From NCBI RefSeq assembly GCF_002310375.3, contig NZ_CP023315.3, positions 2,046,001 to 2,110,000 of the forward strand: a stretch of 64,000 nucleotides of DNA, given 5' to 3'. This stretch comes from Caulobacter vibrioides. GTDB lineage: Bacteria; Pseudomonadota; Alphaproteobacteria; Caulobacterales; Caulobacteraceae. Of the stretch, positions 1-64,000 are shown in pieces. The notes beneath the pieces are model-generated. The model ran no database searches and was not told the DNA's origin. It saw only the letters and a list, made by a program, of their open reading frames with translations. The position numbers and the translations under genes were made by a program. How positions within the stretch are numbered: the first letter of the stretch is position 1; every line of letters starts with the position of its first letter.

Positions 1-2
1 TC

Positions 3-548
3 CGCGCCTCGGCGACCGTCTTCCATCGCGAAGCCGACAACGAGATCCGCTTCTTCTCGTGCTCGTTCGGCGCGACCGACGCGCTCTGCGCGCCGGGCGG
101 GGTCTTCCGCTTCGGCTACTACCGCAATCTGCAGAAGACCAAGGCCCAGGGGCTTGAGTTGATCGCCGAGGCGCGCCCGGTCGAGGGCCTGACGATCACC
201 GGCAACTACACCTATACCGAGGCCGAACTGGCGGCGGGCGCGAACACCGGCAAGCAGCTGTCGCGTCGCCCGAAGGACCTCGCCAACCTGTCGGCGACCT
301 ATCGCTGGCCGGTGGGGCTCTCGACCACGGTGGCGGTGCGCTATGTGGGCAAGACCTACAATAACGAGGCCAACACCGTGGCGGTGTCGGACTATGCGAC
401 GGTGGATCTGCGGGCGTCCTATCCGATCAGCGAGACCCTGGAGGTCTATGGTCGGGTCGAGAACGCCTTGGACAAGGACTATCAGACGATCCTGAACTAC
501 GGCACGCCGGGCCGTGGCGCGTTCCTGGGTCTGCGGGCGCGCTTCTAA
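3..548 (+). CDS. btuB: TonB-dependent receptor, C-terminal part (BtuB-like), truncated by window edge
   Basis: This is the last 181 codons of an outer-membrane TonB-dependent receptor; the open frame runs in from position 3 with no start in the window. The visible part is the end of a beta-barrel. Alternating aromatic strands ([40 protein letters not shown]) lead to a terminal strand ending in LRARF with a C-terminal Phe, as Bam-inserted porins and receptors have. The segment around [20 protein letters not shown] resembles the last strands of vitamin B12 receptors. The next gene, 65 bp downstream on the same strand, is cobyric acid synthase, which supports a corrinoid cargo. The receptor class is certain; the BtuB assignment rests on context and the C-terminal motif. 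Confidence 0.8.
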
Positions 549-613
549 GGAGGGCAGGGGCGGGAGACGGTGTCCCTCGCCCCCGGCCACCTTGTCTTGG
601 AGGAGACCAGCGC

Positions 614-2068
614 ATGGCCGCCTTGATGATCCAGGGCTGCGGCTCGGATGTGGGAAAGTCGGTGCTGGTCGCCGGCCTGTGCCGGCTGTTCGCCAACCGC
701 GGTGTCGTGGTGCGGCCCTTCAAGCCTCAGAACATGTCGAACAACGCCGCCGTCACCGCCGACGGCGGCGAGATCGGCCGCGCCCAGGCCCTGCAGGCCA
801 TCGCCTGTCGGACGCCGCCGACGGTCGACATGAACCCCGTGCTGCTCAAGCCGCAGAGCGATATCGGCGCGCAGGTGGTGGTGCGCGGTCGGATGGCCGG
901 CGCGTGGGCTGCGCGCGGCTATCAGGATCACAAGGCCAGCCTCCTGCCGACCGTGGTGGAGAGCTTTCGTGCGCTGGAAAGCCAGTGCGATCTTGTCATC
1001 GTCGAGGGGGCCGGCAGCCCGGCCGAGATCAATCTTCGGGCCGGCGACATCGCCAATATGGGCTTCGCCCGCGCCGCCGATGTGCCGGTGGTGCTGGTGG
1101 GGGACATCGATCGGGGCCACGTGATCGCCGCCCTGGTGGGGGCGCACGCCGTGCTCGATCCGGAAGATCGGGCGATGATCAAGGGCTTCCTGATCAACAA
1201 GTTTCGGGGCGATCCGGCCCTGTTCGACGACGGTCGGCGGGCGATCGTAGAGCGCACCGGCTGGGCCGACCTTGGCATGGCGCCGTGGCTGGCGGCGGCG
1301 CGCCGGCTCCCGGCCGAGGACGCGGTCGTGCTGGACGCCCGTTCGGCAGGCCGTGGTGGCAAGGTCCGGATTGTCGTTCCAATGCTGTCCCGCATCGCCA
1401 ATTTCGACGAGTTCGACGCGCTGCGCGCCGAGCCTGGAGTCGAATTCGCCTTCGTGCCGCCGGGCTCGGCGCTGCCGGGCGACGCGGACCTGGTGATCCT
1501 GCCTGGCACCAAGGCCACGCGGGCGGATCTCGACTTTGTTCGCGCCCAGGGCTGGGACATCGACCTGCAGGCTCATCTGCGGCGCGGCGGCCGCGTGCTG
1601 GGGCTCTGCGGCGGCTATCAGATGCTGGGCCGGCGCGTGGCCGATCCCGACGGCGTCGAGGGCGCGCCGGGGACTTCGGAAGGCCTCGGTCTGCTCAACG
1701 TCGACACCGTGATGACCGGTGACAAGACGCTACGGCCCGTCACGGGCCGCCTGGACGGCGGCGCGCGGTTCGAGGGGTATGAGATGCATGTGGGCCGCAC
1801 CACAGGCGCGGCCCGGCCGATGCTGACGTTCGATACGGGCGAAACGGACGGCGCCGTCTCGGCGGACGGTCGGATCAGCGGTTGCTACGTCCACGGCCTG
1901 TTCGATCGCGGCGAGGCCCGCGCGGCGCTTCTGGCGGAGCTGGGCGCGGCGTCGGACGCCGTCGATCAGGCCGCGCGCGTGGATCTGGCCCTGGACGAGA
2001 TCGCGGCGGTCCTGGAGGCTTCGTTCGACATTCCGGCCCTGGCCAGACTGGCCGGACTGTCGCTCTAG
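614..2068 (+). CDS. cobQ: Cobyric acid synthase
   Basis: This cytoplasmic enzyme amidates the b, d, e and g side chains of adenosylcobyrinic a,c-diamide in adenosylcobalamin synthesis or salvage, using glutamine and ATP. The 484-residue length is normal for CobQ/CbiP. The N-terminus ([11 protein letters not shown]) is the P-loop of the dethiobiotin-synthetase-like ATPase domain. It is followed by the family block [13 protein letters not shown] and by [13 protein letters not shown]. The C-terminal half is a class I glutamine amidotransferase with its nucleophile Cys in [11 protein letters not shown] and a His in [13 protein letters not shown] sits just upstream of the ATG. It follows a probable B12 receptor gene, suggesting a corrinoid uptake and salvage unit. 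Its last 4 bases overlap the convergent DUF2939 gene. Confidence 0.95.
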
Positions 2069-2640
2069 GTCGCGGGCGCGAGGTCGATCCGCACCAGTTT
2101 CCAACGGAACAGGCCCTGACGCTCCAGGGTGAGGCCAAATGCGGGCTCGTCGGGCTTGGCCCTATCGCGATAGGTCGCCTTGAAGTGGTCGAGGTCCTGG
2201 AAGCCGTAGCGGATCTCGGTGTCGGACTTGGTGCGCGGCTTGCCGGTCTCGACGCGCGGCCCCTGGTCAGAGGGCGAAATCTTGGACGGCGCTCGGCTGG
2301 TCGCCACCATCTGCGCAATGGCGTCCGGCGTGGCGTAGGCGTCGACCGCCTTGTCGACGACGCCGACCATCAGCAGCTCACCGAACGCGGCCAACGGGTT
2401 GTCCTGCAACTCCGGGTCCTGCTCGAACGCCCGGGTCATCGCCGCCTTGAGCTGGGACTTCAGGCTGTCGCGGACAGCGGGGAAGTCGACGAGGCGCTCC
2501 AGCTTGGCCCGGTCGCCGGCCTTGGCCGCCTTGGTCAGGCTATGCAGGGCCAGGACTGGGGACGCGACGTACGCCGCGACCAGGGCGACCACGGCGAGGC
2601 CGATGGCCCCACCGGTCAGGATACGCTTCACACGAGTCAT
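2065..2640 (-). CDS. DUF2939 domain protein, membrane-anchored
   Basis: This 191-residue protein starts with a short basic N-terminus and one hydrophobic segment (about residues 8-28), which could be an uncleaved anchor or a signal peptide. After it comes [38 protein letters not shown], the signature of DUF2939. The function of that family is unknown. The C-terminal part has the phrase [13 protein letters not shown] and ends with a beta-rich stretch ([20 protein letters not shown]) typical of the family. GGAGGACGGC precedes the ATG. It is convergent with cobQ and overlaps it by 4 bases, so there is no room for a terminator between them. Confidence 0.85.
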
Positions 2641-2695
2641 GCCGTCCTCCTGACCCGATTGGGTCAGAGGCGGGTGGGGCGGTCAACCAAGGGCG

Positions 2696-3766
2696 CTATT
2701 TCGCCGGCGCGCGGGACGCTCTCAGGATCTCGATCCAGGCCTGCGGTCGCTTGCCGGTTCGCTTCACCAGGTCATCGCGCAGCGACAGGAACCGCTCGTC
2801 CAGAAGGCTGGCCAGGCTGTAGGTTCCGACGGCGTTGGCGACGTCCCAAGGATGGGGCGCATATTCCTTTTGGCCCGAGGCGGCGCGGTCGCGATCGAAC
2901 TGGATCTTGGAATTGGCGAACTCGATGTGGGTCTTGTCACCGCGGGCATAGGCGGCCAACCAGTCGAGTGATTTGGGCAGGCTGGCGCCCTTGTCGCTCT
3001 TCCAGGAAAGCCAGTCCTCGCCGTGGGCCTGAGCGGCCAGAACGGCCATCATCAGAGGATCCAGATTGTAGGTCACGTAGTGCAGCGCGTCGCGCTCGTG
3101 GAAATCGTAGGTCGACCCATCGGCGTTAAGATTGACGCCGATCTGCTTGCGGAAGGCTTGCCGCGCCCGAGCGATGACGGCGGCGTCGCCGGTCTGGTAG
3201 GCGGTGAGCGTCGCCAGCTTGATCCGGTGGCTCTGCCAGTTGGTCTCGGCGTTGCGAGGGCCTGCGTCCATGGCGTCCAGATAGCCGACCGCCATCTTCC
3301 GCCAGAAGGCGTCCAGCTTGGCTCTCGTCGGCGCGGTCAGATCGTGCCGCGTGAGATCGTAGGCGAGGATCAGGGTGTCAAAGCCCGTCTCGTCGATCGG
3401 ATTGAACGACATCTGATAGACATCGGCCCAGGCCTCCAGGTAGCGCCCGGTGGCGTCGAGGAACCGGCGATCGCCCGTCAGCCGCCAGGCCAGGGCTAGG
3501 TTGAGCACGATCGGCTGGTCCTGCTTGGCCTTGATGCTGATCTCGCGGATGCCCTTGCCGGGCAAGGTGCCTTCGGTGTGCAGTCGGGGAATGGCGCCAG
3601 GCGGACGATCGACCGTCTCCAAGGCCCTGGCGATGATCGCCTCGCGCAGCGCGGGGGCCACAGGGCCTTTGCCGAAGCCCGAGCCCAGGATCGCGAAATC
3701 CGCGGCTTTAGCCACGACCGGGGCGAAAAGCGCGGCGGCTAGTACAGCGAGGCCCTTGGTTCCCAT
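2696..3766 (-). CDS. Alginate lyase family (polysaccharide lyase) secreted protein
   Basis: A 356-residue protein beginning MGTKGLAVLAAALFAPVVAKA, a clear signal peptide that points to the periplasm. I chose the internal ATG because GGGAG lies 8 bases upstream and the signal peptide begins there; the open frame extends further upstream without support. The body matches the alginate-lyase (alpha/alpha toroid) family: a helical repeat layout with LNLALAWRLTGDRRFLDATGRYLEAW, then NWQSHRIKLATLTAYQTGD, and FHERDALHYVTYNLDPLM with candidate His and Tyr catalytic residues. The substrate may be alginate, glucuronan or another uronic-acid polymer and cannot be told from sequence. It is divergent from a LacI regulator, and a GntR-type palindrome lies in the shared intergenic region. 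Confidence 0.8.
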   Translation of the reverse strand: MGTKGLAVLAAALFAPVVAKAADFAILGSGFGKGPVAPALREAIIARALETVDRPPGAIPRLHTEGTLPGKGIREISIKAKQDQPIVLNLALAWRLTGDRRFLDATGRYLEAWADVYQMSFNPIDETGFDTLILAYDLTRHDLTAPTRAKLDAFWRKMAVGYLDAMDAGPRNAETNWQSHRIKLATLTAYQTGDAAVIARARQAFRKQIGVNLNADGSTYDFHERDALHYVTYNLDPLMMAVLAAQAHGEDWLSWKSDKGASLPKSLDWLAAYARGDKTHIEFANSKIQFDRDRAASGQKEYAPHPWDVANAVGTYSLASLLDERFLSLRDDLVKRTGKRPQAWIEILRASRAPAK

Positions 3767-3843
3767 GGCGATCTCCCAATAAGGCTCGTCATGAACGTCG
3801 CGAGCCTGCCCGAAAGATATCTGGCCACCGGTGCGACTTGTCA

Positions 3844-3864
3844 ATTATTGGTCATGCCAATAAT
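3844..3864. promoter_or_regulatory. Perfect palindrome resembling a GntR/FCD-type operator
   Basis: Arms ATTATTGG (3844-3851) and CCAATAAT (3857-3864) are exact inverted complements around a 5-base centre TCATG. A further copy of the half-site ATTGGTCAT lies at 3870-3878, 23 bases after the first. The TTGG-N5-CCAA core resembles operators of GntR-family uronate regulators (ExuR/UxuR type). It sits 78-98 bases upstream of the lyase start codon and about 100 bases before the LacI gene. Operator function is inferred; no GntR gene is in the window. Confidence 0.55.
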
Positions 3865-3967
3865 CAAAAATTGGTCATTCCTATCGCGCGCTGATAGCCC
3901 TCACGTTGAGTCGCTTGTGTTGCTCTGCTTTCCTGACCATCTTCCCGGCGCTCGAAGGGGGAGCCCA

Positions 3968-5014
3968 TTGACCACCAAAAGACCCACGATTGACGATGTC
4001 GCCCGCCTGTCGGGCGTGGCGCGCGTAACGGTCTCGCGGGTGCTGAATGGCGGTCCGAACGTGCGGGACGAGGTCCGCGCGCGGGTCATGCAGGCGGTCG
4101 AGACGCTGGACTACAAGGTCAACCCTCAAGCCCGCAGCCTGGCTGGCGGCGCGAGCAGATTGCTGGCCTTCGTCTTCGCGTCCGATCCCGAGAACGAGCC
4201 GAACTCGTACTACGAATCCGCGCTGGAGCTGGGCGCGCTGCGCGCCTGTCTGGCGCTGGGCTACCAGGTGCTGGTCCAGAACGTGCCGCAACAGACGCCC
4301 GATAACCAGAAGCGGATCCTGGACCTGATCACCACCCAACGCTGCGAGGGCCTGATCCTGTCGCCGCCGTATAGCGACGACGTCGCGCTGATCGAGGCGG
4401 CGCTGGCCCAGGGCTGCAAGGTCGTGACCGTCTCGCCCGGCGGTCCGGGACGCGGCAAGGCCGACGGCGTCGGCGTCGACGACGAGGCCGGCGGCTACGA
4501 TATGACCCGCGAGCTCCTGCGCCTGGGTCATCGCCGATTCGGCTTTATCGCCGGCCTGGAAGGGCACCTTTCGGCCGACCGCCGCCTCAAGGGCTTCCGC
4601 AGAGCGCTCGCCGAGCAGGGATTGGGGGAGGGCGACTGTGTCGTCCTGCGGGGGGACTTCACCTTTCGGTCCGGCACCCGTCTGGCGCCGGAGCTTCTGG
4701 ACCATCCGCTCAAGCCGACGGCGCTGGTCTGCGCCAATGACGACATGGCCGCCGGCGTCCTTTCCGCCGCCCACGGCCGGGGCCTGAGCATCCCGCAAGA
4801 CCTGTCGATCACGGGGTTCGACGATGCGCCGGTCGCCGGCATCGTCTGGCCGCCGCTCACCACCGTGCACCAGCCGGTCAAGGTTCTGGGTCAGCGCGCG
4901 GTGGAGCTGTTGGTCGCGCGCCTGACGGGGGCCAATGTTTCCCAGGCGGCGATCTTCGATGAGCTCGAGCACGCCGTCGTGACGCGGCAAACCACCGCCG
5001 CGCCTCACCTCTAG
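3968..5014 (+). CDS. LacI-family transcriptional regulator
   Basis: This 348-residue repressor has an N-terminal LacI helix-turn-helix (TIDDVARLSGVARVTVSRVLNG, about residues 7-28) and hinge sequence NPQARSLAGG. After those comes a periplasmic-binding-protein-like sugar sensor domain with DGVGVDDEAGGYDMTRELLRLGHRR, ALVCANDDMAAGVLSAA and SITGFDDAPVAGIVWPPLTTV. I place the start at a TTG because AAGGGGGAG lies just upstream and the helix-turn-helix begins there; the 59 codons before it look non-coding. It probably controls the adjacent TonB receptor and glycosidase genes: two symmetric palindromes of LacI type lie between its stop codon and the receptor. The inducer sugar is unknown. Confidence 0.93.
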   Translation: MTTKRPTIDDVARLSGVARVTVSRVLNGGPNVRDEVRARVMQAVETLDYKVNPQARSLAGGASRLLAFVFASDPENEPNSYYESALELGALRACLALGYQVLVQNVPQQTPDNQKRILDLITTQRCEGLILSPPYSDDVALIEAALAQGCKVVTVSPGGPGRGKADGVGVDDEAGGYDMTRELLRLGHRRFGFIAGLEGHLSADRRLKGFRRALAEQGLGEGDCVVLRGDFTFRSGTRLAPELLDHPLKPTALVCANDDMAAGVLSAAHGRGLSIPQDLSITGFDDAPVAGIVWPPLTTVHQPVKVLGQRAVELLVARLTGANVSQAAIFDELEHAVVTRQTTAAPHL

Positions 5015-5024
5015 TCGGTCGATC

Positions 5025-5052
5025 TTGACAACGTTGTCGCCCTGAGTGCAAT
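5025..5052 (+). promoter_or_regulatory. Predicted sigma-70-type promoter for the TonB receptor
   Basis: A full consensus -35 TTGACA (5025-5030) is followed after 16 bases by TGCAAT (5047-5052), a 4/6 match to the -10 box. The predicted start of transcription falls near 5059, inside a perfect palindrome. The -35 box overlaps a second palindrome, GACAACGTTGTC (5027-5038). This layout suits repression by steric block. It is predicted from sequence only. Confidence 0.55.
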
Positions 5053-5080
5053 TGGAAGCGCTTCCATGAAAGCGCTTTCA
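5053..5080. promoter_or_regulatory. Two abutting LacI-type operator palindromes
   Basis: TGGAAGCGCTTCCA (5053-5066) and TGAAAGCGCTTTCA (5067-5080) are each perfect 14-base palindromes with the central CG/GC core typical of LacI-family operators, and they lie directly end to end. They sit between a LacI gene and its likely target, just downstream of a predicted promoter. The two sites differ at symmetric positions, so symmetry is kept in both. The likely ligand is the LacI protein encoded at 3968-5014; this is an inference. Confidence 0.75.
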
Positions 5081-5147
5081 CGGCTATTGAGCCTGACAAC
5101 AAGAACGATACGTCGCCGCAGCAGGGCGAGATCAGAGGGGAGAGTCT

Positions 5148-8009
5148 ATGCGAAACCGCACGAACAGCGGCGCGCGTCCGTCCAACAAGCGATTCTACGG
5201 CACGGCTTCTGCCGCCGCGATCACCCTGGCCCTGGCGGGGTCCGGCGCCGCCTGGGCGCAGACGGCTCCCCAGACGCCCAAGGCCGAGGATGACGCCGTC
5301 GAGGCCATCGTGGTGACCGGCATCAAGGCCGGCATCCAGAACGCGATCAACATCAAGAAGAACGAGACCTCGATAGTTGAGGCCATCTCGGCCGAAGACA
5401 TCGGCAAGCTGCCCGACGTGTCGATCGGCGAGTCGATCGCGCGCCTGCCGGGCCTGGCCGCCCAGCGCGTGAATGGTCGCGCCCAGGTGATCTCGATCCG
5501 GGGCCTGGCGCCGGACTTCACCACCACGCTGCTCAACGGCCGCCAGCAAGCTAGCTCCGGCGACAACCGCGCCGTCGAGTTCGACCAGTATCCGTCGGAA
5601 CTGCTGTCCAGCGTCGTGATCTACAAGACCCCCGACGCCCAGGTCTCGGGCATGGGCCTGTCGGGCACCGCCGACCTGCGCACGGTGCGACCGCTCGAGT
5701 TCGGCAAGCGCGCCGTCGCGGTGAACATTCGCGGCGAGAAGACCGCCGGCAAGAAGCTGAACGACGACGTCAGCAACTGGGGCGGCCGCTACAGCGCCAG
5801 CTACATCAACCAGTTTGCCGACGGCACGTTCGGCGTGGCGCTGGGCTACGCCCACCTGGATTCGCCCTCGCAGGTGAAGCACTACAAGGCCTATGGCTAT
5901 GAAGCCTTCGGCTTCGCCGTCACGCCCGACAGCGCCGACAACGCCCTGATGCTCAACGGCCAGGAGCTGTTCGCGACCTCGCGCCTGAACAAGCGTGACG
6001 CGGTCATCGGCATCTTCGAGTACCAGCCGAACGACCAGATCCACTCGACCCTGGACCTCTACTATTCGACCTTCCGGCAGGAGGAGACCACGCGCGGGGC
6101 GCAGTGGTTCTCGAACGGCTGGGCGGACAACGCCACCTTCACCAACGTCAAGACCGAGGACCTCGGCGGTTCGCAATTCGCGCGCAGCGGTCTGCTCAAC
6201 AATGCGGTCCCGCAGCTGCGGAATGACTACAACACCCGCATGGACCAGCTGTTCGCGGCCGGTCTGAACAATGAGTTCCAGCTGTCGGACCGCACCAAGC
6301 TGGTCGCCGATCTGTCCTATTCGTCCAACAAGCGGAAGGAACAGATCATGGAGACGTACGCGGGCTATGGCCGCGGCGTCGGTGGCGTGACTCCGGCCAC
6401 GCCGGACATCGGCCGTGTCTTCGATAAGATCGGCTTCCAGGTCGCCGATAACGGCTACTCGCAGTACGACGAGGGCTTCAACTACGCCGACGCCAGCAAG
6501 GTCACGCTGGGCGACCGTGCGGCTTGGGGCGGCTGGGGCCACGATGGGGCCATCCGCTTCCCGCAGGTGAAGGAGGATGTCACGACGGTCGACGTCCACC
6601 TCGAGCATGAGATGGACGGCTTCATCACGCAGGTCAGCGCGGGCGTGAACCACACCAAGCGCGACAAGGGCAAGACCGTCTCGGACAACGATCTGTTCCT
6701 GAAGAACGGTCGCCAGCAGGTCTATGTCGACGCAGGCGACCTCGTGGACCCGACGCAGCTCGGCTTCGCCGGCTTCGGCGGCGTGCTGAGCGTCAATATC
6801 GGCGACGCCTGGCGCAAGTACTATAACTGGGCCCCGATCCTGGACGCCAACTACTACGACAAGACCTGGGAGATCACCGAGAAGGTCACGACCTTCTTTG
6901 CGCGCGCCAACTTCAAGGCCGGCGACCTGCGCGGCAACCTCGGCGTTCAGGTGGTCAAGCAGGAGCAGGCCTCTTCGGGCGTCGTGATCAACGGCACCGA
7001 ACCGGGCAAGCCGATCACGCCCACCAAGATCAACGTCAAGGACGACTACACCGACGTCCTGCCCAGCATGAACCTGATCTATGACCTGGGCGGCGGCCAT
7101 CGCCTGCGCTTTGCGCTGTCCAAGACCATGGCCCGTCCGCGCATGGACGACATGCGCGCCAACGTCACGCCGGGCTTCAACTCGCTGGTCTGCTCGGGCC
7201 AGCCCTGCGCGCCGGGCACGACGGTCAATCCGTGGTCGGCCAGCGGCGGCAACCCGAACCTCAAGCCCTGGATGGCCAAGGCGGCCGACCTCGCCTACGA
7301 GTGGTACGTCAGCCCCGCGACCTATGTGTCGGTAGCCGGCTTCTACAAGAAGCTCGACACCTACATCTATTCGCAGAGCGGCAAGTTCGACTTCACCGGC
7401 ATCCCGCTGCCCACGACGGCCACGGCCATCCCATCGGGCATCACCATCAGCCCGATCGGCCAGATCACCCTTCCGGCCAACGGCAACGGCGGCGTGGTCA
7501 AGGGCCTGGAGTTCAGCGGCGCGGTCGATCTTGGCCAGTTCGCTGACCTGCTGCAGGGCTTCGGCATGCAGGGCAGCCTGTCGCTGACCAAGTCGAACCT
7601 GAACCCGACCACCAGCACCGATCCCAAGCAGAAGGTCCGCATCCCCGGCCTGTCGGGCACGGTCTACAACGTCACCGGCTACTATGAGCGCGGCGGCTTC
7701 CAGGCCCGGATCAGCCAGCGCTATCGCTCGGCCTTCAAGGGCGAGGTGGTGCAGCTGTTCGCCACGCGCGGCTTCACCGAGATCCTCGCCGACAAGCAGG
7801 TCGACGCGCAGATCGGCTACACCTTCCAGGACGGGCCGATGGAGAACCTGGGTCTTTTGGTCCAGGTCAACAACCTGACCAATACCCCGTACCGCACCCG
7901 TCTGGGCCTGGACGGCGGCGGGACCAAGACCGGTGGCGGCGGCGCGCTGCCCGAAACCTACGAAAAGTACGGCCGTCAGATCCTGTTCGGCGTGAACTAT
8001 CGGTTCTAA
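5148..8009 (+). CDS. TonB-dependent receptor, carbohydrate-type
   Basis: A 953-residue outer-membrane receptor. The N-terminus carries a signal peptide ending near AWAQ (about residue 37). A TonB-box-like stretch (EAIVVTGIKAGIQ) follows, then the plug domain (IGKLPDVSIGESIARLPGLAAQRVNGRAQVISIRGLAPDFTTTLLNGR) and a long beta-barrel ending in a terminal Phe (GVNYRF). This plug type (PDVSIGESIARLPG) is typical of the large oligosaccharide receptors of Caulobacter and Xanthomonas. GGGGAGAG precedes the ATG. It lies behind a LacI gene and operators and in front of a halogenase-family gene and two glycosidases, so it probably imports glycan fragments for the GH3 and GH30 enzymes to process. The exact substrate is not visible. 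Confidence 0.93.
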   Translation: MRNRTNSGARPSNKRFYGTASAAAITLALAGSGAAWAQTAPQTPKAEDDAVEAIVVTGIKAGIQNAINIKKNETSIVEAISAEDIGKLPDVSIGESIARLPGLAAQRVNGRAQVISIRGLAPDFTTTLLNGRQQASSGDNRAVEFDQYPSELLSSVVIYKTPDAQVSGMGLSGTADLRTVRPLEFGKRAVAVNIRGEKTAGKKLNDDVSNWGGRYSASYINQFADGTFGVALGYAHLDSPSQVKHYKAYGYEAFGFAVTPDSADNALMLNGQELFATSRLNKRDAVIGIFEYQPNDQIHSTLDLYYSTFRQEETTRGAQWFSNGWADNATFTNVKTEDLGGSQFARSGLLNNAVPQLRNDYNTRMDQLFAAGLNNEFQLSDRTKLVADLSYSSNKRKEQIMETYAGYGRGVGGVTPATPDIGRVFDKIGFQVADNGYSQYDEGFNYADASKVTLGDRAAWGGWGHDGAIRFPQVKEDVTTVDVHLEHEMDGFITQVSAGVNHTKRDKGKTVSDNDLFLKNGRQQVYVDAGDLVDPTQLGFAGFGGVLSVNIGDAWRKYYNWAPILDANYYDKTWEITEKVTTFFARANFKAGDLRGNLGVQVVKQEQASSGVVINGTEPGKPITPTKINVKDDYTDVLPSMNLIYDLGGGHRLRFALSKTMARPRMDDMRANVTPGFNSLVCSGQPCAPGTTVNPWSASGGNPNLKPWMAKAADLAYEWYVSPATYVSVAGFYKKLDTYIYSQSGKFDFTGIPLPTTATAIPSGITISPIGQITLPANGNGGVVKGLEFSGAVDLGQFADLLQGFGMQGSLSLTKSNLNPTTSTDPKQKVRIPGLSGTVYNVTGYYERGGFQARISQRYRSAFKGEVVQLFATRGFTEILADKQVDAQIGYTFQDGPMENLGLLVQVNNLTNTPYRTRLGLDGGGTKTGGGGALPETYEKYGRQILFGVNYRF

Positions 8010-8123
8010 GCAAGGGGCTGAACGGGTCGCTCTCCCCAGCGGGCTCGTTCGCCAGGCAAGAACCAATCGGGGCGGGGTCGTCGAAAGGCGGCCCCGACCT
8101 ACGACCCAACGGGAGGCGGGTGG

Positions 8124-9647
8124 TTGAAACCGCTCAAGAAGATTCTGATCGCCGGCGGCGGCTCCGCAGGCTGGATGACGGCCGCGCTCTGCTCGCGCCT
8201 GTTCCAGGGCCTCTACGAGATTGTGCTCGTCGAGTCCGAGGAGATTGGCACGGTCGGGGTGGGGGAGGCGACCATCCCCGCCATCAAGAAATTCAACGAA
8301 CTGCTCGGGCTGGAGGAAGACGACTTCCTGCGCAAGACGCAGGGCTCGTTCAAGCTGGGCATCCAGTTCAGGAACTGGTGGCGCCAGGGCGAGAGCTATC
8401 TCCACGGCTTTGGCGTGATCGGCCAGGACCTGGGCTGGCTGCGCTGCCACCAGTACTGGCTGCGCATGCGGGAACTGGGCCGAGCGGGCGACTTCGACAA
8501 CCTGTCGATCAACAATGCGATGGCGCTGAGCAACAGGTTCATGCGCGCCCGCGCCGACATGGCCGAGTCGCCGATCGGCCATATCGCCCACGCCTTCCAT
8601 TTCGACGCAGGCCTCTACGCCAAGCACCTGTCGACCTACGCCCAAGCGCGCGGCGTCACGCGTCGCGAGGGCAAGATCGTCGATGTCACCCTGCGCGCCG
8701 AAGACGGCTTTGTGCAGTCTGTGACGATGGACGATGGCGAGGTGATCACGGCGGACCTCTTCGTCGACTGCTCGGGCTTCCGCGGGCTGATCATCGAGCA
8801 GGCCCTGAAGACCGGCTACGAGGACTGGACGCACTGGCTGCCCTGCGACCGCGCCGTCGCCGTGCCGTGCGATCGCTCGGAGCACTTCACGCCCTACACG
8901 CGCTCGACCGCGCACACGGCAGGATGGCAGTGGCGCATCCCCCTGCAGCACCGCACGGGTAATGGCCACGTCTATTCCAGCCAGTACATCGACGACGACG
9001 AGGCCGAGCGCGTCCTGCTCGCGAACCTCGACGGCGCCCAGCGCGCCGACCCGCTGCGCATCCGCTTCAAGACCGGCAAGCGCAAGAAGATCTGGAACAA
9101 GAACTGCGTCGCGATCGGCCTAGCCAGCGGCTTCCTGGAGCCCCTGGAGTCGACCAGCCTGCACCTGATCCAGTCAGCTGTGATCCGCATGGTGCGGCTG
9201 CTGCCGGACGCCGGCTTCGATCAGGCGACGATCGATGAGTTCAATCGCCAGAGCGATTTCGAATACGAGCGGATCCGCGACTTTATCATCCTGCACTACA
9301 AGGCCACCGAGCGCGACGACAGCCCGTTCTGGCGCTACTGTCGCGACATGGAGATCCCCGCCACGCTGCAGCGGAAGATGGATCTCTTCCGCGCCAACGG
9401 CCGGGTGTTCCGCGAAGACGACGAGCTGTTCACCGAGGAGAGCTGGATCCAGGTGTTCCTCGGCCAGGGCGTCTTTCCGCGCGCCTATGACCCGCTCGTT
9501 CACGTCCAGTCCGATGAAGAGATCGCCCGGTTCCTTGGGAACATCGAGACGGTCGTCGGCAAGTGTCTGAACGTGATGCCCTCCCACGCCGAGTTCGTTG
9601 CGCACGCCTGCCAGGCGCCGCCGCTCGCGCCCGTACCCACCTCATAG
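8124..9647 (+). CDS. Flavin-dependent tryptophan halogenase family protein
   Basis: A 507-residue FAD-dependent protein starting at TTG behind GGGAGG. It has the dinucleotide-binding motif GGGSAGW (residues 11-17), a Lys in FKLGIQFRNW (K77) at the place of the catalytic lysine of PrnA/RebH, the family motif WQWRIP (268-273), and the conserved FLEPLEST block with Glu342. All hallmarks of an active halogenase fold are therefore present. Homologues are often encoded beside TonB receptors and glycosidases in Caulobacterales and Xanthomonadales, where their substrate is unproven. It lies 114 bp after the receptor and just before GH3, probably in one operon. Whether it halogenates a small molecule or a surface or glycan substrate cannot be decided here. 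Confidence 0.88.
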   Translation: MKPLKKILIAGGGSAGWMTAALCSRLFQGLYEIVLVESEEIGTVGVGEATIPAIKKFNELLGLEEDDFLRKTQGSFKLGIQFRNWWRQGESYLHGFGVIGQDLGWLRCHQYWLRMRELGRAGDFDNLSINNAMALSNRFMRARADMAESPIGHIAHAFHFDAGLYAKHLSTYAQARGVTRREGKIVDVTLRAEDGFVQSVTMDDGEVITADLFVDCSGFRGLIIEQALKTGYEDWTHWLPCDRAVAVPCDRSEHFTPYTRSTAHTAGWQWRIPLQHRTGNGHVYSSQYIDDDEAERVLLANLDGAQRADPLRIRFKTGKRKKIWNKNCVAIGLASGFLEPLESTSLHLIQSAVIRMVRLLPDAGFDQATIDEFNRQSDFEYERIRDFIILHYKATERDDSPFWRYCRDMEIPATLQRKMDLFRANGRVFREDDELFTEESWIQVFLGQGVFPRAYDPLVHVQSDEEIARFLGNIETVVGKCLNVMPSHAEFVAHACQAPPLAPVPTS

Positions 9648-9670
9648 CCAAGCTTATCCGGAGTACCGCC

Positions 9671-11959
9671 ATGACGACCGCCGCCCTGCCTTCTTCCGCC
9701 TTGCGGATCCTGTGCCGGACCACCGCCGCCGTGGCGCTGCTCGCGTTTCCGCCGATGTCGGGCGCGGTCGCGCAGGTCATGCCGACCAAGGACAGCGCGC
9801 CCCTGGCCGCTCGGGCAAACGATCCGGCCTGGGCGCGCGCCGACGCGCTCGTCAAGCAGATGACACTGGACGAGAAGATCACCTACCTGCACGGCCTGTT
9901 CCCGCCGATGGCCAAGCCGGCGCCGACCGACATGATCTCGTCGGCCGGCTATGTGCCCGGGGTGCCGCGCCTGAAGATCCCGACCCTGCGCGAAAGCGAC
10001 GCCAGCCTCGGCGTCGCCAACCAGATCGAGCAGCGCAAGGGCGACGTGGCCACGGCCCTGCCGTCCGGCCTGGCCCTGGCCTCCACCTTCGAGCCGAAGC
10101 TGGCGTTTGACGGCGGTGCGATGATCGGCGCCGAGGCGCGGGCCAAGACCTTCAACGTCCTGCTGGCAGGCGGTGTGAACCTGACCCGCGACCCGTGGGC
10201 GGGCCGGAACTTCGAGTATCTGGGCGAGGATCCTCTGCTGGCCGGCGAGATGGTCGCCGAGCAGATCAAGGGTGTGCAGTCCAACCACATCGTCTCGACG
10301 ATCAAGCACTTCGCGCTGAACGCCCAGGAAACCGGGCGCCACGTGATGGACGCCCAGATCGACGAGGCGGATCTGCGAGAGAGCGACCTCCTGGCCTTCC
10401 AGATCGCGATCGAGAAGAGCAATCCCGCCTCGGTCATGTGCGCCTACAACAAGGTCAATGGCGACTGGGCCTGCCAGAACGACTTCCTGCTCAACAAGGT
10501 GCTCAAGCGCGACTGGAACTATCCGGGCTGGGTGATGTCGGACTGGGGCGCGGTGCACAGCACGGTCAAGGCGGCGCTGGCGGGGCTGGACCAGCAGTCG
10601 GGCCAGGAGCTCGACACCCAGATCTTCTTCGGCGAAGACCTCAAGGCGGCCGTGGCCAAGGGCGAGGTCAGCCAGGCGCGCGTCGATGACATGGTCCGGC
10701 GCATCCTGCACGGGGTGATCACTTCGGGCCTGATGGACAACCCGACCCCGACGAGCGCCCAGCCGATCGACTACGACGCCCATGCCAAGGTCGCCCAGGC
10801 CGTGGCCGAGCGCGGCTCGGTGCTGCTCAAGAACGACGGCGGCCTGCTGCCGTTGGCCAAGAGCGCCAAGAAGATCGTCCTGATCGGCGCCCACGCCGAT
10901 GTGGGCGTGATCTCGGGCGGTGGCTCCTCGCAGGTCCGCTCGGTGGGCGGCGCGCCGGTCGAGATCCCGCTGAACGGCGGCGAGGCGGCGTCCTTTGTGC
11001 GAGTGACGTGGCATGCGTCTTCGCCGCTGCAGGCGATCAAGGCCGCTAACCCCAACGCTGAAGTCACCTATGTCGACGGCAAGGACCCCGTCGCCGCCGC
11101 CGCCGCCGCCAAGGACGCCGACGTGGCCATCGTCTTCGCCTGGCATTGGCAGACCGAGGCCCAGGACGCCCCGTCGATCGCGCTGCCCGACAACCAGGAC
11201 GCCCTGATCGAGGCGGTGTCGGCGGCCAACAAGAACGCGGTCGTCGTGCTCGAGACCGGCGGTCCGGTGCTGATGCCCTGGCTCGACAAGGTCGGGGCGG
11301 TGCTGCAGGCTTGGTATCCGGGCCAGCGGGGCGGCCAGGCGATCGCCCGCCTGCTGTTTGGCGAGGTCAATCCGTCGGGCCGTCTGGCCATGACCTTCCC
11401 GAAGAGCGAGGACCAGGCGCCGCGCGCCAGCGCGCCGGGCTTCGCCGAGCAGGCGGCGATCGATGACGCCCGCCGCGCCGGCCAGAAGGCTGGGCCGATC
11501 AAGGGCTTCCCGGTGCGCTATGTCGAAGGTGCGGCGGTCGGCTACCGCTGGTTCGCCCAGGAAAAGCGCCAGCCCCTCTATCCGTTCGGCTATGGCCTTT
11601 CGTACACGAGCTTTGGCTACAAGAACCTCAAGGTCGAGGACGGCGATGGCCTGAAGGTCAGCTTCGACGTCACCAACACCGGCAAGGTCGCCGGCGCCGA
11701 CACGCCGCAGCTCTATGTCACCTCGGGCCAGCGCAAGGCCATGCTGCGTCTGGCCGGCTTCCAGAAGGTGGATCTGGCGCCCGGCGAGACCAAGCGGGTG
11801 ACCCTCACCGTCGAGCCGCGCATCCTGGCCGACTACGACACGGCCAAGCCAGGCTGGACCATCGCGGCGGGAAGCTATCCGCTCTATGTCGGCCGCAACG
11901 CCGGCGAGCCCGTCCTGACCGGCAGCGCCAAGCTGAAGGCCTGGTCGAGGAAGCCCTGA
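9671..11959 (+). CDS. Glycoside hydrolase family 3 (beta-glucosidase/xylosidase-like), secreted
   Basis: A 762-residue exo-glycosidase. I start at the ATG with an N-terminal signal peptide ending near SGAVAQ (about residue 35); the open frame extends 36 codons upstream into the halogenase gene but without support. The (beta/alpha)8 domain carries the GH3 nucleophile Asp291 in VMSDWGAV and the KHFALNAQE substrate-binding block. The second alpha/beta domain (VLIGAHADVGVISGGGSS) and a C-terminal fibronectin-III-like domain (LKVSFDVTNTGKVAGADTPQLYV) complete the usual architecture. Its stop overlaps the start of the GH30 gene by one base, so the two are translationally linked. It probably acts in the periplasm on oligosaccharides taken up by the upstream receptor. 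Confidence 0.92.
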   Translation: MTTAALPSSALRILCRTTAAVALLAFPPMSGAVAQVMPTKDSAPLAARANDPAWARADALVKQMTLDEKITYLHGLFPPMAKPAPTDMISSAGYVPGVPRLKIPTLRESDASLGVANQIEQRKGDVATALPSGLALASTFEPKLAFDGGAMIGAEARAKTFNVLLAGGVNLTRDPWAGRNFEYLGEDPLLAGEMVAEQIKGVQSNHIVSTIKHFALNAQETGRHVMDAQIDEADLRESDLLAFQIAIEKSNPASVMCAYNKVNGDWACQNDFLLNKVLKRDWNYPGWVMSDWGAVHSTVKAALAGLDQQSGQELDTQIFFGEDLKAAVAKGEVSQARVDDMVRRILHGVITSGLMDNPTPTSAQPIDYDAHAKVAQAVAERGSVLLKNDGGLLPLAKSAKKIVLIGAHADVGVISGGGSSQVRSVGGAPVEIPLNGGEAASFVRVTWHASSPLQAIKAANPNAEVTYVDGKDPVAAAAAAKDADVAIVFAWHWQTEAQDAPSIALPDNQDALIEAVSAANKNAVVVLETGGPVLMPWLDKVGAVLQAWYPGQRGGQAIARLLFGEVNPSGRLAMTFPKSEDQAPRASAPGFAEQAAIDDARRAGQKAGPIKGFPVRYVEGAAVGYRWFAQEKRQPLYPFGYGLSYTSFGYKNLKVEDGDGLKVSFDVTNTGKVAGADTPQLYVTSGQRKAMLRLAGFQKVDLAPGETKRVTLTVEPRILADYDTAKPGWTIAAGSYPLYVGRNAGEPVLTGSAKLKAWSRKP

Positions 11960-13368
11960 TGCGCCTTCGCCTCGTTTCCATGACGGTCGCGGCTCTGGCC
12001 GCGACCTCGCCGGTCCTGGCCGCGCCCAAGCTCCGCGCCTGGGTGACGACCGGCGACCAGAGCCAGCTCCTGGCGGCGCAAGCGCCTGTGGCGGCCTCGT
12101 CCGCCGAGGCGCTGGTCGGACTGCCGGTGATCGCGGTCGACGCCCAGGAACGCCACCAGGCGATGGTTGGCTTCGGCGCGTCGATCACCGACGCCTCGGC
12201 CTGGCTGATCCAGACCAAGCTAAAGCCCGCCGATCGTGACGTGCTGCTGCGCGAACTGTTCGGACGCGGGGAGGGCGGTCTGGGCTTCAGCTTCACCCGT
12301 GTGACCATCGGCGCGTCCGACTTCTCGCTGGACCACTACAGCCTCAATGACACTCCGGACGGCGCGCCGGATCCGGAGCTGAAGCACTTCTCGCTGGCGC
12401 GGCCCAAGCAGCACGTGTTTCCCACCGTCCGGGCGGCCTTGAAGATCAATCCCGAGCTGAAGGTCATGGCCTCGCCCTGGAGCGCGCCGGCCTGGATGAA
12501 GACCACCGGTTCGCTGGTCAAAGGCCAGCTCAAGGCCGAGGCCTACCCCGCCTACGCCACGTTCTTCGCCCGCTACGTCCAGGAAGCCGCCAAGGTTGGC
12601 GTGCCGACCGACTATCTCAGCGTTCAGAACGAGCCCGACTTCGAGCCCGAGAACTATCCGGGCATGCGGTGGCTGCCGCAGGACCGCGCGCGGTTCTTCG
12701 GCGAGCACCTGGCCCCAGTGTTCAAGCGCGAGAAGATCAAGACCCGCGTGCTCGACTGGGACCACAACTGGGACCAGCCCCAGCAGCCGCTGACGGTCCT
12801 GGCCGACCCGAAGGCCCGCGCGTTCCTGACGGGCGTGGCCTGGCACTGCTACGCGGGCGAGGTCTCGGCGCAGGACAAGGTGCGCGCGGCCTATCCGGAC
12901 AAGGAGGTGTTCTTCACCGAGTGCTCCGGCGGGGAATGGGCGCCGAAGTTCGATGACAGCTTCGCCTGGATGGTCGAGCAGCTGATCATCGGCTCCACGC
13001 GCGGCGGCGCGCGCGGCGTGCTGATGTGGAACCTGGCGCTCGACGAAAAGTTCGGGCCACACGCGGGCGGCTGCGGCGACTGTCGCGGGGTGGTTTCGAT
13101 CGACAGCCAGACCGGCGCTGTGACCCGCACGCAGGAATACTACGCTTTTGGCCACGCCAGCCGCTTCGTAAAGCCCGGCGCGGTGCGGATCGGCTCGCCG
13201 GCCAAGGTCGAGGGGCTGCGGACCGTGGCGTTCCAGAACCCCGACGGTCAGCGCGTCCTGATCGTATTGAACGTGTCGACCGCCCCGGCGGACTTCGTCA
13301 TTGCGTCGGCGGGCGTGCGCTTCAAGGCGTCCTTGCCCGCAAGGTCGGCAGGCACCTTCGTCTGGTAG
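11959..13368 (+). CDS. Glycoside hydrolase family 30, secreted
   Basis: A 469-residue enzyme with an N-terminal signal peptide (MRLRLVSMTVAALAATSPVLA). The mature protein has the GH30 start motif MVGFGASITDASAWL, the acid/base Glu225 in SVQNEPDF and the nucleophile Glu321 in FFTECSGGEW. A small beta-domain at the C-terminus (VLIVLNVSTAPADFVI) is the side domain of the family. The sequence type (GFGASITDA plus TECSGGEW) is that of glucosylceramidase / beta-1,6-glucanase-like subfamilies rather than glucuronoxylanases. It overlaps the GH3 stop by one base, so a joint pathway on a beta-linked glucan is plausible. Substrate assignment is an inference. Confidence 0.9.
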   Translation: MRLRLVSMTVAALAATSPVLAAPKLRAWVTTGDQSQLLAAQAPVAASSAEALVGLPVIAVDAQERHQAMVGFGASITDASAWLIQTKLKPADRDVLLRELFGRGEGGLGFSFTRVTIGASDFSLDHYSLNDTPDGAPDPELKHFSLARPKQHVFPTVRAALKINPELKVMASPWSAPAWMKTTGSLVKGQLKAEAYPAYATFFARYVQEAAKVGVPTDYLSVQNEPDFEPENYPGMRWLPQDRARFFGEHLAPVFKREKIKTRVLDWDHNWDQPQQPLTVLADPKARAFLTGVAWHCYAGEVSAQDKVRAAYPDKEVFFTECSGGEWAPKFDDSFAWMVEQLIIGSTRGGARGVLMWNLALDEKFGPHAGGCGDCRGVVSIDSQTGAVTRTQEYYAFGHASRFVKPGAVRIGSPAKVEGLRTVAFQNPDGQRVLIVLNVSTAPADFVIASAGVRFKASLPARSAGTFVW

Positions 13369-13410
13369 TGAGCGGCCGGCGCGTGTTGACGCGCCGGCCG
13401 TTCCTTCGGT

Positions 13411-14367
13411 TCAGGCCTTCGGCTTCAACATGCCGTGCATGCCGATCCAGCGGACATAGGCGTCAAACCAGCCGGTGCTGGTGGTCGTCTTCGGGTACAT
13501 GCCAAAGCCATGCCCCCCTTGTTCGTACAGGTGAAACTCGGCCGGACGCTTGGCCTTGCGCCAGCTGTCGATCAGGCCAAAGCCGCTGTTGGCGAAGAAG
13601 GGATCGTCGGCGGCTAGCGCCACGAACATCGGCGGCGCGTCAGCGGGCGCGGTGACCGGGGACAAGGGCCCATAGATCAGGCCGATGAAGGCGGGCTTGG
13701 CGTCGTCGCCGCTCAAGGTCGTCGTCAGGGTCAGCATGGCGCCGGCCGAGAAGCCCAGCATGCCGATCCGGTCCGGATCGACGCGCCATTCCGCCGCGCG
13801 CTTGCGAACCAAGGCGAAGGCGGCGCGGGAGTCGGCCAGTTGCGGCGCTAGGCCCGCCATCGCCGCCTGAGGGTCAGGCCGGGGCCGCTGCGCTGTGCCC
13901 GAGAACATCTCCTGCATCGACCGCTCGAACCCCGCCATGTCGGGTGGTGTCTGGTTGAGGCGGTACTTCAGCACGAAGGCGGCGACGCCCTTGTCGGCGA
14001 GCGCGCGGGCGGCGTCCCAGCCTTCGTTCTCCATCGACAGGGTGCGAAAGCCGCCGCCCGGCGCGATGATCACCGCCGCGCCGGTCGCCTTGGCGGGGTC
14101 GGGCAGGAAGGGCGTCAGCGTGGCCTCGGTGACGTTGCGGGCGAAGACGCTGCCATACTGGCTGTGCCACGACTCCGGCGCCGTCGCGCCGGGCAGGGGA
14201 CCTGTGCCGAGCGCGATCGCATTCGGCTGCGCCGGGATCGAGATCGGCGTCATCTTTTCGTTCTGGGCCGCCGCAGGGCCCGTGGCGGCGACGCTCAGAG
14301 CGAAAGCGGCCAGAGCCACGCCCACTGTTCCTCGCAACCCGCGCGAGCGCTGCATCTTGCCGTTCAT
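13411..14367 (-). CDS. Secreted alpha/beta hydrolase (acetyl esterase / lipase-like)
   Basis: A 318-residue protein with a signal peptide (LRGTVGVALAAFALSVAATGPAAAQ). The start is placed at the ATG preceded by AAGGGAGAG. The oxyanion region is IIAPGGGFRTLSMENEGWDAA, and the nucleophile elbow is GFSAG with Ser207. The late acid/His part is ALAADDPFFANSGF followed by YEQGGHGFGMYP. This pattern matches acetyl esterases of xylan and other hemicellulose loci. It is convergent with the GH30 gene and divergent from the GH43 gene, and it likely removes acyl groups from the same glycan. A hairpin-forming GC-rich stretch (about 13377-13400) lies between it and GH30 and may act as a terminator. Confidence 0.85.
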   Translation of the reverse strand: MNGKMQRSRGLRGTVGVALAAFALSVAATGPAAAQNEKMTPISIPAQPNAIALGTGPLPGATAPESWHSQYGSVFARNVTEATLTPFLPDPAKATGAAVIIAPGGGFRTLSMENEGWDAARALADKGVAAFVLKYRLNQTPPDMAGFERSMQEMFSGTAQRPRPDPQAAMAGLAPQLADSRAAFALVRKRAAEWRVDPDRIGMLGFSAGAMLTLTTTLSGDDAKPAFIGLIYGPLSPVTAPADAPPMFVALAADDPFFANSGFGLIDSWRKAKRPAEFHLYEQGGHGFGMYPKTTTSTGWFDAYVRWIGMHGMLKPKA

Positions 14368-14427
14368 GCGTCTCTCCCTTTCGCATGCCGATCGCGCGCC
14401 AAGCCCGGTTTCACACCGTTCGCTACT

Positions 14428-14485
14428 ATCTGGCGCGTGATCCTGTTGCGTCATGTCTGACAAAAGAATCTTCGGTGCGCCAGAT
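14428..14485. promoter_or_regulatory. Inverted repeat in the divergent esterase/GH43 promoter region
   Basis: ATCTGGCGC (14428-14436) and its exact complement GCGCCAGAT (14477-14485) lie 40 bases apart in the 210-base region between the divergent esterase and GH43 genes. A small palindrome TGTCTGACA (14454-14462) lies midway. The arrangement suggests paired half-sites for a regulator acting on both genes, but no consensus promoter was recognised and the function is inferred. Confidence 0.35.
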
Positions 14486-14577
14486 GTATCGTTCAGATTG
14501 CAGGCCCCATCCGGTCACTTCTCGGCGTTGACGGTTTCATTTGTCCGAGTAAATGTCAGGCCTCGTTTGGGAGGCGC

Positions 14578-15600
14578 ATGATGAAGCTTAAGCTCGCCGC
14601 GTTCACGCTGGCCTTGGTCGTAAGCCTGGGCGGGCCGGGCCTCGCTGCGGAGGAGGGGGGCTGGCTCCCCCTCAGCGCCAATCCCATTTTCCGGGACAAG
14701 TTCACGGCCGACCCCGCGCCGCTCGTCGTTGGCGACCGGCTGTATCTCTATGTCGGTCGCGACGAGGCGCAACGGGACGAGATGTTCAATATGCGCGAGT
14801 GGCTGGTCTATTCGACCACCGACCTGAAGACATGGACCTCGCACCCGCCGATCATGAAAGTCGCCGACTTCAAGTGGGCGCAGAAGGACGCCTGGGCGTC
14901 GCAGGCGATCCAGAAGAACGGCAAGTTCTACTTCTACGCCGCCGTCGAGCACGACCAGACGCGTCCTGGCAAGGCGATCGCCGTGGCCGTGTCCGACAGC
15001 CCGACCGGACCGTTTGTCGACGCGCGCGGCTCGGCGCTGATCACCAACGACATGACCCCGAAAGGCACGCACAGCTGGGAGGATATCGATCCGACGGTCT
15101 GGACCGACGATGACGGCGTGACCTGGATCGCCTGGGGCAACCGCCAGTGCTACATCGCCAAGCTGAAGCCCAACATGATCGAAATCGACGGACCGATCAC
15201 CGAGATCACCCCGCCGCATTTCGAGGAAGGGCCCTGGCTGCACAAGCGCGACGGGCTGTACTACCTGACCTACGCGTCCCTCGATCGCTCCACGCAGCGC
15301 GACGAGCATGTCTCCTACGCCACAGCGCCGGCCATCACGGGGCCATGGACCTATCGCGGGCTGCTGACGGGCTCAGGCAAGTACAGCTTCACGATCCACC
15401 CGGGCATCGTGCAGTTCAAGGGCGCCTGGTACATCTTCCTGCACAACGCGACCCTGACGATCGGCGACCTGAACGGCGCGATCGGACGGCGGGCGGTCAC
15501 CGTCGAAAAGCTCAGCTACAACCCCGATGGCACGATGAAGCCCGTGGTCCAGACCGATCGCGCGGACGCCTTCGTGGCGACGGTCGTACCGGCCAAGTGA
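14578..15600 (+). CDS. Glycoside hydrolase family 43, secreted
   Basis: A 340-residue enzyme with a signal peptide (LAAFTLALVVSLGGPGLAA). The five-bladed propeller of GH43 is shown by the catalytic base Asp45 (FTADPAPLVVGDRLYLY), the pKa-modulating Asp171 (WEDIDPTVW) and the acid Glu217 (FEEGPWLHKRDGLYYL). Activities in the family include beta-xylosidase, alpha-L-arabinofuranosidase and galactan hydrolase. The exact one is not visible, but the sequence type (DKFTADPAPLV, HSWEDIDPTVWTDDDG) is common in hemicellulose loci. GGGAGG lies just before the ATG. It is divergent from the esterase, with which it probably shares control. Confidence 0.9.
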   Translation: MMKLKLAAFTLALVVSLGGPGLAAEEGGWLPLSANPIFRDKFTADPAPLVVGDRLYLYVGRDEAQRDEMFNMREWLVYSTTDLKTWTSHPPIMKVADFKWAQKDAWASQAIQKNGKFYFYAAVEHDQTRPGKAIAVAVSDSPTGPFVDARGSALITNDMTPKGTHSWEDIDPTVWTDDDGVTWIAWGNRQCYIAKLKPNMIEIDGPITEITPPHFEEGPWLHKRDGLYYLTYASLDRSTQRDEHVSYATAPAITGPWTYRGLLTGSGKYSFTIHPGIVQFKGAWYIFLHNATLTIGDLNGAIGRRAVTVEKLSYNPDGTMKPVVQTDRADAFVATVVPAK

Positions 15601-15680
15601 CGGGAGCTGGCGCCTCGGAGCGCTCTATAGTCCGAACTCAATTGCGGAGGCGAAAGCCTCGACATTTCAAAGACCAAATC

Positions 15681-15805
15681 TCTCGTCATCCCGGAAGCCT
15701 CGCAGAGGCTATCCGGGACCCAGGGGGTGACGAAACGCCTTGCGGGCCGCCCCTGGGTCCCGGCGCTACAGCCCGCTACGCGGTCTTCCGGCCGGGATGA
15801 CGAGA
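15681..15805. repeat. Intergenic inverted-repeat element, GTCATCCCGG family, copy 1
   Basis: The left arm begins TCTCGTCATCCCGG and runs to CCCAGGGG (about 15725). The right arm starts at 15750 with CCCCTGGGTCCCGG and ends in CCGGGATGACGAGA (15792-15805). The outer 14 bases and an inner block GGGACCCAGGGG pair well. It lies between GH43 and the convergent ABC permease gene. A relative is at 56355-56452. Such elements behave like non-autonomous palindromic repeats and may fold in RNA. Confidence 0.7.
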
Positions 15806-15836
15806 AAATATGATCTCCGTAGACCGCTGCCGACCG

Positions 15837-18359
15837 CTAGTCCCCCCGCAGAACCGGCGCTGGCCGTTGCGCGAGGGCAAGGCTGGCGGCGATCAGGCCG
15901 CCTAGGGTCGCCAGGCCCGTCGCGCCCGCCAGCAGAGCCAACACACCGGTCCAGTCGACGCTCCAAGTGGCCTCGAAGACCTTGACCACCACCGGCCAGG
16001 CTGCGGCGAAGCCGAACAGCACGCCAGCAGCCCCGGCGATGAGACCCACAGCGCCATACTCGATCACGTAGGCCAAGAGGATCTGACCCCGCGTGGCCCC
16101 GAGCACCTTGAGCGTCGCCGCCTCCCGGGCGCGCGCTCGGGCGCCGGCCGCGATGGCGCCGGCCAGCACCAGGAGGCCCGCCAGACCCGCCACCGCCGCC
16201 GCGCCGCGCACCGCCAGGGCCAGCCGGTCGAAGAGGGCGGCGGCCGACTCCAACTGCTCGCGCACGCTGATCACGTTGACGGTCGGGAGGGTCTGACCAA
16301 GCTTGCGGGTGAGGGCGGCTTCCTGGGCCTTGTCCATGCGGGCGATGGCGACGCTGCGAAGCGCCGCGCCCTCCAGCGTTGCTGGGTTGAGGATCAGGTT
16401 GAAGTTGGGTCCAAAGCCGCCGAACTCGATGGTCCGCAGCACCGTGATCCGCGCCTCGATCTCCTGACCCAGAACCAGCAGGGTGACCGTGTCGCCCAGC
16501 TTGAGACCGGCGGCTTCGGCGATCTCGGCGCTCATGGCCAGCTTTGGCGGGCCAGCGTCGTTTTCCGCCCACCAGCGCCCGGCGACGACGCCCGCGTTCT
16601 TGGGCTCCTTGGCCAGGGTCGACAGGCTGATGTCGTTATCGAACGCCCATCGCGCCGAGGGCTTGACGCTCTTGGGATCGATCGGCTTGCCCTTCACCGC
16701 GATAATGCGGCCGGTCACGAACGGCATGCGCAGATAGGTGTCCTCGGTCAACGGCCCCATGACCGAGGCCGCTGTCGCGTCGAAGGTCGCGGCCTGGTCG
16801 GCCGGAATCTCGGTGAACACCATGGCCGGCGCGGTGCGGGGGGCCACGTCGCTGACCTGGGCCAGCAGCGCCGACTGGATCAGCACCACGCACGCCAGCA
16901 AGGCGACGCCCAGACCGATCGCCGGGCTGGCCGTTCGCGCCGCCGAGCGAGGCCCCGCTAGGTTGGCCAGGCCCAGCTTGGCGGGGCCCCGGGTGAGGCC
17001 GCGCGCCTTACCGGCCGCCCACGCGGCGGACCGGCCCAGGGCGGCCAGCAGACCGAACGACACCGCCACGCCGGCGATCATGATCGCGGCGGCGATCGGT
17101 GTCGGCGCCGTGGCGACCGCCAGCGCGGCCAGGCCCAGGCCCGACAGAGCCGCGCCGAACGTCTCGACGCCCAGCGGCAGCCGCCCTTTCGGGGCGCGGC
17201 GGAACAAGGCGGACGGCGGCGTGACCCGCGCTCGCGCCAGCGGAAGCAGCGAGAACGCCCCAGCAGCCAGGAAGCCGAACAGCGCGGCCTTGGCCAGCGG
17301 CAGGGGATAGACCTTGAACAGCGCCGGCACCGGCAGGCTGGAGCCCGCGAGCTGTCCCAGGATCAGGGGCGCGGCGCCGCCGATGACGAGGCCGATCGCG
17401 ATGCCCAGCAAGGCCAGGACCGCGATCTGGATCAGGTGAAGATCGCGGATCAGGCCGCTCTGCGCGCCCAGGGCCTTCAACACGGCGATCGCCGGTTCCC
17501 GCGCGGAGAGGTAGGCCGAAACCGCGCCCGCCACGCCCAGACCGCCTGCAACGAGCGAGGCGAGGCCGATGAAGCCCAGGAAGTATTCGAGCTGGTCGAT
17601 CAGCCGGCGCGCGCCCGGCGCAGCATCCAGACGGTCGCGCACCCGCATCCGCGAGTCCGGAAGCGAGGCCTGCACCGCCTTGCCGATCGCGCGGGGATCC
17701 TGGTTGGGCGACAGCGCCACGCGCACCGTCCTGCTCGTCAGGCCGCCGGGCGCCAGGAGGCCGGATCGCTCCAGCACCTCGCCACGGACCAAGACACGGG
17801 GCGCGATGGCGAAGCCGCGTGACAGGCCGTCGGGCTCACCGGTCAACCGCGCGCCCACGACCAGCGTCATGGGGCCGGCCTCGAACCGGTCGCCGATCTT
17901 CAGGTTCAGGCGATCCATGAGCGCCGGCTCCACCGCCGCGCCGGGCACCCCGTTCCGGTCGGCCAGGGCGGCTTGCAGGTTCGGCGCGCCTTCGAGCGTC
18001 ACGGCGCCGGCGAGCGGAAACTGTCCGTCCACGCCGCGCAGATTGACCAGTCGCCGCTCGCCGCTGGGGGCCTGGGCCATGGCGCGCGCGGTAGCGGCGT
18101 AGGTGGTCACGCCCAGCTTGTCGAAGGTCTGGCGCTCCTTGGGCGTGAAATCGCGGTTCTCGATCGAGAACGCCAAGTCGCCGCCCAGGATCTCGCGCGC
18201 CTGGCTGGCCAGGCCCTGGCGGAAGGCTTCAGCCGTTGAGCCGGCGGCCGCGATCGCCGCGACGCCCAGCGCCAGGCAGGCCAGAAAGATGCGGAAACCG
18301 CGCACGCCCGAGCGAAGTTCGCGGGCGGCGAGGCGGAAGGCGAGGGGCGTGCGGCTCAC
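15837..18359 (-). CDS. ABC transporter permease, FtsX/MacB family (YbbP-like)
   Basis: An 840-residue inner-membrane protein. It begins with a short cytoplasmic N-terminus and a membrane segment (IFLACLALGVAAIAAAG), followed by a large periplasmic MacB-type domain, then clusters of membrane segments near the middle (LGFIGLASLVAGGLGVAGAVSAYL, LLGIAIGLVIGGAAPLIL) and at the end (GAAAVAGLAGLLVLAGAIAAGARARAREAATLKVLGATRGQILLAY). The EAATLKVLGATR block is the FtsX signature. Duplicated FtsX domains and the length match E. coli YbbP. Its start overlaps the stop of the ATPase gene by 4 bases, so the two form one operon. The family is thought to extract or export lipophilic substrates; the substrate is unknown. 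Confidence 0.92.
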   Translation of the reverse strand: MSRTPLAFRLAARELRSGVRGFRIFLACLALGVAAIAAAGSTAEAFRQGLASQAREILGGDLAFSIENRDFTPKERQTFDKLGVTTYAATARAMAQAPSGERRLVNLRGVDGQFPLAGAVTLEGAPNLQAALADRNGVPGAAVEPALMDRLNLKIGDRFEAGPMTLVVGARLTGEPDGLSRGFAIAPRVLVRGEVLERSGLLAPGGLTSRTVRVALSPNQDPRAIGKAVQASLPDSRMRVRDRLDAAPGARRLIDQLEYFLGFIGLASLVAGGLGVAGAVSAYLSAREPAIAVLKALGAQSGLIRDLHLIQIAVLALLGIAIGLVIGGAAPLILGQLAGSSLPVPALFKVYPLPLAKAALFGFLAAGAFSLLPLARARVTPPSALFRRAPKGRLPLGVETFGAALSGLGLAALAVATAPTPIAAAIMIAGVAVSFGLLAALGRSAAWAAGKARGLTRGPAKLGLANLAGPRSAARTASPAIGLGVALLACVVLIQSALLAQVSDVAPRTAPAMVFTEIPADQAATFDATAASVMGPLTEDTYLRMPFVTGRIIAVKGKPIDPKSVKPSARWAFDNDISLSTLAKEPKNAGVVAGRWWAENDAGPPKLAMSAEIAEAAGLKLGDTVTLLVLGQEIEARITVLRTIEFGGFGPNFNLILNPATLEGAALRSVAIARMDKAQEAALTRKLGQTLPTVNVISVREQLESAAALFDRLALAVRGAAAVAGLAGLLVLAGAIAAGARARAREAATLKVLGATRGQILLAYVIEYGAVGLIAGAAGVLFGFAAAWPVVVKVFEATWSVDWTGVLALLAGATGLATLGGLIAASLALAQRPAPVLRGD

Positions 18360-19042
18360 GAGACGATCCGTCCGTCGGCCATCCGCACGATCCGGTCGGC
18401 CCGGGTGGCCAGCACAGGGTCGTGGGTCACCATCACCATCGCTGCGCCGACCTCGGTCACGAGGTTGAACATCAGATCCGCCACCGAGGTGGCCGTGGCC
18501 CCGTCGAGATTGCCCGTGGGCTCATCGGCGAACAGCAGGGCGGGGCGGGCGGCTAGGGCGCGAGCCAGGGCCACACGCTGCTGCTCACCGCCCGAGAGCT
18601 GGTGGGGGTAGTGGGTCAGGCGACCCGACAAGCCAACCCGGCCGAGCCAATCGCGCGCCGTCGCCATCGCGTCCCGTGCGCCGTCGATCTCCAGCGGCGT
18701 TGCGACGTTTTCCTCGGCGGTCATGTTGGGCAGCAGATGGAACGACTGGAACACCAGGGCCGCGCGACCGCGTCGCAGGCGGGCCCGGCCGTCCTCGTTC
18801 AGCTTGGCCAGATCTTGGCCGAACAGCCGAACCTGGCCCGCTGTAGGTTCTTCCAGGCCCGCGCCGACGGCGATCAGCGACGACTTGCCCGAGCCCGAGG
18901 GACCGATGATCGCCACCCGCTCGCCGGGGTTCACCACAAGGTCGACGCCGCGCAAGATGTTCACGGGACCGGCGGAGGAGGGCAGGGTCAAGGCGACGGC
19001 GTCGAGGACCAGGGGCGCGGCGGGCTTAACGTCGTCGGACAT
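18356..19042 (-). CDS. ABC transporter ATP-binding protein (YbbA/LolD-like)
   Basis: A 228-residue ATPase that powers the adjacent YbbP-like permease. Walker A is GPSGSGKSS, the signature is LSGGEQQRVALARALA, Walker B is LLFADEPTGNLD, and the H-loop is VTHD. The start is the ATG at the MSDDVKPAAP segment; the frame continues upstream into the region of the divergent gene but without coding character. In E. coli the same pair (ybbA, ybbP) is divergent from tesA. Here too a TesA-like esterase gene begins 58 bp away on the other strand, so the arrangement is conserved between distant proteobacteria. Confidence 0.93.
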   Translation of the reverse strand: MSDDVKPAAPLVLDAVALTLPSSAGPVNILRGVDLVVNPGERVAIIGPSGSGKSSLIAVGAGLEEPTAGQVRLFGQDLAKLNEDGRARLRRGRAALVFQSFHLLPNMTAEENVATPLEIDGARDAMATARDWLGRVGLSGRLTHYPHQLSGGEQQRVALARALAARPALLFADEPTGNLDGATATSVADLMFNLVTEVGAAMVMVTHDPVLATRADRIVRMADGRIVS

Positions 19043-19099
19043 GGGTTTTCCTGCAGGGCCGGTCCTTGTTTGGCCGGCAGCTAGACTACATAGGAAGGC

Positions 19100-19732
19100 A
19101 TGAGCCAGACCGCACACCGTTTTCCCAATCGTCGTCGTTTTTTGCTGGGGATCGGTCTGCTGAGCCAGATCGCCGCCGCGCCGAAGCCGGTCGTGATCAC
19201 CGTGCTGGGCGACTCCATCACCGCCGGGCTCGGCTTGCCCGCGCGCGACGCCATGCCCGCGCAGCTGCAGGCGGCGCTCGGACGCCTTGGCGTGTCGGCG
19301 GTCGTGCGGCCGGCGGGCGTCTCTGGTGACACCAGCGGCGGCGGCTTGGCCCGTGTCGGCTTCAGCGTGGCGAAGGATACACAACTCTGCGTGGTGGCGC
19401 TGGGCGGCAACGATCTCTTGCAGGGTGTCGATCCAGCCCAGACCAAGGCGAACCTGCGGGGCGTCCTGCAAAAGCTGAAAGCCCGGAACGTCCGCGCGGT
19501 GCTGGTCGGCGTGGCGGCGCCGTCAAGGATCGGCGCCAGCTACGCGCGCGAATTCAACGCCATCTATCCGAGCCTAGCCAAGGAGTTCGGCGTGCCGCTT
19601 TACGCCAACATCCTGGCTGGTGTCGGCGGCGATCCCGCGCTCATGCAGGCGGACGGGATCCACCCCAACGCCCGAGGCGCCAAGAAGATCGGCGAGGCGT
19701 TGGCCGCGATCGTCGCGAAAGCAGTGAAGTAG
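19100..19732 (+). CDS. SGNH-family arylesterase / lysophospholipase (TesA-like)
   Basis: A 210-residue hydrolase of the GDSL/SGNH class. Block I GDSITAGLG holds the catalytic Ser, block II (AGVSGDTSGGG) the oxyanion Gly, block III ALGGNDLLQG the Asn, and block V ADGIHPNARG the Asp and His. The N-terminus MSQTAHRFPNRRRFLLGIGLLSQIAAAP has a twin-arginine-like RRRF followed by a hydrophobic run, so it is probably exported. It is divergent from the YbbA/YbbP ABC transporter genes. Thioesterase, protease and lysophospholipase activities are reported for E. coli TesA; the physiological substrate here is not evident. Confidence 0.9.
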   Translation: MSQTAHRFPNRRRFLLGIGLLSQIAAAPKPVVITVLGDSITAGLGLPARDAMPAQLQAALGRLGVSAVVRPAGVSGDTSGGGLARVGFSVAKDTQLCVVALGGNDLLQGVDPAQTKANLRGVLQKLKARNVRAVLVGVAAPSRIGASYAREFNAIYPSLAKEFGVPLYANILAGVGGDPALMQADGIHPNARGAKKIGEALAAIVAKAVK

Positions 19733-19899
19733 CCGACGTCGATCAAACCAGCGGCCTGGTGGGCGTCGTGCTCCCGGGCGCATGCAATTGTCGTCTAAGA
19801 TATATTATCAGAAGAATTAGAGATCGGATCCAAAGGCTGCGGCGCTGGTGAGTTCGCCGCTCACCGCAGCTCTTACCGGCGCGAAAGCCGCCGCTAAGC

Positions 19900-20106
19900 T
19901 CAGGCCGCCACCCTGGCGTCGAGCGCGGCCAGCTTGGCCAGCACACGGTCCAGCGTCGAGCGTTTCACGGGCTTGCCGTCGCGCAGCTTCGTCCAGGTCG
20001 TTTCGCTGATGGCATAGCAGTCGAACAGATGCTCGCGCGTGACCGCCGGGAGGCGCGCTCGCAGGCGTTGGAACACTTCGCGCGAGATGGTGACGGTTTC
20101 GGCCAT
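19900..20106 (-). CDS. Small hypothetical protein with a possible Xre-like helix-turn-helix
   Basis: A 68-residue reading frame ([23 protein letters not shown]...). The middle part [32 protein letters not shown] resembles the recognition helix and following helices of Cro/CI-type DNA-binding proteins (compare xISxxTxxxLxxGxxVxxxTLxxLAxxL). The ribosome binding site is weak. It stands alone between the TesA-like esterase and the metallo-hydrolase genes. It has a well-distributed amino acid composition, unlike shadow frames in this GC-rich DNA. I consider it probably real, but its function is unknown. Confidence 0.6.
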
Positions 20107-20360
20107 GGTCTTTGGGCGATTGATCTCGGGAAAAGGACTCTACCGCGTCCCTATGACGGTGTTGTTAGGCGCGCTTATTTCAACGCTGTTACGTAAGGCC
20201 AAGTTTTAGGCAAACTGAGGCAAGAGCATGGTTGCGAGGCGACGCGCCTGACCTTCGCCCGTTCAGCGGACGTAGCGACATCACAGCACATCTTGCCGTC
20301 ATACTGAAGATTATGTGCAAGTGCGCAAAGCGCGTGGGCCCGGCGCCGTCGCGACGCCGC

Positions 20361-21179
20361 CTAGCGCCCGCCGTGAACGCTGAAGCGCATACCATCGAAC
20401 GCTGGCTCGACGTTCGGGGGTAAACGCGCCGCCAGCGCCTGGTAGTCGAGATCGATGTGCAGGTTGGTCAGGATGGCCCGGCGCGGTTTGGCGCGGGCGA
20501 TCCATTCCAAGGCCAGATCGACATGGGCGTGCGTCGGGTGCGGGGTCCAGCGTAGTGCGTCAACGATCCAGACATCCAGGTCCTGCAGCGCCGACCAGCT
20601 TGCCTCGGGGATGGCGCGCGCGTCGGGCGTGTAGGCCACGCCGCCGATGCGATAGCCGACCGCGCGCACCTCACCGTGATCAACGTCGAAGGTCTGGACG
20701 TCGATGCCGCCGCTCGGGCCTTCAACCGAGAAGTCGACGCCCAAGGGCGGGATCAGGCGAGGCTCGCAGATCGCGGGATAGCCGCCCTGGCTGACGAAGA
20801 TGTAGTCGAAGCGCCGCGTCAGCCCGTCGTGCGTCGCCTGGTCCATATAGGTCGGGATGCGCGTACGCTGATTGAGGAAGAACGGGCGCAGGTCATCGAT
20901 GCCGTGGGCCTGATCGGCGTGATCATGGGTGAACAGCGCCGCATCCATCCGGCGCACGCCCGCCGCAGAGGTCTGCAGGCGCAGGTCTGGCGACGTATCG
21001 ATGATCACGGTCGTCTCGTGCAGCGCGCCCGCCGGCGAGGGTCGGCGCACCAGCAACGAGCAGCGCGAACGGTGATTCCGCGGGTCGCTCGGATCACAGT
21101 CCCCCCAGTTGCCGTCCGCGCGCGGCACGCCGCCCGAGGAGCCGGAGCCCAGGATCGTGAACTCGAGCCCGCCGCTCAT
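20361..21179 (-). CDS. MBL-fold metallohydrolase (PhnP-like phosphodiesterase)
   Basis: A 272-residue metallo-beta-lactamase-fold enzyme. N-terminal TILGSGSSGGVPRADGNWGDC and RSRCSLLV are typical of the PhnP / lipoate-protein-ligase-associated subgroup. The metal motif is FTHDHADQAHGIDDLR, and further ligands lie in FDVDHGEVRAVGYRIGG and in the late THAHVDLALE. Three cysteine-bearing phrases (NWGDCDPSDP, RSRCSL, PAICEP) could bind structural zinc, as in PhnP. The gene overlaps tatD by 4 bases at its start and is the last of the tmk-holB-tatD group; this adjacency is common in alphaproteobacteria. PhnP-like enzymes cleave cyclic phosphodiesters; the substrate here is not known. Confidence 0.88.
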   Translation of the reverse strand: MSGGLEFTILGSGSSGGVPRADGNWGDCDPSDPRNHRSRCSLLVRRPSPAGALHETTVIIDTSPDLRLQTSAAGVRRMDAALFTHDHADQAHGIDDLRPFFLNQRTRIPTYMDQATHDGLTRRFDYIFVSQGGYPAICEPRLIPPLGVDFSVEGPSGGIDVQTFDVDHGEVRAVGYRIGGVAYTPDARAIPEASWSALQDLDVWIVDALRWTPHPTHAHVDLALEWIARAKPRRAILTNLHIDLDYQALAARLPPNVEPAFDGMRFSVHGGR

Positions 21180-21964
21180 GGACGCGGGATCCGGTCAAAC
21201 AGCGCGAAGAACGCGTCCTCGGTCCGCTGCTCGGTGTCGGCGCGGCTCCAGCCTCGGATCTCGGCGAGCTTGTCGTAGATATGCGGCAGGAAAGCCGGCT
21301 CGTTTCGGCGACCTCGCATGGGCACGGGGGCCAGATACGGGCAGTCGGTCTCGACGATGATGCGGTCGGCGGGCATGTCGCGGATCACCGCCCTCACCTC
21401 CTCGGCCGCCTTGAAGGTGGAGATGCCCGAGACCGAGAACCAGGCGCCCAGCGCCGCCGCCCGCGCGGCCAATTCGGCGCCGCTGGTGTAGCAGTGCATC
21501 AGGATCTTGAACGGGCCCGCCGCATGCTCGGCCTCGAGGATCTCGCCCATGACCTCGTCAGCTTCACGCGTGTGCAAGACCAGCGGCAGCCCGCTTTCTC
21601 GCGCCGCAACGCAGTGCTGGCGGAAGACCTCGGCCTGCACGTCGCGGGGCGACAGGTCGTAGTGGAAATCCAGTCCACACTCGCCGATCCCGACCACGCG
21701 GGGACGCTGGGCCAGCTCCACCAAGGTCGCAGCGGTCAGTTCGGGATTCTCTTTGGCCTCGTGGGGGTGCGTGCCGACGGTGCACCAGATGTCCGCCTCG
21801 GCCATGGCGATGGCGTGGACGGCCTCGAAGGACGAGACCTTGTCGCAGATGGTCACCATCATCGCGATCCCGGCCTCGCGGGCGCGGGCGATGACGGCGT
21901 CCTTGTCTTCGGCGAACTGAGGCGCGTGAAGGTTTACGTGACTGTCGATGAGCATACGGCTCAC
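21176..21964 (-). CDS. TatD-family metal-dependent hydrolase (DNase)
   Basis: A 262-residue amidohydrolase-superfamily TIM barrel. Seen are the N-terminal MLIDSHVNLHAPQF, the WCTVGTHPHEAKE block, GIGECGLDFHYDLSPRDVQ (with Glu and Asp), LPLVLHTREAD, and the late HCYTSGA, SVSGISTF and VETDCPYLAP with Asp. The first metal motif reads HVN rather than the common HCH; E. coli TatD also has VNL there. It starts 4 bases inside the end of holB, and its stop overlaps phnP. Known members have 3'-5' exonuclease or D-aminoacyl-tRNA-related roles; the fold is certain, the substrate less so. Confidence 0.92.
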   Translation of the reverse strand: MSRMLIDSHVNLHAPQFAEDKDAVIARAREAGIAMMVTICDKVSSFEAVHAIAMAEADIWCTVGTHPHEAKENPELTAATLVELAQRPRVVGIGECGLDFHYDLSPRDVQAEVFRQHCVAARESGLPLVLHTREADEVMGEILEAEHAAGPFKILMHCYTSGAELAARAAALGAWFSVSGISTFKAAEEVRAVIRDMPADRIIVETDCPYLAPVPMRGRRNEPAFLPHIYDKLAEIRGWSRADTEQRTEDAFFALFDRIPRP

Positions 21965-22971
21965 ATCGCTGTCTTGGCCGCCGCGCGCAAGTCCGAGATC
22001 ACACTCCAGAACACATCGGCCCGGTCGAGGTTCACGGCCTCAGCCTCGGCCGGCCAGCGCGAGAGCCTCTCCCAAGCCGCCGCCCAGCGGTCGAGACCCG
22101 GAGAGTTCTTGCCGTCAGCGGCGACCTGGGTCGCGAAGATCCGCACCTGATCGGCCAGGCGATCCATCAGGAGTTCGAACCGCGCCGCGCCCTCGGCGCC
22201 TCGGAAGGTGTCGGCCATGGCCAGCAGAGCGCCCTCATCGATCTTGGGCAGGCTGCGGAGAATCTCGTTGGCGGCGTCGTCGATCGCGATCGCGCCGGCG
22301 GCCGCCAGTTGCAGGGCGCGGCCCGGCGCGCCATGCGCCATGCGCGCCAGCCGTTCGGCGTCGCGATGCGGAACATCGGCCATCTGCTCGACCATCTCGG
22401 CGGCGGCCGCTACCCCGGGCGCGGGTATGGCGAGGCGACGGCAGCGCGAGCGGATAGTCGGCAGCAGCTTGCCCGGCGCATGACTGATCAGCAGGATCAC
22501 GCCCCGCGCCGGCGGCTCCTCCAGCGTCTTCAGCACCGCGTTGGCGGCGTTGACGTTGAGGTCGTCGGCGGCATCGATGATCGCCACGCGATAGGGTGAG
22601 ACGGCGGGCGAATTGGCGAAGAATTCCGGCAGCTTGCGCGCCTCATCAACCGGAATGGATTTGCGCGCCTTGCCGTCGTCGGTCAGGCGTTCCAGCACCA
22701 TCAGGTCGGGATGCGACCGCGCGGCGACCTGGCGGCTGACCACGTCCGACGGTGCCGCGCCCAGAAGGCCTTGCGACGGGTCCGGCCGGGCGCCCAGCAA
22801 CCGGCGCGCCATCCTGTAGGCCAGGGTCGCTTTGCCCACGCCCTCGGGACCGGTGAGCAGCCAGGCGTGGTGCAGTCGTCCGCGCTCCAACGCATCGATG
22901 AAGGCGGCCTCGGCGGCGGACTGGCCGTCCAGTCGGTAGACGTCGCGAGGATAGGCCGGGGCTTGCATCAC
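21961..22971 (-). CDS. holB: DNA polymerase III delta-prime subunit
   Basis: A 336-residue clamp-loader subunit. It has a RecA-like AAA+ domain with LTGPEGVGKATLAYRMARRLL (Walker A) and IIDAADDLNVNAANAVLKTLEEPPARGVILLISHAPGKLLPTIRSRCRRL, the Walker B and SRC region of the DnaX/HolB family. The SRC motif is intact. No zinc-binding cysteine cluster is obvious. It overlaps tmk upstream by 4 bases and tatD downstream by 4 bases. The tmk-holB-tatD order is a conserved bacterial operon and supports the call. As in other delta-prime proteins, the ATPase is probably inactive or structural. Confidence 0.95.
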   Translation of the reverse strand: MMQAPAYPRDVYRLDGQSAAEAAFIDALERGRLHHAWLLTGPEGVGKATLAYRMARRLLGARPDPSQGLLGAAPSDVVSRQVAARSHPDLMVLERLTDDGKARKSIPVDEARKLPEFFANSPAVSPYRVAIIDAADDLNVNAANAVLKTLEEPPARGVILLISHAPGKLLPTIRSRCRRLAIPAPGVAAAAEMVEQMADVPHRDAERLARMAHGAPGRALQLAAAGAIAIDDAANEILRSLPKIDEGALLAMADTFRGAEGAARFELLMDRLADQVRIFATQVAADGKNSPGLDRWAAAWERLSRWPAEAEAVNLDRADVFWSVISDLRAAAKTAM

Positions 22972-23594
22972 AGACCCAGGCGCTGTGAGACCACGTTCGA
23001 GATCGCCGCCGTGACAGCGTCCAGCTCGGCGTCCGCGTCGATGACGACACAGCGCTCTGGCTCCTGGCGCGCGATCTCCAGATAGGCGGCGCGAAGACGT
23101 TCGTGGAACGCCAGACCCTTCGACTCAAAGCGCGCCGCCCCGCCGCGCGCCTCGGCGCGCTGGAGGCCAACCTGCGCCGGCAGATCGAGGATCAGCGTCA
23201 GGACCGGGACCGTACCGCCCAGCACGTGTTCCTCCAGGGCGGCGATCAGACTGGCCGGCGCGTCGCCGCCCGCGCCCTGATAGGCCCGCGTGGAGTCGGC
23301 GTAGCGATCGCACAGCACGACCGCACCGCGCGCCAGGCCCGGCCGGATGACGCGCTCGACGTGATCGCGGCGCGCCGCATACATCAGAAGGCTTTCGGTG
23401 ACCGGCGACCAGCGATCAGCCGCGCCATTGACCAGCAACTCGCGGATCGCCTCGGCGCCGGGACTGCCGCCCGGTTCGCGCGTCACGATCACATCGTGGC
23501 CGTCCGCGCAAAGGCGATCGGCGAGGCGACGGATCTGAGTGGACTTTCCCGCCCCCTCCCCGCCTTCGAAACTGATGAAGAAACCTTGGGTCAC
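22968..23594 (-). CDS. tmk: Thymidylate kinase
   Basis: A 208-residue dTMP kinase that makes dTDP for DNA synthesis. The P-loop is FEGGEGAGKSTQIRRLA (about residues 8-24). TREPGGSPGAEAIRELL, LCDRYADSTRAYQGAGG and LILDLPAQVGLQRAEARGGAARFESKGLAFHERLR (lid region) follow, all in normal order and length. It is the first gene of the tmk-holB-tatD-phnP-like set and overlaps holB by 4 bases. It lies 146 bp downstream of rlpA on the same strand; a palindromic hairpin lies in that gap. Confidence 0.96.
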   Translation of the reverse strand: MTQGFFISFEGGEGAGKSTQIRRLADRLCADGHDVIVTREPGGSPGAEAIRELLVNGAADRWSPVTESLLMYAARRDHVERVIRPGLARGAVVLCDRYADSTRAYQGAGGDAPASLIAALEEHVLGGTVPVLTLILDLPAQVGLQRAEARGGAARFESKGLAFHERLRAAYLEIARQEPERCVVIDADAELDAVTAAISNVVSQRLGL

Positions 23595-23691
23595 CGGTCT
23601 CCAATCGACCGGTTTGAGAGGCTTGTCTAGAGCCTGTCGGGCTTAGACAAGACTCTCTGAACCCGACAAATGGGCTATAAAATCAGATATT

Positions 23692-23743
23692 TAGAGCCGT
23701 TTTTGGGGCTTTGGATGATTCCATCCAAAGCTAGACGGCTCTA
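23692..23743. repeat. Nested palindrome overlapping the rlpA stop codon
   Basis: An outer stem TAGAGCCGT (23692-23700) pairs with ACGGCTCTA (23735-23743), and an inner stem CTTTGGATG (23709-23717) pairs with CATCCAAAG (23722-23730) around ATTC. The rlpA stop codon is within the outer arm. The minus-strand transcript of rlpA would fold into this hairpin. It could end rlpA transcription or be a REP-like element. No clean T-run follows the stem. Confidence 0.5.
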
Positions 23744-24724
23744 GGGGCGCAGAATGGTGGCGCCGGAATAGCCCAGCGCCTCAACACGTTGGCGAAGTGT
23801 CCAGGCCGCGCCCTCGTCATCGCCGGCCGCGACCGTCACGCGATAGAGCGTTCCCGAGGCCCGTTCGATCGCCTCGATCGACGCTCGGCCTGCGCTGGTG
23901 AGCTGCCGCACAGCCTTCTCGGCGTTCTCACGGCTGGAAAACGAACCGGCTTGGATGCGATAGGCGGCCGACCGGGCGCCGGCGAACACCGGATCCGGCG
24001 GGTTGATTGGGGGAGCCGATTGCCGGATCGGCGCAGGGCTCCAGCTCGCCTCGCCTCGGGGCGGCAGGACCTGGACCCTTTGCGGCGGCTCCTGGATGTC
24101 CTCAAAGCTGCGCGGCGCGGGTCGTGGTCTTGGCGGGGGCGGCGCGGTCTGCGCGTACTGCCGAGGAGCCTCGACGGCGCGTCTCGGCGCGGGACCGACA
24201 TACTTGACCCGCACCCGAGCGACACCCTGACGGCGATAGCCCAGCTCCTCCGCGGCGGCCTTGGAGAGGTCGATGATGCGGTCGTCCACAAAGGGCCCCC
24301 GATCATTGACGCGGAGGATCATTTTCCGGCCGTTGTCGAGATTGGTGACCTCCACAAGGCTCGGCAGGGGTAGAGTCTTGTGCGCCGCCGACGGCAGATC
24401 CATGTCGAAGATCTCGCCGTTCGACGTCTTGCGATTGTGGAACTGCTCGCCGTACCAGGAGCCGATCCCGGTGACGTTGTAGTCCTTATCCTCGTGCGGA
24501 TAGTACCAGATCCCTCTGATCTGATAGGGCTTTTCCGTCCCGCGTAACGGCTTTCCGTCACGACCGATCATGGAGCCAGGACGCGGCGCACCGCCCGTGC
24601 TGGTCGCCACGGTGCGGCCAGCCTCATATTTGGGCGTGGCGCAGGCCGCGAGGCTGGCGGCGGCTAGGGCCACAAGGCCCAGGTTCCGCGCGATCCGCCA
24701 CGCCTGTTCGATACGCTGGTTCAT
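23741..24724 (-). CDS. rlpA: Septal-ring lytic transglycosylase RlpA-like lipoprotein with SPOR domain
   Basis: A 327-residue lipoprotein. I start at MNQRIEQAWRI because GGAAGACGAG precedes it and a signal peptide with the lipobox LAAC follows (Cys at about residue 27). The double-psi beta-barrel is seen in GIGSWYGEQFHNRKTSNGEIFDMDLPSAAHKTLPLPSLVEVTNLDNGRKMILRVNDRGPFVDDRIIDLSKAAAEELGY, with the conserved Asp of RVNDRGPF. A proline-rich linker (about 185-240) leads to a C-terminal SPOR domain (YRIQAGSFSSRENAEKAVRQL) that binds denuded septal glycans. The protein probably works in cell division. It lies next to the tRNA-Ser gene on the other strand. Confidence 0.93.
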   Translation of the reverse strand: MNQRIEQAWRIARNLGLVALAAASLAACATPKYEAGRTVATSTGGAPRPGSMIGRDGKPLRGTEKPYQIRGIWYYPHEDKDYNVTGIGSWYGEQFHNRKTSNGEIFDMDLPSAAHKTLPLPSLVEVTNLDNGRKMILRVNDRGPFVDDRIIDLSKAAAEELGYRRQGVARVRVKYVGPAPRRAVEAPRQYAQTAPPPPRPRPAPRSFEDIQEPPQRVQVLPPRGEASWSPAPIRQSAPPINPPDPVFAGARSAAYRIQAGSFSSRENAEKAVRQLTSAGRASIEAIERASGTLYRVTVAAGDDEGAAWTLRQRVEALGYSGATILRP

Positions 24725-24827
24725 CCGCTCGTCTTCCGACGGGTCGCACCCTTCCGAGCGATCATCTTGATTGGTTTGTTTTGAAGTCTGGTTAAGGCGC
24801 GAGCACGCTGATATAGCCGCCTGCTCC

Positions 24828-24917
24828 GGACAGGTGGCCGAGTGGTTTAAGGCAGCGGTCTTGAAAACCGCCGTAGGTGGAAGCCTACCGTGGGTTCGAA
24901 TCCCACCCTGTCCGCCA
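24828..24917 (+). tRNA. tRNA-Ser (anticodon UGA)
   Basis: A 90-base class II tRNA with encoded CCA. Acceptor arms GGACAGG and CCTGTCC pair perfectly, followed by G and CCA. The anticodon loop is CTTGAAA between GCGGT and ACCGC, so the anticodon is TGA, reading UCA/UCG. A long variable arm (GTAGGTGGAAGCCTACC) and T-arm GTGGG-TTCGAAT-CCCAC complete the fold. The serine identity follows from the anticodon and long variable arm. Confidence 0.98.
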
Positions 24918-24956
24918 GACACTCCCGCTCGTGCGGAAAACGCTTTCAGGACAAGC

Positions 24957-25865
24957 ATGTCGGCGACCCGAACCGCGATCTATGGCCAGCCCGACCACGA
25001 TCTGGCGCCCTCCGCGTCGGATGCGCTTCAGCTCTCCCCCTTGATCGTCGGATCGGCGAATCTCGCCGAGGTCGCCGACGAGTCCTTTGACGCTGTGACG
25101 GTTCGTGCGCCGGCGGGCGCGGTCGAGCGTCGTTATGTGCTGGCCCACGCGCTGCGAGCGCTGACCGCCGGCGGACGTCTGACTGTGTTCGCGCCCAAGG
25201 ATCGTGGCGGACTGCGCTTGAAGAAGGAACTTCAGGCGCTGGGCTGCGAGGTCGGCGAGAGCGCGCGTCGTCACAATCGCATCTGCGTATCCCTGCGTCC
25301 CGCCGTGATCCCCGGCCTGGAAGACGCCCTCAAGGCCGGCGCGCCGCGCCAGATCGCCGAGAACGGGCTTTGGACCCAACCTGGCGTCTTCAGTTGGGAC
25401 CGCCTGGACGCCGGCACCAATGCGCTTCTTCAGGTCCTGCCGGCTTTCGCGGGCGTCGGCGCTGATTTCGGCAGCGGCATCGGCCTGCTGGCGCTCAATG
25501 TGCTGGCCTCGCCAAAGGTAACGCAGCTGACCCTGGTCGAGCTGGACCATCGTGCAATCGAGGTGTCGCGGCGCAACGTGACCGATCCGAGGGCGGAGAT
25601 CGTCTGGGCGGACGCGCGTCAGACCGGCCTGAAGGATCTCGACTTCATCGTCAGCAATCCCCCGTTCCATGACGGCGGCGGCGAAGACAAGGCGCTGGGC
25701 CAAGCCTTCATTCGCGCGGCCGCTGACGCCCTGCGCAAGGGTGGCGCTCTGTGGATCGTGGCCAACCGCCACCTGCCCTATGAGGCGATCCTGGCCGAGA
25801 GCTTCGCCAAGGTGCGCCTGGTCGCTGAAGGCGGCGGCTACAAGGTGTTCGAGGCCAAGAAGTGA
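24957..25865 (+). CDS. RsmC/RlmG-like 16S/23S rRNA guanine-N2 methyltransferase
   Basis: A 302-residue SAM-dependent methyltransferase. The start is the ATG 39 bases after the tRNA; the frame upstream crosses the tRNA and is not coding. An N-terminal degenerate methyltransferase-like domain (AVTVRAPAGAVERRYVLAHALRALTAGGRL) precedes the catalytic domain with LPAFAGVGADFGSGIGLLALNVL (motif I), LVELDHRAIEVSRRNV (motif II) and VSNPPFHDGGGEDKALGQAFI (NPPF motif for base flipping). This double-domain build and the NPPFHDG motif mark the RsmC/RlmG group, which modifies G1207 of 16S or G1835 of 23S rRNA. The stop overlaps the start of a pseudouridine synthase gene, supporting a role in rRNA modification. 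Confidence 0.88.
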   Translation: MSATRTAIYGQPDHDLAPSASDALQLSPLIVGSANLAEVADESFDAVTVRAPAGAVERRYVLAHALRALTAGGRLTVFAPKDRGGLRLKKELQALGCEVGESARRHNRICVSLRPAVIPGLEDALKAGAPRQIAENGLWTQPGVFSWDRLDAGTNALLQVLPAFAGVGADFGSGIGLLALNVLASPKVTQLTLVELDHRAIEVSRRNVTDPRAEIVWADARQTGLKDLDFIVSNPPFHDGGGEDKALGQAFIRAAADALRKGGALWIVANRHLPYEAILAESFAKVRLVAEGGGYKVFEAKK

Positions 25866-26602
25866 GCAAGGCGCTCATGGCTCGCCTGGACCGGTTGCTG
25901 GCCAATCTGGGCTATGGCAGCCGCAAGGACGTCCAGGCCCTGGTCGCCGGCGGCAAGGTGGTTCTGGATGGGGTGGTCCTGAAGGACGCCGGCGCTCGCA
26001 TCGCGGTCGACGCGACTCTGCCGGAGCGGATGACCATTCGCGGCGCGCCCGTTGATCCGCCCGCGCCGCTGGTGCTGATCATGCACAAGCCTCTGGGCGT
26101 GGTGTGCTCGCACAAGGAAGACGGCGAGAAGATCTATGATCTGCTGCCGCGCCGCTGGCGCTTACGCGACCCGGGCCTCTCGACAGTCGGTCGTCTGGAC
26201 AAGGACACCAGCGGCCTGATCCTGATCACCGACGACGGCGACTTTTTGCATCGGGTGATCTCGCCGAAGCGTCATGTGCCCAAGACCTATCTGGCGACGC
26301 TGGACCGACCGCTGACTGGCTCAGAGAGCGAGGTCTTCGCCGCCGGAACACTGATGCTGGACAGTGAGGAAAAGCCGCTGCTCCCGGCCAGGCTGGACGT
26401 GGTGGACGCGCAAACCGCGCGCCTGACGATCACCGAGGGGCGCTACCATCAGGTCCGGCGGATGTTCGCAGCGGTCGGCAATCACGTCGTGACCCTGCAT
26501 CGCGAGCGGATCGGCGGCATCGCCCTCCCCGCCGACCTGGAGCCCGGCCAGCATCGCATCCTGTCGGCGGCGGACGCCGAGCGGGTGTTCGCCGATGTCT
26601 GA
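25862..26602 (+). CDS. RsuA/RluB-family pseudouridine synthase
   Basis: A 246-residue enzyme that isomerises uridine to pseudouridine in rRNA. An S4 RNA-binding domain (ARLDRLLANLGYGSRKDVQALVAGGKVVLDG) precedes the catalytic domain, with VGRLDKDTSGLILITDDG containing the catalytic Asp, HKPLGVVCS, and KTYLATL and ITEGRYHQVRRMFAAVGNHV further on. These motifs belong to the RsuA/RluB/RluE/RluF class; which rRNA site it modifies is not decidable. It starts with GTG, overlapping the preceding methyltransferase gene by 4 bases. An ATG 15 bases later is an alternative start. Its stop overlaps the following TusA-like gene. Confidence 0.92.
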   Translation: MSKALMARLDRLLANLGYGSRKDVQALVAGGKVVLDGVVLKDAGARIAVDATLPERMTIRGAPVDPPAPLVLIMHKPLGVVCSHKEDGEKIYDLLPRRWRLRDPGLSTVGRLDKDTSGLILITDDGDFLHRVISPKRHVPKTYLATLDRPLTGSESEVFAAGTLMLDSEEKPLLPARLDVVDAQTARLTITEGRYHQVRRMFAAVGNHVVTLHRERIGGIALPADLEPGQHRILSAADAERVFADV

Positions 26603-26828
26603 ACCGATCATCGTCGACGCGCGGGGCCATCACTGCCCCGTCCCGACCTTGAAGCTGCGCAAGGCGCATGAGACGGCGGCCGCCGGCGCCGAGCTGGTGC
26701 TGTTGGCTACGGATCCCATGGCGAGGATCGACGCGCCGCATTTCGCGGGCCAGGTGGGCGCGACGGTTCTCGACGTCACCGACCTGGACGGCGGCGTGAT
26801 CAGGATTCGGATTCAGAAGGCGCCTTGA
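26595..26828 (+). CDS. TusA-family sulfurtransferase
   Basis: A 77-residue small protein with the TusA sulfur-carrier signature: VDARGHHCPVPTLKLRKA, where Cys15 in CPVP is the persulfide carrier. The domain (alpha/beta two-layer) continues through LVLLATDPMARIDAPHFAGQVGATVLDV. It overlaps the end of the pseudouridine synthase gene by 8 bases. Such proteins relay sulfur from a cysteine desulfurase for tRNA 2-thiolation, molybdenum cofactor synthesis or other uses. No partner Tus genes are nearby, so its route is open. Confidence 0.9.
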   Translation: MSEPIIVDARGHHCPVPTLKLRKAHETAAAGAELVLLATDPMARIDAPHFAGQVGATVLDVTDLDGGVIRIRIQKAP

Positions 26829-27759
26829 GCGCGATCCGGCGCGGCCCTTCCAGCAGCGCGCGCGGCCGCTCGTCGAGCGCGATCTCGACCTCGGTGGCCA
26901 GCGCTCCGCCGAAGAAGATGGCGTTCACGCTCCAGGACAACCAGATCAGGAAGATGATCACGGCGGAAACCGAGCCGTAGGTCGCGCCCAGATGGACGAC
27001 CTTCTCGACGTAAAAGGCGCTGGCCCAGGACATGAAGACGCAGAGCGCCGCAGCGGCGACGCCCCCGGCGATCGAGGCGCGCCAGCCGACGATCCCTCGG
27101 GACATGGCGTAGCGATAGACCAGGCTCATCCCGACCACGATGCCGAAGCTGGCCCAGGTCCATTCGGACTGGATCCAGGAGACGCCCGCCAGCGGGCGCA
27201 GCTCCAGCGCCGACCCGAGCAGGCGCAGGGTCAGGAAGATACCCGACATGATGAAGAGCAGGCCGAAGGCCGCCATCAGGACGAGCAGCGCCATCAGGTT
27301 GAAGCCCAGAAAGCCGCGCTGGTTCTCTTCATCGTGGATGAACGACAGCCCCGCGAGCAGCGCCTTGAAGCCCCGGTGCGCGGCGTAGGCGCCGACGACC
27401 AGCACGACGCCGCTTTGCAGCGAAATGGTCTGGCCGGGCGCATGCGCAAGCCGGGAGAGCTCGTCCTGCACGATCGACCGCGCCCCGGAGGGAATCAGTT
27501 CCGCAATCTTCACCGCCTGCCAAGACGCGGTCTCCGGCGTCAGGAAGAAGCTGTAGAGGCCGATCAGAATCGCCAGGCCCGGGAAGACGGCCAGAAGCGC
27601 GAAAAACGAGACGCCGCCGACGTAAAGCATGACGTCACGGCCCCAAAGGCGAGACAGCGCAAGCCCCAGGACACGGAGGATTTCGCGAACCCAATGGATC
27701 GGATCAAGGTCGAGGTCGCGCCAGCGGATGCGTTGCTGCGGGTCATGCATCCGCCGGAC
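26800..27759 (-). CDS. YihY/virulence-factor-BrkB family membrane protein
   Basis: A roughly 319-residue inner-membrane protein with about six hydrophobic segments. They include VGGVSFFALLAVFPGLAILIGLYSFFL, LQSGVVLVVGAYAAHRGF, LMALLVLMAAFGLLFIMSGIFL, ASIAGGVAAAALCVFMSWASAFYV and SVSAVIIFLIWLSWSVNAIFFGGAL. The block ATYGSVSAVIIFLIWLSWSVNAIFFGGALATEVE is typical of the family. Start choice is uncertain: ATG at 27759 follows GAGAGG, while a second ATG lies at 27750 and a TTG at 27786. Despite old annotation as RNase BN, the family function is unknown. It is convergent with the TusA-like gene, overlapping it by 29 bases. Confidence 0.88.
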   Translation of the reverse strand, partial: VRRMHDPQQRIRWRDLDLDPIHWVREILRVLGLALSRLWGRDVMLYVGGVSFFALLAVFPGLAILIGLYSFFLTPETASWQAVKIAELIPSGARSIVQDELSRLAHAPGQTISLQSGVVLVVGAYAAHRGFKALLAGLSFIHDEENQRGFLGFNLMALLVLMAAFGLLFIMSGIFLTLRLLGSALELRPLAGVSWIQSEWTWASFGIVVGMSLVYRYAMSRGIVGWRASIAGGVAAAALCVFMSWASAFYVEKVVHLGATYGSVSAVIIFLIWLSWSVNAIFFGGALATEVEIALDERPRALLEGPRRIALKAPSESES

Positions 27760-27787
27760 CATGGCCGCGCGGCCTCTCGAAGTCAAA

Positions 27788-27816
27788 GACGCGCCACCTG
27801 GGGGAGGTGGCGCGTC
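27788..27816 (-). terminator. Perfect 12-bp hairpin, probable terminator on the minus strand
   Basis: Arms GACGCGCCACCT (27788-27799) and AGGTGGCGCGTC (27805-27816) are exact inverted complements around five G's. Read on the minus strand the loop is CCCCC and the stem is followed by TTTGACTT. It lies 110 bases downstream of the racemase-like gene stop (27927) and just before the YihY-type gene. A terminator for the racemase-like gene is the simplest reading, although the distance is long and the T-run short. Confidence 0.5.
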
Positions 27817-27926
27817 TCCGCAGGACTTGCCTGAGAACCGATCGCCGCTTCGAGGGACGGATGGGCGCGACGACCGATCGACGCTCGCACCCTAGGGATC
27901 CCAGCCTGAACGGCGCCTGAACGACT

Positions 27927-29054
27927 TCAGAGCGCTCCGGACGCCTTCAGCGCTTCGATCGCCGCAGGGCTGAAGCCCCAATCGGCCAGCGCCTCGTCAT
28001 TGTGTCCGCCAATCTTCGGCGGGGGTCCCTGGATCGCGCCCGGGGTCGCCGAGAAGCGGGGCGCGGGCGCGGGCTGGGTGACGCCGGCCACCTCGACAAA
28101 GGTCTGGCGCGCGGCGTTGTGCGCGTGGCTTGGGGCCTCGTCCATGGTCAGGACCGGGGCGAAGCAGACGTCGGTGGCGTCCATGATGGCGCACCACTCG
28201 GCCTGGGTCTTGGTCTTGATGACCGCCGCCAGCTTCTCGCGCAGCTCCGGCCACTCCTCGCGGCTCATCTGGTGCTGGAACTGCGGATCCGAAATCCCCG
28301 TCTTTTCCAGCAGAAGCAGGTAGAACTGCGGCTCGATCGAGCCGATCGAGATCCACTTGCCGTCGGCGCACTGGTAGGTGTCGTAGAAGTGGGCGCCGCC
28401 GTCGAGCAGGTTGGTCCGCCGCCCTTCGTTCCACATGCCGCCGGCCTTGAAGCCGTAGAACATGGCCATCAGCGAGGCCGCGCCATCGCTCATGGCGCAG
28501 TCGATCACCTGGCCCTGTCCGGTCGAGCGCGCGTGGATCACTCCGGCCAGCAGGCCGAAGGCCAGATACAGCGCCCCGCCCCCGAAATCGCCGACCAGGT
28601 TCAGCGGCGGCACGGGCTTGTCAGTCGTGCCGATGGCGTGCAGGGCGCCGGTGATGGCGATGTAGTTCATGTCGTGGCCGGCGGCCTTGGCGTAGGGACC
28701 CGTCTGGCCCCAGCCGGTCATGCGGCCGAAGACGAGCTTGGGGTTGCGCGCCAGCACGACGTCGGGGCCAAGCCCCAGGCGCTCCATGACCCCAGGCCGG
28801 AAGCCCTCGATCAGGCCGTCCGCCTGTTCCAGCAGCTTCAGGCAAGTCTCGATCGATTCGGGGTTCTTCAGGTCCAGCGCGACGGAACGACGACCCCGCG
28901 CGGTCACGTCGGCGGGAGAGCCGCGCCCCTGGCCCTTGCGGTCGATGCGCACGACATCCGCGCCCAGGTCCGACAGCAGCATGCCGCAGAAGGGCCCCGG
29001 TCCGATGCCGGCGAACTCCACGATCTTAAGTCCCGAAAGCGGCCCCTGGCCCAT
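27927..29054 (-). CDS. CaiB/BaiF CoA-transferase family protein (alpha-methylacyl-CoA racemase-like)
   Basis: A 375-residue enzyme. The start is the ATG preceded by AGGGAGA; the frame runs upstream but has no coding features. The N-terminus [34 protein letters not shown] and [39 protein letters not shown] are typical of the class III CoA-transferase fold. The phrases [27 protein letters not shown] and [20 protein letters not shown] carry the His and Asp pair that racemises alpha-methylacyl-CoA. The closest type is alpha-methylacyl-CoA racemase rather than formyl-CoA transferase. The role is probably in branched-chain or sterol side-chain fatty acid oxidation. It is divergent from popA. Confidence 0.9.
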
Positions 29055-29233
29055 GACGCGATCTCCCTTTCGACCCTTCGAACCTGGCCGATTGGTGGCA
29101 GTAGAGCGATACTGACGTTCGGTCAGGCAAGCCTGGATCGGCGATGCGCGCCGGTTCTTCGATTCACCCCCAGCCTGCGGCGTTGCGCGGCTTTGATGGC
29201 GCGAACCCTCTGCTATGGTGCGGCGTCGAATCC

Positions 29234-29256
29234 CGGCGGCCCCCACAGGGCCGCCG
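29234..29256 (+). promoter_or_regulatory. Hairpin in the popA 5' leader
   Basis: CGGCGGCCC (29234-29242) pairs perfectly with GGGCCGCCG (29248-29256) around CCACA, ending 26 bases before the proposed popA start. The stem is followed by TGTTGTG and not by a T-run, so it may be a transcribed leader structure that affects translation or stability rather than a terminator. No function is known to me. Confidence 0.4.
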
Positions 29257-29282
29257 TGTTGTGTATTCGGGCGGAGGTTGGT

Positions 29283-30608
29283 TTGGCGGTTGACGCCCGG
29301 ATCCTGATCGTGGCGCGTGATGATGTTCGCGTCGGACCGCTGGCCGAAGGGCTGGATCGGTTGGGCTGGCGCACGATCACCGCGCGGGGCCCCTACGCCG
29401 CCCTCGCCGCGCTGGGCGACCTGCCGATCGAGGCCGTGATCGTCGATCTGGCCAGCGCCGGTCCCGAAACCCAGACCCTGGCGCGCCGGCTCAAGGCGGC
29501 GGTCGCTCCGCGTCGCCTGCCGGTCATCGCGATCAGCGAGCCGAACGCCGATTTCAAGAGCCAGTCTTTCGACCTGACGCTCTCCCCGCCCCTGCACCCC
29601 TCGCAAGCGGCTCTGCGGCTGGAGACCCTGGTGCGAACGGCCATCGCCGAGGAGGAGTTCGAGCTGCGGCTCGAGACCTTCGGCGAGCGCGGCCGCCGGC
29701 TCGACCTACCAGAGCCCCCCGACACGCCTTATCACATCCTGGCGGTCGGCGAGCCCGCGCCGCAGTTCCTGGCGCTATCCAACGCGTTGCAGGCCAGCGG
29801 CGCCGAGGTGGTCGGCGCGTTCACGGCCTATACCGCCTTCGACTATCTGCACGAGCGGCCGTTCGACTCGGTGGTGCTGTGGGCGGGCGACAGCCAGCAG
29901 GAGGCGCTGTCGATCGCCGCCGGCATGCGGCGCAACACCCGCCTCTTCCACATCCCGGCTCTGCTGTATCTGAAGGCCGAGAGCTATGTGACGATGTCGG
30001 AGGCGTTCCACCGGGGGGTGTCTGACGTCGCCTCGCCCGAGACGCCCGAGAGCGAGACGGCGATGCGGGTCATGGAGCTGGCCCGCAGCTTCCGTCGCGG
30101 CGAAGCCATCCGAGGGGCGCTGGAAAAGGCGCGCAGTTCGGGCCTGATGGACGCCGCCACCGGCCTTTTCACCCGCGACCTGTTCGCCGCCCACCTGGCG
30201 CGGTTGGCCAGCGCCGCCCGCGAGCGGTCGCGGCCTTTGTCGATCTGCGTGCTGCGCGTCGCCGACAAGCCCGAGACCGTCTGGGCGCGCCAGAACGGCT
30301 GGCTTGACCGGGCCATCCCGCAGATCGGCTCGATGGTGGGACGTCTGGTGCGGGTCGAGGACACGCCGGCGCGTCTGGCGACCGAAGTGTTCGCCCTGGC
30401 CCTGCCCGCCACCAACCAGAACGCCGCCCGCGCCGCCGCCGAACGGATCGCCGCCGTGATCGGCTGCACCGCCTTCGACGCGGGCGAGGACCGCGCGCCG
30501 TTTGTCTGCGAATTCGATATCGGCGTGGCCGAGGTCCAACCGGGCGAAGGCGCGGTGAAGGCCCTCGAGCGGGCGGCGGCCGCGGCGCTCAAGCGCGAAG
30601 CGAGCTGA
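29283..30608 (+). CDS. popA: PopA, c-di-GMP effector with two receiver domains and a degenerate GGDEF
   Basis: A 441-residue protein starting with TTG behind GGAGG. Residue numbering supports this start: the first receiver has its phosphoacceptor at Asp55 ([12 protein letters not shown]), and the RVED I-site places Arg357 where literature on C. crescentus PopA puts it. Two receiver domains (about 5-120 and 145-265) precede a GGDEF-like domain (about 280-441). The catalytic GGDEF is replaced by ATEVF ([10 protein letters not shown] following), so it is not a cyclase. RVED lies five residues before it and is an intact c-di-GMP-binding I-site. In Caulobacter PopA binds c-di-GMP, localises to the old cell pole and recruits the adaptor RcdA and substrate CtrA to ClpXP. 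Confidence 0.95.
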
Positions 30609-30689
30609 AGCTTCGCGCTTGGGGCGCAAGGTCGCGCGTCCTATATGGAACACGTCCGGTAGCGGACGGTATTTCCCCGGGAGTTCGCC

Positions 30690-31334
30690 ATGAGCCAGCC
30701 GCAAGCCATGATCATCGACGTCGTGGCCGATGTCGTCTGCCCGTGGTGCTATCTGGGCTGGCGGCGCCTGAAATCGGCCATCGCCCTGCGTCCCGACCTG
30801 AAGGCTCAGCTGATCTGGCGCCCCTATCAGCTGGATCCGACGCTTCCCGAGGAAGGCGTCGATCGCAAGGCCTACATGGCCCAGAAGTTCAAGGATCCCG
30901 ACAAGCTGAAGGCTGTCCACACCGCGCTGGTCGAAGGCGGCGCCGAGGAAGGTATTGTCTTCAACTTCAACGCCATCGAGCTATCGCCCAACACCAACGC
31001 CGCGCACCGTTTGATCCGTTGGGCCCTGACGGCCGGGGTCCAGGATCAGGTCGTGGAAGCGCTGTTCAAGGCCTATTTCGAGCAGGGTCTCGACATCGGC
31101 GATCCCATCGTGCTGGGCGACATCGCCGAAGCCGCTGGGATGGAGCGCCTGGTGGTGCTGCAACTGCTCTCCGAAGGGGCCGACAAGGAGGCCGTGGCGC
31201 GCGAACACGCCATGGCGGTGCAGGGCGGCGTTACCGGCGTGCCGTTCGCCATCTTCGCGGGCAAGGTCGCCGTCGTCGGCGCGGAATCGCCCGAGCGGAT
31301 AGCCCACGCGATCGACCAGGCCTTGGCGGGTTAG
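30690..31334 (+). CDS. DsbA-family oxidoreductase (FrnE-like)
   Basis: A 214-residue thioredoxin-fold protein with active-site CPWC in DVVADVVCPWCYLGWRRLKSAIA (Cys17 and Cys20) and an inserted helical domain. The late cis-Pro loop is GVTGVPFAIFAGKVAVVGAE. There is no signal peptide, so it is cytoplasmic, like FrnE and 2-hydroxychromene-2-carboxylate isomerase relatives. LIWRPYQLDPTLPEEGVDRKAYM is typical of this subgroup. The ATG has only a weak site (GGGAG, 10 bases before). It follows popA after 81 bases. A repeat element of the CCTCCCCC family starts two bases behind its stop. Confidence 0.9.
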   Translation: MSQPQAMIIDVVADVVCPWCYLGWRRLKSAIALRPDLKAQLIWRPYQLDPTLPEEGVDRKAYMAQKFKDPDKLKAVHTALVEGGAEEGIVFNFNAIELSPNTNAAHRLIRWALTAGVQDQVVEALFKAYFEQGLDIGDPIVLGDIAEAAGMERLVVLQLLSEGADKEAVAREHAMAVQGGVTGVPFAIFAGKVAVVGAESPERIAHAIDQALAG

Positions 31335-31335
31335 A

Positions 31336-31450
31336 AATCCTCCCCCTCGCGGGGGAGGTGTCGGCGCAGCCGGCGGAGGGGAAAGAAGCCGGCTCAACAG
31401 AACCTCCCCCTCCGGCGCTTCGCGCCACCTCCCCCGCTGGGGGGAGGATT
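31336..31450. repeat. Structured intergenic repeat, CCTCCCCC/GGGGGAGG family, copy 1
   Basis: It begins AAATCCTCCCCCTCGCGGGG and ends GGGGGGAGGATT (31439-31450); the outermost bases are complementary. The interior has a GGAGGTGTCGGCGCAGCC segment and a stem GGCGC-TTC-GCGCC. It fills the gap between the convergent dsbA-like gene and mfd and may end both. It is close in sequence and layout to the copy at 48491-48615. Confidence 0.8.
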
Positions 31451-31454
31451 GAGT

Positions 31455-34400
31455 TTACCCCTTCGCCAGTTTCGCCAGGACCGTCAGGATCTTCTCCGCC
31501 GCGTCCAGCCGCTGGGCCGGAGTGTCCCATTCGCCCTTGATGACGACCTTCTGGTCGGGGCGGACCTTCCAGATCAGGCTGTTCTTGGCGACATGCTGCA
31601 TCAGCCCCAGCGGGTTGGCGTAGTTGTCGCCTCGGAAGCTGGCCACCGCGCCCTTGGGACCAACGTCGATCTTGGCGACATTGGCCTCGCGGCACAGGCC
31701 CTTGATGGCGACGACCTTGAGCAAGCTGTCGGTTTCGGGCGGCAGCGGGCCGAAGCGGTCGATCATCTCGGCGGCCAGGGCTTCGCGGTCGGCGGCCTGT
31801 TCGGCGTCGGACAAGCGACGATACAGCGACAGCCGCACATTGAGGTCCGGCACATAGTCGTCCGGGATCATCACGGCCGCGCCGGTGTTGATCTGCGGCG
31901 ACCAGCCACGATCCTCCAGCAGAGCTTCCTGGCCCTGCCGCTGGCGTAGCTCGGCGACGGCGTCTTCCAGCATCTGCTGGTAGAGCTCGACCCCGATCTC
32001 CTTGATATGGCCGCTCTGCTCGTCGCCCAAGAGGTTGCCACCGCCGCGCTGGTCCAGGTCGTGGCTGGCCAGCTGGAAGCCGGCGCCCAGGCTGTCCAGC
32101 GACTGCAGCACCTGCAGGCGCTTCTCGGCCGACAAGGTCAGGGACTTCTCGGCGGGCGTCGTCAGATAGGCGTAGGCGCGGGCCTTGGACCGGCCGACGC
32201 GGCCCCGGATCTGATAGAGCTGGGCCAGACCGAACATGTCGGCGCGGTGGACGATCAGGGTGTTGGCCGACGGGATATCCAGGCCACTTTCGACGATCGT
32301 CGTCGCCAGAAGCACGTCGTACTGGCCCTCGTAGAAGGCCGTCATCACGTCTTCTAGCTGGGTGGCCGCCATCTGACCGTGGCCGACGACGTACTTCACC
32401 TCGGGGACCTGGGTGCGGAGGAACTTCTCGATGTCCTCCAGGTCCTTGATGCGCGGCACAACGTAGTAGGACTGGCCGCCGCGATACTTCTCGCGCAGCA
32501 GGGCCTCGCGCAGGGTGACCGGATCGAACGGGCTGATGTAGGTGCGCACCGCCAGGCGATCGACCGGCGGGGTGGCGATGATCGACATCTCCCGGATGCC
32601 CGACAGCGCCATCTGCAGGGTGCGCGGGATCGGCGTGGCGGTCAGGGTCAGCATGTGCACGTCGGCGCGAAGCTCTTTCAGCTTCTCCTTGTGCTTGACC
32701 CCGAAGTGCTGCTCCTCGTCGACGATGACGAGGCCCAGGTCCTTGAACGACACCTGCTTGGACAGGATGGCGTGGGTGCCGACCACGATCTCGAACTGGC
32801 CGTTGGCCAGGCCCTCGCGGGTCTCGGCGGCTTCCTTGCCGGTGACCAGGCGCGACAGGCGCGTGACCTTGACCGGCCAGCCCTGGAAGCGGTCCTTGAA
32901 GGTCTTGTAGTGCTGGCGGGCCAGCAGCGTCGTCGGGCAGACGATCGCCACCTGCTTTCCGCTCATCGCCACCACGAAGGCGGCGCGTAGGGCGACTTCC
33001 GTCTTGCCAAAGCCGACGTCGCCGCAGATCAGGCGGTCCATCGGCTTGCCGGACGACAGGTCTTCCAGAACGTCGTGGATGGCGCTGAGCTGGTCGTCCG
33101 TCTCCTCGTAGGGGAAGCGGGCGCAGAACTCGTCGAACACGCCGTGCGGCGGGTCGGTTTCCTCGACATGTTTCAGCTGGCGGGCGGCGGCGATCTGGAT
33201 CAGGCCCTCGGCCATGACCCGCAGCCGTTCCTTGGCCTTGGCCTTGCGGCCCTGCCAGGCCGCGCCACCCAGCTTGTCCAGCTGGACGTTCTCGGCGTCG
33301 GCCGCGCCGTAGCGGGTCAAGAGGTCGATATTCTCGACGGGCAGATAGAGCTTGGCCTCGCCGCCATACAGCAGGTCCAGGCAGTCGTGCGGCGCGCCCT
33401 GCACGTCGAGCGTCTTGAGGCCCTCATACCGACCGATGCCGTGGTCGATGTGGACGACGAGGTCGCCGGGCGTGAGCGCGCTGGCCTCGGCCAGGAAGTT
33501 GGCGGCGCGGCGCTTCTTGCGCGGGCGGGCCAGGCGGTCGCCCAGGATGTCGGTTTCGGAGATGACCGCCAGGCTGTCGGTCTCAAAGCCGTGGTCCAGC
33601 GGCAGGACAACCCGCTGTGGGACCTTGGGGTCATTGGCCTTGGCCGCCTGCCAGTAGCCGGCATAGGGGATCTTCTTCAGGCCGTGGTCGGCCAGCATGG
33701 TCCCCAGGCGCTCGGACGAGCCCTCCGACCACGAGGCGAATAGCACGCGCTTGCCTTGAGCGGTCAGCGCCTTGGCGTGGTCGGCGGTCGCTTCGAAGAG
33801 ATTGACGCTGTCCTGGGCGCGCTCGGCGGCGAACACCCGGCCAAGCTTGGCGCCCAGATCGACGACGTCCAGACCCTGCGGCTGGAACGGCGTGAAGCGG
33901 CGATGGGTGCGGTCGGAGAGCTCGCGCTCCCACTCCTCGGCGGTCAGGTACAAGGCCTCGGGCGCCAGCGGACGATAGGCCGACTTGCGATCGGCGCTGG
34001 CGCGCGCCTCATAGGCGTCCTGGATCATGGCCAGGCGCTCATCGCGCGCTTCGGTGGCCTGGTGATCGACGCCGATCAGGGCTCCTGCCGGCAGATAGTC
34101 GAACAGGGTCGCCATCCGCTCGTAGAACAGCGGCAACCAGTGCTCGAGACCGGCGCGACGGCCGCCCTCGCTGACGGCGGCGTACAGCGGATCATCGCCC
34201 GGCGCGCCGAACTCGGCGACATAACCCTTGCGGAAGCGCGAGATGCCATCAGCGTCCAGCAACGCCTCGCTGACCGGCAGAAGGTCGATCTCCTTCAGTT
34301 GCTTGGTCGAGCGCTGGGTCTCGGGATCGAAGGCGCGGATGCTCTCCAGCGTGTCGCCGAACAAATCGAGCCGCACCGGCTCCTCGGCGGCCGGCGGGTA

Positions 34401-34937
34401 GACGTCGATCACCCCGCCCCGGATCGCGAACTCGCCCCGCTCCGAGACCGTCGAGGCGCGCGTGTAGCCGTTGACGGCGAAATAGCGCTCAAGGTCCTTG
34501 ATATCGACGCTGTTACCGACCTTGGCCGAGTACGAGGCGCGCAGGAGGACATCCTTGGTCGGCACGCGCTGCAGAAGCGCCGGTGCGGCGATCACCAGGA
34601 TCGCAGCCTTGCTGTCGCCAAGCCCCCGAGCCAGCCGCGCGAGTGTCGCCATGCGGGTGGCCGAAACGCCCGACGACGGACCGATCCGATCGTAAGGCAG
34701 GCAGTCCCACGAGGGCAGCAGCACCGCCTCGATCTCGGGCGCAAAAAACTTCACCGCGTCGATGAAGGCCCCGGCCCTGGCGGTGTCGCGGGCGACGAAG
34801 GCGGTGAGGCCGCCGCGCGCCCGGGCGATGTCGGCCATGACCAGCGCGTCAAAGCCTTCCGGCGCGCCGGCCAGGGTCAGGCCGCCGGCGGCCTTGGCGA
34901 TTTGCTTGGCGTCATAGCTCATGGCGTCAGGCGCCAT
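31455..34937 (-). CDS. mfd: Transcription-repair coupling factor Mfd
   Basis: A protein of about 1160 residues, full length. It displaces RNA polymerase stalled at DNA damage and recruits UvrA. N-terminal UvrB-like modules include [15 protein letters not shown] and [21 protein letters not shown]. The RNA-polymerase-interaction region has [15 protein letters not shown]. The superfamily-2 translocase motifs are [16 protein letters not shown] (Walker A), [16 protein letters not shown] (box II), [17 protein letters not shown], and [41 protein letters not shown]. A C-terminal TRCF domain closes it. The start is uncertain between ATG 34937, which overlaps sdhE by 11 bases, and ATG 34922 ([10 protein letters not shown]). 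Neither has a strong ribosome site. Confidence 0.97.
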   Translation of the reverse strand: [1160 protein letters not shown]

Positions 34938-35220
34938 CACCCGCAGGGCGCGACGCGTGCGCCTGGAACCGGAACGTCCGGATCATCGCCATGACGTCGG
35001 TCTCGAACGCGGGGGGCGTCGGCTCCTGTCCGACGATCCAGGCGTAGATCTCGCGATCCGACTGTTCGAGCAGCGCTTCAAGCGTGTCCAACTGCTCGGG
35101 CGTCAGGTTCGGCCCATGGGTCTCCGCGAACGGCCCCAGGATGAGGTCCGCTTCGCGAAAGCCGCGGTGCCAAGCGCGGAAACGAAGACGCCGAAGGCGG
35201 GAGTCGTGATCAATCGTCAT
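34927..35220 (-). CDS. sdhE: FAD assembly factor SdhE
   Basis: A 97-residue small protein that helps flavinylate succinate dehydrogenase. The Arg-Gly motif RGFREAD (RGxxE) lies in RLRRLRFRAWHRGFREADLILGPFAE, followed by LTPEQLDTLEALLEQSDREIYAWIVGQEPTP, the typical YgfY/SdhE core. The start is the ATG with CCGGGAA upstream; another ATG 45 bases earlier is in frame but less likely. It is followed by mfd, and the two genes overlap or touch, suggesting joint transcription. It is divergent from the DEAD-box helicase gene. Confidence 0.93.
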   Translation of the reverse strand: MTIDHDSRLRRLRFRAWHRGFREADLILGPFAETHGPNLTPEQLDTLEALLEQSDREIYAWIVGQEPTPPAFETDVMAMIRTFRFQAHASRPAGDGA

Positions 35221-35418
35221 TTCCCGGCGGATATAGAGCGGCGTCGGCGGAGGCGCTAGCGCCATGGTCCCCGCGCCCGTCCTGCCGGGCCCGTTCGCCC
35301 CCGTGCCCCGATTGACTTTGCCGACTTTCCGCCTATTTATCCCCAACTTCGGAGCAGGTCTGGCGAATCCGCGCCGCCCGCTCGCCCAAGCACGGGCGGC
35401 TCCGCAGATCAGCGTGTA

Positions 35419-36990
35419 ATGACTGAATTCACCGACCTAGGGCTTTCGCCCACGACCCTGCAGGCGGTCGCCGACACCGGCTATACCACTGCGACCCCCA
35501 TTCAGGCCCAGGCCATTCCGGTGGCCCTCGCCGGCCAGGATGTCCTCGGCATCGCCCAGACGGGCACCGGCAAGACCGCCGCCTTCACCCTCCCGCTGAT
35601 CGACCGCTTGCAGTCGGGGCGCGCCAAGGCTCGCATGCCGCGCGCCCTGGTCATCGCCCCGACCCGCGAACTGGCCGACCAGGTGGCCGCCAGCTTCGAA
35701 AAGTACGCCAAGGGCACCAAGCTGTCCTGGGCCCTGCTGATCGGCGGCGTGTCGTTCGGCGATCAGGAAAAGAAGCTGGATCGCGGCGTCGACGTGCTGA
35801 TCGCCACGCCGGGCCGACTGCTTGACCACTTCGAGCGCGGCAAGTTGCTGATGACCGGCGTGCAGTTCCTCGTCGTCGACGAAGCCGACCGCATGCTGGA
35901 CATGGGCTTCATTCCGGACATCGAGCGCATCTTCAAGATGACGCCGCCGAAGAAGCAGACCCTGTTCTTCTCGGCGACGATGCCGCCGGAAATCACCCGC
36001 CTGACCAAGCAGTTCCTGCGCGATCCGGTGCGGATCGAGGTGGCGCGTCCGGCGACCACCAACGCCAACATCACCCAGCTGCTGGTCAAGGTTCCCTCCT
36101 CTGATCCCAAGGCCAAGCGCCTGGCGCTGCGCGCCCTGATCGAGAAGGCCGGCATCGAGACGGGCATCGTGTTCTGCAACCGCAAGACCGAGGTCGATAT
36201 CGTCGCAAAGTCGTTGAAGGTGCACGGCTATGACGCCGCGCCGATCCACGGCGACCTTGACCAGACCCAGCGCATGAAGACCCTGGCCGACTTCCGCTCG
36301 GGCGCGCTGAAGATCCTGGTGGCCTCGGACGTCGCCGCGCGCGGCCTCGACATCCCGGCCGTCAGTCACGTCTTCAACTATGACGTCCCGCACCATGCCG
36401 ACGACTATGTCCACCGCATCGGCCGCACTGGCCGCGCGGGCCGGACGGGCATCACCTACATGCTGGTCACGCCGTCGGACGACAAGGGCTTCGACAAGGT
36501 CATCAAGCTGATCGGCTCGACGCCGGACGAAGAGAAGCTGGACCTCGACTACTCCAACGCCGTCACCGTGAAGCGCGAAGGCGACCGCAAGCGCGGGGGC
36601 CGCGATCGTGATCGTGGCGAGCGCGGCGAACGCAGCGAGCGCCCCGCGCGCGGCCGCAGTCGTGGCCGTGAGCGTGCCGAAGAGACCGTCGAAGCGACCG
36701 TGGAGAGCGTCGCTGAGATCATCGAAGCTCCCGCCGTGGCCGAGGAGCGTCCGGCGCGCGAACGGCGGCCGCGCCGCGAGCGTGAGCCCAAGCCTGTCGT
36801 GTCCGCACCGACGGCGATCGAGCCCGAACGTCCGGTCCGCACCGAGCGTCCCGATCGCGCCGAGCGCCCTGAACGTCCGGTGCGCGGCGTTCAGCCGGTC
36901 CGGGACCGCGACGACGATGATCGCCGCGTGGTCGGCTTCGGCTCGGACGTGCCCGCCTTCCTGGCTCGCCCACCGCGCAGCGGCAAGTAG
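35419..36990 (+). CDS. rhlB: DEAD-box RNA helicase, RhlE-like (degradosome helicase RhlB of Caulobacter)
   Basis: A 523-residue ATP-dependent RNA helicase. Q motif ATPIQAQAIPVALAGQD, motif I AQTGTGKT, Ib ATPGRLLDHF, motif II VVDEADRMLDMGF, motif III FSATM, IV to VI (IVFCNRK, ILVASDVAARGLDIPAVSHV, HRIGRTGRAGRTG) are all intact. A long Arg/Glu-rich tail (about 385-523, many RERP and GERGER repeats) is disordered. The core sequence is of RhlE type, but my memory of Caulobacter gene order (between mfd/sdhE and dgcB) assigns this locus to the protein called RhlB, which pairs with RNase E in the degradosome. The symbol therefore rests on synteny. A terminator follows it. Confidence 0.88.
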   Translation: MTEFTDLGLSPTTLQAVADTGYTTATPIQAQAIPVALAGQDVLGIAQTGTGKTAAFTLPLIDRLQSGRAKARMPRALVIAPTRELADQVAASFEKYAKGTKLSWALLIGGVSFGDQEKKLDRGVDVLIATPGRLLDHFERGKLLMTGVQFLVVDEADRMLDMGFIPDIERIFKMTPPKKQTLFFSATMPPEITRLTKQFLRDPVRIEVARPATTNANITQLLVKVPSSDPKAKRLALRALIEKAGIETGIVFCNRKTEVDIVAKSLKVHGYDAAPIHGDLDQTQRMKTLADFRSGALKILVASDVAARGLDIPAVSHVFNYDVPHHADDYVHRIGRTGRAGRTGITYMLVTPSDDKGFDKVIKLIGSTPDEEKLDLDYSNAVTVKREGDRKRGGRDRDRGERGERSERPARGRSRGRERAEETVEATVESVAEIIEAPAVAEERPARERRPRREREPKPVVSAPTAIEPERPVRTERPDRAERPERPVRGVQPVRDRDDDDRRVVGFGSDVPAFLARPPRSGK

Positions 36991-37016
36991 GCGGCGAGAC
37001 CTGTCTCAAGATTGCG

Positions 37017-37045
37017 AAAGCGCCGGGCGATCGTCCGGCGCTTTT
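37017..37045 (+). terminator. Rho-independent terminator of the DEAD-box helicase gene
   Basis: AAAGCGCCGG (37017-37026) pairs with CCGGCGCTTT (37035-37044) around GCGATCGT, and the T-run TTTTT (37042-37046) follows. It lies 27 bases after the helicase stop and just before the end of the convergent GT61 gene, whose stop is at 37046. Confidence 0.85.
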
Positions 37046-38233
37046 TCATTTGTGGTGCGGTCCTGGGTCCGCCGGGGCAGCGTCCAGCGCCGCATCGATG
37101 AAAGAAAGCAGGTCGTTCAGGTCCGGCCTGAAGGCGAACTTGAAGCCTCGTCTCAGGCGGGCCAGCAGCGGCGCTGTCTTGGCGGCGCACGGCGAGGCGC
37201 AGACGTAGCCGCGCCACTCGACCCCGACCTGACGACAGGCCGCCCTCACCCACTGGCTGGTGAAGTTCGAAGGCTGGACCTCAATCACCCGCGCGCCCCG
37301 GGATAGGAACACGGCGTTGGCCAAGGCCGCGCCGCTGGCCCCGACAATGATCTCGGCGTCGCGCATCAACGCGACCTGCGCGCGCGCGCCGAGCGTTTCA
37401 GGGCGCACGATCGTGAACCCTCGGGCGCGCAGGGCGCGCTCCAAAGCGGCCTCCCCCACCATCACCCGCATCGATTGCCCGCGCCGGGACAGATAGATCC
37501 GCCGCGCGCCGCCGCCCTTGGGCGCGTTCGCCGTCACCCGCTCGGCCAATTGCGCCAGGAGGCCGTTCGGATGATGCAGGAAGTGATCCATGCTCGTGGC
37601 GAACACCGCGCGTCCCAGACGCACGGCCGGAGCATCGACTTCCTGGAGCCGGACCTCGGGCGCGGCCATGGCGATCAAATCGCGTTGCCAATCGGTCAGG
37701 CGCGGCGCCAGAAGCGGCGCGTCCTTCAGAAGACCCGCCTGCTCCAGGGCCAGGATCGACGGCAGAGCGTCGATGACGAAGTGCCCGTAGTTGAAGCCCG
37801 CGCCCCAGGGCAGGAACACCGCCCCGCCTTCCAGAACCGGAGCGTTCTCTGGCGGAGCCAGGGTGACGCCCCCTGAACGAACGCCTGGAATCGCCGAGAG
37901 ATCGGCCGACCCATGCCGCGCTTCGCCGACCGTCGCGTTGTAGAGGGCACCATCGGTTCCGATCACCGCGCCGAAGCTTGGATACCACCAGCACGGCCCC
38001 ACCGCGCACAACGCGGGAACGTTGACGGGCGGCGGTGAGGACAATGCGTGAGGCCAAGCTGACGCCTGCGGCCCGCCCAAGACCCCTGCGGGCGCGCCGG
38101 CCGAGGCGTCATGATCGGGCGCCCAGGCCACGCCAGTCTCACCCCGGGCGAAACATGCGCGCAGGGCGTCCGGCAGCATTGGCGGCAGGTCGCGCGCCTC
38201 GACGACGGGGCGCAAGGGGATCGGCGCGGTCAT
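37046..38233 (-). CDS. Glycosyltransferase family 61 protein
   Basis: A protein of about 395 residues (DUF563/GT61). The N-terminal FLPWGAGFNYGHFVIDALPSILALEQAGLL is the family hallmark, and IYLSRRGQSMRVMVGEAALERALRARGFTIVRPETL and IIVGASGAALANAVFLSRGARVIEVQPSNF carry the other conserved blocks. Family members transfer xylose, GlcNAc or unknown sugars; in bacteria they usually act on surface polysaccharide. The start is assigned to the ATG of MTAPIPLRP; an ATG 15 bases upstream is an alternative. It is convergent with the DEAD-box helicase gene. No other glycan genes are directly beside it. Confidence 0.82.
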   Translation of the reverse strand: MTAPIPLRPVVEARDLPPMLPDALRACFARGETGVAWAPDHDASAGAPAGVLGGPQASAWPHALSSPPPVNVPALCAVGPCWWYPSFGAVIGTDGALYNATVGEARHGSADLSAIPGVRSGGVTLAPPENAPVLEGGAVFLPWGAGFNYGHFVIDALPSILALEQAGLLKDAPLLAPRLTDWQRDLIAMAAPEVRLQEVDAPAVRLGRAVFATSMDHFLHHPNGLLAQLAERVTANAPKGGGARRIYLSRRGQSMRVMVGEAALERALRARGFTIVRPETLGARAQVALMRDAEIIVGASGAALANAVFLSRGARVIEVQPSNFTSQWVRAACRQVGVEWRGYVCASPCAAKTAPLLARLRRGFKFAFRPDLNDLLSFIDAALDAAPADPGPHHK

Positions 38234-38264
38234 GCCCGCTTGGAGCATGCCGCGCCGCGATTGG

Positions 38265-39722
38265 CTACTTCTTGATCTGGCCCGCGAGGTACTTGCGGAT
38301 ACCCTCGCCATACGGCGGCCGCAGGCCCAGCATCGGGGCGATGTCCTTCTTCAGCTGTTGGAACACGGCCTTGCGGTGGCTGAACTCGCGATAGCCGTCA
38401 TGGCCGTGATAGGCGCCCATGCCGGCGGGACCAACGCCGCCGAACGGCAGGTCCTCCTGCGCCACGTGGAAGATCACGTCATTGACCGTGACGCCGCCGC
38501 TGGTGGTCCGTTCCAGCACCCGGTCCTTCTCGGCCTCATCGGTCCCGAACCAGTAGAGCGCCAGCGGCCGATCGTGCGCGTTCACATAGGCGACCGCCTC
38601 GTCGACGGTCTTGTAGCTCTTCACCGGCAACACCGGACCGAAGATCTCCTCCTGCATCACCGTCATGTCGTCGGTGGGGTCGATGATCAGGGTCGGGGGG
38701 ATCTTGCGGTGCTCCTGCTGGGAGAGGTCTTCGCCCGCCGGATTGATTTCGATGACCCGCGCGCCCTTGGCGCGGGCGTCGTCGACATAGCTCTTCACGC
38801 GGTCGTAGTGGCGCTGGGCGACGACGGCAGTGTAGTCCGGATTGTCCTTGATGGTCGGGAAATAGCGGCTGACGGCGGCCTGGGCTTCCTTGACGAAGCT
38901 CTCGACGTCCTCTTGCGGCGCCAAGACATAGTCGGGCGCGAGACAGATTTGCCCGGCATTCAGGGTCTTGCCGTTCATGATCCGCGCCGCAGCCGTGGCC
39001 ATGTCGGCGCCACGCGACAGGATCACGGGGCTCTTGCCGCCCAGCTCCAAGGTCACCGGGACCAGGTTCTCGGCCGCCGCGCGCATGACGTGCTTGGCCA
39101 CGGAAGTCGCGCCCGTAAATACGAGGTGGTCGAACGCCAGGCCCGAGAACGCCTGCCCCACTTCCGGGCCGCCCACGAACACAGCGACTTCTTCCTCGTT
39201 GAACGCCTTGGCGAACATCGCCTTCAGCAGATCCGAGGTCGCCGGTGTGTACTCCGACGGCTTGATCATGGCCCGGTTGCCTGCGGCGAAGACACCGGCC
39301 AACGGGGCGAAGGTCAGGTTGACGGGGAAGTTCCAGGGACTGATCACCCCGACAACACCCTTGGGCTGCCACTGCACCGTGGCCTTGGCGCCGAACAGGC
39401 CCAGGATCGCCGGCGTCGTCTTGCGCTTTTCAGGCTTCATCCACTTGGTCAGGTGGTCGCGGGCGTGCTTCAGCGGCCCGATGGAGCCGGCGACGTCGGT
39501 CAGGGCCGTCGCTTCCGGAGACCGCGAGCCGAAGTCCGCATTCACCGCCTTGGCGATCTCGGCCTGGTGTCCGACCAGCAGGTCGATACTGCGGTTCAGC
39601 CAGTCGATTCGCTTCTCGGCGCTGGGCGGACCATCACGAAGGTGCGCGGCCTTCTGGCGCTGCAACACGTCGTTCATCGCCGCTTTATGCGCGTCGAACG
39701 ACAGATTCACCGGTGCGTTCAT
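38265..39722 (-). CDS. Coniferyl-aldehyde dehydrogenase-type NAD(P)-dependent dehydrogenase
   Basis: A 485-residue aldehyde dehydrogenase. Motifs are VISPWNFPVNLTFAPLAGVFAAGNRAMIKPSEYTP (cofactor pocket), FTGATSVAKHVM, LELGGKSP with the general base Glu, NAGQICLAPDYVLAP with the catalytic Cys, and EEIFGPVLPV. The class fits coniferyl-aldehyde dehydrogenases (CalB), with a short C-terminus and the tail GMGAYHGHDGYREFSHRKAVFQQLKKD. GGGAGGAGC lies before the ATG. It could oxidise lignin-derived or long-chain aldehydes. The two neighbours, GT61 and DgcB, have no metabolic link to it. Confidence 0.92.
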   Translation of the reverse strand: MNAPVNLSFDAHKAAMNDVLQRQKAAHLRDGPPSAEKRIDWLNRSIDLLVGHQAEIAKAVNADFGSRSPEATALTDVAGSIGPLKHARDHLTKWMKPEKRKTTPAILGLFGAKATVQWQPKGVVGVISPWNFPVNLTFAPLAGVFAAGNRAMIKPSEYTPATSDLLKAMFAKAFNEEEVAVFVGGPEVGQAFSGLAFDHLVFTGATSVAKHVMRAAAENLVPVTLELGGKSPVILSRGADMATAAARIMNGKTLNAGQICLAPDYVLAPQEDVESFVKEAQAAVSRYFPTIKDNPDYTAVVAQRHYDRVKSYVDDARAKGARVIEINPAGEDLSQQEHRKIPPTLIIDPTDDMTVMQEEIFGPVLPVKSYKTVDEAVAYVNAHDRPLALYWFGTDEAEKDRVLERTTSGGVTVNDVIFHVAQEDLPFGGVGPAGMGAYHGHDGYREFSHRKAVFQQLKKDIAPMLGLRPPYGEGIRKYLAGQIKK

Positions 39723-39914
39723 GGCTTGTCGCTCCTCCCAGGGTCCGCCCATCGGCGCGGAACTCATCTTATCAATGATCACCATGCGGGAGGTGGCGAA
39801 CGGACGCAAGCGAACGTCGTTCGTTCTTAACGCATCGTAAGAACTCTGGAGGATAGGCTCCTGCCCCAAGCGATCGACGTTGCCGCAAGGGCAGCGTCGA
39901 TGAGGGAAGAGAAC

Positions 39915-40976
39915 ATGTCGGACGTCGAAACCACGCTGCGCGGTCCCGAGGCTTACAAGATCGCCTCGCGCGCCCTGGAGCTCATGGAGCGGCATCAGGT
40001 CTGGCCGACCGCGCTGAACTTCGAGCTGTGGACGCACTATGTGGCCGATCCGAACGGGGCGCTGGCGCGCGAGCTGACCCGGCTGATCTCGCTGGGCGAG
40101 CCGATGACCGAGCTGGTCAGCGAAGAGCTGGCCGCAACGTTCCTGCCCAAGGCGCGTCTGAACGAACAGATCCGCGACGCGGGCGACCTTCTGTCGAAGG
40201 AACTTGAGGCGGTCTCCAAGGCCATCCAGAACGCCCAGAAGTCCAATGCCGCGTTCGGCAAGGAACTGGACGGCGCGAGCAAGAGCCTGGATACCCAGAC
40301 CGATGTCGCCTCGATCAAGGCGGTCGTCGGCAGCATCGCCCAAGCCACGCGTCGCGTGCACAAGGAAAACCAGTCGCTGGAGGCGCGCCTCGCCGACTCC
40401 ACCGCCGAGGTCGAGCGCCTGCGCGAGCACCTGGAGCAGGTGCGCCGCGACGCAACGACCGACGGTCTGACCAACCTGGCCAACCGCAAGGCCTTCGACG
40501 AAGAACTCGACCGCGCCTGCGCCGAGGCCGAGGAAGAAGGCACCAGCATCTGCCTGGCCGTGCTCGATATCGACCACTTCAAGGGGTTCAACGACACCTG
40601 GGGTCACCAGACCGGCGACCAGGTCATCCGGTACGTGGCGTCGGTCATCGGCCGTGTCGCCGCCCCGCCGCGCTTCGCAGCCCGCTATGGCGGCGAAGAG
40701 TTCGCCATGATCTTCCCGCGCGAAAGCGCTGCGATCGTCGCCACCACGCTCGAGGAAATCCGGGTCGAGGTGTCGTCGCGCATGCTCAAGCGTCGCTCGA
40801 CCAACGAGGACCTTGGCGCGATCACGGTTTCCTCGGGCTTTGCAGAGCGCAAGACCGGCGAGTCGGGCCATTCGGTGATGGAGCGCGCCGACGCGGCGCT
40901 CTACGCCTCCAAGCGCGGCGGCCGTAACCGCGTGACCGCGGCGGAGTCGATGCCCGGCGCGGCCAACGCGGCCTGA
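39915..40976 (+). CDS. dgcB: DgcB diguanylate cyclase
   Basis: A 353-residue soluble cyclase that makes c-di-GMP from two GTP. The start is the ATG preceded by GAGGGA; this places the active site at GGEEF (259-263), with Glu261 central. Residues 1-80 are helical, and 81-180 form a strongly heptad-like coiled coil (KSNAAFGKELDGASKSLDTQTD...RVHKENQSLEARLADSTAEVERLREHLEQV). The GGDEF domain covers about 180-345 (DGLTNLANRKAFDEEL, VLDIDHFKGFNDTWGHQTGD, RYGGEEFAMIF). The canonical inhibitory RxxD five residues before GGEEF is absent (APPR there). In C. crescentus DgcB drives surface attachment and acts at the swarmer-to-stalked transition. A terminator follows at 41004. Confidence 0.95.
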   Translation: MSDVETTLRGPEAYKIASRALELMERHQVWPTALNFELWTHYVADPNGALARELTRLISLGEPMTELVSEELAATFLPKARLNEQIRDAGDLLSKELEAVSKAIQNAQKSNAAFGKELDGASKSLDTQTDVASIKAVVGSIAQATRRVHKENQSLEARLADSTAEVERLREHLEQVRRDATTDGLTNLANRKAFDEELDRACAEAEEEGTSICLAVLDIDHFKGFNDTWGHQTGDQVIRYVASVIGRVAAPPRFAARYGGEEFAMIFPRESAAIVATTLEEIRVEVSSRMLKRRSTNEDLGAITVSSGFAERKTGESGHSVMERADAALYASKRGGRNRVTAAESMPGAANAA

Positions 40977-41003
40977 TCTTTTTCAGCAGAAGACCTACCT
41001 TGG

Positions 41004-41031
41004 CGCCGCCGGTATCTGACCGGCGGCGTTT
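41004..41031 (+). terminator. Rho-independent terminator after dgcB
   Basis: CGCCGCCGGT (41004-41013) and ACCGGCGGCG (41019-41028) form a perfect 10-bp stem around ATCTG, followed by TTTC. It lies 27 bases after the dgcB stop. Confidence 0.75.
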
Positions 41032-41112
41032 CTATTGGCGAAGATTCCTCTAGCCTTCCCAAAGGGCATGGGCGCCTAGAGTCTCCCCCAACAAGCATAG
41101 GGAGGCTCCGCC

Positions 41113-41916
41113 GTGGACTATCAGAAGATCCGTGTCTCGACGCAGGATGGCGTCGCCACCGTCACGCTCGCCGATCCGGCTACCTTGAACGCGGCCAGCC
41201 CCGAAGTTGCGCGTGAGCTTCACCACGCCTTTTCCTCGATCGCCGCCGGTAAGATCGAGGCGCGCGCCGTGATCCTGACCGGTGAAGGCCGCGGCTTTTG
41301 CTCGGGCGCCAATCTGTCGGGCGGCGGCGCGGCCGGTCGCGAGGCGGACGTCGACGGCAAGCCCGACGCCGGCTCGGCGCTGGAAACCGTCTACAACCCG
41401 CTGATGACGCTGCTGCGCGACTTCCCGTTGCCGATCGTGACGGCGGTGAACGGTCCGGCCGCCGGCGTCGGCTGCTCGATCGCGCTGATGGGCGACCTGA
41501 TCGTCGCCGCCGAGAGCGCCTACTTCCTGCAGGCTTTCCGTCGTATCGGTCTCGTGCCCGACGGTGGGTCGACCTATCTCCTGCCCCGCCTGATCGGTAA
41601 GGCGCGCGCCATGGAGATGATGCTGATGGGCGACAAGGTTCCCGCCGCCACCGCGCTGCAGTGGGGCCTCGTGAACCGGTGCGTGCCGGATGCTGAGCTG
41701 ATGTCCACGGCCCATGCCCTGGCGCTGGAGCTCGCCAAGGGACCCGCCGCGTTGGGCGCGATCCGCAAGCTCGTCTGGGACAGCCTCGATAGCGACTGGA
41801 TCGGCCAGCTGCACGCCGAGCGAAACGCCCAGAAGGTCGCCGGCAAGACCGAGGACTTCCTCGAAGGCGTCACCGCCTTCCTTCAGAAGCGGGCGGCGGC
41901 GTTCAAGGGACGGTAG
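41113..41916 (+). CDS. Enoyl-CoA hydratase/isomerase family protein
   Basis: A 267-residue crotonase-fold protein starting with GTG behind GGAGG. GEGRGFCSGANLSGGG holds the first oxyanion Gly region, and NGPAAGVGCSIALMGDLIVAAESAYFLQAFRRIGLVPDGGSTYLLPRLIG carries the second, with Asp in the place often used for isomerases (the first Glu of classic hydratases is not obvious; VPDGG rather than PEGG). It may therefore be an isomerase-type or a PaaB/PaaG-like crotonase. The C-terminal helical trimerisation region is EDFLEGVTAFLQKR. It is convergent with the ACT protein gene, overlapping it by 14 bases. Confidence 0.88.
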   Translation: MDYQKIRVSTQDGVATVTLADPATLNAASPEVARELHHAFSSIAAGKIEARAVILTGEGRGFCSGANLSGGGAAGREADVDGKPDAGSALETVYNPLMTLLRDFPLPIVTAVNGPAAGVGCSIALMGDLIVAAESAYFLQAFRRIGLVPDGGSTYLLPRLIGKARAMEMMLMGDKVPAATALQWGLVNRCVPDAELMSTAHALALELAKGPAALGAIRKLVWDSLDSDWIGQLHAERNAQKVAGKTEDFLEGVTAFLQKRAAAFKGR

Positions 41917-42313
41917 CGGCTTTCGCCTGCAGCGCTAGAAGGATCGCCAGCGCCTCATCCGCCCGCGCGATCGGCACGAAGACATGGTCGTGGTGTAGCG
42001 CCGCGACCATGTTGCAGGCGATCCCTGCGTTGGCGAGCGCACCGGATACGGCGGCGGTCAGGCCCACGCCGTCGAGGGCCGAATAGACGTTCAGGGTGAT
42101 CAAGGCCATCGGCGCCTCGATCGGAAAGCCCGCCGCCTCCGCCGCGCTGCGCTCCAGGATCAGGCTGACGCCTTCCGCCTCGCGGAACATCGCCAGCGGC
42201 CGCAGGCGCGTCCAATCCCGGTCGCCCGCAGCGCAGAAGACATATTGGCCGGACTTCAACTGCGGCGTCATGCCCGCGAGCATTTCCCCAGCGTCGCGAA
42301 CGACTTGCGTCAT
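41903..42313 (-). CDS. ACT domain protein (small ligand-binding)
   Basis: A 136-residue protein with two ACT-like halves. VFCAAGDRDWTRLRPLAMFREAEGVSLILERSAAEAAGF leads to the second half, APMALITLNVYSALDGVGLTAAVSGALANAGIACNMVAALHHDHVFVPIARADEALAIL. The second half has the LTAAVSGALANAGIxCN motif and the HxDHVFVP signature seen in the DUF2241/ACT_7-type aspartokinase-like family. Such proteins probably bind an amino acid; the ligand is unknown. It overlaps the DUF6165 gene by 4 bases at its start, forming one transcription unit with it and with the GT9 gene. Confidence 0.85.
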   Translation of the reverse strand: MTQVVRDAGEMLAGMTPQLKSGQYVFCAAGDRDWTRLRPLAMFREAEGVSLILERSAAEAAGFPIEAPMALITLNVYSALDGVGLTAAVSGALANAGIACNMVAALHHDHVFVPIARADEALAILLALQAKAATVP

Positions 42314-42714
42314 TTTTCAGAGGCGCCGAGATAGGGCTTGTAGCTCTTTTCTTCGACGATCTCCGACCCGGCGGCTTCGTTGATGGCGCGCTTGATGGCG
42401 GCGCGCTTGTCGTTGTCGATATAAACGCGGCGAGCCAGGGCCACGAAGTCAGGCCCGAAATCCTGGCGACGCTCGCAGTCGCGCTTGCCGTCCTCGATGT
42501 CCCAGAGCGCGGCGTTGACGATGGTCAGCTCTTCGGTGAGCCGGGCGATCTCGGCGTTTTCCGGCAGGTGCTCGCGGGCCGTCGCCTCCAGCAGCGCCAG
42601 CTCCTTGCGGACATTGGCCTCCTTGGCCGGATCGCCGATGCGCTGAGCCTTGACACGCAGGATGGTGATCTTGTCGACCAGTTCGCCTGCCGAGATCGGC
42701 GCAAGGATGGACAT
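42310..42714 (-). CDS. DUF6165 family protein
   Basis: A 134-residue protein with mainly helical character. The block SAGELVDKITILRVKAQRIGDPAKEANVRKELALLEA and ALWDIEDGKRDCERRQDFGPDFVALARRVYIDNDKRAAIKRAINEAAGSEIVEEKSY match DUF6165. Its function is unknown, though members commonly sit with glycosyltransferase genes. Here the GT9 gene ends directly before its start (stop at 42715), and the ACT gene overlaps its stop. Co-expression with the glycosyltransferase is likely. Confidence 0.85.
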   Translation of the reverse strand: MSILAPISAGELVDKITILRVKAQRIGDPAKEANVRKELALLEATAREHLPENAEIARLTEELTIVNAALWDIEDGKRDCERRQDFGPDFVALARRVYIDNDKRAAIKRAINEAAGSEIVEEKSYKPYLGASEK

Positions 42715-43686
42715 TCAGGACGCTCCGGAAACCAGCTTTTCGAGCGCCCCCCAAGCCGCGTCGACCGGCAGGGCGCCCATATCGCTTCCGTAGTCCTCCG
42801 CGACCAGCATCTCAAGCTGCTGGGCTGCGGGACGAAACTTCACCGCCTTGCGGCGGTCCTGCTGCAGCGAGAGCAAGGGTGCGCCACCGGCGGCCAGCAT
42901 GTGCCCTGGTCCCGCGTCGTTGGCGACTCCAGCGGCCATGCGTCCGGCCAGGGCGATGACCAGCAGCGGCCCCTTCACCGGTAGGCCGTCTGTGCGGTTG
43001 CGCTCGGGCTGCAGCGCCTGCGGAACCTCACGCGCGGCGATCGCCGCGTCATCGGCCTCGTCCGGGCCAAACAGGAAGACCGGCGCCCAGCCCTTAGCGA
43101 GTACGCGGCGCGCCAGCTCCAGATAGTTCTCAAGCGGCCAGCGCTTGGCCTGTCCGCCAGCGCCGGGCGCGAGGCCGACATAGGTCGGGCCGGCCGGCAA
43201 CAGAAGCTCCGCAGCCTTCAGCGCGTCGGGATGGCTCAGGGTCAGGGGCCTTGGCGCGCCCTGCCCGTCCGTGGCCAGGGCGAGCAGCCGCGCCAACCGG
43301 TCAGTCACCGCGACCGGCCAGTCCTGGCTTCGCGCCTGACGTGCCGCTGAGACGAAACGCCCGACGCAGCCCCGCTTGGCGACCCCGCTGCGGCGCAGGT
43401 TCTCCTGGGTGTCGATGACGAGATCGAACGTGCGCCCGCCGAACGGCCTCGACAACGGCAGGCTGTCCAGCGCCGCAGCGCCGTTTCGCCCCTCCAGGAT
43501 CACCTCATCAATATAGCCCGCCACCACGGCTTTCAGCGGCCCGGTGTAGACCGTCTCACCCTTGGCGGCGCACCAGCTGATCCGCGCGTTCGGGAACGCG
43601 GCGCGCAGGCCGGCGATGAACGGCAGCTTGATCAGCCCGTCACCGATCACCTCTCCCATCGAATACACAAGAACCGTCTGGACCAT
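42715..43686 (-). CDS. Glycosyltransferase family 9 (ADP-heptose:LPS heptosyltransferase-like)
   Basis: A 323-residue GT-B-fold transferase. The N-terminal Rossmann part has VLVYSMGEVIGDGLIKLPFIAGLRAAFPNARISWCAAKGE. The C-terminal nucleotide-binding part has LAPGAGGQAKRWPLENYLELARRVLAKGWAPVFLFGPDEAD and AGVANDAGPGHMLAAGGAPLLSL, where the Asp and Gly-rich loop belong to the heptosyltransferase family. Sugar and acceptor are unknown; Caulobacter LPS has no typical heptose region, so the donor may differ. It is the first gene of the GT9-DUF6165-ACT set. It is divergent from the TetR gene; a TetR-type operator lies in the shared region. Confidence 0.85.
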   Translation of the reverse strand: MVQTVLVYSMGEVIGDGLIKLPFIAGLRAAFPNARISWCAAKGETVYTGPLKAVVAGYIDEVILEGRNGAAALDSLPLSRPFGGRTFDLVIDTQENLRRSGVAKRGCVGRFVSAARQARSQDWPVAVTDRLARLLALATDGQGAPRPLTLSHPDALKAAELLLPAGPTYVGLAPGAGGQAKRWPLENYLELARRVLAKGWAPVFLFGPDEADDAAIAAREVPQALQPERNRTDGLPVKGPLLVIALAGRMAAGVANDAGPGHMLAAGGAPLLSLQQDRRKAVKFRPAAQQLEMLVAEDYGSDMGALPVDAAWGALEKLVSGAS

Positions 43687-43732
43687 GGCCGTGTGTCGCC
43701 GCCTCGTCGATCACGGTCAATCACGGAAATGT

Positions 43733-43748
43733 AAGTGAGCGCTCACTT
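43733..43748. promoter_or_regulatory. Perfect 16-base palindrome, likely TetR operator
   Basis: AAGTGAGCGCTCACTT is fully self-complementary, and G43731 and C43750 flank it symmetrically. It lies 33 bases upstream of the TetR start and 47 bases upstream of the divergent GT9 start codon. TetR-family repressors commonly bind TGAGCGCTCA-type sites in their own promoter, so autoregulation of the TetR and acyltransferase operon is likely; effects on GT9 are possible. Confidence 0.75.
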
Positions 43749-43780
43749 GCATTCTCCACGCCAGCTGCGATCCTCTCTTC

Positions 43781-44341
43781 ATGAGCGCAAGACCCCGTAT
43801 TGAGCGCGCGGCGCTGGAGGCCTTCGTCACCGAAGGCGTCGACGCGGCGACCACCAAGACCATCGCCGCCCGGGCCGGCGTCTCCGAAGGCGCGATCTAT
43901 CGCCACTGGAAGAGTAAGGACGCCCTGGCGCTGGGCCTGTTCATGGACTGCCACCGCCGCCTCTCGGCCCTGATCGCCGAGGAAGCCGCCGCCGCCAGCG
44001 GCCTCAAGGCCAAGGCCGCGGCGCTGGTGAAGGCCTATTGCGCGGTGGCCGACGAGGATTGGTTGCTGTTCTCGTTCCACCTGCTGCAGCTGCACCATTT
44101 CCTGCCCTACTACCAGGAAGACGGCCGCGATCCGGTCACCCTGGTCGAGGACCTGATCAAGCGGGCGATGATCAACGCCGAACTGCCGCCGGCCGACCCG
44201 CGTGTGCTGGCCGCCATGGCCATCGGCGTGATCACCCAGACCGCCCAGAACAAGGCCTATGGCCGCCTAGGCGACGACGCCCTCTCGGCCCACGCCCCGC
44301 TGATGACCGCGGCCGTCCAGGCCGTGCTGTTCGCGCGATGA
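43781..44341 (+). CDS. TetR-family transcriptional regulator
   Basis: A 186-residue repressor. The N-terminal helix-turn-helix IERAALEAFVTEGVDAATTKTIAARAGVSEGAIYRHWKSKDALALGLF is a typical TetR domain, with recognition helix SEGAIYRHWKSK. The C-terminal ligand domain is helical with an aromatic pocket (WLLFSFHLLQLHHFLPYY) that would suit a fatty acyl or aromatic ligand. Its stop overlaps a possible ATG (44338) of the acyltransferase gene. A perfect TGAGCGCTCA palindrome in front probably is its operator. The acyltransferase partner suggests control of membrane lipid synthesis by an acyl ligand, which is inference. Confidence 0.92.
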   Translation: MSARPRIERAALEAFVTEGVDAATTKTIAARAGVSEGAIYRHWKSKDALALGLFMDCHRRLSALIAEEAAAASGLKAKAAALVKAYCAVADEDWLLFSFHLLQLHHFLPYYQEDGRDPVTLVEDLIKRAMINAELPPADPRVLAAMAIGVITQTAQNKAYGRLGDDALSAHAPLMTAAVQAVLFAR

Positions 44342-44355
44342 AAGGACACCCTTCG

Positions 44356-45156
44356 ATGCGAAGCGTTTTGTTCAACGCCTACTACTGGGTTCTGTCGATC
44401 TTCTATGGCCTGTCGGCCGCCTTCGCTGCACTGGCGCCTGGACGGCAGGCCGTGACCTTCACCCTGCGGCTCTACAGCCGCCGGATGCTGTGGGCGCTGG
44501 ACGCCCTGGCCGGCGTTAAGGTGCAGGTGAAGGGCCAGGAGAACCTGCCCGCCGGCGCCTGCATCATCGCCGCCAAGCACCACAGCTGGGGCGACGGCTT
44601 TGTGATGTTCGCCCATGTCGATAACCTCAGCTTCGTCACCGGCGATCACCTGGAAAAATTCCCCCTGGTCGGGACCATCCTAAAGAAGTTCGGCGCCATC
44701 GTGGTCGACAGCTGCGGCGGGCCCGAAGCGCGCGAGGCGCTGTCCAAGAGCGCCGCCCAGGTCGCGGCCGAGGGCCGGCGCATCCTGATCTATCCTGAAG
44801 GCCACCTGGCCGCGCCGGGCGAGCATTTCCGCTATCGCACGGGCGTCTACTACATGAGCAAGGACTTTGGCCTGCCGGTCGTGCCGGTGGCCACGAACCT
44901 CGGCTGCTTCTGGCAGCAGACCGAGAAGACGAAGACGCCCGGCATGGCGATCATCGAGTTCCTGCCCGCCCTGCCCCAGGGGCTGGAGAAGGACGACTTC
45001 ATGAAGCTGATGCAGGCGACGATCGAGGGGCGGACGAATGAGCTCATCGCCCAGGCGCACGGCGAGGCGGTGAAGCCTTCGGTGCTGGTGGAGTGGGATG
45101 GTAAGAAGAACGTGCCAGCGACAGCTCAACCGGCTGCTGCTTGCCTTCTCCCATAG
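44356..45156 (+). CDS. 1-acyl-glycerol-3-phosphate acyltransferase-like (PlsC family)
   Basis: A 266-residue inner-membrane acyltransferase. N-terminal hydrophobic segment (FNAYYWVLSIFYGLSAAFAAL) precedes the catalytic HX4D motif in AAKHHSWGDGFVMF (His75 to Asp80). Then come FPLVGTILKKFGAIVVDSCGG and the phosphate-binding YPEGHLAAPGEHF. The start is the ATG behind AAAGGA; an ATG 18 bases earlier overlaps the TetR stop and is an alternative. The C-terminal tail ATAQPAAACLLP runs into a hairpin repeat: the stop codon lies in the loop of a CCTTCTCCC/GGGAGAAGG hairpin, suggesting the repeat inserted into the gene end and changed its last residues. It likely makes phosphatidic acid. Confidence 0.9.
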   Translation: MRSVLFNAYYWVLSIFYGLSAAFAALAPGRQAVTFTLRLYSRRMLWALDALAGVKVQVKGQENLPAGACIIAAKHHSWGDGFVMFAHVDNLSFVTGDHLEKFPLVGTILKKFGAIVVDSCGGPEAREALSKSAAQVAAEGRRILIYPEGHLAAPGEHFRYRTGVYYMSKDFGLPVVPVATNLGCFWQQTEKTKTPGMAIIEFLPALPQGLEKDDFMKLMQATIEGRTNELIAQAHGEAVKPSVLVEWDGKKNVPATAQPAAACLLP

Positions 45157-45248
45157 GGAGAAGGTGGTCCGAAGGACCGGATGAGGGGTTAGGACGACGC
45201 TGGTTGAGGCAGTAGTCCCTCACCCTGCCCTCTCCCTCTGGGAGAGGG
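45144..45248. repeat. Structured intergenic repeat related to the CCTCCCCC family, divergent copy
   Basis: It contains the stem CCTTCTCCC-ATA-GGGAGAAGG (45144-45164), then GGTCC-GAA-GGACC (45166-45178), and ends with CCCTCTCCC-TCT-GGGAGAGGG (45228-45248). The order of hairpins resembles the two copies at 31336 and 48491 but with different outer bases. The plsC stop is in its first loop. Confidence 0.75.
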
Positions 45249-45261
45249 TTCGCTAGAGCGG

Positions 45262-45462
45262 TCAGACCTCGACCGGGCACTCCGCCGGCACGCCCGCGAA
45301 CGTACCCTCTGCTCGGCGCTTGGCGAAATGGGTCTGGGCGCAGCCGCTGGAGCACAAAAGGCCGGTGTCCGACCAGTAGAGCGGCGCCTCGTCCTCATGC
45401 TTGAAGCGTGGGGAACCCCACGGCAGGCCGCATTCAACGCACGCAGGGGTCTTGGCCAGCAT
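45262..45462 (-). CDS. Small Cys-rich protein at the end of the suf operon
   Basis: A 66-residue protein. CVEC (residues 8-11) and CSSGC (37-41) form a possible zinc-ribbon or metal-binding pair; the sequence is MLAKTPACVECGLPWG... and later LYWSDTGLLCSSGCAQTHFAKRRAEGT. Its ATG overlaps the sufA stop region by one base, and no promoter is apparent, so it is the last gene of the suf transcript. The family is unknown to me. A metal or [Fe-S] binding role is only suggested by its position and its cysteines. Confidence 0.65.
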   Translation of the reverse strand: MLAKTPACVECGLPWGSPRFKHEDEAPLYWSDTGLLCSSGCAQTHFAKRRAEGTFAGVPAECPVEV

Positions 45463-45854
45463 CAGTCGAGGGCCTCGGCGGCGGGTTGGATCGTCACGCT
45501 CTCGCCGCAGCCGCAGGCGTCGGTTTCGTTGGGATTGTGGAACACGAACTTCGAGGACAGCTTGGTGACCTCGTAGTCGATCTCGGTGCCGACCAGGAAC
45601 AGCACGGCCTTGGGCTCGATCAGGATGGTGATGCCTTTGTCCTCGACCACCTCGTCGATCGGGCCCTGCTCCTTGGCGTACTCGAACACGTACTCCTGGC
45701 CCGCGCAGCCGCCGTTCTTCACGCCGACGCGCAAGCCCGCATAGGGCTGATCGGCCTTGTCCATGATCTCCTTCACGCGCGCGGCCGCAGCCTCGGTCAG
45801 GGTGACGACCTTGGGGCGCGGGCGGCGGGGACGGATGGCGATCGTGGGTTCCAT
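45462..45854 (-). CDS. sufA: Iron-sulfur cluster assembly A-type protein SufA (HesB/IscA family)
   Basis: A 130-residue A-type carrier that hands [Fe-S] clusters to targets. The three ligand cysteines are Cys50 in VGVKNGGCAGQEYVF and Cys114 and Cys116 in ETDACGCGESV. TLTEAAAARVKEIM is the family start. The ATG is chosen at MEPTIAIRP, with GGAG upstream; the open frame extends further. It lies 14 bases after the sufT-like gene and overlaps the small Cys-rich gene. Confidence 0.94.
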   Translation of the reverse strand: MEPTIAIRPRRPRPKVVTLTEAAAARVKEIMDKADQPYAGLRVGVKNGGCAGQEYVFEYAKEQGPIDEVVEDKGITILIEPKAVLFLVGTEIDYEVTKLSSKFVFHNPNETDACGCGESVTIQPAAEALD

Positions 45855-45868
45855 GGGCTCCAAACCGA

Positions 45869-46225
45869 TCAGAACATATTGAGTTGCAGCTTGGCTTCGT
45901 CGCTCATGCGCGAGGCGTCCCACGGCGGGTCGAAGGTCAGTTCGACCGTGCAGGACTTCAAGCCCGGGATCTCCATGACCGCATCCTTGACCCAGCCCGG
46001 CATCTCGCCGGCCACCGGGCAGCCCGGCGCGGTCAGGGTCATGTCGATGGCGACGTCCTTGGAGTCGCTGACATCGACCTTGTAGATCAAGCCCAGCTCA
46101 TAGATGTCGACCGGGATTTCCGGGTCATAGACGGTCTTCAGCTTTTCGATCAGCTGGTCCGTCAGCCGGTTCAGCTCGTCCTGGGTCAGAGCCGTAACGG
46201 TTTCCTGGGAGGCGGCGTCGGTCAT
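45869..46225 (-). CDS. SUF-associated MIP18/DUF59 family protein (SufT-like)
   Basis: A 118-residue protein of the DUF59/MIP18 group. VYDPEIPVDIYELGLIYKVDV and MTLTAPGCPVAGEMPGWVKDAVMEIPGLKSCTVELTFDPPWDASRMSDEAKLQL hold the family core, with the conserved Asp-Pro-Glu-Ile-Pro segment and a Cys in GCPVA. Relatives help mature or transfer [Fe-S] clusters. It lies between sufS and sufA in the suf operon, 7 bases after sufS. The alphaproteobacterial SUF system regularly includes this gene. Confidence 0.92.
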   Translation of the reverse strand: MTDAASQETVTALTQDELNRLTDQLIEKLKTVYDPEIPVDIYELGLIYKVDVSDSKDVAIDMTLTAPGCPVAGEMPGWVKDAVMEIPGLKSCTVELTFDPPWDASRMSDEAKLQLNMF

Positions 46226-46232
46226 CGGGAGC

Positions 46233-47459
46233 TCAACTGAAGAAACTGCGGGCCTTGGCCAGCGCGTCGACGAACGCGTCGGCCTCGGCCTCGGTGTTAT
46301 ATAGGGCGAAGGAGGCGCGCGCGCTCGACGTGACGCCAAAGCGGCGCATCAGAGGCTCTGCGCAATGGGTCCCGGCGCGCACGGCCACGCCGTAGCGGTC
46401 CAGCACCTGGGCGATGTCGTGGGCGTGGGCGCCCTCGACCGTGAAGGACAGCACCGCGCCCTTGCCGGGGGCCTCGCCCAGGATCCGCACGCCGTTGACG
46501 CCACGCAGCCGCTCGGCGACCCGCTCATAGAGCGCGTGCTCGTGGGCGAAGACGGCGTCGCGATCCAGGCCTTCCAGCCACTCGATCGCCGCGCCTAGGC
46601 CGACAGCCTCCAGGATCGCCGGGGTGCCGGCCTCGAAGCGATGCGGCGGGTCGGCATAGGTGATCTTGTCCAGCGCGACCGAAGCGATCATCTCGCCGCC
46701 GCCCTGGTACGGCGGCAGGGCCGCCAGGCGCTCAGCCTTGCCGTACAGCACGCCGATGCCGGTGGGGCCGTACAGCTTGTGGCCGGAGAAGACGTAGAAA
46801 TCGACGTCCAGCGCCTTCACATCCACCTTGGTGTGAACCACGCCCTGGCAGCCGTCCAGCAGCACCGGCGCGCCGGCCGCGTGGGCTAGGCGGACGATTT
46901 CGGGCACGTCGTTGACCGTGCCCAGCACGTTCGACATGTGGGTGACGGCGACCATCTTGGTCTTTTCGGACAGCAGGCCCTTGTAGGCCTCCATGTCGAG
47001 GCGCCCGTCATCCAGCACCGGGATGAACTTGAGGACCACGCCCTTGCGCTCGCGCAGGAAGTGCCACGGCACGATGTTGGCGTGGTGCTCCATCTCCGAA
47101 AGCACGATCTCGTCGCCGGCGTTCAGGCTCAGGCCGAACGACGCTGCGACGAGGTTCACCGCCTCGGTCGCGCTCTTGGTCCACACGACCTCGTCGCGAT
47201 CGGCGTTGATGAAGCGTGCAACGGTTTCCCGCGCCTTTTCATAGGCTTCGGTCGTTTCGTTGGCTAGCGTGTGAAGGCCGCGATGGACGTTGGCGTACGA
47301 GGTCCGCGCCAGGCTCATCATGGCGTCCAGCACCGCATCGGGCTTCTGGGCGCTGGCGGCCGTGTCCAGGTAAATCAACGGCTTGCCGTGGACTTCTCGC
47401 GCCAGGATCGGGAACTGTGCGCGGATCGCGGCGACGTCGAATGGAGCGTCGAAGGCCAT
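46233..47459 (-). CDS. sufS: Cysteine desulfurase SufS
   Basis: A 408-residue PLP enzyme that mobilises sulfur from cysteine for cluster assembly. The sequence has YLDTAASAQKPDAVLDAM, TEAVNLVAASFG, LSEMEHHANIVPWHFL with His, DGCQGVVHTKVDVKALDVDFYVFSGHKLYGPTGIGVLYG with the PLP Lys, and the reactive Cys in VRAGTHCAEPLMRRFG. The class is group II (SufS/CsdA), which needs a SufE partner; no sufE gene is visible in this window. It overlaps sufD by one base. Confidence 0.96.
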   Translation of the reverse strand: MAFDAPFDVAAIRAQFPILAREVHGKPLIYLDTAASAQKPDAVLDAMMSLARTSYANVHRGLHTLANETTEAYEKARETVARFINADRDEVVWTKSATEAVNLVAASFGLSLNAGDEIVLSEMEHHANIVPWHFLRERKGVVLKFIPVLDDGRLDMEAYKGLLSEKTKMVAVTHMSNVLGTVNDVPEIVRLAHAAGAPVLLDGCQGVVHTKVDVKALDVDFYVFSGHKLYGPTGIGVLYGKAERLAALPPYQGGGEMIASVALDKITYADPPHRFEAGTPAILEAVGLGAAIEWLEGLDRDAVFAHEHALYERVAERLRGVNGVRILGEAPGKGAVLSFTVEGAHAHDIAQVLDRYGVAVRAGTHCAEPLMRRFGVTSSARASFALYNTEAEADAFVDALAKARSFFS

Positions 47460-48487
47460 CAGGCGTCGCTCCCCAGCTTGCGGGCGACCCAGGCGGCGGC
47501 GAGCTCTCGAGCGCCGTCATGGGCGATGCGCTCGATGACCTCGCCGACAAAGGCCACGGTCAGCATGGCCTTGGCGTCGGCCTCGGGGATGCCGCGCTGC
47601 TCGGCGTAGAACAACACCTCGTCGTCCAGGGCGCCGATGGTGTTGCCGTGGGCGCAGGAGACGTCGTCGGCGAAGATCAGCAGCTCCGGCTTGGCGTCGA
47701 TCTCGGCCTTGTCCGACAGGATCAGGGCGTGGTGGCCCATCCGCGCGTCGGTCTGATCGGCGCCCTTCTCGACGACGATCCGGCCCTGAAAGACACCGCG
47801 CGCCTGGTCGGTGACCATGCCCTTGGTCAGTTGGCTGGTGACGCCGTCGAGGCCGCCATGGGTGACCACGCTCGTCAGATCGGCGTGGCGCTGGGCGTCC
47901 AGCAGATAGGCGCCGTCCAGGCGAACCTGCGCATGGGCGCCGGGATGACGGACGCGGGTCTCGATCCGCTGGCGACGCGCGCCGGAGGTGAGCACGGTCT
48001 GGGCGAACTTGGCGCCGGGGGCGAGCGTCACCTCGGCGGTCACGACATTGACAGCCTCGGCGTCGTCGTCGACCAGCACGATCCGCTCCAGCGAGGCGCC
48101 CTCGCCCACAGCGATGTCCAGGGCGACGTCGGAGACGTAGGCCCCGGCGCGGCCCTCATGGCTTTCGAGCAGGACCAGGCTTTCGCCGGGCTTCACGACG
48201 ATGGCGTGGCTCGCGCCCTGCGCGGCCTTATCGGCCAGGGCGACGAAGCGCAACGCAACGACACCCGAGGCCGCGTCGGACGCCGTCACGCGGCGGCCGT
48301 TGACGAACACGGTCTCGGCGTCGGCCAGGCCGGCGAACGGGCCGGCAGGAACCTCCCCGTCATGCGCCGGCGCGGCCGGCGGCAGGGTCTTCAGCAGGCC
48401 CCGCAGGTCGGTCCAGCGCCAGTCCTCGTCGCGCCGCGAGGGCAGCGCCGAGAGGTCGCCGGTCTTGAGGGCGGTGGAGAGGGTCAT
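47459..48487 (-). CDS. sufD: FeS cluster assembly protein SufD
   Basis: A 342-residue scaffold subunit that forms SufBC2D. The SufD beta-helix core includes LTSVVTHGGLDGVTSQLTKGMVTDQARGVFQGRIVVEKGADQTDARMGHHALILSDKAEIDAKPELLIFADDVSCAHGNTIGALDDEVLFYAEQRGI, with the conserved His and Cys of SCAHGNTIG. The start is the ATG whose ribosome site GGAGG (eight bases upstream) is provided by the end of a CCTCCCCC-family repeat. sufD overlaps sufS by one base. The repeat separates it from sufC. Confidence 0.95.
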   Translation of the reverse strand: MTLSTALKTGDLSALPSRRDEDWRWTDLRGLLKTLPPAAPAHDGEVPAGPFAGLADAETVFVNGRRVTASDAASGVVALRFVALADKAAQGASHAIVVKPGESLVLLESHEGRAGAYVSDVALDIAVGEGASLERIVLVDDDAEAVNVVTAEVTLAPGAKFAQTVLTSGARRQRIETRVRHPGAHAQVRLDGAYLLDAQRHADLTSVVTHGGLDGVTSQLTKGMVTDQARGVFQGRIVVEKGADQTDARMGHHALILSDKAEIDAKPELLIFADDVSCAHGNTIGALDDEVLFYAEQRGIPEADAKAMLTVAFVGEVIERIAHDGARELAAAWVARKLGSDA

Positions 48488-48490
48488 GAC

Positions 48491-48615
48491 AAAATCCTCC
48501 CCCCGACGGGGGAGGTGTCGGCGCAGCCGACGGTGGGGGAAGTCCTGATGACGGCGGGGATGAACACTTCCCCCTCCGGTCCTGCGGACCACCTCCCCCG
48601 CGGGGGGGAGGATTT
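48491..48615. repeat. Structured intergenic repeat, CCTCCCCC/GGGGGAGG family, copy 2
   Basis: It begins AAAATCCTCCCCCCGACGGG and ends GGGGGGGAGGATTT (48602-48615). The inner GGAGGTGTCGGCGCAGCC segment is the same as in copy 1, and the other inner stem is GGTCC-TGC-GGACC in place of GGCGC-TTC-GCGCC, a compensatory difference. It fills the sufC-sufD gap inside the suf operon and supplies the sufD ribosome site. Confidence 0.85.
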
Positions 48616-48629
48616 GGTCAGGGTCGTCA

Positions 48630-49371
<742 letters not shown>

Positions 49372-49379
<8 letters not shown>

Positions 49380-49757
49380 GGGTCTCGTTGAGTTTTCTGT
49401 ACTCGGCGTCGTGCCCCGCGAAGGTTCCGGCGACGGCGATCTGGCCTTGGATGGCGGCGTTTAACAGCGAACGATCCTCGGGAGGGATCCAATACTCCTC
49501 GTGGCCGGGCGTGCCGGACACCTTGTTTTCGTAGGCGTCGAGGAATGTCTTCGACACAGCGAACTGGACGACATATCCGCGGCGATAGGTCGTGTGCGCT
49601 GCGTTCCAGTCCCGCGCCAGCCGCGCCGCGAGGGCTTCGCTGGTGACCGGCCGGAAGATCGGCTGCTCGATGTCATGCGGCGGAAAGGCTTTCCAATCCG
49701 ACGCCCTGATATCGTGCAGCTCCTCCAGACCCACGGGCTGGTAGAGCATGACGGTGG

Positions 49758-49761
<4 letters not shown>
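49372..49761 (-). CDS. Uncharacterised protein encoded between sufB and sufC
   Basis: A 129-residue protein. [51 protein letters not shown] is followed by [53 protein letters not shown]. Similar sequences have been labelled ADP-ribosylation/crystallin J1-like by name only; I cannot name an activity. Its ATG overlaps the sufB stop by 4 bases and its stop overlaps sufC by 8, so it is translationally coupled and cotranscribed with them. A single conserved-looking aromatic and acidic pattern ([11 protein letters not shown]) could mark a functional site. Confidence 0.8.
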
Positions 49762-51226
<1,465 letters not shown>

Positions 51227-51227
<1 letters not shown>

Positions 51228-52366
51228 TAAGCCACCTCCCGGCGCCGGGCGCCGATACGCTTCCAGGCGGCGAGCCAGGCGTCGCCACACTTGATCCAAT
51301 CTTGTTCCGTGCTCGCCCAGCCGCCACTGACACGCAGGGCGAACGGAGCGAGATCAGCGCGGCCCATGGCTTCCACCACGCGGCTGGCCTTAACCTTGCC
51401 TGACGAACAGGCGCTGCCGGCGCTGACCATGACCCCGGCCAGGTCCATGGTCATGACCTGGACCTCGGAGCCGAAGCCCTCGCCTGCAAAGCACAACGTC
51501 TGAGGAAGACGATCAGCGCCCTCGCCCAGCACGATCGCGCCCTCGGCTTTCAGCCGCTGCGCCAAGGCGTCGCGCCATTGGGCCTGTTCGGCCATGGAGG
51601 CAAGCGTCTCACGCCCCACCTTGGCCGCCGCGCCGAACGCGGCGATCCCGGCGACGTTCTCAGTGCCGGCCCGGCGGCCGCGCTCCTGACCGCCGCCGTG
51701 CAGGCGACGGGTCACGGTCGCGCGGGTTCCGGCGACCAGGGCGCCGACGCCCTGCGGCCCGCCCAGCTTGTGCGCCGACAGCGCCATGGTGTCGGCGCCG
51801 AGGCCGGAGAAATCGATGGCGATCTTGCCGGCGGCCTGGACCGCGTCGACATGCAGCCAGCCGTCGTGGGCGCGCACCAGGGCGGACGCCTTATCCACAG
51901 GCTGGATGACGCCTGTCTCGTTGTTGGCCAGCATCAGGCAGACCAGGGTCTTGCCCGGCTTTTCAAGCGCTTGCGCCAGCCAGCCGAGATCGGCGACGCC
52001 GTGGTTATCCACAGGCAGGGCCTCGACCGGCAGGCCGGAGACCTTCGCGGTTTCGGTGACGGCGTCGTGCTCGATCGCGGAGAGGATGATGCGTTCGACG
52101 CCTGCGGCCTTGGCGCTCTCGATGGCCAGGGCGTTGGCCTCGGTGCCGCCGCTGACGAAGGTCACCGAGCCGGCCGGCACGCCGACCAGGGCGCCGACCT
52201 CGGCGCGGGCGCGCTCGACGACGTCACGCGCCGCGCGGCCGGCCGCGTGGACCGACGAGGGGTTGGCCGGGGTCTCGAGCGCGCGCAGCAGCGCGTCGCG
52301 CGCTTCCGGCCGCACCGGCGCCGTGGCGTTGTAGTCGAGATAGATGGAAGGTCGGGAGGCGTTCAC
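51227..52366 (-). CDS. Cysteine desulfurase family protein (IscS/NifS-like, group I)
   Basis: A 379-residue PLP enzyme. It has [119 protein letters not shown] (PLP Lys in SAHK) and [11 protein letters not shown] with the mobile-loop Cys. It is group I, so distinct from the second desulfurase sufS further down in the operon. It lies between iscR and sufB, which is common in alphaproteobacteria. It overlaps iscR by 4 bases. Confidence 0.94.
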
Positions 52367-52839
52367 TCGGCCGCGATCTCCATCGGACGGCCCATCAAGC
52401 TTCCTTGGGGGCGCAGTTCGCCCGCCAGCACGTCGGCGACCGAGACCGAGGCCAGGTAGCCGTGGATCTGGCGCCCCATCTCTTCCCAGAGATTATGGGT
52501 CATGCAACGCTCGCCGCCGGCCATGCAGCCCTTGGCCTGACCCTTGGTGAAGTTGCAGCGGGTGGCGCGCAGCGGCTCGTCCACCGCCAGGACGATGTCG
52601 GCGATGAAGGTCTCATCCGAGGCCTTGGCCAGGCGATAGCCGCCGCCAGGACCCCGGGCGCTGATCACCAGACCCTTGCGGCGCAGGCGCGCGAAAAGCT
52701 GTTCGAGATAGGAAAGCGAGATCTGCTGGCGCGCGGCGATCTCGGCCAGCGCCACGGCGCGGCCATCGCTCTCGTCCTGGCGCTTGGCCAGGTCGGTCAT
52801 CGCCATCACGGCGTATCGGCCTTTGGTGCTCAGGCGCAT
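52363..52839 (-). CDS. iscR: Rrf2-family iron-sulfur regulator IscR
   Basis: A 158-residue winged-helix regulator. RLSTKGRYAVMAMTDLAKRQ and LAEIAARQQISLSYLEQLFARLRRKGLVISARGPGGGYRLAK are the Rrf2 DNA-binding parts. Cys95, Cys105 and Cys112 (RCNFTKGQAKGC, ERCMTHNLW) are candidates for cluster ligands; their spacing (9 and 6) is wider than the C-x5-C-x5-C of E. coli IscR, so cluster chemistry may differ. The start is the ATG preceded by TAAGG. It leads the suf operon and probably adjusts its expression to the [Fe-S] state. Confidence 0.93.
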   Translation of the reverse strand: MRLSTKGRYAVMAMTDLAKRQDESDGRAVALAEIAARQQISLSYLEQLFARLRRKGLVISARGPGGGYRLAKASDETFIADIVLAVDEPLRATRCNFTKGQAKGCMAGGERCMTHNLWEEMGRQIHGYLASVSVADVLAGELRPQGSLMGRPMEIAAE

Positions 52840-52935
52840 CAGCCTTACCCCTTGCAGATTCCGCGCGCATCGGCTTTTGCGTGTGCTACAAGCCGCGACT
52901 TCGCGCGCGGACCATCCGTCCGCATTGCGGCTGCG

Positions 52936-52963
52936 ATTTAGGAAGACCAAGCGCGGCGGTCAA
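52936..52963 (-). promoter_or_regulatory. Predicted promoter of the iscR-suf operon
   Basis: On the minus strand a -35 TTGACC (complement of 52958-52963) and a -10 CTAAAT (complement of 52936-52941) are separated by 16 bases, placing the transcript start about 90 bases upstream of iscR. An IscR-type operator was not clearly recognised; the promoter is predicted from sequence only. Confidence 0.45.
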
Positions 52964-53018
52964 GTATTCCGGCCCTCAAAAAGGCCGGGCTCCGCCGTCG
53001 CCAGCTGAAGGGGACGAT

Positions 53019-53669
53019 ATGCCTGATGTGATTTTGACCGGCGCGTCCGGCCGGATCGAGGGTCGCTATTCTCCGGGCAAGACCGAGACAGCGCCGATCG
53101 CCCTGATCCTGCACCCGCACCCCAAGGCCGGCGGTCACATGAACCACCCGGTCTCGGTGCAACTGTATCACCTGTTCATGAAGCGTGGTTTCGCGACCTT
53201 GCGCTTCAATTTCCGCGGCGTGGGCCGCAGCCAGGGCGAGTTTGACGCCGGCATCGGCGAGCTGGCCGACGCGGCCACGGCGCTGGACTGGCTGCAGACC
53301 AGCAACCCGACCGCCAGCCAGACCTGGGTCGCCGGTTTCGACTTCGGCGCCTATATCGGCATGCAGCTCCTGATGCGCCGCCCGGAAACGGACGGCTTCA
53401 TTTCGGTGTCGCCGCCGACCAACATGTACGACTTCAGCTTCCTGGCCCCGTGCCCGGCGTCAGGCCTGTTCCTGACGGGTTCGGCCGACACCATCACCCC
53501 GCCGGTCGAGGTGGAGCGCGTGGTGACCAAGCTGCGCACCCAGAAGGGCATCACGATCGACTACGAAGTCATCGACAAGGCCACCCACTTCTGGGCCGAA
53601 CACCTGCCCAGCGTCGAGAAGAGCGTCAGCGACTATCTCGACAAGCGCCTGGCGGAAAATCCGATCTAG
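53019..53669 (+). CDS. Alpha/beta hydrolase with Asp in the nucleophile elbow
   Basis: A 216-residue hydrolase-fold protein (COG2945-like). It has ALILHPHPKAGGHMNHPVSVQLYHLFMKRGFATLRFNFRGVGRSQGEFD, then the elbow WVAGFDFGAYIGMQLLMRR, where relatives usually have Ser but here Asp108 stands (GFDFG). Then come SGLFLTGSADTITPP (Asp) and DKATHFWAEH (His). Asp as nucleophile is known in dehalogenases and epoxide hydrolases (GHDWG elbow), but this family is not theirs. The start is the ATG with GAAGGGGA in front. It is divergent from the iscR-suf operon, and a strong terminator follows it. Confidence 0.88.
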   Translation: MPDVILTGASGRIEGRYSPGKTETAPIALILHPHPKAGGHMNHPVSVQLYHLFMKRGFATLRFNFRGVGRSQGEFDAGIGELADAATALDWLQTSNPTASQTWVAGFDFGAYIGMQLLMRRPETDGFISVSPPTNMYDFSFLAPCPASGLFLTGSADTITPPVEVERVVTKLRTQKGITIDYEVIDKATHFWAEHLPSVEKSVSDYLDKRLAENPI

Positions 53670-53690
53670 GACTTCAAGTCCAAACGCTCA

Positions 53691-53718
53691 AAAGGCCTCC
53701 CTTCGGGGAGGCCTTTTT
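53691..53718 (+). terminator. Rho-independent terminator
   Basis: AAAGGCCTCC (53691-53700) pairs with GGAGGCCTTT (53707-53716) around CTTCGG, followed by TT and C. It ends the alpha/beta hydrolase gene; it lies directly before the convergent anmK stop (53723), so it may serve both strands. Confidence 0.85.
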
Positions 53719-53722
53719 CGTT

Positions 53723-54847
53723 TCAGGGCTGAACGATCCGTCCACCCGTCATAGGCGCTTTCACGCCCGTGGTCCCCGGGAAGCTGATCGGCAGGCCCTT
53801 GGCCGTGCGGGCGGCCAGATAGGCGAAGGCCTCGGCCTCGATGCTGTCGCCGCGCCAGCCATAGGCCTCGGCGCTCTTGACCGGTACGGGCGCGCGCGTG
53901 GACAGGGTCTGCATGATCGCCGGATTATGTCGCCCGCCGCCGCAGACGATCAGGGCGCTGGGCGCCTCGCCGGTCTGGGCGAAGGCCTTGAACACCGCCT
54001 CGGCGGTGAAGGCCACCAGGGTCGCCGCCGCATCCTCAGCGGAGAGATGATCGACCGGGGTCAACGAGAAGTCATAGCGATCCAGCGACTTGGGCGCCGG
54101 AGCGTCGAAGTAAGGACTGTCGAGCAGCGCCGCCAGCATGGCCTCATCCACGCGGCCGGCCAAGGCCAGACGGCCGTCCTCGTCGAAACGGCCAAGCCCC
54201 CTCGCCTGCAGCATCAGATCGATCATGCCGTTGCCGGGGCCGGTGTCGAAGGCCAGCAAGTCGCCGTCCGCGCCGATCAGGGTGATGTTGGCCACGCCGC
54301 CGACGTTCAGCGCCGCCACCGGGGCGGCCAAACCCGAGGCTCGGGCGCGGGCGGCGTGGTAGATCGGCGCCAGCGGCGCGCCCTCGCCGCCGGCGGCGAC
54401 ATCGGCGGTGCGGAAGTCAAACGCCACCGGACGCCCGCAGAGGCGCGCCAGGCGATCGGCGTCGAGCAGTTGCACCGTGCGCCCCACCCGCTGCGCCGTC
54501 GGGCGCTCGTGAAGGACGGTCTGGCCATGCACGCCCAGCAGGTCGAAGTCGCTCCAGCTCAGACCGTGCTCATCCAGAAAGCTCTCGGCGGCATGGAAGT
54601 GCTCGTCGGCCACGGCGCGCCGGGCGTCGTCGAAGATCGCCGGCTCAGGCTCACCCCGCGGCCAGGCGCGGGCGATGTCGGTGCTCTCAAGCAGCAGGTC
54701 GCGGGTGGCCTCCCGCAACTTGCGCTCGCCCGCCGGACCAAAGGCGTGAATGTCGACGCCGTCCGTTTCCAGCACCGCCATGTCGACCGCATCCAACGAG
54801 GTGCCGGTCATGAATCCTAGGATCTTCATGGGAACGTTGACTGCCAT
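53723..54847 (-). CDS. anmK: Anhydro-N-acetylmuramic acid kinase
   Basis: A protein of about 374 residues that phosphorylates 1,6-anhydro-MurNAc during peptidoglycan recycling, giving MurNAc-6-phosphate. The N-terminus KILGFMTGTSLDAVDMAVLETDG is the hallmark. VHGQTVLHERPTAQRVGRTVQLLDADRLARLCGRPVAFDFRTADVAAGGEGAPLAPIYH and VAALNVGGVANITLIGADGDLLAFDTGPGNGMIDLM, plus VCGGGRHNPAIMQTL, complete it. Start is uncertain among ATGs at 54874, 54847 and 54829; I chose 54847. It is divergent from tyrS, and a possible leader peptide for tyrS lies between them. Confidence 0.94.
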   Translation of the reverse strand: MAVNVPMKILGFMTGTSLDAVDMAVLETDGVDIHAFGPAGERKLREATRDLLLESTDIARAWPRGEPEPAIFDDARRAVADEHFHAAESFLDEHGLSWSDFDLLGVHGQTVLHERPTAQRVGRTVQLLDADRLARLCGRPVAFDFRTADVAAGGEGAPLAPIYHAARARASGLAAPVAALNVGGVANITLIGADGDLLAFDTGPGNGMIDLMLQARGLGRFDEDGRLALAGRVDEAMLAALLDSPYFDAPAPKSLDRYDFSLTPVDHLSAEDAAATLVAFTAEAVFKAFAQTGEAPSALIVCGGGRHNPAIMQTLSTRAPVPVKSAEAYGWRGDSIEAEAFAYLAARTAKGLPISFPGTTGVKAPMTGGRIVQP

Positions 54848-54872
54848 GCCCGTTAAACGGTAGCTAGGCCCC

Positions 54873-54923
54873 ATGATCGACGCTCTTGTCCTGGCCCGCC
54901 CCTATTACCGCCCGCTGCCATAG
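54873..54923 (+). CDS. Candidate tyrS leader peptide (16 codons with two adjacent Tyr)
   Basis: A short frame upstream of tyrS reads MIDALVLARPYYRPLP and then stops (TAG 54921-54923). Two Tyr codons lie side by side, as in attenuation leaders. The stop lies in the loop side of a stem CCCGC (54911-54915)/GCGGG (54923-54927). GCGGG can instead pair with CCCGC in the downstream CCCCCGC. A further hairpin CCCC-N8-GGGG (around 54953-54968) is possible. These mutually exclusive pairings fit ribosome-mediated control. The ribosome site is weak (CTAGG), and a T-run after the last stem is missing, so the case is only suggestive. The gap from the stop to tyrS is 162 bases. Confidence 0.4.
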   Translation: MIDALVLARPYYRPLP

Positions 54924-55085
54924 CGGGAGGCCGACCAGACACGTCGCTTAGCCCCCGCCTCGCCGGGGTCGCTTCAACACAGTCGATCATGCGCTCCGGT
55001 CACCCTTCCGGAGTCTGAAATGAACCCCTCACACACCGGCCAAGCCGTGCTAGACGGCCCGCCACGTCAAATAGAGAGTCGATCC

Positions 55086-56342
55086 ATGTCCGCCGCCTCG
55101 TCGTTCAAGTCAGAGTTCCTGCGAACCCTGGAGGCGCGCGGCTACATCCACCAGATCACCCATCCGGAGGAGCTGGACACGGCCGCCTCGGCCGGGATCG
55201 TCACCGCCTACATTGGTTTCGACGCCACGGCGCCGTCTCTGCACGTCGGCAGCCTGATCCAGATCATGCTGCTGCGCCGCCTGCAGCAGGCCGGCCACAA
55301 GCCGATCGTCCTGATGGGCGGCGGCACGACCAAGGTCGGCGATCCCACGGGCAAGGACGAAAGCCGCAAGCTGCTGAGCGACGCCGACATCCAGGCCAAT
55401 ATCGCGGGCATCAAGACGGTGTTCTCGAAGTTCCTGACCTTCGGCGACGGGCCCACCGACGCGATCATGGTCGACAACGATGTCTGGCTGTCGAAGTTCG
55501 GCTACGTCCAGTTCCTGCGCGAGTACGGCGTGCACTTTACGGTCAACCGGATGCTGGCGTTTGACTCGGTCAAGCTGCGCCTGGAGCGCGAGCAGCCGAT
55601 GACGTTCCTCGAGTTCAACTACATGCTGATGCAGGCGGTGGACTTCCTGGAGCTGAACCGCGCCCACGGCTGCGTGCTGCAGATGGGCGGTTCGGACCAG
55701 TGGGGCAATATCCTCAACGGCGTCGAGCTGACCCGCCGCGTCGACCAGAAGAGCGCCTTTGGCCTGACGACGCCACTCCTGGCCACCGCCTCGGGCGCCA
55801 AGATGGGCAAGACGGCCGCCGGCGCGGTGTGGCTGAACGCCGAACAGCTGAGCCCCTACGACTACTGGCAGTTCTGGCGGAACACCGAGGACGCCGACGT
55901 CGGTCGCTTCCTGAAGCTGTTCACCGACCTGCCGCTGGATCGCATCGCCGAACTGGAGGCCCTGGAGGGCGCCCAGATCAACGAGGCCAAGAAGGTGCTG
56001 GCCGACGAGGCCACGCGCATGGCCCATGGCGAGGAGGAAGCCCGCAAGGCGCGCGACGCTGCAGAAAAGGCGTTCGAGCAAGGCGCGCTGTCGGCTGACC
56101 TGCCGACCTATGAACTTCAGGCAGAATTCCTGAAAGAGGGGATTATTCTTGCCGCTTTAGCTGGCGACGCCTTCAGTCAGTCGCGAGGCGAGATACGGCG
56201 CCTGGCGCAGGGTGGCGGCTTGCGGGTCAACGACACGGCGATTGGCGATGCGAACGTGAGGATCACCGAGGCCGATCTGGTTGATGGTGTCATCAAGCTT
56301 TCGGCGGGCAAGAAGAAGATCGTGTTGGTGAAGCCTGTTTAG
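55086..56342 (+). CDS. tyrS: Tyrosyl-tRNA synthetase
   Basis: A 418-residue class Ic aminoacyl-tRNA synthetase that charges tRNA-Tyr. [31 protein letters not shown] holds the HIGH-like HVGS motif, and [14 protein letters not shown] holds the KMSKS-like [25 protein letters not shown] belongs to the tyrosine pocket. The C-terminal S4 domain ([26 protein letters not shown]) binds the tRNA arm. The start is the ATG of [11 protein letters not shown], with AGAGAG upstream; the open frame begins 22 codons earlier. It is divergent from anmK. Confidence 0.96.
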
Positions 56343-56354
56343 TTATGAGTTGAT

Positions 56355-56452
56355 TGTCATCCCGGCCCTGGCGTAGCCAAGGCGGGACTCGGCTAGACTC
56401 AAGGCCATTGGCGATCCCGGCTCGGCGCGCTTCGCGCTGGGCCGGGATGACA
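56355..56452. repeat. Intergenic inverted-repeat element, GTCATCCCGG family, copy 2
   Basis: TGTCATCCCGGCC (56355-56367) pairs with GGCCGGGATGACA (56440-56452). Inside is a stretch with GCGCGCTTCGCGCTGG, a short stem with a TTCG loop. It lies between tyrS and bcp. The outer GTCATCCCGG sequence is shared with the element at 15681-15805, and the ends are inverted in both. The bcp ribosome site begins seven bases behind its end. Confidence 0.75.
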
Positions 56453-56471
56453 GATTTCAAGGAAGCGTTCG

Positions 56472-56933
56472 ATGCTGCAGCCCGGCGACAAGGCTCCCGA
56501 TTTCGACCTGCCGACCGACACTGGTCGCGTCAGCCTGGCGGCCCTCAAGGGCAAGAACGTTGTCCTGTACTTCTATCCCAAGGACGACACCGCCGGCTGC
56601 ACCTCCGAGGCGCTGCAGTTCTCGTCGGAAGTCGAGGAATTCCAGAAGCTGGGCGCGGTGATCATCGGCGTGTCCAAGGACAGCGCCGCGTCGCACGCCA
56701 AGTTCCGCCTCAAACATGATCTGACCATCGAACTGGCCGCCGACACGCTGGGCGATGTCGTCGAGGCTTACGGCGCGTGGGTCGAAAAGAGCATGTACGG
56801 CCGCAAGTACATGGGCATTGATCGCTCGACCTTCCTGATCGACCGCGAGGGCGTCATCCGCGAGATCTGGCGCAAAGTGAAAGTGCCCGGCCACATCAAG
56901 GCGGTCATGAACGCCGCCAAGGCGATCAAATAG
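56472..56933 (+). CDS. bcp: BCP-type peroxiredoxin (thiol peroxidase), 1-Cys
   Basis: A 153-residue peroxiredoxin that reduces peroxides. It has GDKAPDFDLPTDTGRVSLAALKGKNVVLYFYPKDDTAGCTSEALQFSSE with the peroxidatic Cys43 (TAGCT; the Thr and Arg of the site are seen in TAGCT and IDRSTF). No other cysteine is present in the protein. The usual resolving Cys five residues later (as in E. coli Bcp, CTxxxC) is replaced by Leu (CTSEAL), so resolution must come from an external thiol. GGAAG is upstream of the ATG. It follows tyrS after a repeat element. Confidence 0.94.
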   Translation: MLQPGDKAPDFDLPTDTGRVSLAALKGKNVVLYFYPKDDTAGCTSEALQFSSEVEEFQKLGAVIIGVSKDSAASHAKFRLKHDLTIELAADTLGDVVEAYGAWVEKSMYGRKYMGIDRSTFLIDREGVIREIWRKVKVPGHIKAVMNAAKAIK

Positions 56934-57165
56934 GCCTCGCCACTCGCGCTCGAGACGCGCGCGAGTGTTGCAACAACGCATCGGCGTGTGACGTTTCGGC
57001 GCGGAACCAACGTTCCGGCGTGGCCGTTTTTGTCAGAGATCATTAAGCATTGCGGCGCAGAGTTCAATTTTGCGACTCGCGCTCCCTTTGGGCGCGAAGA
57101 CGCTTGCGCGCTTCCGTTTTATCATTGCATATCGCCGGGACCTGAAACGGGGGTTTCCTGGGGCG

Positions 57166-58317
57166 ATGGCGATCAAACGCTTCAAGCGACTGCGGCAATC
57201 TCTGGAAGCCCTTTTTCCCGAACGGCACATCTACATCCGCTCCGGCGGCGAGATGCGCGGCTATGTTTTCTCCACCAACAAGCAGCTGTTGGGCGCCGCC
57301 GGCGTCGCCGTCAGCGCGCTCTGGATGGGCGTTTGCACCGCGGCCATGATGGTCAACGCCCTGGCGGTCAGCTCGACCGACCAGCAGGTCATCAAGCAAA
57401 AAGCCTACTATGAGCGGCTGAACGCCGACCGTCAGGCCCGCCTGAACAGCGCTGTGGCGCAGCTCTCGGCCACCAATGGCTCTCTGGAAGATCTGGCCGC
57501 TTCGGTCGAAAAGCGCCACGCCGCCCTCGCCCTCCTAGTTTCTGATTTCAAGGGCGTCCCCGGCGCCGCCGAGGCCCTGACCGTCGCCAAGCCTCGCTTG
57601 CTCGCCGCCAGCCCAGTGCAGCGGGTCCAGGCCACCCGGATGGACCAGGAGCGCCTGATCGACGCCGCCGAAAGCTTCGCCAAGAGCCGCGCCGAGCGTC
57701 TGCGGCTGGCCATGCGGATGGCGGGCCTGGATGCTGGCAACTATACCGGCCGCGGCGTCTCGCTGGGCGGCCCGCTGATCGAGGCCAAGGACCCTCGCGC
57801 CCTCGCCGCCGTCCTGGATGTTGACGAGGAGTTCGCCACCCGCATCCAGCGCGCCGCCAACGACATGTCGGACATGCGATCGCTGGGCGCGGCGGCCAAG
57901 AAGCTGCCCTTCTATCGCCCGACCAGCAATCCGGCGCTGTCGTCCAGCTATGGCGTCCGGTTCGACCCGTTCACGCGCCGGCCGGCCTTCCATTCCGGCC
58001 TGGACTTCCCGGGCGGCTATCACACGCCGATCATGGCCACCGCTCCGGGCGTGGTCTCGTTCACCGGCGTGCGGTCGGGTTACGGCAAGACGGTCGAGAT
58101 CGACCACGGCGGCGGCTTCAAAACGCGCTACGCGCACCTCGCCGCCATTAGCGTCCGCGTCGGTGAGCGTGTGGCGATCGGCTCACGGGTCGGCGGCATG
58201 GGTTCGACCGGCCGCTCGACTGGTCCGCACCTGCACTACGAAGTCTGGGTCAACGGCAAGGCCCAGAACCCCAATCGCTTCTTGAAGGCTGGTGAGTATG
58301 TTCAGCAAGCAAGCTAA
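57166..58317 (+). CDS. M23-family peptidoglycan endopeptidase next to bacA (LmdC-like)
   Basis: A 383-residue bitopic membrane protein. The cytoplasmic N-terminus (about 40 residues, basic) is followed by a membrane helix (about 41-66, LLGAAGVAVSALWMGVCTAAMMVNALAV). A coiled-coil region (75-190) leads to a C-terminal LytM domain with zinc ligands His276 and Asp280 (FHSGLDFPGG) and the HLH pair His355/His357 (TGPHLHYEVW). All metal ligands are intact, so it is an active-type DD-endopeptidase. Its end overlaps the bactofilin gene bacA by 20 bases. In related stalked alphaproteobacteria (Hyphomonas LmdC), a peptidase encoded beside bacA is recruited by it; the same is likely here. Confidence 0.9.
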   Translation: MAIKRFKRLRQSLEALFPERHIYIRSGGEMRGYVFSTNKQLLGAAGVAVSALWMGVCTAAMMVNALAVSSTDQQVIKQKAYYERLNADRQARLNSAVAQLSATNGSLEDLAASVEKRHAALALLVSDFKGVPGAAEALTVAKPRLLAASPVQRVQATRMDQERLIDAAESFAKSRAERLRLAMRMAGLDAGNYTGRGVSLGGPLIEAKDPRALAAVLDVDEEFATRIQRAANDMSDMRSLGAAAKKLPFYRPTSNPALSSSYGVRFDPFTRRPAFHSGLDFPGGYHTPIMATAPGVVSFTGVRSGYGKTVEIDHGGGFKTRYAHLAAISVRVGERVAIGSRVGGMGSTGRSTGPHLHYEVWVNGKAQNPNRFLKAGEYVQQAS

Positions 58318-58783
58318 ATCGAACAACAAGGCCCCGGCCCGCATCGAGCCGCTGCCCACGCCCATGGCCGCCGCGCCGTCCGAGCCGGCGCGTCGCGCGC
58401 CGCCGAAGGTCGCCTCGCTGCTGTCGGCCGACCTGACCATCGAGGGTGGTGTCACCGGCGAGGGCGAGCTGCAGATCGACGGCGTGGTCAAGGGCGACGT
58501 CCGTGTCGGCCGCCTGACCGTCGGCGAAACGGGCCATGTCGAGGGCTCTGTCTACGCCGAGGCCGTCGAGGTGCGCGGCCGCGTGGTTGGCGCGATCACG
58601 TCCAAGCAGGTTCGTCTCTACGGCACCTCGTACGTCGATGGCGACATCACGCATGAGCAACTGGCGATGGAAACCGGCGCCTTCTTCCAGGGCCGCAGCC
58701 TGAAGTTCCAGCGCCCCGCCCCCGCGCCGTCGCAGCCCGCGCCGCATCCCGAGCATCTGGCGATCGCCAAGAGCGCCGGCTAA
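58298..58783 (+). CDS. bacA: Bactofilin BacA
   Basis: A 161-residue cytoskeletal protein that polymerises without nucleotide. A short disordered N-terminus (MFSKQAKSNNKAPARIEPLP), which in BacA acts as membrane-targeting sequence, leads to the bactofilin beta-helix (about 38-135: SLLSADLTIEGGVTGEGELQIDGVVKGDVRVGRLTVGETGHVEGSVYAEAVEVRGRVVGAITSKQVRLYGTSYVDGDITHEQLAMETGAFFQG). A Pro-rich C-terminus follows. The start MFSKQ gives 161 residues, the length known for C. crescentus BacA. BacA localises to the stalked pole and supports stalk peptidoglycan synthesis. It overlaps the end of the M23 gene by 20 bases, so the two are coupled. A terminator follows. Confidence 0.96.
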   Translation: MFSKQAKSNNKAPARIEPLPTPMAAAPSEPARRAPPKVASLLSADLTIEGGVTGEGELQIDGVVKGDVRVGRLTVGETGHVEGSVYAEAVEVRGRVVGAITSKQVRLYGTSYVDGDITHEQLAMETGAFFQGRSLKFQRPAPAPSQPAPHPEHLAIAKSAG

Positions 58784-58806
58784 GACGGGCCGAAGCTAAA
58801 AACGAT

Positions 58807-58836
58807 AACGCCCCGGATCGCTCCGGGGCGTTTTCT
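58807..58836 (+). terminator. Rho-independent terminator after bacA
   Basis: AACGCCCCGG (58807-58816) and CCGGGGCGTT (58823-58832) form a perfect stem around ATCGCT, followed by TTCTTTT. It lies 24 bases after the bacA stop. Confidence 0.88.
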
Positions 58837-58860
58837 TTTAGTCGCCCGGCCCCAGCGTTT

Positions 58861-59986
58861 TTAAGACGCTTCGCCGCCGTCGCGGGTGTGACCCACGCGC
58901 TGGGCCAGCGACGCGGCCATGAAGGCGTCGAGGTCACCATCCAGGACACCCTGGGTGTCGGAGGTCTCGACGTTGGTCCGCAGGTCCTTGACCATCTGGT
59001 AGGGCTGCAGGACGTAGCTGCGGATCTGGTGACCCCAGCCGATGTCGGTCTTCTGGTCTTCCAGCGCCTGTTGCGCGGCTTCGCGCTTCTGGAGCTCGGC
59101 CTCATAGAGACGCGCGCGCAGCATCTTCCAGGCCTCTTCACGGTTCTGGTGCTGCGAACGGCCGGCCTGGCAGGCCACGGCGATCCCGGTCGGAATGTGC
59201 GTCAGGCGCACCGCCGAGTCAGTCTTGTTGATGTGCTGGCCGCCGGCGCCGGAGGCGCGGTAGGTGTCGGTCCGCACGTCGGAGGGGTTGATCTCGATCT
59301 CGATATTGTCGTCGACCACGGGATAGATCCACGCCGAGGCGAACGAGGTGTGGCGGCGGGCGCTGCTGTCGTACGGGCTGATCCGCACCAGGCGATGGAC
59401 GCCCGCTTCGGTCTTCAGCCAGCCATAGGCGTTGGCGCCCTTGACCAGCAGGGTCGCGGACTTGATGCCGGCCTGATCGCCGTCGGTTTCTTCGATCAGC
59501 TCGGTGGTCATGCCGTGGGCGTTGGCCCAGCGGGTGTACATGCGCAGCAGGATGCCGGCCCAGTCGCAGGACTCGGTGCCCCCCGCGCCGGAGTTGATTT
59601 CGACATAGCAGTCGTTGCCGTCAGCCTCGCCCGACAGCAGCGCCTCCAGCTCGGCGCGACCGGCGCGTTCCTTCAGCGACTTCAGCTGAGCGCGGGCGTC
59701 GTTCAGAGAGTCCTCGTCGGACTCCATCTCGGCCAGCTCGGCATATTCGAGGGCGTCCTTGAGGTCGCGCTCGATCGACTGCACGGCCTCGACCTTGGCC
59801 GCCAGGTTCGCGCGCTCGCGCGACACGGCCTGGGCCTCGGACGGACGGTCCCAAAGGGTCGGGTCCTCGACCCGGGCGTTCAGCTCATCGAGCTTGCGGA
59901 GAGCGACGTCCCAGTCAAAGACGCCTCCTGAGCAGTCCCACGGACTGCTCGATGTCGGCCGCAGCGGCCTCGACATCCGGTCGCAT
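58861..59986 (-). CDS. prfB: Peptide chain release factor 2, with programmed +1 frameshift
   Basis: RF2 recognises UGA and UAA stop codons. The gene begins at the ATG 59986 ([20 protein letters not shown]), and frame 0 stops after 23 codons at TGA (59917-59915). The sequence there, AGGAGGCGTCTTTGAC, has an SD-like AGGAGG and the slippery CTT TGA C, the classical RF2 autoregulatory site. A +1 shift joins to [23 protein letters not shown], giving 374 residues. The GGQ motif in [22 protein letters not shown] is intact. The stop-recognition tripeptide reads SPY ([15 protein letters not shown]) where E. coli has SPF. It is convergent with bacA and follows PBP1a on the minus strand. Confidence 0.96.
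59908..59930 (-). promoter_or_regulatory. prfB programmed frameshift site
   Basis: On the minus strand the order AGGAGG, CGT, CTT TGA C places the SD-like element three bases before the CTT slippery codon, the spacing known to promote +1 shifting in bacterial prfB. The TGA is read as a stop when RF2 is abundant and as a shift when RF2 is low, so the factor controls its own synthesis. Confidence 0.9.
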
Positions 59987-60054
59987 CACGTAACTCCGTG
60001 ACAGTGTTGAAGGGCGCGGGAGATAACTTGCGTTGCTCCCTCGCGCAATGGACG

Positions 60055-62424
60055 TCAGTAAAGCCCGCTCAGCGGATCCGGTTTTTGCGTCGGCTTACCG
60101 GGCTGCGCCGCCGGCGGCGGGACCGGCGGCAGGCCGGGCGGCAGGTCCTGGTACGGGATCGGGCCATCGGTCGGGGCGACCTCGACTTTGGGCTCGGTGC
60201 CCGGCCGGAACGCTTCGCGCACGCCCCGCACCATGGCGAACTTGGCGCTCTTCGGCGGCTTGAAGTCGACCACCGGCTGGCCCTCCAGCGCCACCTTCAT
60301 GAAGTCCATGAACATCGGCACCGGACCGGTCGCGCCCGTCTCGCCATCGCCCAGCGAGCGGTTGTCGTCGAAGCCGATGAAGACGCCGACGATCAGGTTG
60401 GGCGAATAGCCGACGAACCAGGCGCTGCGATACTCGTTGGTCGTGCCGGTCTTGCCCGCCAACGGACGACCCAGCGAGCTGACGGCGGCGGCGGTGCCGC
60501 GCTGGACCACGCCCTGCAGCATCGAGGTCACCTGGTAGGCGGTGACCGGGTCCATGACCTGCTCGCCGGGCGCGGCGAACCGGGGGCTCTCGTCGCCATT
60601 GAAGCCGGCGTCGCAACGCTCGCAGTCGCGCTTATCGGCGCGGAAGATCACCTTGCCTTCGCGGTCCTGAACCAGCTCGATCAGGTGGGGTTCGATCCGG
60701 CGCCCGCCATTGACGAACGGCGCATAGGCGGCGGTCAGCTTGAACGGCGTGGTCTCGCCGGCCCCCAGGGCCATGGCGAGCACGGGATCCATGTCGCGAA
60801 CGACGCCCGTGCGTTTGGCGAAATCGGCGATCTTCTTCATGCCCACGCCCTGGGCCAGGCGCACGGTCATGGCGTTGATCGACTGCTCCAGGCCCTTGCG
60901 CAGCGGCTGCGCGCCGTAGAACTCTTTGTGATAGTTCTCCGGGCTCCACTCCTCGCCGTTTGCGCCCTTGAAGGTGATGGCGCTGTCGACGATGACGCTG
61001 GCCGGCGTGTAGCCGTTCTCCAAGGCGGCGGCGTAGACGAACGGCTTGAACGACGAACCCGGCTGACGCATCGCCTGGGTGGCGCGATTGAAGTTGGACA
61101 GCGAGTAGCTGTAGCCGCCGACCAGCGCCACCACACGGCCCGTATAGGGCTCCATCGCCACCAGGGCGCCGTTGACCACGGGGATTTGCCGCAAGCGGTA
61201 ACCGCCCGAGGTGGTCTTTTCCACGAAGACCAGGTCGCCGGCCTTCAGGCCCTTGCCGGCCTTCGCCCAGGACATGTCCTCGGCGACGATCTGCCCCTCG
61301 CCCTCCTTCTTGACCAGGCGAACCCGACCGTCATTGGAGGTCACCAGGGCCGCGCGCCACTGGCGCCGTTCCGACGGGGCGGCCTTGGCCAGCGCCGTCT
61401 TTTCCCAGTTGAGATCGCTGGGTTCCACATGGCCCCAGGCGCCCCGCCAGCCGTGGCGACGGTCGTACTTTTCCAGCCCGTCCATCAGCGCCACCCGGGC
61501 GGCGCTTTGCAGGCGCGGATCCAGGGTCGTGCGCATGTAGTAGCCGCCTTCATTGAGGCGCGAGCCGAGGGTCGCCATGCCGCGCTGGCGGACTTCCTCG
61601 ACGAAATAGTCGGCGTCGCGATAGGCGGCGCGCTTGGGCGCGGACTGGACGATCAGGTCTTCAGCCATCGCCTTCTGGGCGTCGGCCTTGGAGACCCAGC
61701 CTTGCTCGGCCATCTGGCCCAGCACCCAGTTGCGACGGGTGATCGCCTTGGCCCGATTGCGGATGGGGTGATAGTTGTCCGGCCCCTTGGGCAGCGAGGC
61801 CAGATAGGCGCACTCGGCCAGGGTCAGATCCGGCAAAGACTTGCCAAAATAGTTGTAGGCCGCCGCGCCGACGCCGAACGAGCGATACCCCAGCCAGATC
61901 TCGTTGAGATACAGCTCGAGAATCTGCTGCTTGGTCAGCGACTGCTCCAGGCGATGGGCCAGGATCGCTTCCTTGAACTTGCGACCGACGGTGGCGTCGG
62001 AGGTCAGCAGGACGTTCTTGGCCACCTGCTGGGTGATGGTCGATCCACCCTCAAGGCGACGACCCCGCACCGCGTTGCCGACATTCTTGATCATGGCGCG
62101 CGAGAGCCCGCCCACGTCGACGCCGCCGTGCTGGAAGAAATTGCGATCCTCCGCGGCCAGGAACGCCTGGGCCAACTGCGGCGGGATCTGGTCGTAGGCG
62201 ATGAAGATCCGGCGTTCCTTGGAGTACTCGCCGATCAGGGTGCCGTCCCAGGCATAGACCCGCGTCGCGGTCGGCGGACGATAGTCCTGCAGCTCACCGG
62301 CGTCGGGCATGTCGTGGAACAGCCAGGCGGCGTAGATCGCGATCGCGAATCCCGCGACGGCGATAGCCGACAGCACCGCCACGCCCGCGATGGCCATCCA
62401 TCGTTCGGTGGGTTTCAGATCCAC
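60055..62424 (-). CDS. Penicillin-binding protein 1A (bifunctional peptidoglycan synthase)
   Basis: A 789-residue bifunctional enzyme starting at GTG, with the strong site GGAGGTCGC before it. After a membrane anchor (AIAGVAVLSAIAVAGFAIAIYAAWLF) the transglycosylase (GT51) domain has AFLAAEDRNFFQHGGVDVGGLSRAMIKN with the catalytic Glu, EGGSTITQQVAKN and LYLNEIWLGYRSFGVGAAAYNYFGK. The transpeptidase domain has the Ser in QPGSSFKPFVYAAALENGYTP, then the middle motif region and KTGTTNEYRSAWFVGY (KTG). A Pro-rich tail ends the protein. It polymerises and cross-links peptidoglycan and is a beta-lactam target. It is between amiC and prfB on the same strand. Confidence 0.95.
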   Translation of the reverse strand: MDLKPTERWMAIAGVAVLSAIAVAGFAIAIYAAWLFHDMPDAGELQDYRPPTATRVYAWDGTLIGEYSKERRIFIAYDQIPPQLAQAFLAAEDRNFFQHGGVDVGGLSRAMIKNVGNAVRGRRLEGGSTITQQVAKNVLLTSDATVGRKFKEAILAHRLEQSLTKQQILELYLNEIWLGYRSFGVGAAAYNYFGKSLPDLTLAECAYLASLPKGPDNYHPIRNRAKAITRRNWVLGQMAEQGWVSKADAQKAMAEDLIVQSAPKRAAYRDADYFVEEVRQRGMATLGSRLNEGGYYMRTTLDPRLQSAARVALMDGLEKYDRRHGWRGAWGHVEPSDLNWEKTALAKAAPSERRQWRAALVTSNDGRVRLVKKEGEGQIVAEDMSWAKAGKGLKAGDLVFVEKTTSGGYRLRQIPVVNGALVAMEPYTGRVVALVGGYSYSLSNFNRATQAMRQPGSSFKPFVYAAALENGYTPASVIVDSAITFKGANGEEWSPENYHKEFYGAQPLRKGLEQSINAMTVRLAQGVGMKKIADFAKRTGVVRDMDPVLAMALGAGETTPFKLTAAYAPFVNGGRRIEPHLIELVQDREGKVIFRADKRDCERCDAGFNGDESPRFAAPGEQVMDPVTAYQVTSMLQGVVQRGTAAAVSSLGRPLAGKTGTTNEYRSAWFVGYSPNLIVGVFIGFDDNRSLGDGETGATGPVPMFMDFMKVALEGQPVVDFKPPKSAKFAMVRGVREAFRPGTEPKVEVAPTDGPIPYQDLPPGLPPVPPPAAQPGKPTQKPDPLSGLY

Positions 62425-62584
62425 GCGACCTCCGTCGAGCAGGCCCCCTCGCCTGCTGTACACACTTCACTAGATCGCTTGTCGCGGAACCGTAAGCGGT
62501 TTCGCGGTCGCACCTCCAGGGGCGCGACACGATCCATCATGCCTGTGATTAGAGCGCGACAGTCGAAAGGGGAAGCGCGGTCGC

Positions 62585-63772
62585 CTAGGACTTGCGCAGC
62601 CCAGAGGAGAAATAAGCCTCGATCGAGTCCGCGACGGCGTCGACGAGGCGGGCGCGGCTGGCCTTGGAGCTCAGGAACGCTTCGTCCTCGGGATTGGTGA
62701 TGAAGCCCATCTCGAGCAGGACGGCCGGAACGTCGGGCGCCAGCAGGACGATGAACCCCGCGTCGCGGTGGCTGCGGCGCAGCAGCGCGGTTTCCTCGCC
62801 GACATTGGCCAGAAGCAACTGCGCGAAGGCCGCAGAACGGTTCTTGGTCGCCCTTTGCGACAGGTCCAGAAGGATCTGGCTCACCGCGCGATCCCGGCCC
62901 GGCATATTGGCCTTCATCAGCCAATCGTCCTTCTCGAGGACCCGCCCGACCCGGTCGGCGCCCTTCTCGGAAAGGGTGTAGACCGAGGCGCCGCGTGTGG
63001 TCACGTCAGGCCCTGAGTCAGCGTGCAGCGAAATAAAGAGGTCGGCGTCCGCGCGCCGCGCGATCTGCACGCGCGATTCGAGGGGGACGAACGTGTCGGT
63101 CTCGCGCGTCAGCACGACCTGAAAGCGTCCCGTGCGCTCAAGGCGATCCTTCAGCGCCTTGGCGGCCGCCAGCGTGACTTCTTTCTCGTAGATGTTCGCG
63201 CCCAAGGCGCCGGAATCTTTGCCGCCATGACCGGCGTCGATCACGACGACCTTCTTGAGGCGTAGAGGCGCGGCCTTGACGGGCGCCGATGCGAGGCTCA
63301 CGCGCGGCGCTTGCGGCACGGCGGCGCCGTCGACGGCCTTGAGATCGATCACATAACGATAGGCGGTCGCGCCATCGCCGGGCGGAAGCAGGAAACGGCG
63401 GCGAACCTCGACCTTGCCGGCAAGGTCCAGACGCAACCGCGCGCCGCCAGCGGCCTCGTCGATCAGCCAGCGCTTCACCAGCCCCTGCCCCGCGCCCTGC
63501 AGGTCGCCGGACACCATGACGTTCGGAAGCGCGATCACGAGCCGTTGATCGGCCATGCCGTCCGAGACCAGCTTGCCGGCGGCGGCGCGGTCAAGATCGA
63601 TCACGACGCGCGTTTCGACGCGATCACCGCCAAAGCGCACCTTCTGGACGCCGGCCGGCGCCGCAGGACCTTGCGCCGTAGCCACAGCCACGCCGGCGAG
63701 CGTTACGCCGCCGACGATCAGCATGGCTCTAACCCAGCCCATGCGCGCAAAACTGATGAGACGTGTACGCAT
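62585..63772 (-). CDS. amiC: N-acetylmuramoyl-L-alanine amidase AmiC
   Basis: A 395-residue periplasmic amidase that splits septal peptidoglycan. The N-terminus is a signal peptide (MGWVRAMLIVGGVTLAGVAVATAQ). An AMIN domain (about 38-150) targets it to the envelope. The catalytic Amidase_3 domain has VVVIDAGHGGKDSGALGANIYEKEVTLAAAKAL with zinc His and Glu, SLHADSGPDVTTRGASVYTLSEKGAD with the second zinc His, and VLLEMGFITNPEDEAFL with the catalytic Glu. AmiC is the single cell-separation amidase known in Caulobacter. It precedes PBP1a on the same strand (160 bp between). The 5' side faces an unresolved region at the window end. Confidence 0.95.
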   Translation of the reverse strand: MRTRLISFARMGWVRAMLIVGGVTLAGVAVATAQGPAAPAGVQKVRFGGDRVETRVVIDLDRAAAGKLVSDGMADQRLVIALPNVMVSGDLQGAGQGLVKRWLIDEAAGGARLRLDLAGKVEVRRRFLLPPGDGATAYRYVIDLKAVDGAAVPQAPRVSLASAPVKAAPLRLKKVVVIDAGHGGKDSGALGANIYEKEVTLAAAKALKDRLERTGRFQVVLTRETDTFVPLESRVQIARRADADLFISLHADSGPDVTTRGASVYTLSEKGADRVGRVLEKDDWLMKANMPGRDRAVSQILLDLSQRATKNRSAAFAQLLLANVGEETALLRRSHRDAGFIVLLAPDVPAVLLEMGFITNPEDEAFLSSKASRARLVDAVADSIEAYFSSGLRKS

Positions 63773-64000
63773 TCCCGCCCGCGATACCCGGAACTGGTGA
63801 ACTGGAGGTCAATATCGACCGGCTGCGGTAGCGAAAGGGTTAAGTCGTGTTCGAACCGCGAAACCTTTTCTTTTGCGCGCTGATGTGGCTACAGTCCCGC
63901 CGCACGCGAAATCCGTGATCGTCACGACTCCGCGTGAGCCGTTCAGGCGTCGAATTTGGTCTTGAACCCCTTTCGGCACTGGAGCGGCAGATTAGATAGT
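63773..64000. other. Region upstream of amiC at the window end
   Basis: 228 bases without a supported gene. From recalled Caulobacter gene order, the rne (RNase E) gene should follow on the plus strand, and this would be its leader. I see no start codon or coding frame for it in the window and no clear promoter. Confidence 0.4.

Follow-up and report, generated by a model that had tools for sequence, protein, structure and literature searches.

The tyrS gene of Caulobacter vibrioides is probably controlled by ribosome-mediated attenuation that senses Tyr, acting mainly on translation through a relay of hairpins in the mRNA leader. The gene lies in the window, that is, the whole stretch of 64,000 nucleotides analysed here. 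The basis of the relay in the sequence consists of a leader ORF, its Tyr codons, the spacing of a promoter, five covarying pairings, and the position of the tyrS Shine-Dalgarno inside the hairpin 5:6; the leaderless start, the stalling, the direction of the response, and translation as the regulated step are what we infer from it. A preliminary description had proposed a Tyr-codon attenuation leader before tyrS. This proposal is supported, since the Tyr codons are kept in relatives and the stems covary. The features are as follows.

54837–54868, plus strand: predicted promoter P1, with TTGAC (−35) at 54837–54841 and GCTAGG (−10-like) at 54863–54868
54873, plus strand: predicted +1 of P1, which is the A of the leader ATG
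54873–54923, plus strand: leader ORF MIDALVLARPYYRPLP, 16 codons from ATG (54873) to the stop codon TAG (54921–54923), predicted to be leaderless
54903–54908, plus strand: putative regulatory Tyr codons TAT TAC, codons 11–12 of the leader ORF
54911–54916, plus strand: segment 1, CCCGCT, whose pairing with segment 2 covaries
54922–54931, plus strand: segment 2, AGCGGGAGGC, pairing with segment 1 or 3
54946–54958, plus strand: segment 3, the 5′ arm of hairpin 3:4, in which GCCCCCGC (54951–54958) pairs with segment 2
54962–54972, plus strand: segment 4, the 3′ arm of hairpin 3:4, in which CCGGGG (54963–54968) can pair with segment 5
54993–54999, plus strand: segment 5, GCTCCGG, pairing with segment 6 or 4
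55008–55014, plus strand: segment 6, CCGGAGT, containing the Shine-Dalgarno GGAG (55010–55013) of the tyrS ATG at 55020
55020–56342, plus strand: long form of tyrS, with the predicted regulated start ATG at 55020
55048–55055, plus strand: promoter-like element P2, TGCTAGAC, in the N-terminal extension
55086–56342, plus strand: short form of tyrS, with the core TyrRS start ATG at 55086, likely made from P2 mRNA

Leader ORF, predicted promoter P1, and their conservation

The 16-codon frame with adjacent Tyr codons ending at a stem loop, as previously proposed, is confirmed at 54873–54923; its stop codon is located at the 1:2 stem, where CCCGCT (54911–54916) pairs with AGCGGG (54922–54927). TyrRS was found in 72 of the 75 genus genomes, and the 5′ region of tyrS was fetched for 70. 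A homologous leader precedes tyrS in 68 of these 70 loci, and 65 of the 68 leaders have adjacent Tyr codons, so that the conservation suggested as a check is found in relatives. The other three contain Tyr-His (L141), His-Tyr (L144), and Tyr-Ser-Tyr (L143, with an ATT start). A further 26 leaders come from 77 other loci, with TyrRS identity down to 60%. Tyr-Tyr is present in 89 of the 94 leaders overall (at codons 11–12 in 85, absent in five), a set that had been selected for Tyr close to the end of the ORF; with 65 of the 70, the genus loci provide the estimate least affected by this selection. The Tyr-Tyr codons in the set are TATTAC (80), TATTAT (6), and TACTAC (3).

At the DNA level, the 94 leaders comprise 76 different sequences; they encode 65 different peptides, and YY is the sole constant column of the peptide, suggesting that the codons rather than the peptide are conserved. 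The leader is 16 codons long in 78 and 15 codons long in 13 of 95 leaders, as counted before one was dropped. The set was edited by hand: L078 (33 amino acids) was dropped, L143 was added, and the tyrS starts of L113–L115 and L122 were reset. Four duplicate loci (L001, L032, L033, and L035) were excluded.

The two genus loci without the leader, L025 and L151, should be noted. Judging from their sequences, they are genus members that lost the switch. At L025, an ORF at the place of the leader has no Tyr codon and continues to a stop codon inside the tyrS extension. At L151, the P1 box is found at its usual spacing, but before the tyrS ATG itself.

The sequence TTGAC is located 35–37 nt before the leader ATG in all 93 leaders with sequence there (exactly 36 nt in 70); the P1 region of the 94th leader, L007, is cut off by a contig end. 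With a transcription start on the A of the leader AUG, this spacing would place TTGAC at the −35 position. Only three of the 94 leaders have a Shine-Dalgarno-like tetramer ahead of their ATG. Because of these two observations, the leader AUG is probably the 5′ end of the tyrS mRNA, with the leader ORF being leaderless. An E. coli-type promoter scan of 54700–55200 gave no site, P1 included, and P1 is therefore assigned by its spacing and its conservation. C. crescentus has many leaderless mRNAs: the available part of PMC4117421 reports 375 of them and gives 75.4% as the share of start codons without a Shine-Dalgarno. A leaderless ORF is also described for the trp attenuator of Sinorhizobium meliloti in the available part of PMC10117765.

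A palindrome, TTGACGCCGGTCAA, includes the −35 box of P1 in relatives that are Phenylobacterium-like or belong to Brevundimonas (loci L132–L134, L136–L139, L072, L093, and L186–L188); it is perhaps a pair of divergent −35 boxes or an operator. At 54829–54874 on the minus strand, P1 overlaps the upstream part of a divergent ORF. This minus-strand ORF, which we take to be anmK, probably has its true start at MKILGFMTG, not at the start of the longest ORF.

We searched genomes of the order with a covariance model, R1, built from 29 sequences that begin one codon before the Tyr codons (two codons in L141). Neither the promoter nor the start of the ORF is part of the model; the Tyr codons are, and its ten base pairs belong to 1:2 and 4:5. 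It matches 23 of 150 genomes in 6 of 31 genera, at a single place in each: 11 genomes belong to the genus, eight are among the 20 genomes from other genera of the family, and four come from a second family. No match of R1 was obtained in the other 12 of the 20 genomes of the same family. We fetched 11 of the 12 matches outside the genus, and all 11 lie directly before tyrS, within a locus that has a 15–16-codon ORF and TTGAC 35–37 nt before its ATG. YY is present in 10 of these 11, and L182 has a single Tyr.

Pairings of the six segments

The six segments can form the hairpins 1:2, 3:4, and 5:6 or the exclusive alternatives 2:3 and 4:5. The Tyr codons come before segment 1, and the stop codon is found within the 1:2 loop or next to it. 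The alternative pairing of GCGGG pointed out previously is found here, with CCCGCT (54911–54916) upstream or with CCCGC (54954–54958) downstream, and the CCCC/GGGG hairpin is present at 54946–54972. The hairpin of GCTCCGG (54993–54999) and CCGGAGT (55008–55014) over the Shine-Dalgarno was absent from the preliminary description. Among 31 representatives, obtained by clustering the 94 leaders at 80% identity, this hairpin 5:6 is found in 30, being weak (−3.3 to −5.3 kcal/mol) in five, and in 28 its stability is below that of 4:5. In L044 and L083, the stem 4:5 came up in place of hairpin 3:4 when the latter was searched for. The long tyrS start has a Shine-Dalgarno-like tetramer ahead of it in 86 of the 94 loci.

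Covariation was examined by an alignment-free test, in which the duplex energy within each sequence was compared with that after exchange of partners among sequences. With the 31 representatives, the counts per 10,000 are 0 (1:2), 47 (2:3), 0 (3:4), 8 (4:5), and 2 (5:6), and those of ten control pairings are at least 517; this test is not blind, as the hairpins were already known when the segment windows were set anew and the clusters were refined to 31. With 11 further sequences, for which the segment windows of the 31-set were left unchanged and the tyrS starts were set by hand, the counts are 1, 91, 244, 0, and 395 in the same order and at least 894 for the controls; since R1 contains pairs of 1:2 and 4:5, only 2:3, 3:4, and 5:6 are independent there. 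The pooled 42 sequences give 0, 2, 0, 0, and 0, and at least 786 for the controls. The control pairing 1:6 reaches 144 when only a subset of 27 is used. The nine distant clusters give 9, 1040, 671, 132, and 184, that is, 2:3 and 3:4 are no longer significant with only nine distant representatives. An earlier run with other segment windows and 12 clusters was weaker (577 of 5000 for 4:5 and 132 of 5000 for 2:3). As the sequences are related, the counts are not strict probabilities, though the controls share the same relatedness. In this comparison, the five pairings covary and the ten control pairings do not, and the covarying stems that had been put forward as a check are thus observed for all five pairings.

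Folding of the leader was calculated in two manners. In equilibrium folding of the full leader, the accessibility of the Shine-Dalgarno is unchanged by stalling (means 0.19 and 0.20; Wilcoxon p 0.82; 30 representatives), and in the window's leader it is 0.00 in every state. Equilibrium folding hence failed as proof of the switch and counts against a simple thermodynamic one. With no gain in accessibility at equilibrium, a switch would be needed that works while the RNA is being transcribed. In as-transcribed folding, the RNA extends up to segment 5, before the Shine-Dalgarno exists, and the stalled ribosome is placed at the second Tyr codon. Under stalling, 2:3 is favoured over 3:4 in 21 of 31 representatives and not favoured in 10, and 4:5 is higher than with the ribosome at the stop codon in 17 and lower in five. 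For the window, the expected pairs under stalling are 11.0 for 2:3, 0.0 for 3:4, and 10.3 for 4:5, so that 2:3 wholly replaces 3:4. With the ribosome at the stop codon, they are 4.7 for 3:4 and 5.1 for 4:5; as these are nearly equal, the off state of the window is only partial in the prefix model. As-transcribed folding, as a model, gives partial support to release of the Shine-Dalgarno.

Proposed hairpin relay, alternatives, and known systems

In the proposed mechanism, the tyrS mRNA would start at the AUG of the 16-codon leader ORF and be translated immediately. When Tyr-tRNA is abundant, the ribosome would reach the stop codon and mask segments 1 and 2; hairpin 3:4 would then form, segment 5 would pair with segment 6, and the tyrS Shine-Dalgarno would be closed. 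When charged tRNA-Tyr is short, the ribosome would stall on the two Tyr codons and mask segment 1 alone, in which case segment 2 would pair with segment 3, and segment 4 would take segment 5 before segment 6 is made. Segment 6 would remain free, with the Shine-Dalgarno open, leading to more TyrRS.

Classical transcriptional attenuation would instead make hairpin 3:4 a terminator, with stalling at the Tyr codons allowing read-through by RNA polymerase. Ten of the 94 leaders do have at least five T in the eight bases after 3:4; eight of the ten are genus loci (L003–L007, L009, L010, and L120), seven of them with 92–93% TyrRS identity to that of the window. Rho or a weak terminator could also serve such attenuation. 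However, the T-rich tail is missing in the other 84 leaders, the window has no terminator-like site within 54700–55200, and the pairings 4:5 and 5:6 around the Shine-Dalgarno, unneeded by a terminator alone, covary. We consider this explanation unlikely. A terminator as the main mechanism was rejected on the lack of a site and the rarity of the tail, though termination may contribute in some species that have the tail after 3:4. The missing T-run had been taken in the preliminary description as an argument for translation control, and the covarying hairpin over the tyrS Shine-Dalgarno supports this view.

The stalling itself might be ascribed to the nascent peptide rather than to the Tyr codons, as in the drug-inducible or SecM-like leaders. 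The near-constant length (15–16 codons in 91 of 95 leaders) and the common YYR context (R in 70 of 89) would suit an arrest peptide, but the residues on either side of YY vary, YY alone being constant, and the leaders with Y-H, H-Y, and Y-S-Y retain a Tyr codon and not a peptide motif; an arrest peptide appears extremely improbable. It is also conceivable, though highly improbable, that almost all functional tyrS mRNA comes from P2, the leader being a remnant. The P2-like element, TG[CAT]TANA, occurs between the tyrS starts in 78 of the 94 leader loci and before tyrS in 22 of 53 loci without a leader (1.2 expected from shuffles in each case), and L025 and L151 have lost the leader. Contrarily, YY, the promoter spacing, and the five pairings are kept across two families, which points to selection on the leader.

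The proposed relay resembles the trp, phe, and his attenuators of enteric bacteria (trpL, pheST, and his) in its short ORF with adjacent cognate codons, the stop codon at the first hairpin, the segment 2 common to 1:2 and 2:3, and the cognate gene downstream. The pheST attenuator controls a synthetase operon. The tyrS leader differs from these in that it would sense Tyr, has no T-run, probably has a leaderless ORF, and possesses two extra segments (5 and 6) that would relay the signal to the Shine-Dalgarno. The erm-type translational attenuators share the chain of hairpins that closes a Shine-Dalgarno and is opened by a stalled ribosome. Stalling in erm leaders depends on a drug and the nascent peptide, whereas Tyr codons would stall the ribosome on the tyrS leader. 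In the T-box tyrS leaders of Firmicutes, tyrS expression is likewise raised with uncharged tRNA-Tyr, but a T-box binds the tRNA directly and has no leader ORF, in contrast to the leader ORF before Caulobacter tyrS. Scanning of the whole window with Rfam at the gathering threshold gave no T-box and no family at the leader. The only Rfam hits in the window are the sRNA CC1840 (RF01521; 27788–27882, minus strand) and a tRNA gene (24828–24914, plus strand).

The part of a 2005 survey available (PMC1262725) names pheST, and names tyrosine as T-box regulated. The alphaproteobacterial attenuator trpL/rnTrpL of S. meliloti is similar in that its leader ORF begins at the first base of the mRNA; according to the available text it is a transcription attenuator of trpE, in contrast to the synthetase gene and the translational relay proposed here (PMC10117765). 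For C. crescentus, the text available from Schrader et al. (2014) describes an ilv leader and, on trpS, a leader CDS for which it gives no structure, the latter being in the same organism group and likewise before a synthetase gene (PMC4117421); tyrS has no occurrence in the main text of that paper. No description of a Tyr-codon leader for tyrS was found in the literature searched, the 2004 survey of proteobacterial attenuators lying outside it. The short tyrS leader would unite a codon-specific stalling step, an initiation that is probably leaderless, and a series of hairpins leading to a Shine-Dalgarno, in a group of bacteria whose start codons mostly lack one.

Possible TyrRS isoforms and leaders of other synthetase genes

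The codons of P2 should be noted. Of 80 extensions, 79 have NTA as the middle codon, with varying residues (VLD, VLE, VIQ, MIE, and VVE), as expected for a DNA element. We infer from the sequence a second promoter, P2, that would make a shorter TyrRS without the leader. Given this P2-like element at 55048–55055, part of the tyrS mRNA may start downstream of 54923. Of the 81 leader-bearing loci with an extension, 80 have it in frame with the TyrRS core. The lone out-of-frame long start, at L121 (68 nt), is either real or an assembly error. At L025, where the leader is lost, a stop codon interrupts the tyrS extension.

We also inspected other synthetase loci in the same genome, which we take to be those of TrpRS, ThrRS, SerRS, ProRS, HisRS, ValRS, IleRS, LeuRS, CysRS, MetRS, and PheRS. 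Upstream ORFs with the cognate codon were found by eye before the Trp, His, and Ile genes.

G000:C1, about 65325, minus strand: trpS leader MAVIGLHAPRWRGSH, 15 codons, with Trp at codon 11 (loci L219–L248)
G000:C1, about 3888707, minus strand: hisS leader MTRTPHHHGHHHHPTSPRGIGRVRAL, 26 codons, with seven His codons (loci L189–L218)
G000:C1, about 795460, minus strand: ileS leader MSSVRKISRIIRPA, 14 codons, ending with Ile-Ile-Arg-Pro-Ala (loci L249–L278)

A leader of the same type is found in 29 of 30 genus loci for trpS (the best 30 of 58 genomes with a match) and in 30 of 30 for hisS (the best 30 of 59). For ileS, the same-type leader, with RIIRPA, is found in 24 of 30 (the best 30 of 57); some candidate ORF is present in 26 of the 30 loci, two of these being unrelated. 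The joint reading, in which a six-segment leaderless Tyr relay controls the long TyrRS, P2 makes an unregulated short TyrRS, and the ileS, trpS, and hisS leaders similarly sense uncharged tRNAs in Caulobacterales, has, in our estimation, slightly under an even chance of being correct as a whole. If it is true, a single tyrS gene gives a regulated and a constitutive isoform. Taken with the ileS, trpS, and hisS leaders, the tyrS leader makes the adjustment of synthetases in these bacteria directly testable. Cognate codons followed by Arg and Pro are common to the tyrS (YYRP) and ileS (IIRP) leaders, and the ileS leader has the same build as the Tyr leader.
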